Below are positions 1 to 64,000 of a stretch of DNA of 64,000 bases, piece after piece (the stretch's first letter is position 1; each line of letters starts with the position of its first letter). The translations under genes were made by a program, and so were the position numbers. Source of the DNA: Xylaria sp. FL1777 (taxonomy: Eukaryota; Ascomycota; Sordariomycetes; Xylariales; Xylariaceae); assembly GCA_022578965.1 (NCBI GenBank), contig MU400614.1, forward strand, positions 78,840 through 142,839. Reading direction: 5' to 3'. The notes below the pieces were generated by a model, which did not search any database, was not told the origin of the DNA, and saw only the letters and a program-made list of their open reading frames with translations.

Positions 1-779
1 TTTTACCAGGAGCTATAAAATTAGTTGCTTATAATTTACATCGAGTTATAATATATATATATGTGCTTAGTTAATTAATCGAAGTAACTTATAGTGGCTA
101 GCTACGTTTAATTAGCTTAATTTAATATATTTTCTTAATTAAGGCGCTATAGATTTCTTAATTACTAAAATTAGGACTACTTTAAAACTTACTGTTTTTG
201 GTGTTTTATAAGCTATAAATTCGAAAATCCTATATAAATATTTTCTTAGGATTAGTAAACTTGCATAAAACTTCTTATACTTATGTTTTAAAGCTAACAA
301 AGGTTAATAAGTATATAAAAAAGTTAACTTTAGTTAATTAACAAAGTTATATAGCTCATTTAGTGAACTAAGTGTAATGCTAAAATGCACTAAGTTTATT
401 AAATCTTAGTTTATACTAGGTTTTACTTTTATTATAAATTAACTTTAGCATAGCTAATAATTATTAAGATTAAGTGATTTTAATTAATTAATTAGTTAAT
501 TGCATTAAGTTTACTACATATAATAATCGCACAAAAAGCTATAGCTGCTAAAATTAAGTAATTTTAATTTTAGCATATATTAAGCTAACTATATTAAGTT
601 TACTGCACAAAAAGCTATAGCTACTTATTTATTTACTTATATATTATACTAATTAAACTAATTTTAATTGCAAGTTAGTTTAACGTATAACTATTAATAT
701 TTAAAGGCATTTATACACTACTTAGTAATAAAAAAGTGATAATATGCTATAAGCTATTATTAATACAAAAGGTTTTAGC

Positions 780-2060
780 AATTGCGCATTTACTAATTAA
801 TTATACAAGCTATAAACTAAGCACTAGAAGTATAAAAGCATTTATTAGTTAATATTATGTGGGCTATAAACTAAGCATTAAAAGTACAAAAGCATTTACT
901 GGTTAATTATTATGTGGGCTACAAACTAAGCATAAAGGAGTGCTAAAATATACAAAGGCATATAAAAAGTGGCAGCACGTTTACTAAGTTAATTATACGG
1001 GCTACAAACTAAGCGTATTGATTAATTATATATATATTTATTAGTTAATTATGTAAGCTATGCTAAGACATATAAACAGAAAGTAACAATTATTACATAG
1101 GCATTTATTAGTTAATTATGCAAACAAAGCACTAAGCTATGCTAAAATAACGTTAATTATGTAAGCTATAAGCATTTATTAGTTAATTATATAGGCATTT
1201 ATTAGTTAATATATGGGCATTTATTGGTTAATTATACGGGCTATACTAAGACATATAAAAGCATATAAAAGGCTATGTAAGCATTTATTAGTTAATTATA
1301 TAGGCTATAAACAAAGCACTAAGCTATGCTAAGATAACTTAATTACGTAAGCTATAAGCATTTATTGGTTAATTATGTAAGCATTTATTAGCAATTATGC
1401 AAGCTATGCTAAAACATATAAAAACATACAGAAAGTAAAAAACAAAGCATTAAAAAGTGCTAAAATAAAAACTAGTAATTAATTATGTAAGCATTTACTA
1501 GTTAATTAAGTATATAAACAAAGCATTAAAAAGTGCTAAAATAATTAAGTTTAATAGTACATTTAATATTTACTAATTAATTATATAAGCTATAAACAAA
1601 GCACTAAAGAGTGCTAAAACATATAAAAAGTAGTAATAACTGCGCATTTATTAGTTAGTTATATAAGTACTTACTAGTTAATTATATAAGCTATAAACTA
1701 AAACTAAAAGTGTTAAAATAATTAAGTTTAATAGTTAATTATATAAGCTATAAGCATTTATTAGTTAATTATGCAAGCTATACTAAAAGTGCTAATATAA
1801 CTAAGTTTAAACGTTTATTAATTAATTATGTAAGCATTTATTAGTTAACTATAAAGGTTATAAACTAAGCACTAAAAGTGCTAAAACATATAAAAGCATT
1901 AAGTACTTACTATATATAAAAAGCAGCAAGCATTTATTACTTGCAGTTAATTATATAAGCATTTATAAATAAATATACATAAGTAAGCATTAAAGTGCTA
2001 ACTTAGCTAGTTTAATGATTAATTAAATATTAAGGCATTTATTAGTACTGGTTAATTAAT
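780..2060. repeat. Degenerate tandem array (attagttaattat...gctataaac unit)
   Basis: Dozens of imperfect copies of a unit built from the words agcatttattagttaattat, gtaagctataaac and aagcactaaaagtgctaaaa follow each other with variable spacing. Neighbouring copies differ mostly by small indels and by C/T or A/G changes, as expected for an old minisatellite mutated by RIP. No coding potential is seen. Confidence 0.75.
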
Positions 2061-2929
2061 AACTAAGTGTGTGAGCTATAAGCTAAGGTTAAGTTTAGCA
2101 AGTGCTAAAATAACTAAGTGTTAATTATGTAGGTTAATTGTGTGAGCATTTATTAAACTAAGCTAATATAGTTTATATAAAAGCTTTACTAAAGGTTAAG
2201 TTTAAAGCACTTAGTGTACTAAATATTTTAATTAATACTTATGCTTTTAGAAAGTTTTCTAAAGGCTTATTTATATATTTATATCTTTAGTAAATAATGC
2301 TAATAACTAATGCTAGTTTTATTAAGTAATCTTTATAGTAATTAAAGCTATATTTTTTATATTTAACTATTTTAGGAGATTTACTATTTAAAACACAACG
2401 CGTTAAGTTATTATTAAGGGTTTATAGTTTAGTGCTAAACTTGGGATAAAAAAGTAACTATTAAACTATATAAACTTGCTTAAATAAAAAAACAACAGTG
2501 AAATAGTAACAAAGGAAAATGTACGCTAAAGACTATTTGTAAGCATATAAGCAGTTTTTATATAGCATATGTTTACTTTATTAAACCGGTAAGCTTTTTA
2601 AACATACAAAAACTTAATAAAGGTATGCTTTGTTTTATAGTGATAATTGGCCTTTTTAGTAAGTTAAGTTTATTATGCTTTAATGTTTATATTTAATTTA
2701 ATAATGAATTATAGCTATAAATAATAGCTAACTTAAAAAAATCGAGGTTTTTTAAAAAATACTAAGGATTTTTTATTATTACTACTATTATTACTACTAT
2801 TATTATTATTATTATTATATTAGCAACTAATTGTTTATATATACTAGGGCTTTATAAATAAACTTGATTTTTTTAGCTAAATATAGTGGCCTAAATAACT
2901 ATATAAGGTACACATGTGTAATTTATGCC

Positions 2930-3200
2930 TTTTTTTGCTAGCAATATATAGTTTCTCTTTAGGTATCTTAGTATGTTTTTTTTTGCTAGCATGCAAGTTT
3001 TAGCTTAAGTAGTACAAAGCTGCAGTGTAATATATAGCTTTTCTTTAGGTGTTTATGCCTTTTTTTGCTGCTTCTTTTTGCTAGCGTGCTAGTTTTAGCT
3101 TAAGTTATATAAAGCTGCAATATATAATTTCTCTTTAGGTATTTATGCTTTGCTAGCAATATATGTATTTCTTTTTAAGTATTAATGCTTTTTTTTGCGT
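2930..3200. repeat. Degenerate tandem repeat of about 100 bp units
   Basis: The words ttttttgctagc, agttttagcttaagt, aaagctgca and ttctctttaggtatt recur in the same order about three to four times. The copies are A/T-degraded. No coding sequence is seen. Confidence 0.65.
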
Positions 3201-4394
3201 TTTTTATTTATTTTGTAGCAAAAAATAAACTAAAAAGTTTATATTTTAGCTGTTTAATTATAAGTAATTTTTTAAGTAAAACTAACTTTTATAAATAAGC
3301 AGCTTAAGTTTTAAATATTTTATTAAGTTAAAACTTAACCTTTTTTATTGCTGCTATTATATTATTATTTTTTATTATTTCCTTTTATTTTGCATTATTT
3401 CCCTTTATTTTATACTACTTTTTTTTACTTTATATTACTTTATAAGCATAATAAAAAACAATTATAGCAAATATAATTTTACAAAAAGCTACTAATGTTA
3501 TTATTTATATTAGTAAAGTAAAAATTATTTATATGATTATTATATGTTTACTTTATTATTTATATGCTAATTAAAAGCTTTATATAATTTATAATAGCAC
3601 TTTTTAAGATTTTTTTCGTTTAAAAAAAAAAAAGGTATATAATAGCAGTTTTTAAGCATTAATCCTTAGTTAACTAAACAGCATTACTTTTGTTCTTAAT
3701 AATGTTAACATTATACTTAATATAAAGCTTAAGTTAATTATTTATTATAGATTTATTAAAAATAAGTCCTATAGCGCAGTATATAATATATTAGCTTAGT
3801 TTTTATAAAGCATATATGCTTTTAAGTTTAAGGTTTATTATATAAGCTATTAATTTTGCTATAATAAAAATAACAAAAAGCTTACTAAAGTTTATATAAA
3901 AGCATACACTTAAGTTAAAAAAAAGAAAACTTAAAACATTAAATATATAATAAATAAAATGCATTATAATTAAAGTTAAGGCTTTTAAAAAATAAAGCTG
4001 CTTTACTAAAAGCAAAGTAAGCAAGTAAGCAAAATATATAATAGTTGTAATATAATTAAAATTTAGTATAAAAGCATAATAAACAAAGTAAATAACGTTT
4101 AAAATTAATAGTTAAGTTTTAATGCAGCATAAAATAAACAATTTATTAAGTATTTATAACAAGTTATATACTACTAACATTATTAATACTACTAATACTA
4201 CTAATACTATTAATATTACTAATTTTACTAACCATTAAATAGCTACTAAGTCTACTAAATAGTTGATTTTTTCAGCTAAATCTAGTAGCCTAAGTAATAA
4301 TACCTAACAGCATAAGTGCTGCATAGCTAGCACAACTAACTGCAGCTAGCAAAGCTAACACATAGACTACCTGCTTTTACCACTTATTATTTCT

Positions 4395-4500
4395 ACTACT
4401 TACTACTTTTACCACTTGTTACTTTCACTACCTGCTACTTCCACTACCTGCTACTTCCACTACCTGCTACTTCCACCACCTGCTACTTCCACCTACCCTA
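4395..4500 (+). repeat. 16-bp minisatellite (ctacctgctacttcca)
   Basis: Four to five near-perfect head-to-tail copies of a 16-bp unit lie in a small island (about 4,310-4,800) that has escaped the A/T degradation around it. A 110-codon open frame across it is just the translation of the repeat and is not called as a gene. Confidence 0.7.
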
Positions 4501-5871
4501 CCTACATTGTACCCTCCTACATCACCAGCGCTACCAGCACCACCAACCAACGATTGATCTTAATTTCCCCGTCCGAATCTAGTAGCCTAGGTAATCCTTG
4601 CAAGTCACTTCTATTTCCACTTTTCCATTTCTATCTCTATCTCCATCTCCATTTCTGTTTCAACCTCCTGCGCTGCTTTCTACCTACCCTTACTGCGTAC
4701 TTTCAGCCTCTGTATCTTCCATCACCGTTCGGCCACCTTAAGTTATAATGCCAGAGTATTGCGCCTCCATCTCTGCAACCGTAGAAGTATACGCAAGTTG
4801 TCAATGTGTACGCTGCAGCATATATATAGTCCCAGCTGCTAATAAAACCATACAAGTACTATACCTTATGCTTAAACATATTTAAAACATCGTTTTAGCT
4901 AAGGTTATTTAGTAAGCATTGCTATTACGTTATGTTTATTTTAATTTATTTAGGTAGCTAATTAACTTTTAAGGTTAAAGCTATAATGCTTTATTTTTAA
5001 AATAAAGCATTATATGCAAAACAAAGTAACTATAATTAACCTTTTTAAACGATTTATATTAAGTAATAATTAAATGTTTTACGTGCTTATAAAATTTACT
5101 TTAATTATTATAACATATTTATTATATTAAATAGCAATATTATTATATTAAATATATATAAATAGATTTACTACTATATTTATTATATTTAGTATAACTA
5201 AAGCATTAATAATGCTTTTTTGTTAAGTTAGCTTTTTGCTGCTATATTATAACATTAAAGCAGCTTTTATAAAGTTATATAATTTAATTTTTTTAATTTA
5301 TATATATATAAACTACTTTAAAAAATTACTATTTGTTTAAACAATTATAAAACTAAAAAATTTACTTAAATAGCAAAAAACTATTAAGTTAAAAATAAGC
5401 TATAAGTTAAAGTATTAACACAAATAATAGCAATTATATTAGTTTTAACTATTATTGCTTAGCAAACTACATTTAAAGCTTTAAGTTAAAGCAAAAACTT
5501 TGTTTGTTTTATTTGCTAGCGTAGATTTAACTAGCTAAAATTAGTTAGTTAGCTAAAATAGCTGCTATAGTTAATTTAAGTAATATAATTGCTTGCTTTT
5601 TTTGCTTTTTGCATATATAAGTATTTTTTGCTTTTTGCATATATAAATATTTTCTGCTTTTTACATGTATATTTTTTACGTCTGTATGTTTTTTCTGCGT
5701 ATGTATGTTTCTTCTGCTTACAGCTTTAAATGCATAAGTACTGCAATGTAGAGGTAGAAGTACTATAATGTAGAGGTATATACATATGCATATGCAGAAG
5801 TAGGCAAGTATATGTACTCCTAAGACAACTCCCGAGACATGTTTTAAGAGCTGAAACTATACCCAAAAATG

Positions 5872-7748
5872 GCAAATCGAGACCTTAGCAGGAAAGTTGT
5901 CCAGTAAGCAATTCTTGCGCTCAAATCCTTCCTGTTTAAGTAACCTTTGGACCAGAAAGGCTACTATTCGGGTCTATTTCATGTATTGGGAGCTTCTTAT
6001 GGATAATATCCATATATTTCGCTCAGATATCCAGATATAGTGATTACTGACAGCGAGCGTTGACAGTACTATCATGGGTTCTAATTCTTTTAATTTTACC
6101 ATGACATACCACGACATACAGAGTGCAACGTGCTCAACATGCAAAGCTGTCGAGGATTTGGTATGTATTAAAACCTGCTGTTCCTGTTACCTCACTGTCT
6201 CGGTCCTGTATGATTCGTCAGACCGTATGACGCTGAACTTAAGAGATCTAGGCTAACATACTTCTACGTAGTCTAGTTACTGGGTGCCTCCTCTATATTA
6301 CCATGCAGAGAACGGCAGTTTTATTCCTGTTAGGCAGAGCGGAGGTGCATTGATCTACTATTTGTGAGCATCCTGCTGGAACTACATAATCCGCGATCAC
6401 TAGAAGACTGACTTGCAGTAGGCAGCGCTCAGATCCCAAAGATCCCAACGCAGCGGAGGGCCTTATTCCTTTCCCTGAGGACTTCCGCATGATTGCTGGA
6501 ACTCCAAGCAACCGCAACTTCACCGACACCCCGGACCAACGAGCCGTGTCCTTCGTCTGCCTTGGAACTGAAGGCCCAGCTACTTTTGAGCTTCCTAACA
6601 GAAACTGTCCTGGGGGGCTACGGACCCAGCTCATTATGCCGGCTTGCTGGGATGGTCTGAATCTGGACTCCCCGGACCACAAAAGCCACATGGCATATCC
6701 GAGCGGCCTCGATAATGGCGTCTGCCCAGATTCTCATCCGAAACGCTTCATCACCATATTCTACGAAGTGACCTGGAGTGTAGACGATTTCAAGGACATG
6801 TGGTATGGTAACAAACAGCCTTTCGTATTCTCTCATGGGTAAGTTCCTCCGTCTACGCGCCTCCTGCACTTGAGTCTCGGCCATTCCAATATATGGGATG
6901 CTAATATATGACAAAGAGACCCTACAGGTTACGGTTACCACGGTGACTTCATAAATGGCTGGAATATCCCAACCCTCCAGAAGGCAATCAACGAATGCAA
7001 TGCTGCAAGCGGCAACATCGAAGAATGCGGCGCCTTTACATTGCGCGACGACGACGATATGACATCTTGTAAAGTTTTGCCTCGCGTTAACGAGTCTATA
7101 GGCGGCATCCTCCCAGCCCTCCCAGGCTGCAACCCAGTTCAGGCTGGTCCTGAACCTGCGGTGCAACAATCAGGTCAGTCCGCTGGGGCCCTTTATGCCC
7201 CTTTGACATGTCTTAGGAGCGTAAATTGCCGAGTCTAATTAAGAGGGTTTTTAACTCCCACTACTACCTAGCCAGACCCCTTAAATCTTCCCAATTTTTC
7301 TCTTTCGAAATGACAATTACTAACTCTGGAGTATTCAATAGACTGCCGCGACGTAGCTAAGATCGGCGACCCCATTCTCCCTTTCACAGATATGACGCAG
7401 AAACTGGGCTGGAAGTACGTCGCGTGTGCTAAAGATCCAGCGGGACAAAGCCGCACGCTCCCGGACGTGTCCATTGACCAGTCAGACATGACGGTCGAGA
7501 AATGCATATCGACATGCAGCGACAAGGGCTTCGAATACGCCGGTCTCGAGTTCAAATCCCAGTGCTTCTGCGGTCATAATGTCCCGCAGGATCGCCTGCC
7601 GACAAACGGTACACAGGGCGACTGCAGCTTGCCGTGTGCCGGTAATTCGAACCAGTTCTGCGGCGGGGCAGCGCGCGTTTCTATCTACACAAAATGTCCT
7701 GATCCCTCGAACTGCGTAAACTACGATGACGACCATGCTAAGTCGTAG
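5872..7748 (+). pseudogene. Secreted DUF1996 + WSC protein, 5' end decayed
   Basis: The exons 6069-6160, 6272-6363, 6419-6838, 6917-7173 and 7342-7748 splice in frame with GT-AG introns (111, 55, 78 and 168 bp). They encode most of a DUF1996 domain (GSNSFNFTM at the start, then SYWVPPLYYHAENG, RMIAG, GGLRTQLIMPACWDG, FVFSHGDPTGYGYHGDF) followed by a cysteine-rich WSC carbohydrate-binding domain (CFCG near 7,566, CAGNSNQFCGG near 7,638) and a short tail. Known DUF1996 proteins begin with a signal peptide and an RxDPI..PG..S.HVH segment. Upstream here I find only a faint match (GKLSS near 5,900) behind a probable intron, and no start codon or signal peptide, because the gene runs into the A/T-rich block. 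I call it a 5'-eroded gene. It could still be expressed from an unseen first exon. The coding 3' part is free of stops. Confidence 0.7.
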
Positions 7749-8089
7749 TCACATTGATCTCTTCTCTTCTATCTATACAATCGATTATATTTATCAAGAT
7801 TTTTGTGATATGCGTGTAGTTCATCCATCTATCCATCGACTCATACATAGTTCAGGGTCAGCATGAATAGGAGTTCAAATGTGAGTTGCTGCAGCAGCAA
7901 TACACAGTACTTTATGTTGGTTATTCTCTACCAAAATGTATTTATAGAATCATGACTCTTAACTATATGCCCCTACATCCGTGAAATCAAACGCTCTGAC
8001 ATAAGAAATCCAATACAATATTCGGCTTAATGCCAAATGCCTCGTAACCAATCGTTACAGTCGTAAAAAGTAACGAGCCGTGGGTGCAT

Positions 8090-9028
8090 TTACCATTTAA
8101 TGACCTTCTGAGGGAAGTACTCATCAATGAGTTCGAGGTAGTAAGGCTTGAGTTCCTCAATATCTGGAAGACCGTCGCTCTTGCTATATAAGTCGTACGG
8201 GTTGAATGCACGAACGGCCTCCAGCATCTTCTCGTCGTGTTCGTCCATAAACTCGCGGTACGCGCCCTCCTTATGCCAGGGGTAGAAAGAGTGGTAGCGA
8301 ATCATGGCTAGGGCCTCAGGAGGTAGATTAGACTGGTCCTTGACGACGTTGTAGAGGTACTCATCGTGGCCCCAGGACAACATGATATTGTCCAAACCGC
8401 AGCCGGGAGAGTAGATGCCGTACTTAGAGTTGTAGATAGGATCATGGATATCAGGGTTATCAGAGAAAGAGCCCGGGTAGATGATGCGCTCGTCGAAAGC
8501 ACAGCCGACGGGGAACGTGTCGCCGACAACGTCCCACTGACCCTCGGATCCGTAGAAAAATAAGAGCTTGCCCAAGTCATGAATGAGGCCGGTGAGCTGC
8601 ATCCAGCGAGGCTTTCCATCTTTGCGGATTGCCTCGGCAGATTGAAGGAGATGCTGAATCTGGGACAAGCTAGTATCAGGATCGGATTCGTCGATCAGAG
8701 TATTGAGCTTCTCCATAGCTTCCCAGATGGTCATCTCATCCCGCTTCTGGAATTTAAGGTTGTTTCGCACTTTCAAGTTATAGGCGACAGTCTGTTTGGT
8801 GTGTTGCTCTTTGTAGAAGGCCTTCACCCGGTCACAGGCGTCTTCGTACTGTCTGAATTGGGTCTTGTCCTTCTCAGCGTCGAATTTGGACTCTGAGTCC
8901 CATTCCTGCTTCTGCTTCTGCTTCAGTTGATCCTTCAGAACATTGACTTTGTCAATGTTGTCTGAAGTTGCCTCGAGCTGTAGGCCATCACGGTTGGTGA
9001 CATCATCAACTAAAACGCCTGGTGCCAT
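8090..9028 (-). CDS. myo-inositol oxygenase (MIOX)
   Basis: A single-exon 312-residue protein. MIOX (EC 1.13.99.1) is a cytosolic di-iron enzyme that cleaves myo-inositol to D-glucuronate with O2, the entry step of inositol oxidation. The family signature is clear: the GLIHDLGK iron-binding HD motif near residue 148, the WDVVGDTFPVGC block, the SWGHDEYLY motif near residue 219, IRYHSFYPWH near residue 244, and the conserved C-terminal PYYLELIDEYFP segment. Length fits fungal and animal MIOX (about 285-320). The N-terminal 60 residues are charged and variable, as usual. The next gene upstream on the same strand is a Zn2Cys6 regulator, which may control it (inference). Intact. Confidence 0.95.
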   Translation of the reverse strand: MAPGVLVDDVTNRDGLQLEATSDNIDKVNVLKDQLKQKQKQEWDSESKFDAEKDKTQFRQYEDACDRVKAFYKEQHTKQTVAYNLKVRNNLKFQKRDEMTIWEAMEKLNTLIDESDPDTSLSQIQHLLQSAEAIRKDGKPRWMQLTGLIHDLGKLLFFYGSEGQWDVVGDTFPVGCAFDERIIYPGSFSDNPDIHDPIYNSKYGIYSPGCGLDNIMLSWGHDEYLYNVVKDQSNLPPEALAMIRYHSFYPWHKEGAYREFMDEHDEKMLEAVRAFNPYDLYSKSDGLPDIEELKPYYLELIDEYFPQKVIKW

Positions 9029-9711
9029 TGTGGTCTATAGCTTGTGGTTTTTTTCTCTCTTTGTAGCGATTTGGGGGGGGGGCTTGATGCGAATATGCAG
9101 ACTCGAGCAGCCTTTGACAGGAAGACTGATTATACTGTCAAAATGAATAGTGTTGAAGAGCTGCTGAAGTTCCTGACTTGATATAGAATTTGGATATTGA
9201 GTGTAGAGGCAATATGGTGGTGTAGGTAAACAGGCGTATAAGTGAGCTTGTGCTCCACTTGGATGCTCATGGCACAGAGGAATGGAGGTCAAATAGGGTG
9301 AAAATCGCCGACTTACACCCCCATAGTCACGAACCATTGCTTATGAAGACTCTGAAAATCCCCACTCCCTAGTATGTGGATCGAGTCTAGTTTTGGTGAA
9401 GGGTCGGATTCGTAGCATGAGAGAAAAGGCAATAATTCCCGAGTGAGCTGGTACTTTTCACCATCTCTTGATGCTGCCAGTCACTGTTTTGCCGTTTTGT
9501 GTCTCACAGGGTGTTCCCCGGAGAGAACGGCGTTTGACATTCCACGACCTGCAGGCCTTGGATTTGCGGAGAAAGCTTTACACTCCCGAATTAGTGCGAG
9601 GGGAAGCTGGCCTGCTTTGAAGTCCTCTAAAAAGGGCAAGTAAGGCAAACCTTTGCCGACCAATATTGCCTCGCTTATCAAGTGATTGAGGGTCCATTCT
9701 TGGGTAATCGT
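9029..9711. other. Intergenic, MIOX promoter
   Basis: No gene is supported. The stretch is the 5' flank of the MIOX gene and the 3' flank of the regulator. It contains a g-run (9,070-9,079). Short open frames on both strands have no family resemblance. Confidence 0.6.
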
Positions 9712-11966
9712 TCAATCATCAGCACCTGACCACCCCCATGCTTTCATCAACTGCTGCTGTATAGCCGCCGTGGGTCGTGCATGAGCCGTCTCCGTCTTCT
9801 TGAGGAACTCAGCTAAAGCTTTCTGGTCGCTTTCTTCGCTAAAATGGTCTCCAACTAGTAGCAATGATCAGTCCGTGCCTCTTGTGATGTCAGCATGAGA
9901 AACTTACACATGGCAATGCCAATACAAGCCGTGAACATGGCTGGTGCCGTCCATTGATTGCTGATTCCAAGCCCGCATAGTTCTCGCATAAGTACCTCGA
10001 TACGTTGCTTTACCCGATTAGCAACTAAATATAGTGATATTCCCATATCATTTGTGGCTCACTGTCATTTTTGCCATCGCTGCTCGGCGATTTGTGCCTA
10101 CACGAGGAATCGAAGGGTCAAATTGGACCAGAAATAGCTGGGCCAATATGTGATGTTGGATTCCGAGAACTAATTCCAACCAGTCAGCACGGTGCAACAT
10201 GTTGTCTTGCAATAAATAACCCACTATGACAACTAGACCCGTGCCAGATTTCCGGGAAAGCCCCTGCCCCAGTTCCCTCTTTATAGAAGAAGGGGTTAAA
10301 CGAGGGCGGTCTCGCTTGAGTCCAGCTTTCGACCGCGTCATTTAGTTGGGTCCACCTCTGAATAGTTAGGGGGTTATCACCGAAACAGGAATTCAGGACA
10401 TCGGCGAGGAGGACGATGGCACGATTTGACCATGTATAATCGTCTGTCGGTCCTAGTGATCGATCCACAATGAAGTCGTCCAAGTTGAGTTTCACACACT
10501 GTTGAGTAAGGATAGCAATATATATTTCTTGTCGGAGTCCCACCCAGAATGATGCTGCACTCAGACTGCCTGGCATCATATACTGGTCTCCTGCATTAGC
10601 AAAGGCGTGAATGCCTAGGAGATGGCTGTAATTATCCTGCCCCGTGAGAGACCCTAATAGCTCTAGTTAACAGACAGCGTCTTCAGGAGGTTTGACTCCC
10701 ATCTTACCATCCATTTCCTCGAGCATTCGAAGGATAATCGTCGCCGCAAACAAGTTTTCATCAGCGACAGCAGACGAATGATTCATCATTGGAATAAGAT
10801 GCTTGAGACATTCGTCATGATATCTGTTTGACGCCAACGGGTCAAAGCCAGTGGTATGACTGAGATGCCTTGCTGCAATGGCCAAAATCGCGTTCAAGAG
10901 AGTATGACAGTTATTAGCTCGCTCGGGCACGATTAGTTCGAAATGTTTAAGAGGATCGCAACAGTCTAGCTATTTCTGCCGTCAGCGAATGGACTCAAAC
11001 GAGTCTATTTGCCTAATGCCAGACTTGTTTCTTACAGAGATGGCTATTTTTTGGATATAATGGCGGAACAGAATGGCATCCGTTCGGTCTTCTAGAGGTA
11101 ATGCTGCAGTATCATAGAAATGCGAAGTTTGTATATTCTCATGATACGACGTAGGTGAAATCAAGCTCTGATGTGGAGGCTGCATAGTCTGGAGGCCGTG
11201 CGCATCTGAGCCATTGCAGTGGTGCTCGGTTTGCGAGTGAGCATCATGAGTACCCACTACCATTGGCTCCAATTTTGAGTAGAGAGTATCGTCGTCCGAC
11301 GAATGTCTGTGCAGGCTGGTCTCGGTTGGTGAGTGACCTGGCTTTCTGTCTCTTGGGACATCACCCGGCATTGAAACAGAAGTTTCCGGTGAAGCCAACT
11401 CTGGCCCATCAAGGTAACCGTCGTCGTGGCTGACGTAGAAGTGTTGTTGACATGCGTGATCATCGGGTGAAGCTCCCGCCACCAGATATTGTGTCTCGTC
11501 CACATAGATTACTATCGGCTCCATTAGCAGCTGGCTTCCCCGTGGTAGCCGATGGATTAGGAAGCATTACATCTTTTTGGCGGCCGCAGCCATTTTTGAT
11601 TCTTGTTGAACTTGATTCCTGGAAAAAGAGTTAGACCCAGTGGCTCTCTTTAGAAGCAGAGAACAGTCAAGTTACCTATACTAGACTTGAACTTGAAGGA
11701 AAGTCTACACTCGCGACCTGCGCGAACGCATCGACCGCATCTCGGAGTGTCACGATCACCTAGGCATTCCGCTGATCAATACGCTAGAACGCACTCAGAG
11801 GTGTAAATGGTATAGCACACATTTCAAGTGATGTTCACGACACGTTACGCTGTTAATCAAAGACATGGAGTCAGCAATCAAGAGCAAGATACCAATCAGA
11901 GTTTTCCCCACTACAAAGTGAAAATAAACGAAACGAATGAGGACATTTATTGTCTCTCTGATTCAT
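9712..11966 (-). CDS. Zn2Cys6 transcription factor with Fungal_trans_2 domain
   Basis: A multi-exon gene that I rebuilt with GT-AG introns. Exon 1 is 11893-11966, exon 2 11821-11849, exon 3 11676-11759, exon 4 11571-11618, and exon 5 starts at 11511; further introns are near 10,930-11,030, 10,620-10,690, 10,180-10,235, 9,995-10,060 and 9,850-9,905. The stop is at 9712-9714. The N-terminus gives a perfect binuclear cluster C-x2-C-x6-C-x6-C-x2-C-x6-C (CVTCREHHLKC then CGRCVRAGREC), followed by KWLRPPKR and YVDETQYLV as in ARCA-like regulators. The middle and C-terminal parts (LFRHYIQ, VPERANNCHTLLNAILAIAARHLS, FDPSIPRVG, RELCGLGISNQW, a final KAWGW) are the Fungal_trans_2 domain. It should be a nuclear DNA-binding regulator. 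Its position between MIOX and an MFS permease suggests local control, but that is inference. The apparent ATG at 11524 lies inside an intron and is not the start. Confidence 0.85.
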
Positions 11967-13108
11967 TTCCCCTTCAGCATTGACATATGGGCAGTGATAA
12001 TCTAGGCACGTCCTCCAGACGATAGATCTTTATCGCAGGAGCAAGCTGTAGGGGGGGAATAAAGCGACGTAGTGTTTGGGGACATACCATGGTGTGGCTA
12101 ATAACCCGGTGTGATTGGATGAGGGCATTCGCAACAGCGTCAATCAAGCGCAGTGTGGGCTGAGGCGTCACTGTATTATCATTTCTTCTCCAAAGAAAGG
12201 TACATACTCCAACGGTTCGAGGTGCCTTTCTAGACTAGAGAGGGACATGGACAAGACCGGCGAAAAGAGTTTGAGAGCTAAGGGGGCCCCCAGGTTTTGT
12301 TAGGGGTTATGGGGCACGCCGTATACCAATCTTTTGCCTGGCACATGCCGATGAAATTAACACTGAGCGTCATGTGGTCACTCCCAAGATAGGATAGACT
12401 TTGGTCGGGAGCATGTATGAGCAGGGAGACTGGTCCAACGACGAACACGTGTGTGTGCAGTAAAGTAGCAGGGACTTACCTACAGTATACTACACTAAAT
12501 CTAATTCTTCTCTCCGTCCGTCCCTCGAGTTGAGATTGAGTCGACCATCTTGGAACCTTGGCGCGGTGGAGTGGAGTGCAGATGTAAGATCTACACTGAC
12601 TAGTTTACGCTGACTGGCGTCGCTACAGTCCGGGTTAGTCCCGGTCTGTCCGGGTCCTGGTCGATGTCCAGCCAAGAAAACGACATCGTGACCAGCTAGC
12701 CGGTTCGGATTTGCAAAGCCGAGTCACTACCGAGTTCTTTTGTCCCTCGCTTCTGCTCTCCCCAATATTCTTCTTCCCCGCAAAACCCCACTGGAGTGTG
12801 AGGAACGGAGCACTGGAATGGGGATGGCGAGAACAAGGATACCTCGGCGACTCGACGAATCAGCGAAGAGCAATTCATTTTTTGCATCGCACTCGTCCGT
12901 GGGAGGTTCTTGGAAGGTAACCAGGTTCTTTTCTGATCGACTCGTCGTTTGTAAACCTCACTCAGTATTTTGTTTGGTGAATTATCGTGATCTGACGGTG
13001 TCTCTAAGGCCCCTGCTGAATCACGCTCTCGATCCATTGGAACGGTAGCCAACCTACAATAAATACACCCTAAGCTATACGGTAGCAGTCTACTAGGCGT
13101 CAGACACG
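11967..13108. other. Intergenic region, divergent promoters
   Basis: This lies between the minus-strand regulator and the plus-strand permease and should hold both promoters. Open frames up to 118 codons exist on both strands (12,696-13,052) but overlap each other and have no recognisable domain, so none is called. Confidence 0.6.
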
Positions 13109-15333
13109 ATGGCGGCGGGTACAGAGGAGAATAATTTCAGTCCTTCTGTTGACAACGATGAAAAGCCGTCCCCAGTCCAGCAGGCCCCTAGGCTCACCAA
13201 TGAACACATGGTCAACGATGGGCTCGACGAGAAGAGCGATATGAATGATCTGATTCGCAATGCTCGTTTGGCTACCGAGAAGGAGCATAATATGACCCTA
13301 CTGCAGGGCATTAAGCTTTACCCCAAAGCCATTGGATGGAGCATCCTCATTTCCACGTGCATTGTCATGGAGGGTTATGATGTGGCACTCATCAACAACT
13401 TCTACGGTAATTCGTCGTTCAACAGGAAATATGGAGAGCCCTACATAAACAGTCAGGGCGTGACGGAATACCAGGTCTCAGCAGCTTGGCAAGCGGGATT
13501 GAGCAACGGTGCTGTCGTGGTAAGTTGAACAACGCGTCCTTTTGGAATTCCAGGTTCCTTGGCTTTGTCGTCTCTGCACTTTGCAGCCAAATAAATATTT
13601 CGTCGGCCTCATGCCATGGCCTGGTCACATTAATTTTCCAACAAGAGTTCATGACGCTGACCGTGCACAATAACCATGATAGGGCGAGATCCTTGGTTTG
13701 ATGATCAACGGATATGTATCTGAGCGGTTTGGGTACCGTTACACGATCATTAGTTGCCTGACACTGGTCACCGGCTTCATAGCCATTTTTTTCACAGCAC
13801 AGTCCGTCATACATCTCCAAGTAGCCGAAATCCTTTGTGGAATCCCGTGGGGAGTCTTTCAAACCCTCACTATCACCTATGCTTCTGAGGTCTGCCCCGT
13901 TGCGCTTCGTGGGTATTTGACTACATACATCAACGCCTGCTGGGGTTTTGGACAGCTTATCGGCATCGGCGCCATTGTCGGGAATAGTTGGAGACATGAC
14001 GAATGGGCATATCGAATTGTGAGTCTACGTGTAGTCTCTTGAAATACCATGACGTGCTAACAGCTGCTGTAGCCGTATGCACTTCAATGGATCTGGCCGG
14101 TGCCTCTTATCATCGGAATCTTCCTCGCTCCCGAAAGTCCGTGGTGGCAGGTTCGTCACGGTCGATTGGATGAGGCCAAGAAATCGCTGCTTCGCCTGAC
14201 GAGCCTGGATCGAGAGACAGATTTCGACGCTGATGAAACGATTGCGATGATGGCGCACACCACCGCACTGGAAGCCCAGGTTCGTGCAATATCTATGGTC
14301 GTAGTATTTAGCATTAGCTAATTTGTTGCAGATTACCAAGGGCGCTAGTTATTGGGACTGCTTTAAAGGTGTTGATCTACGCCGCACTGAGGTGAGCTGA
14401 GGTTATAGAGCCTTCGATGATACCTCTCCAGGCTAATCTCCCTTAGATTGTATGTGCTTGCTGGGCAATCCAAAACCTCAGCGGGAATTCCTTCTCGAAC
14501 TTCTCGACCTATTTCCTCCAGCAGGCAGGACTGAGCGAAAGCAAAGCCTACTACTTTGCCCTCGGCCAGTATGCCATCAATAGCGTTGGGGTATTAGGAG
14601 CCTGGGCGTTGATCACACTTGGGTTTGGACGGAGGTAGGTCAACCATGACTCATTTGTAAGCATCCAGTGTTAACGGCTTCCTAGGACTCTGTATATTTC
14701 TGGGCTCGCGGTGCTTTTCGTAATCCTCCTCATCCTTGGCTTCCTTGGACTTGCTCGGGATAGGAATGCGGCTTCACTGGCCACCGGGTCTATTCTGCTG
14801 GTCTGGGCCTTGATTTATCAGTTGACCGTTGGCACTGTATGTTACTCGTTGGTCGCAGAGCTCTCCACCAGGCGTTTACAGATTAAGACTGTTGTGCTCG
14901 GGCGTATTCTTTAGTAGGTCCTACACTTCGTCTTGAGAGAAAACATCAGTCTGACCTGGAATAGCAACATCGTGGGTATCGTGGCCGGCGTTATTACGCC
15001 GTACATGCTCAATCCCACCGCATGGAATTGGGGCAACTATGCTGGCTTTTTCTGGGTAAGTGAACTAATAGTGTCAATGTGTGAACTTTGGCCTAACTGT
15101 TTGTCTAGGCTGGATCTTGCTTCCTTTGCTTGATCTACACGTACTTCCGTGTTCCGGAGCCTGCTGGACGTACCTTTGCAGAACTGGACATGCTTTTCGA
15201 AAAAGGCGTCAGCGCTCGAAAGTTCGCCTCCACCAAGGTTGACGTGTTTGCCGAGCAGATCGAAGGTGATGCGATGGATCAATATAGAGATCAAATCGTC
15301 ATCTCCCACGTCGAGCATGAGAAGATGAGGTAA
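13109..15333 (+). CDS. MFS sugar transporter (alpha-glucoside/maltose permease type)
   Basis: The exons include 13109-13519, 13683-14018 and 14073-14279, with further exons to the stop at 15331-15333. I checked every junction, and the frame is kept throughout. A hydrophilic N-terminus of about 75 residues precedes 12 predicted membrane segments. Sugar-porter features are visible: [12 protein letters not shown] in TM1, a [10 protein letters not shown] loop after TM2, [45 protein letters not shown] before the long cytosolic loop, and the late [16 protein letters not shown] motif. These match fungal maltose/alpha-glucoside permeases of the plasma membrane. Substrate is not provable from sequence; the nearby MIOX makes a polyol or uronate substrate conceivable. 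The first intron is long for this organism (163 bp). Confidence 0.85.
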
Positions 15334-15949
15334 GAGGTCGAGACTTTTCTCTAGGGTTCTCTATGAAAAGCGAACGAAGGTCAGGCGAATTTTAAGAACA
15401 ATAGGGACCATGAGATCTGTATGGGGTATCTGTACGTCGTACTTTGTAGCTTAATACCCATGGGGGCCCTTTGTCCATTCTCGCATCATCGAGATCTATT
15501 TGCCCACGATCGCAATCGAACTTGGGAAGAGAACATCCTCCAATCACAACAGTGCCAGTGACCTAGAGCCCGCAGGGTTTAAGACGACGATATATCCTGT
15601 AAAGAGACGGTTTCCCTAGATAGAAAAAAGCCCTTCGCCAGATGAATGCACATTGTACCAAGGTTCTATCACCATGTCCCATATTATCCGCTCCCTCAAC
15701 GCCCCCTCTTGTAGGGTATCTGCAATAATCCGGACTTTGCAAGGTAGGGCTGGCTACCTACCTGCACACGCAACGTGGTGCAATGTGGGGTGTGAGGGAT
15801 CACTCCCGATACCTACTACCGGTCTCTCAGTGAAGATTGCTAGTTCAAGACTCCGCCTCAAAAAGCATTGCTTTCGTCCCAAATCTTTTCACGCTGTAGC
15901 ATAATCCTTCTCATCAAGCACATATATACCTACGTGCAGATCAGTCACG
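15334..15949. other. Intergenic
   Basis: The 3' flank of the permease and the promoter of the DUF4863 gene. No supported gene or structured element was seen. Confidence 0.55.
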
Positions 15950-16749
15950 ATGGACGGTGCTCAGTCCCAAGCCGGCCAGGCAGCGGTCTTAGATCTAGAG
16001 AAGGTGAATTCTGTTCGGGTCCTCTTTTGTCGAATGTCAGGAGAAGTGATTGGCTGTTCCCGGTTCGGTCCGGACACATACCCCAACAATCCTCACCATC
16101 ATTCAGTGTACGAGTGGACTAACTAGCTAACCCTGAATATGACAGTGGCCAACGGCACGAAATTTAGTGAAGCGATGCAGCGAGTTCTTTGCTGAAGTCG
16201 AGGACCTGTAAGTCAACTGTCTAACTGCCTCCCATCTTACGGTAAGCATTATCATCACCAGAGCTAACATTACATCATCGAAGTACACCCGGCAAAGAAC
16301 TCGAGGAGAGGCTGAACAAGGATTACGGACCAGGCAATCCATATTACGAGGACCTGTGTGGTCTCGTACGCCAGGGGCTTAAGGAGGGATGGGTCGCGGA
16401 AACCGAACTGGGCCACGGGAGGATGTACCGACGGGGTAAGATCGCGGTGCCGAGCACCGAGACGCGCTTCTTCAGCATCACCACAGTCTACATGGAGAGC
16501 GAGGACGTCTTCTCGGGGCAGTATCATGCACATCCGTACGGAGAAATTAATTGTGTCGTCCAGGTCGACGACACGGCCGAGCTGGAAGGCATGAATGGCT
16601 GGCGGGGTGCTGGGTGGACGTCGCCAGGTCCGGGCACACACCACTACCCTCGTGTTCGCAAAGGCGCGCTCGTCGCACTGTTCTTCTTGCCTGCCGGACG
16701 TATCTCGTATAAGGCGACACCGGATATGAAACAGCCTCTTAGTGTCTGA
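15950..16749 (+). CDS. DUF4863 / 4-hydroxylaminobenzoate lyase-like cupin
   Basis: Three exons (15950-16003, 16146-16207, 16284-16749) give a protein of about 193 residues. The family (PF16155, PnbB type) converts 4-hydroxylaminobenzoate to protocatechuate and ammonia in bacterial nitrobenzoate degradation. Visible family features are an N-terminal helical part (LEERLNKDYGPGNPYYEDLCGLVRQGL, in two halves), RMYRRGKIAVPS, a cupin-like metal motif YHAHPYGEIN near residue 110, GWRGAGWTSPGPGTHHYP near residue 145 and a final ALVALFFLPAGRISY strand. The histidines of HAHPYGE and THHY are candidate metal ligands. In fungi its role is untested, so detoxification or use of an aromatic hydroxylamine is inference from the family. 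Intron 1 (16004-16145) is longer than average. Confidence 0.72.
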
Positions 16750-17321
16750 GAGAATGCGCTATCTGCAGGTTGGTATGGTGGTTTGATCGTACATTAGAAG
16801 GAATGGAACGGAATAGCCACCGCGAGCAATGACTTTGGTAGTTCCTTGCAATTAGTGTATAGCTGTTGATAGGTAACAAGTATTGTACAAGTCTTGACTG
16901 CTCTCCCTCGAAAGGGACGAGTCTGTGACATCTCCCACTCTGTCGTAGATCGCATCGAACCGGATGAAATGCAACGACACGGCTATCTCTGATGGGGTTC
17001 GAACAAGCTGAATTGATGAACAGCATCCCGTGATCTCTCAGGGGAGCGATCACTCTAAATTCGAACAACCATGCAGTTTCTCACCAAGCCGTGACAACCC
17101 CATCGGGACTAAAGTGGCTGAGCGGATATCATTGAGAAATAGAATACCGCAGTATGAACGGCTAAGACTATAATGGTGCGGAGTTTCTTCGGTCGTATCA
17201 TCGTTGTCGTTGTCGTTCTCATCGTCGTCGTCGACAAAACCTGCAGGTTCTTGGTCCTCCAGCTTCATCCATCATCCATTCCAACTCGCCTGCGCGAATG
17301 CGCTCTGGTTTTGCGCAACAA
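16750..17321. other. Intergenic, convergent 3' ends
   Basis: Lies between the converging DUF4863 and PET117 genes. No gene or clear structured element was seen. Confidence 0.55.
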
Positions 17322-17677
17322 TTACCGGTTTGGCAATACCTTGTCGGGTATATCGATTGCTGACTGTGACACAGTCTGACCCTTCTTATACTCTTCCTCC
17401 AACGCCTTCTGCATGTCGAAGTCGAGTTGTCGTTCCCGTTTTATCCGCTGTTGTTCCATATCGCGGACAACGCCTTGGTGCATGGCCTTGATGCGCGCAG
17501 AAGCGTTAGAAATACTCTCGCCAACGGGGAGACCGTGAAACAGAGTCTCATGTAAGTCAACCAGACGTAGCGCACACACACCTCTTTTTCGAATTTCTGC
17601 TGGAAGTGGACGAACACCACGGTACTTGCCGCGAACAGCGAGGTGCTCAGCAGGGTGAGCTTTGAAGCGCGAGACAT
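17322..17677 (-). CDS. PET117: PET117-like cytochrome c oxidase assembly factor
   Basis: Two exons (17582-17677 and 17322-17486, 95-bp intron) give 86 residues, the usual size. PET117 is a small mitochondrial inner-membrane/matrix protein needed for cytochrome c oxidase assembly and the heme a pathway. The sequence begins MSRASKLTL, then a hydrophobic segment LLSTSLFAASTVVFVHF that serves as a membrane anchor, then the highly conserved MHQGVVRDMEQQRIKRERQ helix and DFDMQKALEEEY. I chose the internal MSRASK methionine because that is the conserved family start; an upstream in-frame ATG at 17722 adds 15 non-conserved residues. Confidence 0.9.
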
Positions 17678-18170
17678 GATAGACAGCCGAGCGATCGACG
17701 ACGGATAGATAGATTGATGCAAAGGGGGAAGAAGGGGTATGTAGAAGCTCTCCTGGCTGGTATCCTCTTGTTCTCTCAGCGGCTAAATTAGCGACGTCGG
17801 GATAAATTCCAATCCTCCCAAGGAAAATAAAAACAAAGTGACCCTCACAGCCCTAGGCTTCTACTGTATACTGCGTAGGTAGTTCTGTCGCTCCCCAGCC
17901 AGTCGCTGGGGCATACCTGGTTAGTGGGTTCTAGTCCGCTGTAGGAGTACCTATTTAGGTACCTAGCTAGGTACTGAGTATACATCACATCTCCCACTTG
18001 ACGTCCTACATGCCGAGCTTCTCTACCCTACGTCAACCATTCTATTTACCAACACCAATTCCTCCTCTTGTTCTCATCATTTCAACCGCCGGTGCCCTAT
18101 CACTGAAATACGGTTAATATATTGCATAGACGATAGCCACTCGCCGAAACCCCGCTTATAAGCCTCCAGA
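17678..18170. promoter_or_regulatory. Divergent promoter region PET117 / V-ATPase G
   Basis: A 490-bp divergent intergenic region shared by two small housekeeping genes. It contains a short cluster of the TAGGTACCTAG-type words (17,940-17,978) that recur in other intergenic regions of this window. No TATA box is assigned. Confidence 0.45.
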
Positions 18171-18999
18171 ATGGTATGCCTACAACCATTTCCCAGAGTG
18201 CAATGGAATAGAGATCGCTAACAATGCATCAACTCTAGTCAGCTCAGAATTCGGCAGGCATCCAGACCTTGCTTGACGTACGACGAACTCGCTTTTTTTT
18301 TCTTTTTTTTCTCGTGCTATATGGTTCTTCCTTGGTCTATTTCTAAGAATATATATATATTCGGCTGATAGAACTAATCCATCCTTCGCTGTAGGCAGAG
18401 AGGGAAGCCTCCAAGATTGTCCAGAAAGGTACGCTCAGCCTCGATGGGGAGGTGGGGTTACTGACATTGAACAGCTCGCGAACGTATGTTCAATATCATC
18501 GACAGAAGCTCCTTCTGCCTTGGGACACCTAACGCCATACACTAGAAACAACTGACTAACCCAGAATCCCCTCCTACGGACAGTCCGAACGAAACGTGTA
18601 CGCGAAGCGCGCGATGAAGCCAAGAAGGAGATAGACGCCTACCGCAAGGCGAAAGAGGAAGAGTTCAGGAAGTTTGAAGCCGAGGTGAGCAGTATTTCAT
18701 TGCCTCTGCTCCCCTGCTACAAACCACGGCTTCTCAGATCTACACCTTGAAGTGGCTATCGGAGTCGGAAGACAGAAGTTACAGCAGCCGCGCCGCAATT
18801 TGGCCAGTTATGTACTGACATATAGGTTCATTGATAGCACACTAAAGGCAACAAGCAAGCCGAGGACGAGGCTAATAAGGAGGCCGACGAGAAGATTAAG
18901 GAGATCCAAGCCTCCGGCAAGAAGAACCAGACTGTGGTTGTTACAGACCTGCTAAAAGGCGTTTTGGATGTGCGGCCCGTCCCTCCTTCTGCAGCGTAG
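18171..18999 (+). CDS. VMA10: V-type proton ATPase subunit G
   Basis: A gene broken by several introns. The first exon is only the ATG (18171-18173), followed by exons starting at 18239 (SAQNSAGIQTLLD), then AEREASKIVQK, KARE, RTKRVREARDEAKKEIDAYRK and a last exon HTKGNKQAEDEANKEADEKI ending at the stop 18997-18999. The pattern is that of subunit G, the peripheral-stalk coiled-coil subunit of the vacuolar H+-ATPase V1 sector that pairs with subunit E. Total length is about 115-120 residues, as usual. The boundaries of the tiny exon near 18,474-18,484 are the least certain part. An ATG-only first exon is typical for this gene in filamentous fungi. Confidence 0.88.
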
Positions 19000-19246
19000 G
19001 GATATTCCATCAATCTAGCCGACAATACACCACAATGGCTTGTGAAAAGGACTATGGAAAACCCATAAACTATCTACGAGTTCTGCTTAACACCTGGATG
19101 GCTTCAAGAGGTGGTGTAGGAACGATGGTATGCGGAGCAATACTGCCGCGGGTGCACGTGGATAACATTTATAAAACAGGTTGCTGTTGAAGAAGCTGGA
19201 CTTGGAAGTGGGCATTAATTAATCGTCGTTCCTATCAAGCTCACCC
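19000..19246. other. Convergent 3' flanks
   Basis: Short spacer between the ends of the V-ATPase G and CTNNBL1 genes; nothing else is seen. Confidence 0.5.
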
Positions 19247-21157
19247 TTATTGTAGGAATTTAACCAGTGTTGAAAGCATCTCCCTTGTATCCTTGCCATC
19301 CGTATCTTCGGTATCTATGCCCTCGATCTGCTCCTGTATTGTCTCCCTAACCACATTCAGTGATTGGTCCTGATCCGCCAGCAGTTGCTGAATCTTTTTC
19401 TTGCATCCGCCGTCCTCAGCCACGAGCCAAGCGAGTACCACGTCCAGTGTTTGCAAGGAGAAAAGACCGGCATCCAACCTGCGCGAGAACCACTCATCCG
19501 CCATGTCCTCTCTTTCTTCTGCCGACATCTGTGCCTGCTCGGTCCGAATAGCTTCGTCTACAGCATTCATGCGCGCTGCACATTCTCGGCGCAGCTTGAC
19601 GAGCTTTTCTGTCTTCTCGTAGTCCCTTTCCACGAACTTGGCGAGCATGCGTATCCGCTCGGCTGAGTCGGCTGGTAATAAACGTAGCATCGATGCAAAT
19701 ATACCGATCAGATGCTCTGCCACCTGATGGTCGGTACTCTTCTTCATGAATAGCGTGAAGATATTCTTGAGGCCACCGGCCTCGACAACCTTCTGGCAAA
19801 CCTCGACTCCAGACGTGCTACCTACTGCGTGATCTAGTAACCTCAACGACGCGCTCTTGCTCAGTTTACCTTCTTTGAGCATGATGAGACATAGCTCCAC
19901 GCCCTCGGCTTCGACGAACTTGGTCTTCCCTTCTGACTCGTCGACTATGCAAGTCAATGCCTCGAAGAGATTCTCTACATATTCCTCTTCGTCTCCGCCC
20001 TTCTCGGGATCCAATTTTCGATACGGGGCTACTAGCTGTAACATGATATCCGTGGCATCTAAGCTAGCGAGTTTCCTCCTGTTCTTAGCCGAGTTTTGTA
20101 CCAGAATCGCCAGTATCTCGGCCGCGTACTGTTTATTCTGGCTCACACCTCCTCCCTCTTCTTTCATCTGTATTCGTCGTAGTAGCCAGTTTAGCAAACC
20201 CTCATCTTTGGCGACACGCTCCGCCGTAACGGTCCTCCCGCAAAGATTTTCGACAATGCCCAGAGCATGATATACACCACCCCGATCCGTCTCTTGAGTC
20301 TCGTCCAACCGCTCGAGATTCGACACGAGCAATGACAGTAGATCGGCCTCTAGCAGCGCTTCAACTAGCGCATCGTACTGTGCTTCCTCGGCGGCAACAT
20401 CCTCGTCGGTCAATTCGTCGATGATCTCAACGGCGTCGATGGCAATATCCGTGTTCTCGTGCGCTAGTAATCCGACTAGACTCCCCACGCACCCTAGGCG
20501 CGCAAACTCCGGATATAGCTCTGGGTGTTCGGACAGGATAGACAGGGTCTTGATCTCGGTGTCGAGCTCAGCCTCGCTGGCGATGAACTTGGAGGGGTCG
20601 TCTTCGAACTTGGCGCGCTGCTCGGCGTTGCGGGAGATCTTTTTCTCGAAGCTCAGGGCCGTGCGCCGGAGCCATGCGACGTCCATCTTCTCGGGGGCGA
20701 GGTCAGCCTCGGTACCGTCGAGGTAGTCGAGGACTTGAGCTTCCTGGGCGGTTACGCCGCCGCCAAAGAAGCGGCCTCCTTCCTCGTCACCCTCCGGTGG
20801 CATATCTGGGCCATAGTCCCCATCCCCCTCATCTCCTGGCGACAGGGGCGCAGGACCGGCTTCGACGTTGTCGTCTGCGGGCTGTTCGTCTTCGACGCGT
20901 GCGTGTCGGCTACTGTTGCCATTAAGGCGGGCGGATTTGTAGATTTCGTCTATCGTGAAGGACAGGCTATATCAGAATAGAAGCGCAGGGAGGTGTAGAA
21001 GTGATGCCTGGCGACTTACTAGGATCTCGAAGAGGCTCCAGTTTGCGTTTATTGCCCACGCCGGATGCCTATTCTCATTAGTTATCTTCTTCACGAGGAC
21101 ATTGTAGAAACAATTCGATCTAAGGCTTACTTTGAACAACTCATCAATGCTTGTCAT
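19247..21157 (-). CDS. Beta-catenin-like protein 1 (CTNNBL1) homologue
   Basis: Three exons. Exon 1 encodes MTSIDELFK (21131-21157), exon 2 ASGVGNKRKLEPLRDP, and the long exon 3 runs from NEIYKSARLNGNS to the stop at 19247. The small exons splice cleanly with a gaatag acceptor and a cgatag acceptor. CTNNBL1 is a nuclear armadillo-repeat protein that binds CDC5L/Prp19-complex components of the spliceosome. Visible features are an N-terminal basic NLS-like KRKLEP, an acidic low-complexity linker, GRFFGGGVTAQEAQVLDYLDG, and about nine armadillo-like helical repeats (for example LLAHENTDIAIDAVEIIDELTDED). The C-terminal region (MNAVDEAIRTEQ, LDVVLAWLVAEDGG) also matches the family. Total length is about 585 residues. 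Intact. Confidence 0.93.
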
Positions 21158-21674
21158 GTTGAATTTTTCTGTACGACCGCATCCGTGTCTGGTGGTGCCG
21201 TGGAAGTGTGAAGATGAAGCTCAGCCAGATACTTAGAGAGGGAAGGCGGTAGGTACAGCTTCTGGGTGAAGTTTGTAAATAGGTACTTATTGCCCGATTC
21301 AGATTGGAGCTGTGGCTGCACAGCTGACACTGTAACGAGCAGTATATTTCCGGGCACGCTGCACAGTAGGGATGCATGCGCCACGTGCTGCAATCACCGT
21401 TGCCCCGGAGTCGGAGCCCGGACGGTAGGTACCCCGAGACTTGACTAACAGCCCTAGAGCTCTGTGACATTTGAACACCTGCGGTAATAGATGCACGTAT
21501 GATAGTAGGTATAGAGCAATAGATAGTTCACAAGTCTTCTAAATTTCTTTAAATCCAATCCGCTTTTGTTTCTGCACAGAAATATCCTTTAGAAAACCAT
21601 TTGCATCTACGCGAGGGAGCACCAGCATTGAAGGCAGGCACAGAATATCTGTAGACCACCTCTACTCTGATCTT
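21158..21674. promoter_or_regulatory. Divergent promoter region
   Basis: Between CTNNBL1 (minus) and the histidine phosphatase (plus). Overlapping short frames on both strands have no family match. No specific motif is assigned. Confidence 0.4.
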
Positions 21675-22604
21675 ATGCCTCCGACACTCATTCTCATACG
21701 GCATGCCCAGGCAGAACACAATGACACTAGTAGGTATCCCAATGGTGTATGGAAATTCCTCGGAACAAAACTAATAGTTCACAGAAGATTACTCTATTCA
21801 CGACCCCAGTCTGACCAAGCTTGGAAGAGAACAATGTGCGAGGTTGAGAAGAGGTCGTATGTGCACACTGGAGTCATTTTCTTCCCTTTCTAGTGACTTT
21901 ATGACTCCCAATATGTCTCGGGAGCATGCATCAGGGGCATAATATTCACCCAAAAGAGTAATTACTGACTCCAGCGAGAATAGTGATAGAAGACCCCCTG
22001 GCCCAGCAAGCCGAGTTGATCATCACCTCTCCAATGCGCCGCACCATTCAGACCGCTTTAGATACAGTTGACTGGCTAATAGAGAAGGGGGTCAAAATAC
22101 AGGCCGATGCTCACTGGCAAGGTATGACTGTCCGCCCGTCTGCTGAATATGAGCTGAGATCATCCCACAGAAAACTCGGCAAAGCCATGTGACGTTGGTA
22201 GCGCAATATCAAGAGTGGCCGAGGAATTCCCCAGCATCGACCTATCCACTGTCGACCCCGTGTGGCCGGACAAGACCACGCCGGCGGGGAGCGAGTATCA
22301 TTACACGAAGACGGCAATCATAGCGCGAGCTCAGGCGGCACTCCAGAAATTATATAAGCGGCCCGAAAAAGTGATAATCATAGTTTCACATTCGGGCTTC
22401 TTGCGTTTGGGCGTGACGGGTTGCTGGTTCTTCAATGCGGATTATCGCATCTTCGACTTTGCACCCATGGGAAGCCCAGGAAGCCCGTATCAGCTAGAGC
22501 AGCACGCTTCCACGAAAGAAACGGGTGGTGGGCTAGGCCACAGCCGGACGGAGCAAGTTCTTCTAGGCTCTGACTTGCCTGACGAGTTTCCGAAAGCTGA
22601 ATGA
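21675..22604 (+). CDS. Histidine phosphatase (phosphoglycerate mutase-like) family protein
   Basis: Four exons (21675-21729, 21785-21856, 21984-22121, 22171-22604) give 232 residues with every junction in frame. The N-terminus carries the catalytic RHG-type motif as LIRHAQAEHN (histidine near residue 9, phosphorylated in the family), then SLTKLGREQCARL, SPMRRTIQTA with the second conserved arginine, and VSHSGFLR with the second catalytic histidine near residue 158. The branch is that of small fungal cytosolic phosphatases with unknown substrates, not glycolytic mutase. The second intron (21857-21983, 127 bp) is near-identical to an intron of the GH2 gene at 32.8 kb; the splice C|gtatgt...atag|TG gives LRRGLIEDPLAQQ. 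Confidence 0.88.
21857..21983 (+). mobile_element. Introner-like element, copy 1 (intron of histidine phosphatase)
   Basis: A 127-bp spliceosomal intron (gtatgt donor, tactgac branch point, atag acceptor). It matches the 127-bp intron at 32,755-32,881 (minus strand) at 112 of 127 positions without gaps. Complementary arms CTGGAGTC (21868-21875) and GACTCCAG (21967-21974) lie 11 and 9 bases from the ends and can pair. The flanking exons of the two host genes are unrelated. Confidence 0.85.
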
Positions 22605-23700
22605 TAGACTAGCAGCGATCACCCGCTTAGACGTCAAAATCCAGATAGAAGCCAGGGTCTGGTAGCACCAGCATCTCAGAATATAGCCATTTCCTAGAGA
22701 TCGTTTATGTACTCAGTATACTTGACTATCAGCCGCAGGTGACCAGGATCCAGATTGAAACATGCAAGCAGTGCAGTAGTGGTGCGGGTAGGAAGCCCTA
22801 TTTGTCGATCAGGTAATTTGTCTACACTACCTACTGCGTACATGTACAAGACTACCTACCAACGGGCCACTCACTAAAGGGTTATAGCCTAAGCCACCCC
22901 CGGTTTGCCAGCTAGCCTGCGTGACCTTCCCGTATTGGACCTTCGATTGTCATCAGTGTCGGCAAAAAATGGCACCAGCACAGCCACCGCAATCTGAATA
23001 CGAGCCGCTGTTGTCGTGTTCAACGCCGAGCCCGCCGGTCAAAGTACTTATGACGGCTTACATTATAGGTTTTCTTTTTGTTTTTATTTATTTATTTATT
23101 TTGTTTTTTGACACTCTCTACTATCCCTAGATTCTACTTACTATGTATACAATTAATGCTTCTTTGGCGAACTACGGGTGTTAGGGTACGTTAATACAAG
23201 ATCATCGTCGGATACCTTAGGCTACTAAGACGGGTCAGTACATAGTAAACAGACCACAGAGAGAGAGGAGACAAATAAAAGAATGGACCGAAGCTGACAA
23301 GGAAATAAATAGTACCAAATCGGTTAACCCCTGCTCCCCTCTAGGCAGTGATGTTCTGCACAGTAGGTATTTGAAAGGATCGCCTTTATGCTTTATGTCT
23401 CATCCGCACTGCCGGTCAATCCACGCCTTAGCTAGCTCGTGCTGCTCGCGGTTGGGTTTTTGCACTACTACGCTATGTATTATTATTCCTACCGCCCCCG
23501 TCCCCGAGGTGCGACAAGTCGCGGGTCCTAAGAAATCAGATCCTGAAATCTAACGTCATCTGGTGGCCAGAAAGACGTCTGACAGGGTCTGGCTCTGTGT
23601 TCTTCATGTTTTCACTGCGTATTGCAGCTCCCTTCCCGATACTACGTATATCTGTTGATAGGTTCTTCGACAAAATTCGCTGTCGCATAGGCCGTCAAAG
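22605..23700. other. Intergenic, about 1.1 kb
   Basis: Contains ctacctac/gtaggt-type words (22,815-22,862), a tttatttattta tract near 23,085 and the GH76 promoter. A small frame with a hydrophobic tail (22,969-23,130) is not supported: its hydrophobic part is just the t-rich tract. Confidence 0.5.
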
Positions 23701-25447
23701 ATGATTCCGTCGCTCGTTTCTCTGTTACCGCTATATCCGCTGGTCGCCCGGGCCGCACTACAGGTAGACTTCACCTCGAAAGGTGAGCATATTTACCCTG
23801 TTCCGCCGCCGCCGGAGCGACACGGAATCCAAACGCTATGTGACTGACCTCTGACGCTATCCGTTACCTTTCTCTCAGAATCTATCAAGCAAGGCGCTGC
23901 CCAGGTAGCAGAGGACTTGCTCACATATTATCATGGGGATGAGCCCGGTCTAATACCCGGTATACTGCCCGGTCCGCCGCCGGGTGGCGACTACTACTGG
24001 TTCGCATCCCGACCTTACTCGAGGAGATTCCATTGTTAACCACGGCCTCAGGTGGGAAGGGGGAGCCATGTGGGGGGCACTACTAGACTATTGGCACTGG
24101 ACAGGCGATGACACGTACAACAATGTCTCGTACGAAGGCCTGTTATTCCAAGCCGGTCCCAATAAGGACTTCGTCAACAACAACTGGAGTTTCTCCCTCG
24201 GAAACGATGATCAGGCATTCTGGGCCATGTCGGCTTTGATTGCAGCCGAGACCAACTTCCAGGATCCTCCGCCAGATCAGGCTCAGTGGCTGGCCCTGGC
24301 TCAAGCTGTATGGCATGAGCAGACAGACGACAGGCTGCGTGACGGAGGTTGTGGTTTCGGCCTGCGGTGGCAGGCCAACTCCCTGAACCCGGGGTTCAGC
24401 TACAAGAATAGTACGTTGCTCGTGGATGAGTCTTTCTTCTTAGCTTTCAATAAGACTTTGCTGCTGCTCTAGCCCGCTAGCAGTTTTATTAGGCACTCAA
24501 GACTAACAGAAGATGATCGCAGCGATTGCCAACGGTTGTTTCTTCAATATAGGTGCCCGTCTTGCTCGATACACCAAGAATGATACTTACACAGACTGGT
24601 CTGTTCGGACATGGGACTGGCTTGTCGATGTCAAATACATTGACGCGCAATGGAACATATATGATGGTGCAGACATTTCCAACAACTGCACGGAAATCGT
24701 CAAGCAGCAATTTTCCTATAACGCCGCTATCCTTCTCCAAGGGGCCGCTTACCTATACAATTATGTGAGTCTCATCGTCATCTACGAGCCGCCAAAATAA
24801 AACCATGTGTAACCCAGCATCATGTCTATCAAGCCAACCCCTGCACACCAAGATCTCCTTCTCCCATGAGATTGCAATAACTGATAATATTTCCGAAGAC
24901 ATCCGACCAACTATGGTTGGATCGAATCAATGGTCTCCTAGACGGCATCGAGCGCGTTTTCTTCGTCAAGGGTGTCGCTTACGAGCCCGCCTGCGAAACG
25001 GGCGCTTGTACTGCCGACATGTATACCTACAAGGGCTTCCTCCACCGTTGGATGGCATACACGGCGCAACTAGCACCCACAACAAGCGAGAGGATCCAGC
25101 CTTTACTCATCAGCTCGGCCAAGGCCGCCGTCGCTCAATGCACGGGTGGCGACAACGGCAGACAATGCGGCTTCCACTGGACCAGCGGTAAATTCGATGG
25201 CATCTTAGGCGCTGGACAGCAGATGAGTGTGCTCGGTGCACTCTCGTCAGTACTAGCCCTAGACACCACAGCGCCTGTTACCAACCAGACCGGCGGCACC
25301 AGTGCAGGCGATCCAAATGCTGGATCCCCAAGATCACCTTACAACGAATTAAGCACAATCACCACAGGTGACAAGGCGGGTGCCAGCATCTTGACCATTG
25401 TTGCTATCAGTTTCGCATCCGTGTCCCTTTGGTGGATGGTCAAATAA
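23701..25447 (+). CDS. GPI-anchored GH76 alpha-1,6-mannanase (DCW1/DFG5 type)
   Basis: Five exons (23701-23782, 23879-23999, 24052-24410, 24523-24764, 24899-25447) give about 450 residues. DFG5/DCW1 proteins are plasma-membrane or cell-wall glycosidases/transglycosidases thought to link GPI-mannoproteins to wall glucan. A signal peptide (MIPSLVSLLPLYPLVARA) is followed by the GH76 (alpha/alpha)6 fold with YYWWEGGAMWGALLDYW, the catalytic di-aspartate in [31 protein letters not shown], and CGFHWTSGKFDG. The C-terminus ends in a Gly/Ser/Asn-rich linker, an omega-like DKAGAS and a hydrophobic tail, fitting a GPI signal. The intron 2 donor (gttcgc) is weak but restores the frame precisely. Confidence 0.93.
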
Positions 25448-25902
25448 CGGGATATAGATGTGATGAACATACACTTGAAGCCATATTCAATGGTTTTTAT
25501 TATATTTTGCATACACATCCCATACTACGGCGTCAAAACACCTGCTATTTTGCGGTCATATATTATATCTTGTAGATTTATTTCTGGGGTTTTCTTATTA
25601 GTAGACTCGGTACGGCGCGGCAGGTTCATATAGCTATTCATTTGCGATAGAAAATTATTTTAGTTGTCAATATTTGGTAACTGAACCCCATTCTTCTAAT
25701 TCTTATTTAGAACCTCTAGAATACAACAGGTGACATTTACGTATTATGGAGTGCTGTTCCCTTAATAAACTCATTACTTGTGCATCTAATAACCTTAGTG
25801 ATTTGAAACGGTACTGATTATATATTGTGAGCGCTGATGATTTCCTAATAGCGAAGGCATACTGCTATACTTCATAAACGCCTCGTCTTTATAACAGCGA
25901 TC
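25448..25902. other. Convergent 3' flanks, A/T-rich
   Basis: Spacer between the GH76 and small GPI-protein genes; no gene is seen. Confidence 0.5.
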
Positions 25903-26541
25903 TTAAAGCAGAGCAATACCGGCGGCCATTCCGGCCATAACACCAAAAGCACCCTTGATCGACCCGGTAGGAAGTACAGCACCACCCGTGGACACACTGC
26001 TAGTCGATGGACCCGCGGAAGTACTATTAGCAGCGGAAGAAGAAGAAGAAGGGGTGACATCTGAACTCGAACTTGTCTGTGTCTGCACGGACCCAGATGG
26101 AGTGGTCGTTCCCGGAGTTATCGTGGCAGGTGGTGAGGTAATAGAGGCCATGTCTGTCGAGGAAGAGTCCTTCGACGCGGAAGATTCGGTAGCCACGACC
26201 TCGACGGAAGAGGAAGTAGATGTCGCGGCGGCTCCGAAACCAGGCAAGTAACTGGGTGAGTAGGTGGCCGTGCCCTCGTACTGAGGGCACCCCGGGACCG
26301 TGGTTTTTGGCGGCGCGCGTCCGCCGCCGCAGTCAAGGAACTCGCAGACCTCGCCCGTGTCCGGCACATACCAGATGAGGCTGGCCCCACCGTAGGCCAC
26401 AGTCTGCGAAGAGACACACCCTGCAATGTCCGTCTTTGCTACGGCATGCCCGGCGAAAAGGGCCGCGGCCACGAGGCCGGCTGAGGTGCGGAACAGCATG
26501 GTACGTGGAGCGCTTAATACCTTGGTAGTTAGCTTAGGCAT
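25903..26541 (-). CDS. Small secreted Ser/Thr-rich protein, probably GPI-anchored
   Basis: A single-exon frame of 212 residues. Two starts are possible. The second methionine (residue 15, MLFRTSAGLVAAALFAGHAVA) gives a normal signal peptide and is preferred. The mature part has a short cysteine-bearing head of about 65 residues (CVSS, VCEFLDCGGG, VPGCPQYEG; four cysteines), then a long Ser/Thr/Pro/Ala-rich stalk suited to O-mannosylation, then a hydrophobic C-terminal tail (AFGVMAGMAAGIALL) after a small-residue omega region. No named domain is recognised. It converges on the GH76 gene, whose family attaches such GPI proteins to the wall, so a cell-wall role is likely by architecture only. 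Confidence 0.75.
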   Translation of the reverse strand: MPKLTTKVLSAPRTMLFRTSAGLVAAALFAGHAVAKTDIAGCVSSQTVAYGGASLIWYVPDTGEVCEFLDCGGGRAPPKTTVPGCPQYEGTATYSPSYLPGFGAAATSTSSSVEVVATESSASKDSSSTDMASITSPPATITPGTTTPSGSVQTQTSSSSDVTPSSSSSAANSTSAGPSTSSVSTGGAVLPTGSIKGAFGVMAGMAAGIALL

Positions 26542-28665
26542 GAAATATAAGTAGTTTATAGAGACGCTTGTACCGGACTTGTTGAGTAGACCAAATATTT
26601 ACCTTAACCTTGAATGTGATTCGAAATGCGGTGTCAAAGATTGTATTCGCAAATGTCAGAGACTAATTCGCTGATCGAGGAGCACAATGATTATAGAGAA
26701 CGACTATATTTAAACGAGTGGACAGCGGGCTCATTTGCTGGTAATTTATCTGCTAAAAGATTATCAAGGCAGGACAGAAATAAAGAACGAAAGGAGGCTG
26801 ACAAGATTAGAGAGAAATCTCATTTCGGCCATCCCCTGACTCGTTTTAACGAGACGGGGCTCAGGCTACTACTAGTCTAGTGTTGTACTAGAGCTGTAGT
26901 GATTTTAAAATAGCATGGTCAAGGTCGGAAGCTACCGCTCAATATGTTATAAGAATGAGGTGCATAAGACCTGATCATATTGAAATGGACTTAATGTTGC
27001 ATAGAGTTCAACTAGGTACTGTAAACCAAAGACGGTTTGTTGTTCCTATATTCGATGTCAAGGCCCGCGCAGTACTACTCATGCGAAACATGCCAAGAAA
27101 TAAGTGAAAATAAGAGAGGGAGAACGCCTTACGCAAAACGTATTAATAGGAAAAAGGCTCAACCAAATGAAACTCTGATGATAATACCTTTGATAGGTAC
27201 TATATTCTTTAAGAAATGTTACCAACGACCTTGGGTCTAATACGGGAAGCGCATGTGTTCTCCTGGCAGAACTTGTGTGCTATTAGGTCCGCTACTAATC
27301 CTGCTTTACGATGATGATACGTGCTTGCGACTAATAGTAGCAGAATCATCAGATGGCATTATACGGGACTTCCTGCCTTCGATTAGAAGATTATCCAAGT
27401 AGCCCCAAATTCCAGTTAGCCTCTTACCTGTTCTCTAATCTAGATCTTTGCCACATGGTATTCCAAGTCATCATCCTTCCAGGTAATGTAGAGTCGTGCC
27501 TCTGTGCCACTCATAGCAATACTAAACACAGCACTGCTTACCGGCTTGAGTCAGCGGTTGAGGGATTCATTGACCACCCAGGCATTAGTTGGTCGCCGTC
27601 CATAAACTTCCGGACCCGGAAAGACCATCGCTCTTAAGTTCGATGACAAAGAACGAATATACCAGTCCATGATCATTAAGTACTATCGTGTCTCTCACAG
27701 ACCGCAGCTGAGCTAGTGCTCAAATGCATTGTGGCAGTCGTATCCGTTAATTATATCAGGCGTAGGAGTACTCACCTTAAGCTTAGAACCTATGCTTAAG
27801 GTCGTTTGCTTGGCCATCGGCTGCCTGCTACTGCGTTTTAAACTACTTGGCTGCTCAGGATTAGGGAACAAATGCATACGGAAATAATCATCCACTTCCG
27901 ACTCTATTAAGCCTACTTCGAGAGCTTGCAGTTGCTAGTCTTGCTTAATTTCTCCCCACGATAGACTTGGAGAATCAATCACGGTTTTGACGGATGACGT
28001 TAACCAAGTCGGTCATATGCTTAGGAAGTGGGTTCCATAGACACCGCATATAAATGATGTTTTCAACAGGTTGTCCCGATATGGTGGGCTCTCAATGAGG
28101 CTTTTTCTAGACGATGACTTTGAGCTCGGCGAACTTGAAGAGGTTCCATTTGCAGGCTAGGGCTTGAGCTATTGTAGGGTATTCTGCAAGATCCCAGTCA
28201 GAAGCTGTTCCGGGCCCTCAGATGCTGACTGTTGAACATCTACCTGTGTGAGCCAGATTCGCGTGCTTCTCGCTCGTGACTGGTTGCTGGATAGGGGTGT
28301 ACGGAACTTTAGCACCATGAGAGATATATCAGCAGATATGCTCAGCCTCGCAGAAGAGCATTGTAGATGTGAATAACCGAACCCTTTCGAAATAGTCACG
28401 CGAAAGCGACAAGCCTTAGATATATATGGAGGGACAGTCGATTAGAGACCGTAGCAATACTACCTATGCACCCAGGTGTTGTATTGAGTCACGCCAGCGA
28501 GTGCCGTATTCAACTGCCTAACTAGTGGTGCCCAGCCAAGCCTAATATTCTTATATGCCCTTGGTCCGTTTGCAACCCCACAGTGCTTACATGTACTTAT
28601 AACCTCCTTGGGTGACTTTTCATCGTCAGAGCTGCTCTATTGCCTGCAGACTATCCAATCCAACC
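26542..28665. other. Gene-poor interval
   Basis: About 2.1 kb without a supported gene. Frames of 60-94 codons (26,626-26,880; 27,353-27,637; 28,169-28,399) lack domains, start context or splice continuity. Some decayed coding sequence may be present, but I could not name any. Confidence 0.5.
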
Positions 28666-29762
28666 ATGTCTTCACATACCAGTACCCCGCCATACTACCC
28701 TACAGGTTGGGATCGTGAACGCCTGCTCAATGTCGGTGTCGCCAATGAGGTTGGTAGCTTAACCGACAATCAATGGGCCGTTTTTCGCCAAGGGCTAAGA
28801 GCCGACAAAGGCGAGCAAGGCTTCGAGGAGTTTTTCGACGAGATGCGGAGGCGAGAGAAGATTGCGAAAGGTACAAGGTGCCCTACTTCATGAATCTGAA
28901 GCTGGTGTGTCCGAACTCCGTGCCCGTCAGCTGTCTAGTGGTGGATACCTCAGGACTTACGGATGTCTTGACCAGGAATCAAGGACCCTGTCTCTGAGCC
29001 TCCTTTCATGGAGCTCATGCGCATCCGAGAGCAGCGGGTTGGGTCGAGTGCACAATGGGACCCATGGGGCTTCGTCGTCTTTAAGAGCCCTGAGATCCGA
29101 GACAACGTGAAATGGCAGGTATGTCGCGACCGCTTCGACAAGATCTTGCAGGACTACACCGACCAATATCGGGACTACCCGGGCATCGATGAGTGCTTGT
29201 CAAGAATGAAGTTCCGCTGGATTGAAGACGCTGGTGACGTGGAAGGAAGCATCAAGTCTATCGCCAAGTACGTATAACCTATATCATTCCCTGTCCGAAA
29301 GGTGGTCGGGAGGACTGGTCTCTACCTCAAGTCATGATAGTTTTCTGATCACGTCACAGTAGAGCTCGTGATGCTTTGGAACTGCCTCCTGGTCTTGATC
29401 ACAGCTTGTCGCTGTACATCACACCAGCCTCCTTGGACTCGATCCTCTACTCTCCGCTTCCAGCCTCCGCTAAGCGGAAATGGAGAAAGAATATCCCCTT
29501 CGTTGTCGCTGTCTCCTCGCAGGCAGCTGAGGAGCCCAATGCCACGGATATCGAAGACGACGTCGCAGGGGCTGGATGGCGCGGCCATTTCAACGTAGCT
29601 GTTGAGTCACTACTCGATTCGTTCTTTTCTACGGTTGCGGGTGACTCGAGAACCCCTTTTGAACTCGGCGGTCATGTTTCTGGAGAGGACATCTACTGCG
29701 ACCATACGAGATGGGGTCTACACAAAGCTGGGGTGGGATATTGGGATAAGAGAGCAAGATAG
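28666..29762 (+). CDS. Hypothetical protein, conserved-looking fungal unknown
   Basis: Three exons (28666-28870, 28976-29267, 29360-29762) splice in frame to give about 299 residues. I do not recognise a named family. The N-terminus is MSSHTSTPPYYPTGWDRE. The middle has an acidic/aromatic block QWDPWGFVVFKSPEIRDNVKWQ, a pattern seen in many ascomycete hypothetical proteins, and the C-terminus is GHVSGEDIYCDHTRWGLHKAG. No signal peptide or membrane segment is visible, so it is probably cytosolic. An alternative model uses an extra small exon at 28902-28937. The coding signal is the preserved frame across two introns; function is unknown. Confidence 0.6.
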
Positions 29763-30284
29763 GCGACTCCTGTATAACGGTTGTATGATCACAGTCCACA
29801 ATAGAGTATTTGAACCCTGGTTTGATTATATGCCGTAATCGGCCTCCTAATCCAAGAAAGTCGACAGCTACAGGCTCTATTAAGCGCCCGCCAAGAGAGC
29901 ATGATATCAACCCTAAATATGAATGACAATCATTCCGACGGCGGTAAAGCGAGGAGGACAGAAGATAGAATGTGCGGTTTCTATAATACGAACAACAAAA
30001 TGGGGAAGAGTGTCCTCTCTCACGTCCCTCGAGTTACATCTGGGGCACGTGTAGTATCAGGAAAAAGAAGTCCAGGTTCAAATTCACAATGAGAACCTCC
30101 TCGGAGATTAGGTATGAGGGCACTATGAAACCTCACAGGCGCCCCTTAAATAGTTGTCGGCCTCAACGATAGATATTGTAGCCCGTGCAATGTTTATCAT
30201 CAATTCATATTTGTATTTATGAGACTATAACCCAAGTCAGGCAATCTTGCCGCCCATAAACATCTACACCTCCTGTGTGGCGAG
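29763..30284. other. Convergent 3' flanks
   Basis: Spacer between the unknown gene and the GH2 gene; nothing supported. Confidence 0.45.
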
Positions 30285-33044
30285 TTATTTCTTTCCATTG
30301 CGAGCCTTCGCCGCGTCCTTGAGTGCCTGGATATCCGCCGTCCACTGGCCAACATCAGGGCGTAAGACCCGGCGGTCATACGTCAACAAACCATTAACCT
30401 CGCCCTCCACATCTGTAGTTTGCCTGTGTAACGTAAGTAATGTCAGGGTGAGTTGATCTAATACCGGACAGACTAAAAGAAAAGACTAAACTTACGTCCA
30501 TATAGCGGCTGAGCAGTCCCACTTCTCGACCTGATCTCTTAGTTCTGAAAGGAGAACGTGGCCACGGTAGTTCCAAGCTTCAATGGTCTCGTCGATCTCG
30601 TAAGTCTGGTTGATACCGTCGATCGCCTGTTGGACCTTCCATAAATGGTCCGCAGAGACGTTCTGACCGATGCCGCCGAATTCTCCTTGAATTGCAATGC
30701 GCTTATGGTCATAAGGTGTCGAAGCGATGGAGTAAAAGGGAGTTCCACATTGTGGGTTAGCATAGTGATGATTATCATGCCAGTCACCAAAGCCGTGGTC
30801 AATCCAGCCAGAAGTAGAGTCGACCAGTCTAGTCGGGTCGAGTTTCTTTATGCGTTCTGTCAAATATTCTTCGGGATAATATGTCGTTATTTGAGCCCAG
30901 CCTTCGTTATAGATAATCTACTATTATTAGCTTTGACTCCCTAACGTTCAGAAAGGGAGGTAGGGGCGGGCTTACCCAGGTGTAGATGCTGGGGTAATTC
31001 TTGTGTTGTTCAATCAAAATACCAAGCTGGCGTTCCCATTCTTTTTGTTGATCATCGTTTGGTAACCGGTTTGCTGGCATGGATGGCATGTCTTGAATCA
31101 GTAAGACACCAAGTTCGTCGCAGGCACGGTAGAACAGGGCATTCTCAACCTTGATATGCTTCCGAAGCATATTGAAGCCGAGGTCCTTTAACTGCTTAAG
31201 GTCGAACACCATTGCTTCATGATTTGGTGGAACATAAATCCCGTCAGGCCAAAACCCCTGATCAAGTGTTCCAAATCTGTTAAGACTAAGCGTATATTCT
31301 TTGTAATCGTACCCATACTGGGACTGTGCTTACAAGAAGAAGAACTCGCCGTTGATCAATGGGCGTTTAACGCCGTTGATCTCTCCGCTAGCAATGGTTC
31401 GGAACCCTGTGTAGGAAGTGACCTTGTCATCTCCCACGGTAACTGTAAGGTTGTAGCTAGGTCCAAGTTAGCAAGTGTTCGGGTAAAAGTGAGATTAATA
31501 CGGTAATTCATACAGCGTAGGGCTATCGGGCGACCATAAGCTTGGTGATTTCACCTTGAAAGAAAAGGCTTCGTTGGCTCTTCCCCTTCCAGTAGCAACA
31601 TCCTTCCCGCTGTCATCGGTAACAGTAATTCGAACAGTATCTCTGGAATTTTCACTAGTAGTGGCAGTCACGTTGACTTATTAAGAGCGTATATTAGTAG
31701 AAAGCTAGCGACAATTGCAGCTGTTTATCAACTTACCAGTGCCATACATGTCTGCGGCTACATCAAGCTGAGTGATGTGCTGTGTAGGTACACTGCAGTA
31801 ACTCTGGTCAGTCTTCTCCAATCTAATCTGTACCTTTATTTTTTTTTTCTTTTGGTTGGGGGGATAGGGGGTTGTCTGAGGCGTCACAGACCGACAAGGA
31901 ACTGTTGAACTCTCAATTTGGCCGAGGCAGGAAGACTCCGAGAATGACTTACGACTCCAGCCATACCTGCATCAACGTCAGTCTTAATTTCAACAATCGC
32001 CATTCATCAACTATGATGCCTATGAAGTATTTAGGTACAAACAAAATTAAATGCAAGGAGGGCGTACACTTTGCCAAATCCCAGAGCATGGGGTGTAGAA
32101 GATATGGGAAGGATTTATGGTCTGCTTTCCAATAGGAATCATGTAGCCTACATATCAGAGTTAGCATATTTACGTCCTCGGTAATATTCAGGTATGGTAT
32201 ACTAACCATTGGCATCAGTGGGATCGAAGACATCAACTCGTAATGTATTGGTTCCCTCCTTGACCAGGTCGGTGATATCGAACGAAAATCTCCAATAGCC
32301 ACCAGTGTTGTTTCCTGCAATCTTGTCGTTGACATAAACAGTAGCCTGATAATCGACAGCCTCGAAGTTGATTAGGATCTTATTGCCTTTGCCCTTCAAA
32401 TCTTTGGAAACTTCAAATTCACGAGCAAACCAAGAAGTCTGGGCATGCTGCATCACACCTGAGAGAGCCCCCTATTCGATAGGCATAGATTAGCGATCAG
32501 CGTATACAGCAGAAATCTTGGAGTCGTATATAAGAGGAGTGGAGTAAAAGTTTTATCGTCAGGTAGCCTCTACTCCGGGATCCTATAACAAGGAGATAAT
32601 TTAACTTTGGAAAGCTAACCTCAATACATGAAGGTACAAGAACGTCAGTACCCTGGGGGGTACCAGATGCAGAGGTGCCCTGTCCCCATTTCCATATACC
32701 GTTCAAGCTCTGCCAACGGGATCGCTGAAGCTGTGGTCGGGGATACTCCGGCCACTATGCTCGCTAGAGTCAGTAATTACTCTTCTGGGTGAATATTATG
32801 CTCTTGATGCATGCTCTCGAGACATGTTGGGAGTCCTCAGGTTGTTAGAAAGGGAAGAAAACGACTCTAGTGTGCACATACGGGGTTGGTGCCGACTTTG
32901 TATGTCCAATCCGTATCTAATGGCGGTGTCTTGCAAAGTTAATGTTAGATCGTACTCCTTAACATACTATAGAGAACTAACCTTAACTTCATACCCCAGA
33001 GCCGACAAGGCGAAGAATAGTAATCCCCAGTTATTAGTCCTCAT
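30285..33044 (-). CDS. Secreted GH2 glycoside hydrolase (beta-galactosidase/glucuronidase superfamily)
   Basis: About ten exons read from 33044 down to the stop at 30285-30287; all junctions I checked are in frame (for example 32982-33044, 32882-32929, 32620-32754). The protein has about 640 residues. It starts with a signal-like MRTNNWGLLFFALSALGYEV. It continues with WQSLNGIWKW, the sugar-binding jelly roll (SWFAREFEV, VYVNDKIAGNNTGGYWRFSFDIT), an immunoglobulin-like domain, and a TIM barrel with the acid/base glutamate in IIYNEGWAQ and the nucleophile in IQGEFGGIG. Exact substrate cannot be read from sequence. Such secreted GH2 enzymes attack plant or fungal beta-glycosides. The second intron (32755-32881) is a copy of the intron in the histidine phosphatase gene. 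Intact despite lying beside a gene-poor stretch. Confidence 0.88.
32755..32881 (-). mobile_element. Introner-like element, copy 2 (intron of GH2 gene)
   Basis: A 127-bp intron, same length as copy 1 and 88% identical over its full length, with the same gtatgt donor, tactgac branch and atag acceptor. The complementary arms are CTAGAGTC (32863-32870 on the minus strand) and GACTCTAG (32764-32771 on the minus strand). Relative to copy 1 both arms changed together, so pairing is kept. Intron phase is 0 here and 1 in copy 1. Confidence 0.85.
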
Positions 33045-36000
33045 TCTGGCTCTCTAGACAATTCAAAATCTATGTTGAGATGAGACTAAATCTCACAGTC
33101 CAAGGATGCACCCTGGGTCTGTCATTCGCCTTTACTCGAAGTCAACACTCTAAAAGCGGATAGACAACTGTTTGCCGAAATCCGGTGCCATCTAAGGAAC
33201 TTCGTATCTACTTATACAGACAATATGACCAAAGAAACTTGTTCATTCCTAGCATCACGCAATGCCTACTCCGCATCTGATCCTCAATTCTCATATCACC
33301 TTCCTCTTCCTAGTGCTATATGGGGTCTGCTTGACGTTGTAACCCCATACATTACATCGAGGTGCTTGGCAGGGCAGACAAGTGGTAACGATGTAGTGTA
33401 AGACATCTTGGTACATTAGAGGTCTTGTAATAAGCCACTGCGATGTAAGAGGTACACCATGTTTGCCATGGCATAAGCGTGACCTCTAACGGAACAAAAC
33501 ACGCCATACCGGGGGTAGTAGAGTCAAGCGAGCGCACTATTGGGGTAGAAGGGGTCGATCGGTCAAGGCTAGGTATAGTATCGTAGAATTTGTACTGAAA
33601 TGACCGTTTGCCTACACCATAAGTTGCGGTCAGCAGAACAGCATATGCTGGTAAGGTAGCTATCGGATCCCATGAATATTTCCGCCATGCTGCCGAGTCT
33701 AAGTCGCCCAAGAGCTTGGCTATGCTGGATGTACATGAGATCCACGATAACGGCACCTCGGATGGAGTCCGTGCTAGGTAAGGATGGGATGACTGGACAT
33801 CATATGAGTCAAATGCTTCAATCTAGTGACCTAGAACAGAAACCGTCAAACTTTTCGTAAACAAATAAATGAAAATTCATGTCATATAGCTCTCTGAATG
33901 AAATTAACGAGAGACAAGTATTTTGTGAGGGACGTTGTTCCTGGCCCATAAGTCGGGACGGGTCATGGTGTATTGTTACCGGGAAAGGCCCTTGCGAGGA
34001 GAACTCTCTGCATGAAAAATAAATAATATATTAGCGGGGAAACATATCTAGTCTATTTGATATCTTTCCTTGTCAGCCAGAGTAATAAACGATATAAGAT
34101 GCAGTCGTGAACATCCCGGTTCGGAGACGGATGTGCGTGTGATCCGCGAGCTAAGGATGAGGTAAGTCGCCTAAGAGGCTCATGTGGGCTGTCTCGATCA
34201 CACTTGGAAAAGAGGTAAGCCTGGCACTTCTGCCCGGGGCAGTTACACAGTATTGGTGACAAAGCAAACGGCATGTAACGTCATGACCCATTCTTTGCCT
34301 CGTCGCGCACATGACGCCCCATAATCTTCTTACCTTGTTCATCACATAGCCGCGGGGTTCGAACGCGGGGTTAAGAGTTAAGCTTGGGGAAATCATGGAG
34401 CATTGTCCCTCGGGGATGTCCGGCATTAGAGGTTTGGAGAAGGGGAGCCTAGTGGTAACTTGGTCAATTAACACCAGCTTCGGAGAAGGCAGCCAACCAG
34501 ACTTTCTTACCTGGACAACTTTGTTCGAACTCTTCTTCTTAGATATGGCACAGTTACATCTCGGCTTAGGAAAGAGTTAAAGTTGCAAAGCTAAATGAAC
34601 ATGCCATGACATTAGGCTGGAAACAGGCTCATGATTTGTCGATCATAAGATTCACTAGGGTGCCGTGGGTCTCTCCGTCTTCGGGGTGTTGACACTATAT
34701 TGCTTGCTAGGTTTTAGCGTTCGAGCTGCTCTTGCGCACGAGGCCGGTATTATTCACACCTTGAGAAGCAGTAGAACGTTGAAAATCGCTGAAATCCGAG
34801 CTGCCGAGACTAAATGAACCCTAAGCCCATCATGAGAGGCGCAGCTGAGTTTATTTTCTAACTGTAAGAAATTTTATCAGATGAAGTCGGAATTCATGAA
34901 ATTGATCACTTCCATACGCCGCCCAGTCTAGCCTTGATTCCCCCTGGCATTAGTCTTCGGCACTAAGGTGGTTCTAGGGACAATATAGTAGGTGGACTCA
35001 TCCTTGACAATCGGCAACGAGATACCTACCGTATCTTGACTAACGGACAACACGGCATTCAATGCTTGGCAGCGCCACGGCGTCACCCCGAGAAGCTCAT
35101 CGGAAGCTTTAGCAACCTTCCCATTTCCTTTTTGCTGTAGTAGCAAGAGCCCGTACGATATCTACTCCCTACATAATATGAATACATTGTATTCATGTCT
35201 AACGCCCATTGAACCGATGTTCTGTCGATAACAGATGATTTGTTGTCCAGGTTCCAGGCTCGGCTTTGGAACGAAATGTAGTAGTTATTTTCAAATTTGT
35301 TATATCTTAATATATGGATTTAGAGTGAACTGCCTCCAAGTCTTAGTCTCACTTATACTTATCGACGGTCGAACTCACGCCCCAGATTTCATTGTTAATG
35401 TTCAAGAGGCCCGATTTCAGTCAAACCACATGACCGGAAAAAAAAAATCCAAGTATTGGTACCTTCTCAATAGCTAGGATAGCAAATCTGTTAGAAAACA
35501 TCACAAGACGGTTCACTTATCCGACGGTGAAGAAAACGGAGTGATAACTGACCGGTCACCGGGGCGGTGTCGGCAAGACTTGGGGAAGGAGAGAATGCAA
35601 CACAATAGTCTAGTAATTCGAGTATTCTCGACGACTGCGAACCCTAGTCAGTCCTCATCGGCACGTGGTGGTTGCCCTTACATACAGTAGCATCTAAGGC
35701 TTAGTCTAATGATTGTCCTCATCCAATCTTGGTTTCACCCCTCCACTTGTTCCGACTGCATATCTTCTCGATGAAAGACTGGCAGAAGATCTGCAGGTAA
35801 CAAGTCCATGGGGGTGGTGTGTTCCATACTCCTGCAAGCATGTCTTAATATCCCCACTCTTTAAGCATCGTGACCCAACATTCGGCGATTTATTAGGTGG
35901 CATTCGGGTCCTCGAGACTGTCCATAAACCCCAACGATGAGGTTCTTAATGAATGTGTCCGAGAATCGAGAGAGACAAAAAGAAAATAGAAAGAAAATTA

Positions 36001-37144
36001 GTTACAGCTGATGGCGCCAGCTATTGTGTAAACTGCCCAATCGAGTTTATCTTATTGGAGCAGGGGGTCAGAGTGAGCGTTATATGCCACCATCTTCTCA
36101 AGCATTAGTATCCTCAAAGCTCCCTCCGAGTATTCTTATCAATCCAGACGTTCTTCAGGATATAGCCTATTTCTCAGCAATGATATGAAACTTGTAAGCC
36201 CCAATTTCCTTGTTAGTTTACCAATGACCGGTTCTGCCAATGGTACTAAGCTGGGGTGATTAGCCACGTGCAAGGCGTGTTAGCTGTTGTCAAAATGGTG
36301 AATAGCAACGCTCGTGTCGTGAGCATACACGGTGCATTAACAGGTACCTTAGGTGTACTGTTCATCAGTTCGAGCCTTGATAGTATTAGGTTGCCCATTT
36401 GTTTAATTATGGAATATGACCAGGGCGTTTGATGGAACAAGAAGACACTATGATTTTGGCGAATCAGCACATGTATGCGCTCTGTTCGTATTGTCGATGA
36501 TAATATTGTCGGAATTGTGGTGTCGCCGTTCCACGCCTTGCTACGTAATGTAAATTATACAAGATGCTGCACGAATGACTTGTACCAGGACTCTCCAGGC
36601 TACTGGCTGGTAGTTCCTGATTGTAGTCCCGCCGACAACAAGTAGATAGATGTACTCCACCGCGAGAGTGGTCTGACAAAAAGGCTATGATGTGATTCGG
36701 CTCGCATCATAGATAGAGCACATCCAAGCGCGGAATGAGTATGGATTGATGACCCATTCGTCCCATCCTAATAGAGCTGAAGACCAATGCTTTTAGCTTG
36801 GGAGGCATTGTATCTAGAGACTCTACCTCGATGAGCTTTAGGAGGAAATCGACAAGACAACCGGTGGCTAGAATATAGGACCAATTCTGCGTGACAAAAC
36901 TCGCATTGCGCTGCTTATTTCAGAGTTGTGTAGACTTCACATCATGATTCTGCAGATTCCGGCTTGACAGTCAACCTCACTGATTGTGCGGTACACACGC
37001 TTCGGGGGAAAGGGGGAGGGGGCTACAATTGTCATGTGGCCAATTATTGATAGACCAACGATGCCCTATGGGCATATCTTAGAGAGATGGACGCCTCCGA
37101 AAGATCCACGACGGTAGTGAAGATTGGGAACGAATGCTGGGCGC
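33045..37144. other. Gene-poor interval, about 4.1 kb
   Basis: No protein family, tRNA or repeat array is recognised. The longest frame (33,352-33,756, minus, 134 codons) has no domain and no splice partners. The base composition is intermediate between genes and the A/T-rich left edge. It may be old decayed sequence, but no parent gene can be named. Confidence 0.55.
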
Positions 37145-38250
37145 CTAACCAGATTGCCCTCCTGTACTTCCTGTGCTGGCTGGCCGCGGGGGGGGAGTAA
37201 GTACCGAACCGCCTTCTCGATCCCTCTCCATGGCGACGCCTCCCATTAGCACAGACAGAGAGGGCGGCTCGCCGGCCTCTCCTTCAGAATCTTCACTCTG
37301 CTGACTGCTGGCGCTCCCTAGACCGGCGAGGGCATGTTCGGCGACTTCGCGCTCAACCTTCTTCAGTCGTTCTTTCTCGACTGGGTCGACGAGATCGTCA
37401 TCATCGCTCCAAAAACCCTCTTCGTTCTCATCGACCTCGGGCATGGCCATTCGCTTCCAGAATCGAAGTTCCTGTCTCGTTGCCTTCTCGCGCACTCGCT
37501 TGTCCCACCGTGTTTGGTCCTCGTCAAACTTCCTGCGAAACTCGCGCAAGAGGTCATTTGCCCGACTCGCGTGTTCTTGCACCTCCCACATCTGCTCGCG
37601 GAGGCGGCAATTCTCGGAGCGTGCCTCAGCGAGTTGGGCCCGATAGGAGCGATGCCAGGCGGCGACATCGGCGACGTGCTTTTGCTTGTAAACGTGGAAC
37701 TGGTTGATTATGCCCTCAAAAACCTTGGCGTAGGTGGCGAGCAATGTGAAGTTGGCGTCTCGAGATTGCTTCGCGCGGTCGAGGGATTCGGTTAGGATGG
37801 ATAGCATGGCTTCGAGATTAGGTTCTTGGGCTGGAGGGGAAGCCAGGCGGTTAGCACACTATTCTTCCCGTCGTCGTCGTCCTGTTCCTCGCCCACGCTG
37901 CCATTCCCGGTTCTCGTCCCCGTCCCCGTGAGCGAACCGCGGGGAGAGGAAAGCGGCAGGATAGGGAGTAAAACACAGAAAGGGGGGATAAGCGCACCGA
38001 ATAGTTCGTCAGTAGCCTCGCCCAAGAGCTCCTCGTTGCCGAGCCCCCGTTCTCGTGCGCGATTCCTCACGCGTCCCAAGCCGGACACAATCTCCTCGGT
38101 GACGCGCCGATTGTCGGCTAGCTGACGCGACAGCTCTTCGACCATGCCGTATATGATATTGAGTTCGGCCTGGTGCCCAGCAGGCGTCGGCCCAATAGCC
38201 ATTGCGCCGGCGGCGGCGGCGGCGGCGGCGGCAGCTCCGTTACCCTGCAT
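37145..38250 (-). CDS. Conserved coiled-coil protein of unknown function
   Basis: Two exons: the first from 38250 to about 38000, the second from about 37808 to the stop at 37145. The junction ELF|AMLSILTESLDRAKQSRD keeps the frame. The protein of about 300 residues opens with a poly-alanine run (GCN repeat, 38,206-38,233), then a helical region (ELNIIYGMVEELSRQLADNR) and a long coiled coil rich in R/E/Q (HRSYRAQLAEARSENCRLRE, LLREFRRKFDEDQTRWDKRV), followed by an acidic patch FWSDDDDLVDP and a disordered Ser/Pro/Gly tail. It looks like a structural or scaffold protein conserved in ascomycetes. I know no name for it. No membrane segment or catalytic motif is visible. Confidence 0.75.
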
Positions 38251-39392
38251 GGTGCTGGTCCTCTACGTCCCAGTCGTAGATATCTATATGCCAATGAATC
38301 TGTGTGCTAACTTGGGTGTTGGGGCCTAGGTCGTCGGTATAGCGAGGGAGGAGTGTTGCAGGCAAAAAACTCTAGGGGAAATTGTTCTTGTTGAAGGTTT
38401 TCGAAGGTAATAAGCTAGGTAGGTAGGTTATGAGCGCTGTTCAGCTTTAGCTACCTTAGGTACCTCTAATTCTGGCTACTAGATTAGGTACCTAGGTACT
38501 TAAGTAGGTACTGTGGGGTTGCAAACGGACCAAGGGCAACTCGCTGCGCGAGCCCCTTTAATACAAGACTATTGGCCTACGGCCACATACACTCCTTCAG
38601 TATCTCAGAGAACAACGCCGTTACCAATCGGTCACTTGGTTTCTCTCTACAAAATTTAAGTAATCTATCCATATGAAATGACATACCCTTGAATTCTAAG
38701 TGAGGCTCCCCATAACGAAACTATGAGACTAATAAGACAGTAATATAGATACTTAATACTATTGAAGTTCAATCCGTGAAACTTTTGAGAGAGATGTCAC
38801 CCGGCCTACCTCATCATCAGAACTAGGAATACTACCTTTGGCAGAACCCACGGCATCGACAAAAGAAATAAACAAGCTATGGGAGCAAATGAGAACGAAT
38901 GGCAACTCGGTCTTAACATCCGCTGGTATTATGCTATGCACGCCGCTTGCCAGTTCGACTATACTGGTTCAAGGCTTGCCATGAGGGCTCTGGTAGCTAT
39001 GAAAGTACCTAAACATCAGGTGAGACTATTACCATCATTGGAACGGAAGAGAACCCGCAGTACAGAATTCGAATTTGAGTTCAACTCTGCCAGAGACGCC
39101 GCCGCCGAGAAACTATAAACCAAGGCCTCTTCGCAGGACCGGCTGGTCCCAGCCCAGGTGAACATGTCGCCCAGTCCATCGAAAACCGGTCGGCAGCCCG
39201 GATCTCTCATTCAGGAGCCTCTGTAATCTGCCGTACAGCACAAGAGCGTCTGCGTCTTGTGGTTAAGAGAACATAAAACTTGGACTCAGCATCATATCCG
39301 CGGGATTATCATGCAGGAGTAACCGTTTGCCATGAAATGCCTATCGTTACTCAGCTTGAGACACAGATAAACATCTCCGTATCCATGCGAGG
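38251..39392. other. Intergenic with TAGGTACC-type repeats
   Basis: Promoter side of both flanking genes. 38,405-38,515 is dense in aggtaggtaggt, taggtacctaggtac and related words. Short frames at 38,759-39,118 have no family resemblance. Confidence 0.5.
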
Positions 39393-41173
39393 ATGAGGAT
39401 GGCCTCTCGTATGCATACTGCGCCTGGACAAACTTCCAGACCTATAGCTCGTTCGACAACGACGATACCACAGAGTGATGCTACCATGGCTGCCCTACAG
39501 GAGCCTGCGCCAGCAGACTTCGAAAAGGTCATCACGACGCGTCAATTTATCTTCATGGCTCTAGGGTCGTCCATCGGTGCCGGTCTGCTTCTATCGACAG
39601 GACAAGCTCTCGCTATCGGCGGCCCCGCGCCGCTCTTCATCGCCTTCGCCGTCGTTGGCCTTGCTGTCTGGATCACCATGTGCAACCTCGGCGAGCTGTC
39701 GACCAACATTCCCATGAAAGGGTCTTTCTACGAGTTCTCGGTGCGCTTCATCTCACCGGCGTGGGGTTTCGCGATGGGCTGGAACTACGTCGTGAACTTA
39801 GTCTTCGTTTTACCTTTTGAAATTATCGTCATGGTTATGTGTGCGCGGTTTTGGAATCCGGATATCTCGGTTTCCTTGCTCATTCCCCCCTTCATCGTTG
39901 GACTAATCGTCATTTACTCGTTTGGCGCGAGATGGTACGCTGAGGCTGAGAACGTCTTTGGCGCTCTGAAGATCATCATTATTGCTGTCTTCGTTGTGAC
40001 GGCCATTTATATTCTTGTGAGAGATGTGCCGACTGATGCGAGTTCCACAGAGCACATGGCCTACAAGAGCTGGCATACTGGTGCTTTCAAGAACGGCGTA
40101 CCGGGATTCCTCTTCGCCTTCACGACTGCGGGCATGGCGTACGGCGGAACTGAAATGCTCGGGCTGACAGCTGCCGAGTGTCGCTTTCCACAGCGTGTCA
40201 TGAAGCTCGCAAGTAGGCTGGTCGCTGGCCGTATAATCTTATTGTATCTTCTACCTGTGTCCATGCTTGGTCTCGTGCTCAAGGTCGATCTCGGCCCCGT
40301 TTCTGCCTCTAACGACAACAACACAACCAAGGAGCTCGTAAGCCCCTTCGTGCTCGCTGTCTCACAAGCCAATATCCCAATGCTCCCGGACCTCATGAAT
40401 GCCGTTATCATCGTCGCCATATTCTCTATGGCTAATGCGAGCAGTAAGTAATTCTCCGAGTCACTTTTCTCTGGTCGTGGCTATACTAAGCCTATAAATG
40501 CTTCTTTTTAAGCTCAAACATATTTTAAGAGCTTTATGCTCTACCCCTTGAAAACACTTACGCATTATGCTTAGAGAGCTGACGACTAATATCGGGCGCT
40601 GCAGTATTCGCATCCTCCAGGGCACTACAAGCCATCTCAGCTCGCGGCATGGGGCCTCGCTTCTGCGCACGTCTGTACCAAGGTCGACCACTAGGCGCGC
40701 TCGCGGTCGTCCTAACATTTTCGCTGCTCTCTTTCGCCAAAGCCGCGCAGCACGGCGACGAGGTCTTCGTGTGGCTACTCTCTCTCGCTTCGTGCTCCAA
40801 CTACTTGACCTGGTCCTCGATCTGCGTGGCCCAAGTCCGCTGTCGGCTCGCCCTCCAGCGACAAGGTAAGTCCTTCGATGATGCGGAGGCGTACCATTCC
40901 CCAGTCGGCATTGCGGGCTCCGTCCTTGCTGTCGCCATCTTCGCGTTCGGACTAGCGGCCCAGATTGTGGCTGCGGCGAGCCCGCTCTCCTCGCGGGCCC
41001 CCGTAGCCGCCAGTTTTATTGGTCTCCTTGTTGTCACTGCATTTTGGATCGGATACGCATCTTGTAAGCGCAACGACTCGCTTCTTGTCCGTCTTAACAT
41101 TATCGAATTCGGCCCTATAGATCCCATATCAAACGTCGTGGACACTGTCGAGACAGAGCATGCGGCTGCCTAA
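39393..41173 (+). CDS. Amino-acid permease, YAT/APC family
   Basis: Two exons (39393-40443 and 40605-41173, 161-bp intron) give about 539 residues. It is a plasma-membrane amino-acid:proton symporter of the yeast amino-acid transporter type with about 12 membrane segments. Diagnostic features are FIFMALGSSIGAGLLLSTGQALAIGGPA at TM1 (glycine-rich unwound helix), NLGELSTNIPMKGSFYEFSVRFISPAWGF, WNYVVNLVFVLP, a TAAECRFPQR motif before the mid loop (the family's E-x-P-x-x-x-x-P variant), and FASSRALQAISARGMGP after the intron. Substrate range is unknown. The start could also be the downstream MAALQEP methionine. Confidence 0.92.
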
Positions 41174-41843
41174 GGTGGGCTGAAGTGAATTTGAAATGGT
41201 AGGCCGCTCAACAGGGAACGAGTTATCACTTGGGTTTAAATGCGTTTCTTTAGAAGTGTAGATGATGTCTTTGGAAACCAGCGTTATTGAGGGAATTTTT
41301 GTATTAGCAAGGCGTTTATCCACGGGAACAAGTTTGGCATTTGGTGAGTTTCCATAACTCTGCTCTCCAGTAGTACCACTACTATTGAAGAGGCATTGGT
41401 TAACCGCTCCGGTTATGAATCTCTAAAATAATTAAGATAAACATTGGTAGGTATTTTCCCTTTCTAAGTTAGGACTCCTAGATCTGCAGCCTGAAGTCTC
41501 TGTTTGATATATATTTTATATAATACGCTTGTTCTTTTTATTTCCTTCTTGACTAATTTTGGCTTTTGTATTGAGTTAGACATCCTTTGTGCAAATAGGA
41601 CAGGAAGCAATCACGAACGGCTGGTGTTGTAACCCATCTTTATGCTCGTATTGTAATTATAAAAGGCTTTATAGCAACGAGTCTGCCACTCATGGCCCTG
41701 ACTAATATCGACGTCAACACATGCAGGTCCCAGCCTGGATCTCTTCATCATATTGCCATTATCTCGAACCACACTTGTCAGCGTCATGAATGATCATACA
41801 AGCTATCAGCTATCCGAACGCCGCATTAAACAAGTCTTCAAAA
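41174..41843. other. Convergent 3' flanks
   Basis: Between the permease and MCM2. Only t-rich terminator-like stretches (41,500-41,570) are seen. Confidence 0.45.
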
Positions 41844-44505
41844 TTATGCCGCTACCGACGTAGTCCTTCGTTGAGACTGCGAAGTCCCACCCCTTCTTGA
41901 TGCGGTAGCGCCGGGTCGAGCCAGCGTGTACTTGGCGAAGGCTCGAGCTAGAGCCTTCTTACAGCTGACCTTCTGGCTGCCGACGAAACTCTCGACCGTG
42001 ACGGCGATGGCGCGATCTATGTCCTGAGCTGAGCAATATTCGGAGAGCCGCATTCGGCAGAAAGCTTCCGAGATACGGATGATGGCTTCCAAATGACGGA
42101 CCTAAGGATAGATAGTGAGTACAATAAACAGCCTAGCGGGTTTTAAATGGACATACTGTAATGGGGTAAGCCCCTGTAGCTAGCGATTCTCGACGCATGT
42201 CTGCGAATAATCTTGCTACCTTGTCCTCATCCATGTGAAGCAATTTCGGCTGACAGTGTTCGCGTGCGTAGAGAATGTATTTCCGAAGAAGCTCCTGTGG
42301 AATTTCCCCCTCCTTAAGACTGCTTTGACTGTCCTGGGCGGTGTCGGTATCATGGTCCATATCTTGAGACTCCCCGACTCCCTGTGTGGTTGGATGACTA
42401 CGGCTATGCGATCCCACGATAAAGCGAGCCAGTCGTTCATCCTCACTAGGATCGACAGTGTCCCGTACAACACAGAGAATGTCGAAACGAGATAGGATAG
42501 GCTCCGTCAATTCAACGTTGGCCGAAAAGGGTATCGTGGAATTGTAGCGGCCCCCGATGGGATTGGCAGCGGCAATGATACCGCATCGGGCTTGTAGTGT
42601 GGTAACAATGCCAGCCTTGGAGATGGAGATCGTCTGCTGTTCCATGGCTTCATGGATGGATGTCCGATCCTGGTCGTTCATCTTGTCAAACTCGTCTATG
42701 AGACAAGTACCTTTGTCTGCCAACACCAGCGCTCCGCCTTCCAAGGTCCATTCGCTGGTAAGGGGGTCCCGACGAACACTAGCAGTGAGACCTACAGCAG
42801 AAGCACCTTGACCAGTGGCAAATACAGCACGGTGTGCCGTTTTCTCGACATATTTGAGCACCTGAGATTTGGCTGTACCCGGATCACCAAGTAGTAGGAC
42901 GTTAATGTCGCCACGAACGTGGTGAGAGCCTTTGGCGGTCTTTGCGACTCCGCCAAAGAGAGACAGCGCAATAGCCGTTTTGATATCAGTGTGTCCATAG
43001 ATACTTGGAGCTATCGAGTTGACGATTCTGTCAATGATCTGAGGGTCACGAGAAAGTTTGCGAATCTCTTGTTCGTCTTCCTCCGTTAACCTGAAACCAG
43101 CAAGCTGATCATGGGCTTTGACGATGTTATTTGCCTCTAGAATGGTGGCAAAGACGGGAAAGCCGTTGCGGTTGTTGAGTTGAGCGTCATAATTATTTCT
43201 GTAAATGCCGGTAATCTCGATTTCCTCGCCGGGTTTAGCTCTATCGATCAGATCCCAGAGAAGGATCACTTCGCGAGTTCGAGGGAGACGTCCGGCAGGA
43301 ACTGTCCCAGGAGACTCCTGAAGCGTCAGCTTTTGATAATTTCGATAGATCGTCTTCTCTGAGTTGATGGTAAAGGGCCCACGAGACTGGCAATTCTGGC
43401 AGTATTTGATCTTGACCTCAACGTTAGACTCCTGCTGGAAGGGTCCCAATGTCACGCCACACTTGGTACAGTCAAACTTGACGTAAATCAACTGGGGAAA
43501 TACGCCTGTACGTCGAGTGACAACGCCGCTAACTCTAACAAGGCAGTTGAGGTGCGACTGTCTCAGCTGGCGCAGGGTGTAATGCACAGGCAAATCAAAG
43601 ATCCGGACGTGGATATCAGAGTGAATACGCTCATAATCAGGATAATGAAGCAAAACTACGTCCATGGCGACCTGATCGAAGAGGACAAGCATTTCTTGTG
43701 GCGCATTCGCTAAGAAATAGGCGAGAATAGCTTTGGATGAAGACAAGTGATCGTACGAGACTTCCAGAGTCTCGGCGTTCACTTCACCTAGAGTTCGAAT
43801 GCGACTGCCGTAGACCGAAGAGCCGCTCTCGTCGGTGTATTCTGTAAGGAAAGCCTTGAATTCTCTCTTGATTGTGCGTTGAACGGCGGGTTGGGATACC
43901 CAATCGGTCAGGCTCGAGGCTTTCACGTCTTGCAAGGCTTCGAGTGAAAGTTCTTCAGCCATGATATCTTGATCCATGATATCGTCGGGGTCTTCGTCAT
44001 AGTGGTGGCGTCGTCGACGGGGTTGGGCTGTTAGGTCAACATCGATCTGCTCGTCTTCATCTGGCAAGAAGGCGGCCGGCGCTCGTCTGCGGGCAACCTC
44101 ACGATCTCTGCGATTTAATTGGGCCTCCAGTCGTCGTCGTTCGCCGAGATCCAGGTCATCGTAGTCGCCCTCATCATCAAGACCGATCCCTTCGTAGGTA
44201 TCGTTCTCCCCCTTGTCCTGGTAGTCTCGCTCGTAGCCCTCGCGGAAAAGGTCAACATCATCCTCGGCCATCTCGTCGAGGTCTTCCAGGTCGTCCTGGA
44301 TCTCGGGCTCCTCCTCAATCTCGTCGTCTTCATCGTCGCCGCCATGGGAGATGTTGAAGGCGGGCGGTGATGAGGGCATGGGACTAGAGGCGGCTATAGA
44401 GGAAGAAGCATCGCCACCGGTACGTGAGCGTTTGCGACTCGATCGCTGGGGTAGGCCGCGATTCGCTGAGTCCATATTACTGCGTAGAGGAGAGGAGCTA
44501 GACAC
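41844..44505 (-). CDS. MCM2: DNA replication licensing factor MCM2
   Basis: Two exons: 42157-44505, a 55-bp intron (42102-42156) and 41844-42101, about 868 residues. MCM2 is a subunit of the nuclear MCM2-7 replicative helicase. It has the long acidic, Ser-rich MCM2-specific N-terminal tail (DEIEEEPEIQDDLEDLDEMAEDD) with histone-binding character, the four-cysteine zinc finger (CTKCGVTLGP ... CQNCQSRG), Walker A GDPGTAKSQ, Walker B CLIDEFDKMNDQD, the arginine finger ILSRFDILCVV, and the MCM2-typical RKYILYAREHCQPKL followed by the C-terminal VRHLEAIIRISEA lid in exon 2. Length and order fit MCM2, not MCM3-7. Intact. Confidence 0.97.
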
Positions 44506-45336
44506 TGGCTGTTAACAACAAGAACGACTGCTAATATTTAAGGGTGATGGCCCTTATTGCCGTAGGTGACGAGAGAAAATATGGGCATGCTTACTCCATT
44601 GTGAAGCAATTAATATTGTTGGATAACTACGTCTCTTTAGACATGCATAAAGTGCCTATGATTTCAGGAGACTCATCTGACAAGGTGTAGCATGAAGAAG
44701 GTGTTAGTGTGGGCGATGCCTCGTGAATGTAGGAGAGAGGTGGGGGGTCTATTAACGAGAGAATCCACCAGCGATGCCACTCGAGTGGCAGGACGCGTAC
44801 AGGACGCGAGGGAATCGCGAGGGCGCGTAAAGTGGTGGGTCGGCGTAAACCCCTAGGTACTCCCTAAGTATCTATTACATGTAGCATAACAGCTCAGCAC
44901 TGCATATACGTACGTAGGTTTGTCGAGCTAGGTACCTAGGTACTTTTAGTGCACCTCAGGATAGGTAAGGGACCAGGGTACATGATAGCAGCAGGCGCTA
45001 ACACCTACTAGTAGTAGGTACCTTAGGTATATATCAACTATGGCTACTGGGTAACAGAGGTCTCGCGTTACATCATCTGTGCACAAACAGCTCCCTCACG
45101 CCAGAGATTAGGACAAACTCTCACATCTTCATACCTACATAGAGGCACTTGCCGGACTACGCCCTGCGACACAATCCATCCATTGACTCGTATTTGATCG
45201 TACCCGGCATTTCTTTCTTGCGCCATCCTCCATTCATTCATCGCATCGCATCGCGTCGCATCAGATCGTGTCACATCTCTTTGCATATCTAGTCCGTCCT
45301 CCTGTGGGCTCACCTGCTCATTTGAACAGCCTGACG
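44506..45336. promoter_or_regulatory. Divergent promoter region MCM2 / UBR7-like
   Basis: An 830-bp divergent intergenic region. It holds a cluster of ctaggtacctaggta and gtaggtaccttaggta words (44,860-45,030) and a short catcgcatcgcatcgcgtcgcatc repeat-like tract (45,239-45,263). An acgcg motif occurs at 44,793 and 44,804, the core of the MBF/MCB box found upstream of replication genes in yeasts. Relevance here is inference. Confidence 0.4.
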
Positions 45337-47023
45337 ATGGAGTCTCCTCCCCCTCCTCCTTCTCCTCGCGGTGCTGTGGGCTCTCACGACGCGGCTGGGC
45401 TGGACAACACAAGCAGCAACAATGTCTCGCTCCCTCGCCGTGACAGCATGTCTCAGGAATCAGAAGCCTCCCAGACTGCAGCCGACTTTATCAGAGATCA
45501 GATGCAGCTGGAAGCTGACGCTCGCGAGGCTCTACCCTACGTACGTGGCCCCTTCTTGCCCTCCCGATAGCGACTCGACTTGCATGTGCTTGGACGTCGC
45601 TGACCGTTGCCCCGCCGTGAAGAGCATCAAGAACTGCACCAAGCCACTTGGTTCCCTACGCCAGAACGTCTACGCCTGCCTCACCTGCAATCCGCCTCCC
45701 GCCAACCCTGCCGACCCTTTCAACACCGCCGGCATCTGCTATTCTTGCTCCGTTCAGTGCCACGGCGAGCACGAGCTGGTGGAGCTTTTCCACAAGCGCA
45801 ACTTCACTTGCGACTGTGGCACCACGCGCTTCAAGCCCAACCAACCGTGTACACTTCGCATCAACCCAGACACCAACACCCGGGGCAACGTCCACTCCGA
45901 GCAGCCCGACCCCAACAACAAGTACAACCAGAACTTTCGCAACCGCTTCTGTTCGTGCTCGGAAGACTACAGTGCCAACGACCAGAAGGGCACCATGTTT
46001 CAGTGTCTCGGGCTTGGTACTCACGAAACTGGCGGCTGTGGTGAGGACTGGTACCACCCCGGATGCTTAGTAGGACAGGGGTCCAAGTGGTATGAGAAGC
46101 TACCCAAGCAGAGTTTCTCTAAACCCACTACCAGCAGCACTCTAGCCCCCATATCCGAGGACCCTGCCCAGGAGGCCGGCAATGGGCAGCAGCCAAGTGC
46201 TACCGAGACTGTGCAAAACGAAGACGATGAGGACGTGCCTCCGCCTGAGGGCTTTCCTGATGAAGATGATTTTGTTACCTTGTTCTGCTACAAGTGTGTT
46301 GAGGCGTACCCGTGGATCAAACGGTATGCCGGAGCTCCGGGGTTCTTACCGGCCGTCTTCTTACGAAAGCCTGGCGACGAAACAGGGGCACAGTCAGCCA
46401 CTAGCAAAAGGAAGCTAGAAGAAGATAGTGACAACGATGCAGCCTGTGAGCCGAGCAAACGTATAAAGAATGGTCCAGACATGGAGAATGAGCGTAATTC
46501 GCCATATCCCCCTGTCTTGGAGAAGGTGAAGGAAGAAGACTCCAAAGACACGACTGTTACTAGGGCGCCAGAATGCAAGTTAATGTCGTTGGCACCTGCG
46601 CCGAATGGCCTGTTCTCTATCTTTGCCAAGGCAGATTTCCGCGATCACATCTGTCACTGTCCCGCGTGCTTTCCTAATCTCAAACCTCACCCTCAGCTCC
46701 TTGAGCAAGAGGAAGAGTATGAACCATCTCTATCGGAGGACTCGGAGAATGGGTCTACGCATGGAAGCGGATCTCTTTATGAGCGCGGTGAATCTGCGTT
46801 AAAAAATGTAGATCGCGTTCGCGCGATAGAAGGCGTCATGGCCTATAACAATCTTAAAGAGAAGCTGAAGCCTTTTTTCCAGCAATTTGCCGAAAGTGGA
46901 AAGGCAATTGGTGCCGAGGATATCAAGGGATATTTTGCCAAATTGAGAGGCGACGAACAAGCCATTAAAGAGGCTGGTGAAGCTGCTAGAGAGGACCATC
47001 GAAAAGAGCAAAGCGGATACTGA
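45337..47023 (+). CDS. UBR-box / PHD-type E3 ubiquitin ligase, UBR7-like
   Basis: Two exons (45337-45540 and 45623-47023, 82-bp intron) give 534 residues. UBR7-type proteins carry a UBR zinc box and a PHD-like finger and act as nuclear E3 ligases. The UBR box is clear just after the intron: NVYACLTCNPPP, ICYSCSVQCHGEHELVELFHKRNFTCDCGT, NRFCSCSEDY. The PHD part includes GCGEDWYHPGCLVG and FVTLFCYKCVEAYPWIKRYAG. An acidic Ser-rich linker and KRKLEEDSD, SKRIKN basic patches could be nuclear signals. The C-terminus (HICHCPACFPNLK, MAYNNLKEKLKPFFQQFAESG) matches fungal homologues. I chose the MESPPPPP start; an upstream in-frame ATG at 45268 would add 23 residues. Confidence 0.9.
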
Positions 47024-47380
47024 GGCACATTACAAGGCAAATGCATACAACAAACATTTCCGATTATCATCGAGGAAGCTTTGAAGACATCAAGGGAATC
47101 CCCGGGTTTGGTCGCAACTTCAATTCCTTGTGCTTAAACTCGGTGTGCATCTGCGACGGCTAACTACATCGCTGTATGGGTATGGGTATGAGCTATGTAT
47201 AACAAGACCAACAAGGTATGTAAACTTGACCGTAATACGGCAAGATGGATAAGAGACAAAACAGCAAGACGAATTTAGCTTGTTTCTAACCGACTTCGTT
47301 TTGATACCTGATTTGGAATGGTCATTGACCCACGTCTCTAATTACATTGAATAAGTAGTTCTTGTCAAACAACATCCTAT
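47024..47380. other. Convergent 3' flanks
   Basis: Spacer between the UBR7-like gene and the dehydrogenase; nothing is seen. Confidence 0.45.
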
Positions 47381-48715
47381 CTACACGGCCCAAACCTTAG
47401 CAACTGCTGCTCTAGGCAAGGGCTGGGTCTGGTCGGACGTGTGCCGTATAGCCAATCGTATCAGATTGCTGGCCTCTGTCCCCAAGTACAAAGGCATTTT
47501 GAGACGTTGGGCCTCTATGACAGCTTCTTGTAGCTGTCTCGCCACATCTTGAAGGCTCTCACTCTCAGCCTCAGCGGCCTTCTGCTTCCCGCGAAATAGA
47601 TTGATGATTTCTAGGCCAACAGTTTCAAACACTCTGGATCCACCGGCCGCATTGATACAGAGATCATAAACCTGGTCCAGATCAAGTTGGCACTGTTTTG
47701 CAAAGGCTAGTGACTCCGCTGTCGCGCAGAGGTAGATGCCTCTAAGTAGTCCCTGTACCAGGGCGAGTCTTTTTGCTTTATCTTCGTTGGTTAGTGACGA
47801 TACGGTATCTTTCAGGCCTTCGGTGTAAAGCCTTATCAGGCTGCTGTCGTCGTCTGCGCCATATCCTCTTCCAACACCAGACAGATACACCTGTTCGGCT
47901 GTTCCGGTCATGGGTGTCGAGAAGCCCAACCGCAGAGCCTCGGATGTGATGATTCCGGCATCCTTAAGTATAATAGTAATAGCGCTCGCGATAGGTTTGA
48001 ATTCCGAGAGTATTCTAGGGCCACGGTGTCCGAACATCCAAGCTGAGGCATCAGAATTCTGTATGCTTTCATAAGTATATGCCAGGTCTAGCCCTAAATG
48101 CTGGGCAAATCCCATGCCCTCGCTAGTCGCCAGGATTTTCACGGCCGCTAGTACTTGATGCACCATTTTCATGTTGCTCCCGGCACCAATACCACCGTTT
48201 ACGACGTATAGCTTTGAAGTATCGGAGAGCTCCTGGAGGAGGAAACGCCCCTTCTGAAGTGCTGTATCCGACCCACCGGCCATGATGGACAACGTGCCGT
48301 CGGCAGCTCGTGTCGTACCACCTGATACAGGACAGTCGACGAGAAGCACGTCGCCGCGCCCCTTTTCTGCTAACTGTGCCTCGAGGCTCTGTACATAAGC
48401 GCACGGTACGGTTGAGCAGAGAAATAGTGAAGCGCCTTCAGACAGCGCACCCAGCACCGGATGCTCGCCTTCGAATAGCACGGACTGCGCCTGCGCCGCT
48501 GTCGCCACCATACACACGATATAATCACGGCCACGGACAGTATCCGCGGGCGTCGTAGCAGTATTACCTCCTGCAGTATGGAACCGCTCTAGCGTGGGTG
48601 GCCATACATCAAACCCCGTCACGGAGTACCCTCGCTTCACGAGGTGCGTCGCCATGCCAAACCCCATGGCGCCGAGGCCTATGAAAGCAATTTCCGGCTT
48701 AGCAGACCCTGCCAT
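47381..48715 (-). CDS. LtnD/3-hydroxyisobutyrate-dehydrogenase-like oxidoreductase with doubled C-terminal domain
   Basis: A single exon of 444 residues. The family oxidises beta-hydroxyacids with NAD(P); the LtnD branch acts on tetronates such as L-threonate. The N-terminus has the Rossmann motif IAFIGLGAMGFGMATHLVKRGY (dinucleotide glycines near residues 13-18), the substrate motif DCPVSGGTTRAADGTLSIMAGG near residue 127, and the catalytic lysine in GAGSNMKMVHQ near residue 182. Normal members end near residue 300. Here a second helical NAD_binding_11-like domain follows (GLLRGIYLCATAESLAFAKQ ... GGSRVFETVGLEI), so the C-terminal domain is duplicated. It is the first gene of the sugar-phosphate cluster and is divergent from the aldolase. 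Confidence 0.85.
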   Translation of the reverse strand: MAGSAKPEIAFIGLGAMGFGMATHLVKRGYSVTGFDVWPPTLERFHTAGGNTATTPADTVRGRDYIVCMVATAAQAQSVLFEGEHPVLGALSEGASLFLCSTVPCAYVQSLEAQLAEKGRGDVLLVDCPVSGGTTRAADGTLSIMAGGSDTALQKGRFLLQELSDTSKLYVVNGGIGAGSNMKMVHQVLAAVKILATSEGMGFAQHLGLDLAYTYESIQNSDASAWMFGHRGPRILSEFKPIASAITIILKDAGIITSEALRLGFSTPMTGTAEQVYLSGVGRGYGADDDSSLIRLYTEGLKDTVSSLTNEDKAKRLALVQGLLRGIYLCATAESLAFAKQCQLDLDQVYDLCINAAGGSRVFETVGLEIINLFRGKQKAAEAESESLQDVARQLQEAVIEAQRLKMPLYLGTEASNLIRLAIRHTSDQTQPLPRAAVAKVWAV

Positions 48716-49696
48716 ATTTGCATCCGGTGGGTATCAACTATGGCCCAGTACTATGCCAGTAGATACGTTTGAAGACGAGTCGAAGGTGGCAGTCTCTTAT
48801 TTTGTGTAGAGTGCGTGCGTGTTATTCGGGACCAGTATAGACTTGGTAGTAGTAACGGCACTGCAAGTAGGGAGAGTCACTCCTCTGCAAAATACCGTGA
48901 GGCAGCCCAGAAATCTCAAGATCAACGTAGTTCTACGTGTACAAAGTGTAGTGTACACGGGGGAACTGTATTAACCGGCTCGACGTCACCAATGTTTGCA
49001 ATATACAGCCTAAACTTCTCCCTTTATAGCTCGCAGAAAGCTTAGCATACAGACACTATCACCGTTCCGCACCAATGGGATGAACCGAGAACAAGCCTAC
49101 CCGATGCCATAATATTCTGAACCGTGATCATCCGACATCACTAAGAGACCGAGACACACTCTGCTGTGGAGTTCGGTTCCTCGTAGATTTTACCTGGATA
49201 CCCAGGTAGTCTTTCGACCCAACTAGTGGCATATCCCCCACTCGCCTCCATCCCGACCACCCCCCCTTTTTCTCCCCCCTCACGTCTTCTGTACTTTGGG
49301 TCCGCTGCCGGGAAAAGTCTTTCGCTCCGGTGCTCATTTCGCCGATTTCTAGCTGTCCATAGACTAGGTGGCACTGACGGATGCGTATGCCCTATTTACA
49401 TTGCCTAGCTCCACCACCGGGGTGTTACTCTATGAAAGACTAACCCCACGTTTGTGGAGTTGGAGAGATGTCTCGATGGGGGGTAATGATATAGCTTTGA
49501 TTCGAAGAAGAATAGGAATGTTACAAAACTATCATCGCGTTACACATGTCTAATAGCAGACCTGTATTCTGCAAAGTTCACTGCTGTTTCGGTCTTCAAT
49601 TGGACCCTTGACGCAATTTTATAATCATCTTCTAGCAGGATTCCAGGCAGAACACATTCTTGTCATAAATAGCAGCGAGGAGCATAGGAAGTCAAA
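48716..49696. promoter_or_regulatory. Divergent promoter of dehydrogenase / aldolase
   Basis: A 980-bp divergent intergenic region with no supported gene. It contains tagtgtacacgg (48949-48960), a 12-bp word with a palindromic gtgtacac core that recurs in the other divergent promoter of the cluster (53114-53125). It could be a shared operator, but this is unproven. Confidence 0.4.
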
Positions 49697-50572
49697 ATGG
49701 TTCGGCCACCGCTCAATCAGAACAGATCGATGGCGATCCTCAATGCCGCCCGTGCTGGCGGGTACGGGGTGCCTGGAATGTGCTGCTACAACATTGAGTC
49801 TATCATCGCAACAGTGCGGGCTGCCGAAGCTGCCAATTCACCGGCCATGGTCCTTCTCTTCCCGTGGGCTGTCGAGTATGCTGGTGAAGCTCTCGTCCGA
49901 GCCGCCGCGACGGCAGCTCACTCGGCCCGCGTGCCCGTGTCACTACATCTCGACCATGCGCAGACGCCTGACCTCGTGCGCCGTGCTGCCGATATTGAAG
50001 ACGGCTTCGACAGCATCATGTGTGATATGAGCCACTATGAGAAAGAGGAGAATCTCGCACTGACCCGCGAGCTTGTCGCGTACTGTCATGAGCGAGGCAT
50101 CGCGGCGGAAGCAGAGCCCGGTCGTATCGAGGGCGGTGAGGACGGCGTCGCCGAGACAGCTGACCTTGAGGCCGTGCTGACGACGCCCGAGCAGGCTGAG
50201 GAGTTCGTTGCTACTGGGATCGAGATGCTAGCACCTGCTTTCGGCAACGTCCACGGCGAGTACGGCCCCCGTGGCATTCAGCTCGAGTACGACCGTCTCG
50301 AGTCTATTAACAAGGCTGTTGGTGACCGCGTGCGGCTTGTGCTGCACGGCGCAGACCCCTTCGACCAGGATATCTTCCAGCGGTGTATCCGCGCTGGCGT
50401 GTCCAAGATCAACATCAATAAGGGCATGAACAAGCATTACGCCGCTGTGCAAAAGGAGATGCATGGTAAGCCCCTGACGAGCGTTATCGAGGCTGGTACG
50501 GATGCCATGCAGCAGGCTATTGAGCAATACATGCATTGGTTAGGCAGTGCGGGCAAGGCCACAGTGAAATAA
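49697..50572 (+). CDS. Class II ketose-bisphosphate aldolase
   Basis: A single exon of 291 residues, the usual size for the KbaY/GatY/FbaA-like zinc aldolases that split ketose 1-phosphates or bisphosphates into DHAP and an aldehyde. Visible are GVPGMCCYNIES, the SLHLDHAQT motif (catalytic aspartate and first zinc histidine, near residue 84), AEAEPGRIEGGED near residue 137, FGNVHGEYGPRG with the second zinc histidine near residue 178, LHGADPFD with the third near residue 215, and GVSKININ phosphate-binding near residue 235. It is not the housekeeping fungal fructose-bisphosphate aldolase, which is longer (about 360). It lies in the cluster with DAK, RpiB and TIM-like genes, consistent with a catabolic role on a C4-C6 sugar phosphate. 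Confidence 0.9.
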   Translation: MVRPPLNQNRSMAILNAARAGGYGVPGMCCYNIESIIATVRAAEAANSPAMVLLFPWAVEYAGEALVRAAATAAHSARVPVSLHLDHAQTPDLVRRAADIEDGFDSIMCDMSHYEKEENLALTRELVAYCHERGIAAEAEPGRIEGGEDGVAETADLEAVLTTPEQAEEFVATGIEMLAPAFGNVHGEYGPRGIQLEYDRLESINKAVGDRVRLVLHGADPFDQDIFQRCIRAGVSKININKGMNKHYAAVQKEMHGKPLTSVIEAGTDAMQQAIEQYMHWLGSAGKATVK

Positions 50573-50799
50573 GCCTATTTCGTTCCCAATATATGTCTTC
50601 TGCATTTATTTACCAAGAAGATTATAAAAGCGAAATATAAAATAGATACCTTTACATTGTTACCCAGCCGGTTTTATCTCCCCCCTGAATCATTGTACAA
50701 GATATGCGCTCATAACCGAAAAGAAACATGCGTGTCGCACTGCGCCGAGTGCATTAAAATTAGAATTAATCCCTCCCTTTCCTCCATAGTCTTCCTTCG

Positions 50800-52575
50800 T
50801 TATAATCCGGCCTGCAACCCCTTAATCGCGACCATAGCACCCCAGGCACCAGGGTCAGGAGGCAGATCGTGAGTCGCGTCCTGCCCAGCTCCGACGTACG
50901 TCGCCCGACCCAATCTCGGCTTAAGCGTCTTGGTCTTCTCAGCTCCGGCTACCGCGGCATCAACGCCCTCATCGAATTTCCCATTCGCAGCCAAGGCCTC
51001 AGCAAACGGGATCAGCGTATCCATGACCGTGCGATCGCCTACCTTTGCCGGCGTATACCGGGACAAGTTGTCCAGGGCAATTCGTGCCCCTGCAGCCCAC
51101 AGTTTCGGAATACCGCCCTCCTCCTTCGCCAGGGCAAGGTTGTCGACTAATGCCGCCCTCAGGGACACGAAGAAGATACCAAGGATACCGCCCAACGTAC
51201 CTCCCATCTTACCTTCTAGGATCTCCTCTAGCTCTTGTAGAACCGCTCCAACAGACCCGCTACTGGCGATTTTTGCGTCCAGGGCTTCCAAGAGACAGAG
51301 CGCGCCTTGCTTCAGGGTCTCGCCACAGTCACCGTCGCCCATGACAGTGTCCCACCGCGTCAAGTCCGGCTCGGCCTCGATGAGTTTGTTGCAGGCGGTA
51401 CGGAGCATACGGTCGAGCTGAGTAGGATCAACTTCGAGATCCGTGGCGTTGTCAATGGGGTGGCGCGCTGCGGTCGGCGGCTGTACGAACTGTTCCTTTC
51501 GCGGACGCCGTCTCGCCTGAGACCCCGCCATGGACTCCCAGTGCGTATCTGTGCGGACATCGAAGAATCCCTTGATCGCGTCCGCCGAATATGAGCAGTT
51601 CTTGGCGGCTGCGGTGACGTTGACGACGGACACGGAGAACGCCGGCGCGTTGAGCGAGGTCTCCAGGAAACCCGATACCACGCGCACGGGGTTGATTTCC
51701 CAATCGGAATCAAGCTGCTCCAGGAGATCGTCTACGAGCGCCCCCATCTCAAGATGGGACATGCCGCCGAAGTTGCTCACCATGAGGATCGTTTCGTCGC
51801 CGCTGTTGAAGTTGACGTAGCCGCGTAACGGATCGGACTCGTCAAGTAGGTAGGTAAGAATTGTCTTAACCAATTCTTCCGGTGAAGGTACGGGCGATAA
51901 CTTTTTGTAGCCGGGCTCATTGTGAGGACCAGTGCCGATCTCCAGTTCGCCAGCCCCGGATTGAGCATGTTCAGTCCGGCCGGGCACGTGGCAGTGATCC
52001 AAGGTGACAGCTATAGAGACGATTTGCTGGGAAAAGGCCACACCAAGATCGTAGACCTGATCGAGAGATCCGCCCGCGCCCGAAGCGCCACCCATGACTT
52101 TCAGGACACCGATTTGACCCGCAAGACCTCGACGTCCTACCAGAGTGCCGTTCTTGCCCACAGAAACATCGTCGCCGCAGATGATCATCCTACATTTATG
52201 GCCGTTGGCATTGGCCTTCTCGGCGGCCAGGCCGAAGTGCAGGCAGTCACCTGTATAATTGGTGACCACGAGAATGGTGCCCTTGTCGGATGGGACGGCA
52301 CCAATGCCCGCAAGGATCTGCTTCGTGCTGGGGGAAGCGAAGACATCGCCGGCAACAGAGGCCGCCAGCATGTTGGTGCCTACATAGCCAGACCAGGCGG
52401 GTTCGTGACCCGAACCACCGCCGCTGATGATGGAGACGGCGGATCTGTCATACTCTGTATTGTATACCACCCTGTTTTGCTCGTCGAGGGCGAGGGCAGG
52501 GTTATAGGCGATGAGGCCGCGGAGACCCTTGTTGACGAGACCGTCTAAGGAGTTGTATAGGTGACGTTTTGACAT
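50800..52575 (-). CDS. DAK-family kinase (dihydroxyacetone/erythrulose kinase)
   Basis: A single exon of 591 residues starting at MSKRHLYN; an upstream in-frame ATG at 52665 adds 30 unlikely residues. DAK kinases phosphorylate dihydroxyacetone or tetruloses with ATP. The DhaK domain (residues 1 to about 330) shows SIISGGGSGHEPAWSGYVG, the catalytic aspartate in TNYTGDCLHFGLA, and LDHCHVPGR with the histidine that binds the carbonyl. The DhaL nucleotide domain (from about 385) has DTVMGDGDCGETLKQG and KMGGTLGGILGIFF. Common DAKs read HEPAHAG where this one has HEPAWSG, so the substrate pocket differs. With RpiB- and TIM-like neighbours, an erythrulose kinase (EYK1/LerK-like) is the best guess. 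Confidence 0.9.
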   Translation of the reverse strand: MSKRHLYNSLDGLVNKGLRGLIAYNPALALDEQNRVVYNTEYDRSAVSIISGGGSGHEPAWSGYVGTNMLAASVAGDVFASPSTKQILAGIGAVPSDKGTILVVTNYTGDCLHFGLAAEKANANGHKCRMIICGDDVSVGKNGTLVGRRGLAGQIGVLKVMGGASGAGGSLDQVYDLGVAFSQQIVSIAVTLDHCHVPGRTEHAQSGAGELEIGTGPHNEPGYKKLSPVPSPEELVKTILTYLLDESDPLRGYVNFNSGDETILMVSNFGGMSHLEMGALVDDLLEQLDSDWEINPVRVVSGFLETSLNAPAFSVSVVNVTAAAKNCSYSADAIKGFFDVRTDTHWESMAGSQARRRPRKEQFVQPPTAARHPIDNATDLEVDPTQLDRMLRTACNKLIEAEPDLTRWDTVMGDGDCGETLKQGALCLLEALDAKIASSGSVGAVLQELEEILEGKMGGTLGGILGIFFVSLRAALVDNLALAKEEGGIPKLWAAGARIALDNLSRYTPAKVGDRTVMDTLIPFAEALAANGKFDEGVDAAVAGAEKTKTLKPRLGRATYVGAGQDATHDLPPDPGAWGAMVAIKGLQAGL

Positions 52576-53919
52576 AATTAGTTGCAATGAAGTATGAGGA
52601 TTGGAACGAGGAGGGAAAGACACGGAGATGGTAGCACGAGGAAGTAAATTGAGGAGGCCACACAATCAGATGTGATTCAACACTAGAATGGCTAAATTGT
52701 CTTCATAAACGAGCGGGGAGGAGTGCACAATGGATGGATGACGACGCCAGTGTGCCGTGTGCGACTAGCCAGTAGATAGCTTTTAATGAGGAGGCGACCG
52801 AGGTTTACATGCGGAGAGAGAGGAAGAGAGATGGCAATACGTCAAGTGGCAAGTATTTGGGGAAGGAAGTTATAGCCACGGCAAATGGGATATACTACTA
52901 CATAGGGCCTACACGATGGCTTCGCTGCCGCGGCGATGGCCCGAAAGCCTCTTACATCAGAAATGGCCAATATGATAAAGGTAAACCGGCGAGGCCATTC
53001 AGGTATGCCTCATACGGGAACCGGTGCTGTGATTAGACCATGAAGATTTTTCAAGGTCACAGATCCTGCTAGCATCGATCCACGACGACATACACTTACC
53101 AGACACATACGCATAGTGTACACGGAAGGGATGACAGTAATGAATGCTAAGCCACGATGAACAAGCCTACGGTCTAGTTCCAAGTCTAGACCAAAGGCGG
53201 TGGCATTCATGGTGGGGGAACGAACGGTCGCGTGAGACGCAGCGCTGGGGTTCTCCAGATTTTCGGTGCATTCTACTTACGGCCATGAACAGCCAGTCGG
53301 CGCCGGAACTTGGGAGACGAGATCAAATGAAACCAGGGGAGAATAGCTTCCTCGAAAGAAGGGGGGCGGCCTGGTTTGTCATGGGGGAGACAGCAGGGCC
53401 AGCATTTTACCCAGCGGATTTCCTATTCGGGGAATCCGGCCGTCAGGTTGATGCCCAGACAGCACACTAAGGACGTGTAGTAACCCGGCCGATAGGCATT
53501 TGCCCCTCTAATGTTGTAAATATGCATCTCGTCACGAGCCAGCTAATCTTTGAGCTGCGGTTATCGAGCGGTGACGCCCAGGACCGGATGCCGTGTGTCC
53601 CCGGGAAAGGGGATGATGCTCTAATCCCAGCATGGATACCGAAGTAATGAGGTAATGAAGTAATGGAGTAATGGAAAGCCTACAGTAGGTATAGTCTTGG
53701 TTGTCAACCGATTGGATAATAATGAGGCGACCCTCGTTCCACTGCTGGTGAGGCACCACCACGGTGCTCAGGCCTATCCAGAGTCGGCTCTGCTTGTTCG
53801 CTTGCTGTTGCGGGGGACCTGTCATTTTCCTGGTTGCAACGCAGTCGAGCCTATAGCGAACTGCTGTGTACAATTCTTGTCTCTTCAGTTCCATATCCTC
53901 CCCTCTCAATCTACACAAA
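52576..53919. promoter_or_regulatory. Divergent promoter of DAK kinase / RpiB-like isomerase
   Basis: A 1.3-kb divergent intergenic region. It repeats the 12-bp tagtgtacacgg word (53114-53125) seen in the dehydrogenase/aldolase promoter. A short tandem aatgaagtaatggagtaatgg lies near 53,650. No gene is supported. Confidence 0.4.
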
Positions 53920-54501
53920 ATGGCCGCTCCGAAATGGAAAATTGCCGTCGCTGCGGATGTATGTTGGCCATATCATCCCTCCCTCCCCCCCTTGTTACTC
54001 TCACTTGGACGATGTTAAGAGCCCCAACAGAAAGGATCACCAAAACTGACATGAATTTCTTCCCACCAGGACGCCGGTGTCGGCTACAAGAACAAGATCA
54101 AGGCCGACTTCGAGAACGACCCGCGTGTCGAATCCGTGACGGACGTCGGTAGTTTTGAAGTCGACGACAAGACGGCGTATCCCCATCGTGCCGCCGCCGC
54201 CGCCCAACTTGTGGCCGACGGGAAAGTCGACCGTGCCCTGCTCATATGCGGTACCGGTCTCGGCGTCGCCATCAGCGCCAACAAGATTAAGGGCGTCCGC
54301 GCCGTCACAGCACACGACAGCTTCTCCGTCGAGCGCGCCGTGCTCAGCAACAACGCCCAGGTGTTGTGTATGGGAGAGCGTGTCATTGGACTTGAACTAG
54401 CACGTCGGCTGGCGAAGGAGTGGCTTGGTTATGTCTTCGATACCTCGAGCGCCAGTGCGGCGAAGGTCGAGGCGATCAATGACTTGGAAAAGAAGTTGTG
54501 A
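53920..54501 (+). CDS. RpiB/LacAB-family sugar-phosphate isomerase
   Basis: Two exons (53920-53958 and 54070-54501, 111-bp intron) give 156 residues, the typical length. RpiB/LacAB enzymes interconvert aldose and ketose phosphates; the tetrulose branch (EryI, EYI2) turns erythrulose-4-phosphate into erythrose-4-phosphate. Visible are the N-terminal [17 protein letters not shown], the catalytic cysteine in [15 protein letters not shown] near residue 73, and [24 protein letters not shown] near residue 95. Where classical RpiB reads DHAG, this protein reads DDAG. Fungi normally use the unrelated RpiA-type enzyme for the pentose-phosphate pathway, so an RpiB-type gene points to a specialised route and possibly a bacterial origin (inference). 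Confidence 0.9.
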
Positions 54502-55162
54502 TAAACAAGGAAAAGTTACCCAAACGATGCCATTAGAAAAAAATCTAGAATCGACGACGGCTTCGACGTAGCTTACTATTAGTCTACTCTGACGCAGTGT
54601 CTCTCGAGCGTAACTTCATATACCGTAATTATATATAGAATACCCGAGGCTTTAAGGTCTAGAATGTGAGATATTCACTACCCTCGTCGATTGAGGTTGT
54701 CGTTCGAGCTGCGGCTTACGTACCCCTGTGGCGGATGACCCCTGAATGATTCTTTAGGGTAGGCTCGCCGCCAGTAGTCGTCAAGATCATGACAATGATA
54801 ACTCTGCACACGCATAGAATATTGACGCGTGCCGGAAGAGGCGCTAGAGCGGTCCACTTGTATTCGCAGCCAGTGAAGAGCAAAGGGAAAAGGAGCTCGT
54901 TTTTGTTCGAACATCCTAGACATACATTTATGTGGACAGGGGCTAGGAAGAGGCGTTACTGCAGGTACCAAAGTAAGCGATTGTTGTTAAAAGATGGACT
55001 CGCCTACTCCAGAACTCCTACCACCATCACCATCTCTAATGACTTATCAAAGCTCAAGCTCTCGGCACCGCTTTCATACCTTTCACTGGAACGAAGAAAA
55101 TTACACTTTTACCAAACAAACATAACAATTAGAACCAACCCAGGGACAAGAGACATAGCATC
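54502..55162. other. Intergenic
   Basis: Between the two co-oriented isomerase genes. No supported gene. Confidence 0.5.
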
Positions 55163-56029
55163 ATGTCTTCCTCACCCTCGGCATCCCGCCGTCGCCGCCT
55201 CGTCGGCGTCTCCACCAAGATGTACTTCTCCTTCGCAAAAACAACAGCCTACATTTCGACGCTGCTCAAGCTTCTTTCAGACCAGCCACCGGAAACCCTA
55301 GCCTCCTTGCAAGACATAGACATATTCGTGATTCCGGACCACATATCTCTCACATCTGTTATAAACCAGCTCCGCGACGCCGACAACCCCTGCCCCGTGT
55401 CCATCCTCCCAGGCGCCCAGGACGCCTTCCACGAGGATGCCGGCGCCTTCACGGGCGAGGTGTCCCCCGCCGTGCTAGCCGAGGTCGGCTGTCGCATCCT
55501 GGAACTGGGGCACGCGGAGCGCCGGAGGTTCTTCGGCGAGACGGACGACCTCACAGCAAAGAAGGCCGCGGCGGCCGCGCGCAACGGCATCATCCCTCTC
55601 GTGTGCGTGGGTGAGCGGACGAGGCCGCCCATCGTCACCACTCCCACCTCGGCATCGCTGGACTCTGGGTCAGAGGATGAGGTCTTGGACATACAATCAG
55701 CCCTCCCCGAGATCCGCGTCCAGGTCGAGGCCGTGCTAAGCGCCGTCCCCTACACGACGGACGTAGTGCTAGCCTACGAGCCGGTCTGGGCCATCGGGGC
55801 GTCGGCGCCGGCGAGCGCGTCGTACGTTGTGGCGGTTGCGCGGGCCATCCGGGAACTCGAGTGTGTGCAGCGCCGTCCCCCGGGCTCGACGCGCATTCTG
55901 TACGGTGGGAGTGCGGGGCCGGGCTTGTTCGCGAAGCTCAAGGACGGCGTTGATGGCTTGTTTCTCGGCCGTTTCGCGCACGACCCGGAACGGTTCGTCC
56001 AGACCATTCTGGAGATCGCCATGGCATGA
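55163..56029 (+). CDS. Divergent triosephosphate-isomerase-like protein (tetrulose-phosphate isomerase candidate)
   Basis: A single exon of 288 residues; the absence of introns contrasts with most genes here. TIM-barrel isomerase with all three catalytic positions: lysine in STKMYF near residue 19, histidine in ILELGHAERRRFFGE near residue 118, glutamate in VLAYEPVWAIG near residue 202, plus ILYGGSAGPG and GVDGLFLGRFAHD phosphate-binding loops. Glycolytic TIM reads NWKMNG and IGHSERR and is about 250 residues. The changes and the insertion rich in Thr/Ser/Asp near residues 155-175 mark a paralogue. In Yarrowia (EYI1) and Brucella (EryH) such paralogues isomerise erythrulose phosphate. Clustering with DAK and RpiB-like genes supports that role here. 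Confidence 0.88.
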   Translation: MSSSPSASRRRRLVGVSTKMYFSFAKTTAYISTLLKLLSDQPPETLASLQDIDIFVIPDHISLTSVINQLRDADNPCPVSILPGAQDAFHEDAGAFTGEVSPAVLAEVGCRILELGHAERRRFFGETDDLTAKKAAAAARNGIIPLVCVGERTRPPIVTTPTSASLDSGSEDEVLDIQSALPEIRVQVEAVLSAVPYTTDVVLAYEPVWAIGASAPASASYVVAVARAIRELECVQRRPPGSTRILYGGSAGPGLFAKLKDGVDGLFLGRFAHDPERFVQTILEIAMA

Positions 56030-56758
56030 TGTTTGGCGGGGAGCCAACATCGTCTATAGCCCAAAGTCTGACGTCTCATGTAACAGTATTGATGCTATGC
56101 TACGAAGTTCTAGACAGGCGGTTCCTAGAGCATCAAGGTACACTTCGAAACGTAAAGTTATACTATCAATCAGAAGTGTGACGATGAAGCACACCTACGG
56201 CTTTCGGCTTTGCATAGCGGGGAAATGCTTAATGAAAAAGATGACTGAAGAAATTAAAAAGCTAAGATATGTGATGCGACATTCTGAACAGTATCACAAC
56301 GCTTGCTGCTTCTTGGCACGTATGATCAATAGATGCATCTATATACAGCTTTCTTTTTCTACAGCCCCGTTTAACGAGTAGCCCGCGAGGTTCTTCTCTC
56401 ATTCCATCACGTCTGGCGGGCTACAAATTAAACATTGTATATTCATTCAAAGCCGTGGTATCATTCGTTGTTAAAAATCGCTAAGCTATGGTATCCGTCA
56501 CTCCATGTAGGTGATACAGAATATGTGAAACAAGGTGAATCGTCAAATGCCCTTTCGTTTATGCAATGACTAAATGGTTCGCTCGTCGCTCGATCGATAT
56601 GACCTACTAAGAGGTGGTTCAATTCGAGTTGTTGTAGCAGATTAATATGTATGCTGGATTATGGCGCGTAGTTCTTGCAGGGAGGGTCAGTCATGTTAAA
56701 GTGGTTCTTTTTTTTCTTTTTTTCTTTCTGTTTTTCTCTCTTCTTCCCCCCCTTTCAT
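56030..56758. other. Convergent 3' flanks
   Basis: Between the TIM-like gene and the MIT-domain gene. A long t-rich pyrimidine tract (56,706-56,757) abuts the MIT gene's stop; on the transcribed strand it is an a/g tract. No gene is seen. Confidence 0.5.
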
Positions 56759-59700
56759 TTAGCTGAGAACCCATTCACTACCCCTCTTAACAAACTTGTC
56801 AAGAAGCATGCCCAAGTCGGTAAGGACGAAACGGCAGATGTAGAACCCAAAGAACTCTGCAGCATGCCTGGTACATAGCTCAAGCCCGACTTGTGTTTTG
56901 TCAGCATGGCGTAGCCCAGGATCATCAACTTGGCGCGCGATTTGATCTGTAAATATTAGTCTATCCATCGTGATTCTTATTAAAGGGAATAGATACTTAC
57001 CGACGGTTTGTGCAGCGTCAAACAATCGCGCCAAGGATGCCATGTAATTTGCATTGGGTCCCTCAAACCTGACCGATGCTACATCCCTCTTAGCAGGCCT
57101 ACTGCTAGGATGGGCGACCATTGGTAAACTTGGCATGGTGCCACCTGGACTCATTGCGTCTCTTGCCGGAATACCGGGAGCGCCACTCGCACTACCTCCA
57201 CTAGTATTGGCTTTGGCGCCATATGTACCGGCCAAGTTGACGGCAGAGCCTTTACTCCTCAGCCGGCGCCAACTAAATGCGCCGCCTTTCCCACTGATAC
57301 TGTTGTTCCTCGGTACTGGAGGGGCTTCCACCTCTTTCTCATCCTTAAAGGTAACTATTCCCTGGGTACCAACTTCGGTGCCGAGCCTCCGCGAGAGGGT
57401 AGCTTGAACCGTTTCTAGCAGGTTTTCAAAAACTTGCATCTCATCCAGCATAGCGTCCGCATCAGTACTGTCGACTCGTGCGAGCGTTAGGAGCGCTGCG
57501 GTGAGTAGGTCACATTGAGAAATCTTGTCTTCGATATTTCGCAGCTTAACGCCTCTTACCTTCCAGGCGTCTTGGGGAACAAACAGTCGATTGCTTATGT
57601 AACCGCCTCGCGGATGGGCTAATGTCTGATAGAGAGCGCGCATTAACCAGAACGGTCGGAACATTGGGTCGGACGGACATGGTTCAAGTGGTAAAGGGAC
57701 ATCTGGATTTTGCTGATGATGGTGTGTCGAGTTTGGTGACTGTAATACTGGAGAGACAAATTCGGAGTCGAAAAGATGTAATCCCCCAATGCCGGCGACC
57801 GTTTTCTCCGCAAACGTTGTTGCGACCGGGGTTGGGAGGGCAGGCATCGTTGGCAGCCGGGAGACGGACGAGTTGGAAACCTGCTGCGTTAAAGGGGTCA
57901 TAGGGAGCGGGTCGGCATCATCGAGATGTGATAACGACATCTGCCTAGACTTGAGAGACTTCAGGCTGGAAGAAGAAAAATTCTTGTGCATGCCAGGCAG
58001 TATAGACGAGGGCGAGCCTGTTCGAACCTCGTCGTCATGACCGCCCGGCGGACTCACAGGGCCCGCGGCATCAGCGGGACTAACGCCCCTAATTGGCGAG
58101 GATGGTGCTCGCATAAAAGAGGACCCAGCACGTGTCGAGCTTGCCGAAAGGGCTTGTCTCTGCTGAGCAATGTAATTACTTGTGGGCTGTGATTGTACAA
58201 CCGAGGACGTGGTCATGGGCGGCGGTGGCATAGTAGATGACGGGCCAAGTTTTGACGTCTCGATCTTGAGCTGCTTCGCATTCTGCCCTGAGAGGCGCCG
58301 GTTGCGTACACCTGTGATTGACGGCGGCCGATTGGTGGGCGGTTGAGGTAAAGATTGTGTCGGAGGAGGCATGGAAGGCGGTGAAGAAGTCTTGCGAAGG
58401 TTGCCTGACGACGTCACCTCACTAACCACCGAGAGCGTCGTAGTTCCGGTCGGGGGGTTCGAACCAACGGAGCTATGCCATGTCCGCGATGTAAAGCCAC
58501 TAGAATCGGACTCTCTGGGTACGCTGGACTGAAAGCGGGACTGCCGGCCAAGAGAGAAATCCTCCATTACATATCCCCTGGTCATCTCTTCCAGCATTCG
58601 CTCCTCTTCTTCGTCTGAATCGTTGGCGTCGAAAAAGTCACCACCATATGTCTGCGACTGTTGACTGAATGACATTTGTCTCTGCCGCTCGCGTTCCCGG
58701 GCCATTTCTATTGCAGCTTCTCGCTCCGTCTGGCGTACTCGTTCCTTGGCTAGTTCTACTCTCCGCATGGAGGTCGCTATCCTGTCCTCGTCAACATCGT
58801 CGTAGGTAACGACAGATGATTCCATGGGCTCATAGCCATCATCGTAGGCAGCTTCCACAGCGGCATCCAATGCAGCGTCAAACTCAGCCTCGGTATCACC
58901 ACTAGGCTGACGAATATGCTTCCTCATAATCCTTGAGGACGACCTTGAATGTACTGAAGAAGTCGTGGAGCCCCCGGACTCATCGATAGGATCTAACCAC
59001 GATGCCGATTCATGACTGAGGTTTCGTCTGTGTGATCGAAATTCAGGAGCCACTGCATATCGGTCTGGATTCAGCGAGAAGTCTTGGCGCACAATAGGTT
59101 CAGGGCTCGGTATTCTTGGCGGGGAGGCAGGTCTACGAGGTGACAATGGGGCTGGCAGAAAACTGTCATCGGATGATCGAGGTATTGTTAGTGCATTCCT
59201 TTCAAAATTGCGGCGCATGGGAGATCTAGAGATTGAGGACTGGCGTGGGTGTTGGTTGACATCTGCGTTTCTCGAAAAGTCACGGTACGTGATGGGTTCA
59301 GGAGGCCGACGCATGGCTTGGGACAAAGGGGGGGAAGGAGGTGATTCATCCCTGCGTGACCTGGTGATTGTTGCTGCGTCTGATTGATTGTCGACTCCTG
59401 CCATCTCTATCTGAACTCCGTGGTAATCGGAACTGTCTGGCCTCGCCGGCAACGCTTTGTCTTCATGTAAATTCACGGGGACCAATGCATATAGTTCCTC
59501 TATACGGCTTGTATATGTGACTCGCTGTAAAACTCCTGATTAGCACATGTGTATAAGTACGACTGTGATTTGCTGGTATATAGCTCATCCACGGCAACTC
59601 ACAATAGCGTCGAGCTTCTTTCTATCATCGTCACCATTCGTCCTAGTCAACACTTGTTGCAACAATTCACAGGCTTCCAGATATGCCTCTTTCGCAGCAC

Positions 59701-62368
59701 CATAGTTCTGGGCATTATCAAGTTGAACGGCGGTATTCGCCTTGCTCAGTGCCTTGGCAAGCATGGCTTTCTGTGAGGGCTTGCTGTTACCGCGATCCTT
59801 GGGTTTTGTAGAATCACCACTCCCTCCCTTAGCTGCGGAACGACTCCTTGAATGACCTCTCCTATCGGGCACGACATCGCGGTCGCGCAAGACAGGAGCA
59901 GGAGGGAGAAGGGTTGTATTAGAACGCATGGCGGGTGATGCCGTCCTTATGGGGTTGGAAAGGTCGCTCCAGAAGTAATCTTGAGGTTCAGCATTGCCGG
60001 GCTGGCTAGCAAAGACGGAATTCGGAGTGTTGAGGTTGGGACTGGAGCGACTCATGGCGCGTGGCGACCCGAGACGGAAACTTCTTTCGGGGTCGGGGTC
60101 GAGAGGCGACAAGGAAATGATGGGAGGCAGATTCGGAGGCGGCGCAGAAGATGGCAGCAGGAAGGGGGGTGGCGAGGGGTCCCGCCGAGTGCTCGCTATA
60201 GCACGGCTTCCCGTTGCCAGACCCAAAGCGGGCGCAGAGCCAGAGCCGGCACGGGCGCGCGACCCAGGTGAGGCGCTGGTGCTTTGTGAAGGTCGCCGTT
60301 TGATAAGCTTACGCGGCGAAGAGTAGTGATTCGGCGGAAGAGAGTCCTCGACCTGGACGGCTTCGGGATGCTGCGACAAGACGCCAATAGAATCAACACT
60401 CATCCGACGAGCGAAGGCGGCGGACTTCTGCTGCTGGGCCTGTTGCTGTTGATAGTGGTGGTAGTCCCAGGTAGACAGGCGACTCGACGCGGTCGAAGAG
60501 GACCACCTATTGAGGTTGCGTAAGCTATCGCCACCAGTGCCGAAGCTGCTCGCGCGCGAGTGAGGCGGTCGTCGAGTAGGAGGGCCGGGGTCCGGGCCGG
60601 GACCAGCGCCCGAGCCAACACCTGAGCGAGGAGCGCCTGAGCCAAAGCCGGCTCCAGTGCCAGATGCCGGGGCCGAGGCGTTGTCTGGGAGGGCTGTCCA
60701 GTGTTTCAAAGGGTCGAGGAACGAGGACGCGAATTGAGCATGTGTCGGTGCCTCTTGGAGAATGGCATTGGACGGCGGCGGCGGCGACGTTGGAGTACGC
60801 GCTCGTGCGGTTGACACGGGATCGGAAGGGGAATTGGGGGTGGGCTTGGGATTCGAAGTGGAAGTGGAAGGGGTCGGTAGTTCTGCTCTGGCGGTAATAG
60901 GGGTTGTTACGGTGAAGGTCGACAGGGGTAGCCGAGAGCTAGCATTGGTGGTGGTGGTGGTAGTGCTGCGGGGCGGAGGCAGCAGAGAGGAGACCCTGGT
61001 GGGCGGGGCCGTCGGCGGTGGTGGTGGCCTCGATGCTCGCCAGGTTCGCGACGACGGCGACGACGACGACGAGGGGGGGCGCGGCGGTGGTGCTGGTGCT
61101 CGTGCTGGTGCTGGTGGTGATGTCGATGGTGATGTCGGCGGTGATGTGGGCGAGTGCTGTGGGTTTGTGTTGTAGAAGGCCGACGAGGAAGCAGCACGGG
61201 GAGGATACGGAGGATGGGGATGGCTCTGTCGCAGTTGTCGCGATGCGTTGTAACGGTGCCCTTGCCCGTGCCCGTGACCGCGACCGTGACCGTTCCTGTG
61301 ACTGTGACTGTGACCGCGACCCTCACTCGAATACTGGTGCTGCTGCTGCTGCGGCTGACCGTTAGTCCGATTTGGGTGGTGAAGTAGGTGGTGTCGGGAT
61401 GGGTGGTGCCGGTTATAGGTGTTGGTATTAGCCTGGTTCCGGTGGGTATGCGAGACGCTAATGCTGCTACCTATACCCGCAGCGATAGTGATGGGTTGAG
61501 CGACTTCAGTGGTTGGCGGGGTCTTGTTAAAGGTATAGGTACCCAAACCTAACCCCGTGTTACCGACAGCGGTATCAGAGCCGTAGCCGTTGCTGTTGCT
61601 GTTGCTCTTGTGCAAGAAGTGTTTGATCACTCGAGATTGGCGAGATTGGAGAATGCGTTGCGACTGCGACTCGTGATCCAGGTCCCCCCCCTCCGAGTAC
61701 TCACTTCCAAACACGCTCTTAGATTGCGTCACTATGAATTGTGATCGATATGGTTGTTGTCCCTCAGCCCCAGAACCGCCCCGGCTCTTAGCAGTCCTAG
61801 TATGATTACCATATAAGTCGTCCCCGTCTTCCCTGTCTTCTCCGTCTTCGCTAAAGGTGCGGTCAACGTCGTCGTCGTAGTAGTCGTCGTCGTCGGCGCT
61901 GTCTTCGGCCAGGTCATAATATGTTTCGCCACCAAAGTCGCTCTTGGTCGTTAGAGGAGCCGACGCTGGCTGCCGCTGGCCCTTTTGGCGGTAGTGGAAG
62001 TTGTTGTAGTTGCTCGTATTAGAAATGGTTGTGTCGGTGGGGATTGTTGGCTTGGAAGTAGCCGGCACGACAGCACCAGCGTTTCGACCGTGCTCGTGCA
62101 TGAGTGCTTGATGCCCGCTTCTCGAATTGCTCCGTGTCTGGCTATGGGTATATGTGTTGTTACTATTACCGCCGCCTACAAACGCCGTGAATACCCTCGT
62201 TGGCGGCATATGTTCATCCGACCCAGACCGTGCCCGTCGGCGAGTCTGTGGCAGGGGTTTGTGGTACGGGGTCGTGCCGGCTGTTGTCTTCGTTGTCTTC
62301 GTTGTCGTCGCCGTCGTTGCCGTCGTCGTCGAATATGTCGTGCTCGTATATGAATTCGGCTGGGACAT
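56759..62368 (-). CDS. Very large MIT-domain protein
   Basis: Two long open segments (59600-62368 and 56759-about 59520) are joined by an intron whose donor follows KLDAI and whose acceptor restores RVTYTSRIEELYALVPVN, rebuilding a C-terminal-type MIT helix bundle (AMLAKALSKANTAVQLDNAQ ... YLEACELLQQVL). A second, stop-free 54-bp intron is likely at 56947-57000 (gtaagt, actaat, acag). The product is about 1,825 residues. MIT domains bind ESCRT-III tails or microtubule-linked partners. Here the MIT domain is central, after about 850 disordered residues rich in Ser/Pro/Thr, with a Gly-His repeat and acidic runs, and before a long disordered Ser/Pro region with short coiled coils and a helical C-terminus (ICRFVLTDLGMLLDKFVKRG). 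Endosomal or cytoskeletal scaffolding is inference. Confidence 0.82.
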
Positions 62369-63850
62369 TTCTTGGGGCTATTGCTCGGCCAAGTCCATGC
62401 GCTCTCACGCTGGCTTAGGTACTGTACTGTAACTCTATAACCCGCTGTTGTTCGATATTCACCTCTCGGTTCTTTTCGTCCAGGCTCTCCCTAGCTATGC
62501 GTAGAACCGGCGTGATCTTACACGTAACTTACACGTAGACACGTCTACATCCGGTATCATAGTCTCTCTACTTGGCCCTCGGGTGTTTGATAGGCTTCAG
62601 GGAAGGGTTGTAGTGATGTATATGAGACCCGCAGGGTTTGGATGACCGTGGGAGATTCTCGTGCAATAGGGTATACCAATATGAAGTTGGTTTCTTTCTC
62701 TCTGGCCCCCGATTCCTGAAACACTTGTCGAGAAACCCGCGGCCAGGCTGCGGATTTGATAAAAGAAAAAAAGGCAAAGAAAGAGCTTCTCTACGGCGTA
62801 CAGTACTACTTAGACTACACTGTTGTACTTCCACAGCTTCAACAAGGGCTATTCCTTGGGCAAGACCCTGTTGCATCCACTGCCGCGGTAACCACGAGAA
62901 TCCTGCCCCCTTCCCAGGTCCCAGAAAAAAAAGAATAAAAAAAAGGAAAGGAATGGCCGGAGGCGGTGTCGAAAACCGCGGCTCTCCCCTTTCCTCTTTC
63001 CAGGGGTTCTAGTCAGTTAAGGAATTTTCATTGTGTTGCTGTCTTTTGCCGGGCTGGTTAGATCAGTTTGATTCTTATTTCATGCATATAATCAAGTCTA
63101 ACCTATACATATATGACAATTACCCAACATTGAAACATGCAAGATGAGTAGCTGTTGAATATCGTACGACTACATAGGTAGGTAACGAACCTATCTACAT
63201 ACATAACGTATATAGTAGTACTAGGTACGTATACGCAATATGTGGCACACCTACATGTAACCATGTTTGTCACCCCCTTGCCGGTAGAAGGACCTTTAGC
63301 AGACCAACTACCCAACCCCCCTAGAAAAACTAACTAGAATTCGTTGACTGATAGTAGGTAGTTTCATAAATAGAGTATACAGTAGGTACTTATATATGCA
63401 ACATAAGTATAATAGTTGTACGTAGTATGCTAGGTACATACTTACTGCTACCTACTTACCTACCTAGGTAGGTACATATGTAAGTATGTACCCACGGGGA
63501 CAGTCCCATATCTCCCGCCACCACTGCGTACGCTGAGAATCCTAGAATAGGTAGACAGAGCCTCCAGTTAATTAACAGCATAGAGGCATATGTATATTAA
63601 AGTTAGTGTACTGTACCAGTATACTGCTCTGAAACCGGTCAATATATTTTTATTCCATTACCTTCAGAATAGTGTGCTCAGTATAACACTGAACAACTGT
63701 ACCTACGTAGGTAGCGGTGTATACGCATAGGTTCGATGCAGGGGTGAAATGGACTCGCCACATTAGGCTAGGCACACAGTACTATTCACCTAGCTAGGTA
63801 CTTAAACATACTACCTTAGGGCGCCACCCCCCCGTAGGAAAATCAAAGTG
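62369..63850. other. Intergenic with TAGGTA-type repeats
   Basis: MIT-gene promoter and flank. 63,170-63,830 is dense in taggtaggtac/gtacctacc words. No gene is supported. Confidence 0.5.
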
Positions 63851-64000
63851 AACAAGTGAATAAAGAATTAAGCTGATTTTTTAGGTTTGAATCTTTGTAT
63901 CTGCTTGTTTATATAGAAAATTAACTACTAGCTATTATAATAAAAAATAAATAAATATTTTTTAAAAAATACTATTAAAATAAACAGATTTTTATATAAA
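63851..64000. repeat. Start of a second A/T-rich block
   Basis: Composition switches abruptly to A/T-dominated sequence at the right end, similar to the left edge, so the genes of this window form an island between two degraded blocks. Confidence 0.65.

What the first reader, a model, noticed from the sequence alone, without database searches (positions are those of the whole stretch)
21857..21983. Introner-like element shared by two unrelated genes
The 127-bp intron of the histidine phosphatase gene and the 127-bp intron of the GH2 gene (32,755-32,881, minus strand) align without gaps at 112 of 127 positions. Introns of unrelated genes in fungi normally show no similarity beyond splice signals. 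Full-length identity from donor to acceptor, equal length, and different phases (1 versus 0) mean the intron itself was copied. Introner-like elements are known from some fungi and algae; this looks like an active or recently active family in this genome. Most differences are transitions, so RIP may also be acting on it.
Basis: partly seen in the sequence, partly recalled or inferred. Interest (0 to 1): 0.88.

Follow-up and report, generated by a model that had tools for sequence, protein, structure and literature searches.

The report
Site-choosing spreading intron in a fungus
A 127-base intron has copied itself into roughly ninety or more places in the genes of one Xylaria fungus, landing cleanly at a preferred short DNA word, which gives a handle on the unsolved question of how fungal introns multiply.

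Summary
In detail: two 127-bp introns in unrelated genes, 112/127 identical, ungapped. They belong to an introner family of a Xylaria genome (sp. FL1777). End patterns hit 103 places (3' end, control 0) and 85 (5' end, control 0). All 108 listed places were read: 91 are 127-bp-type copies, 13 belong to a longer, more diverged relative, 4 are altered or unclear. No target-site duplication was found in 90 copies. Host proteins align gap-free across the junction in 120/120 and 118/118 listed homologues of two genes, less cleanly (90/117) in a third. The 31 copies with homology support were all read in the coding sense (antisense not scanned). The surprise is site choice: 68 of 90 copies sit at (A/C)|TG, against 3.5% of coding positions; in copies fetched after the prediction, 22 of 28 full copies and 29 of all 44 places fit. 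Papers on ascomycete introners and Xylariales stwintrons report no such bias. A near-terminal inverted repeat shows no covariation. I favour RNA-mediated, site-preferring reinsertion (about 0.6) over a duplication-free DNA transposon (about 0.25). Splicing reads and relatives' genomes were not available.

The parts
21857..21983 (+). introner copy 1 (127 bp, GTATGT...ATAG), intron 2 of a histidine phosphatase gene; phase 1, splits a CTG Leu codon (C|TG)
   Evidence: NCBI protein P0001 splices it
32755..32881 (-). introner copy 2 (127 bp), intron of a GH2 gene; phase 0, between CCC and TGG (Pro^Trp)
   Evidence: Trp and no gap within 3 aa in 118 of 118 homologues covering the junction
21868..21876 (+). 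5' near-terminal inverted repeat CTGGAGTCA (element positions 12-20)
   Evidence: sequence
21966..21974 (+). 3' near-terminal inverted repeat TGACTCCAG (element positions 110-118); overlaps the likely branch point TACTGAC (21963-21969)
   Evidence: sequence; the branch point is a motif recalled from general knowledge, not from a call
32862..32870 (-). 5' near-terminal repeat of copy 2 (CTAGAGTCG)
32764..32772 (-). 3' near-terminal repeat of copy 2 (TGACTCTAG)
21855..21856 (+). upstream half of the target site of copy 1 (TC|)
21984..21986 (+). downstream half of the target site of copy 1 (|TGA)
32752..32754 (-). downstream half of the target site of copy 2 (|TGG)
21675..22604 (+). host gene 1, histidine phosphatase / phosphoglycerate-mutase-like, 232 aa in my model, three introns (21730-21784 approximate, 21857-21983, 22122-22170)
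   Evidence: homologues
30285..33044 (-). host gene 2, GH2 family, several introns; ends approximate
   Evidence: tblastn with P0241

Best explanation
A family of short introns with U2-type splice sites that multiplies as a unit (an introner). SHOWN from sequence: copies run from GTATGT to ATAG, sit where the spliced reading frame continues in the same sense, add no exonic base in the genes checked against homologues, have no target-site duplication, and prefer the word Y(A/C)|TG(R). INFERRED: the excised intron RNA, perhaps held by its near-terminal inverted repeat, is put back into another transcript (or into DNA opened by transcription) by reverse splicing at such words. The product is then copied into the gene, and the new copy is spliced out because it brings both splice sites. 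A longer, more diverged relative with a similar 3' end and the same T (mostly TG) neighbour looks like an earlier wave of the same process.
For: Copy number: 103 and 85 places, controls 0. No duplication: in 90 copies, matches of 4-6 bp between the two edges were 0, and 2-3 bp matches (4 and 2) were within the permutation range. Sense: 57 of 62 and 58 of 63 score better in sense; 23 of 50 sense translations hit Pfam above cut-off, six more match solved structures, two more match homologues; antisense was not scanned. Seamless: no gap within 4 aa in 120 of 120 listed homologues of L020, Met in 112; no gap within 3 aa in 118 of 118 for GH2, all Trp. Empty sites: in one TPR gene four sister repeats keep an uninterrupted ATG where the fifth is split (L028). 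Site choice: (A/C)TG 46 of 62 against 1,396 of 40,012 coding positions, p 1e-53; 22 of 28 full copies read afterwards; 0 of 26 predicted ordinary introns.
Against: No RNA reads and no relatives' genomes were available, so splicing and recent gain are inferred. About half of the first 63 copies (32) have no homology support for their reading frame. The target is partly palindromic (CA|TG) and the ends carry an inverted repeat, both usual for DNA transposons. The near-terminal stem shows no covariation (95.7% of cells paired, the same as after shuffling), the alignment-based fold did not choose it, and the two single folds are not clearly stable (z -1.04 and -1.93). A codon-usage-only test was weaker: 50 of 62 better in sense, 2 clearly better in antisense. 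I recall no spliceosomal pairing that predicts |TG. Histidine phosphatase homologues were gap-free within 4 aa in only 90 of 117, and for L022 two of three shown structure alignments have a one-residue gap at or five residues before the junction.
Confidence: 0.6

Rival explanations
1. A non-autonomous DNA transposon with subterminal inverted repeats that inserts at the centre of a CA|TG-like palindrome without target-site duplication (as Spy transposons do at AAATTT) and carries both splice sites; selection leaves only sense insertions in exons.
For: Near-terminal 9-bp inverted repeat (95.7% of cells paired in 57 aligned copies); the two half-sites resemble each other (left A 58/90 and C 47/90; right, complemented, A 88/90 and C 77/90); duplication-free DNA transposons exist (Spy, passages of PMC4482050).
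Against: The target is asymmetric (1.77 against 0.61 bits beside the insertion, with base frequencies that I assumed), and in 13 longer relatives the right side is kept (T 13/13, G 10/13) while -1 is mixed. No copy read was shown to be intergenic or antisense, although such copies should survive best; for about half of the first set this rests on open frames only. A transposase was not searched for.
Confidence: 0.25
2. Capture of excised intron RNA or its cDNA at double-strand breaks, as proposed for Xylariales stwintrons; the intron is simply fill-in at a break.
For: Seamless and duplication-free like the stwintrons; the same order of fungi; near-terminal inverted repeats are also reported there (sections and passages of PMC12403724).
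Against: Random breaks do not predict a roughly 20-fold preference for (A/C)|TG, nor coding-sense orientation if DNA is captured.
Confidence: 0.1
3. The |TG neighbour is not a target but a splicing requirement: insertions occur anywhere and only those next to TG are spliced well and survive.
For: The downstream side is stronger than the upstream side; T at +1 in 88 of 90.
Against: Ordinary introns predicted here do not need it (T at +1 in 6 of 26); I recall no such requirement.
Confidence: 0.05

Closest known systems
Introner-like elements of ascomycetes (Collemare 2015, PMC4457414: abstract and passages seen; Gozashti 2022, PMC9860276: abstract, sections 7-9 and passages)
   Same: Near-identical introns at unrelated gene positions, reported sense-biased, no target-site duplication, both splice sites carried
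   Different: Strong target word and a near-terminal inverted repeat; [quoted passage not shown] The original 2012 paper was not held and is recalled only
[D1,2] sister stwintrons and type-2 cropped sister introns of Xylariales (PMC8469720: parts of Results; PMC9024468: passages; PMC12403724: three sections and passages)
   Same: Same fungal order, seamless gain, no TSD, near-terminal inverted repeats of 9-10 nt
   Different: Single intron, not nested; different repeat sequence; 3' repeat overlaps the likely branch point instead of lying between branch point and acceptor; clear insertion-site bias, where those papers report none
TSD/TIR introners of algae and other protists (Gozashti 2022, section 7)
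   Same: Inverted repeats, many copies
   Different: No TSD and no splice-site co-option; both splice sites travel with the element
Spy-group DNA transposons (passages of PMC4482050)
   Same: No TSD, insertion within a preferred word
   Different: Word AAATTT there, (A/C)|TG here; no transposase sought here; coding-sense placement here

Membership tests
Introner (near-identical introns at many unrelated positions) | full-length similarity between introns of at least five unrelated genes | tested here: met
   91 copies of the 127-bp type among 108 places read, one of them (L055) with a replaced 5' end
Introner (near-identical introns at many unrelated positions) | element ends coincide with splice sites | tested here: met
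   GT in 89 of 90, TAG or CAG in 90 of 90 (L055 left out; scripts moved ends to the nearest AG or GT within 3 bases where needed, and the start of L051 was moved by one base by hand)
Introner (near-identical introns at many unrelated positions) | spliced in vivo | not testable with these tools
   no RNA reads; one NCBI protein and homologues only
Ascomycete introner-like element | no target-site duplication | tested here: met
Ascomycete introner-like element | found in transcribed sense | tested here: met
   57 of 62 by ORF score; 31 of 63 copies with homology support, read in sense only; weaker codon-usage result 50 of 62
Ascomycete introner-like element | no terminal inverted repeats | tested here: not met
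   9-bp inverted repeat at positions 12-20 and 110-118; it is near-terminal, not terminal
Ascomycete introner-like element | stable RNA secondary structure | tested here: inconclusive
   z -1.04 and -1.93 for the two window copies; no covariation in 57 copies
[D1,2] sister stwintron | two nested introns with an extra exonic G | tested here: not met
   one GTATGT-ATAG excision restores the frame in the genes checked; G at -1 in 4 of 90
[D1,2] sister stwintron | no nucleotide bias in bordering exons | tested here: not met
   (A/C)|TG in 68 of 90
DNA-transposon introner | target-site duplication, with a splice site co-opted from it | tested here: not met
   both splice sites are constant parts of the element
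DNA-transposon introner | autonomous partner with the same ends | not tested
   transposase families were not searched in the genome

The most novel reading that the evidence does not exclude
A spliceosomal intron that behaves like a site-preferring retroelement: the excised intron RNA is reverse-spliced into other transcripts at a recognised word (Y-A/C | TG-R), in the manner of group II intron homing but through the spliceosome, and is then fixed in the genome. The word recognition would be the first sequence rule for fungal intron gain that I know of.
Probability: 0.35. Interest if true: 0.88.

Novelty: new variant of a known kind. Interest (0 to 1): 0.66.

Why it matters
How ascomycete introners spread is an open question: in the 2022 survey they lack the duplications and inverted repeats that mark DNA-borne introners, and the Xylariales stwintrons show no insertion-site rule. 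A family of some ninety similar copies with a sharp, predictive target word and an inverted repeat gives a testable handle. One can ask which molecule reads YM|TGR, look for the empty word in relatives, and try to rebuild the reaction with a reporter in a laboratory fungus. It also shows how intron phase bias (phase 1 here) could arise from an insertion word.

Tried and rejected
Target-site duplication: rejected. Idea that the subfamily ending GAACATAG has its own target (3 of 3 copies not at A|TG): written down before more copies were read and refuted, since 4 of 5 new copies of that type sit at A|TG; the companion idea for GATAATAG had one new copy, at A|TG. Idea that the flanking CA...TG belongs to the element: rejected, because the split Met and Trp codons of L020 and GH2 are conserved in homologues and no residues are added. 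Conserved RNA fold: not supported. Pairing of the -1/+1, -2/+2 and -3/+3 flanks: at shuffle level. Codon usage as the only coding test: too weak here (its intron predictor returned none). Later intron predictors gave 9 and 5, then 20 and 26 with 3 and 4 in shuffled sequence, none at (A/C)TG, and a looser one 80 with 45 in shuffled sequence, 2 at (A/C)TG, not used. Frame effect beyond the word: with the full word YMTGR the background is 64/168/113 for phases 0/1/2 and the copies 4/20/2, a modest lack of phase 2 that I leave open. RIP: only a weak CpA excess. The Pfam scans covered the sense strand only; 27 of 50 translations had no family above its cut-off. The filter that defines the 28 full held-out copies was set after the first print of the 44 stretches; over all 44 places 29 are at (A/C)|TG, unclear ones counted as misses. 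The ends of the longer relatives were chosen by hand.

Full report
OBSERVATION. The two stretches are as described: 127 bp each, GTATGT to ATAG, 112 of 127 identical without gaps, 12 of 15 differences transitions. Outside the introns similarity ends within a base or two. Phases 1 and 0 are correct: the histidine phosphatase copy splits a Leu codon C|TG, and the GH2 copy sits before a Trp codon. My first automatic phase call for the former was wrong.

WHOSE GENOME. A protein search with the spliced histidine phosphatase gave a 99% identical NCBI protein of Xylaria sp. FL1777 on a contig of 142,839 bases, the length of contig C109 that holds the window. That protein removes the same 127-bp intron but differs from my model at the first intron. 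For GH2 no protein of this strain is among the 120 listed hits; the best are other Xylaria at 79%. Taxonomy: Xylariales, Xylariaceae.

THE FAMILY. The genome has 58.7 Mb. A DNA search scored 40 of 96 candidates; these 40 are near full length at 91-100%. The 22-base 3' end, up to 3 mismatches, occurs 103 times, with 0 in the reversed-pattern control; 100 of the 103 places are listed. The 23-base 5' end occurs 85 times, control 0. Matching the two lists by hand, 8 of the 5' places have no 3' partner, so at least 111 places, 108 of them listed. All 108 were read: 64 with longer flanks and 44 as 201-bp stretches. Of the 64, 63 are copies of the 127-bp type, one of which (L055) has a replaced 5' end and was left out of the edge counts; the 64th (L068) is a longer relative. 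Of the 44, 28 are full copies of the 127-bp type, 12 belong to the longer relative, and 4 are altered or unclear (L092, L094, L110, L118). The first 12 longer relatives measure 142-162 bp in ten and 84 and 95 bp in two, with a 3' end similar to the short type and their own 5' start. Median divergence of the 63 copies from their consensus is 5.5% and the mean pairwise value 10%, with several subfamilies. The longer relatives gave few pattern hits and are more diverged, hence probably older.

WHERE COPIES SIT. In the first set 57 of 62 (58 of 63) have better coding evidence in the sense of the intron than in antisense. With codon usage alone the result is weaker, 50 of 62, with 2 clearly the other way. 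Of 50 sense translations scanned with Pfam, 23 hit a family above its cut-off. Six others match solved structures, and the two window genes match homologues: 31 of 63 copies with homology support. Antisense translations were not scanned. No copy was shown to be intergenic, but the other 32 rest on open frames. Two copies share one gene (L025). One acetoacetyl-CoA-synthetase-like locus (L063) carries a short-type copy and two matches to the longer kind on the same strand.

SEAMLESS INSERTION. For L020 (flavin monooxygenase) 120 of 120 listed homologues (of 1,179 hits) align without gap within 4 residues of the junction, and 112 of 120 have the Met that the intron splits. For GH2, 118 of 118 listed homologues that cover the junction (of 120 listed, 7,268 hits) have no gap within 3 residues and all have the Trp. 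For the window phosphatase 111 listed homologues have the Leu, but only 90 of 117 are gap-free within 4 residues; the rows of close Xylariaceae that were printed are gap-free there apart from gap columns common to the alignment. The shown structure alignments run through the junction in L020, L046, L052, L063 and L070. In L022, of three shown, one has a one-residue gap beside the junction, one a gap five residues before it, and one none. In L028 the host is a chain of TPR repeats: four sister repeats keep ATG uninterrupted (followed by AAY in three and TAT in one) where the fifth is split A|TG.

SITE CHOICE. In 62 copies 46 sit at (A/C)|TG; 1,396 of 40,012 coding positions (3.5%) of 43 of the same genes do (p 1e-53). 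I wrote down the expectation of at least 60% and then read 44 further places: of the 28 full copies 22 are at (A/C)|TG, 27 followed by TG, 28 by T; over all 44 places 29 fit. Together, in 90 full copies: T at +1 in 88, G at +2 in 77, TG in 76, A or C at -1 in 81, (A/C)|TG in 68, Y(A/C)|TG(R) in 55. The 13 longer relatives keep the right half best (T 13/13, G 10/13; A or C at -1 in 9). Among 26 predicted ordinary introns of these loci (4 in shuffled sequence) none has the word. There is no duplication at the edges. Phase 1 prevails (44 of 62 by an ORF-and-codon score in which single calls can be wrong); in the codon-usage phase calls the commonest split codon of phase-1 copies is ATG (28 of 45), then CTG (6).

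STRUCTURE OF THE ELEMENT. CTGGAGTCA at 12-20 and TGACTCCAG at 110-118 are inverted repeats; in 57 aligned copies 95.7% of cells pair, yet no more than after shuffling. Since many loci came from a 3'-end search, conservation of the 3' arm is partly due to how the sample was drawn. The alignment-based fold does not choose this stem.

HOW IT WORKS. Sense placement, exact-unit, duplication-free insertion is best explained by an RNA step: reinsertion of the excised intron into other transcripts, then fixation in the gene. What is new is that the step prefers a word. The rival, a duplication-free DNA transposon, explains the inverted repeat and the roughly palindromic CA|TG, but less well the asymmetry (1.77 against 0.61 bits) and the apparent lack of intergenic copies. 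Which molecule reads the word is unknown.

COMPARISON. Gozashti 2022 (sections 7-9 and passages) calls ascomycete introners outliers without TIRs or TSDs. The stwintron papers of the same order report seamless gain with no exon bias and a near-terminal repeat NTIRE-10 of other sequence. A 2012 review (passages) reports that fungal introner-like elements lie only co-linear with transcribed DNA. Searches of the held library for introner with fungi, target site, Pezizomycotina, insertion site and phase 1, reverse splicing, and Xylaria, and for the strain name listed no title or abstract that describes this family; the one paper that names the strain was not opened, supplements were not read, and most subscription papers are not held.

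Noticed in passing
window 780-2160 and 2920-3200: Clusters of diverged tandem-like repeats (65-97% self-similarity) at the left end of the window.
   Followed up: no
L063 (C213:30000-35000), minus strand, 1-146, 1159-1314, 2530-2655: One short-type introner and two matches to the longer kind on the same strand of one acetoacetyl-CoA-synthetase-like locus.
   Followed up: partly
L025 887-1014 and 1501-1627, minus strand: Two copies 486 bp apart on the same strand, by translation in one gene of the mpaB/rubber-oxygenase family.
   Followed up: partly
L033 and L069: Two phosphorylase-domain genes that look paralogous carry copies about 7 nt apart in the homologous stretch (by eye), each where its own sequence offers TG: near-parallel gains.
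   Followed up: partly
L003 around 1500: Donor GT changed to AT; a GTAATA three bases upstream may serve instead, at the cost of one codon (by eye).
   Followed up: no
L055 1402: First 14 or so bases replaced; a GTAAGT inside the element could be the new donor (by eye).
   Followed up: no
L092: Internal tandem expansion of an ACTTCCAACATG unit inside a copy.
   Followed up: no
window 5921-6059: Weak profile match (E 0.008) to the 127-bp family, possibly a decayed member or chance.
   Followed up: partly
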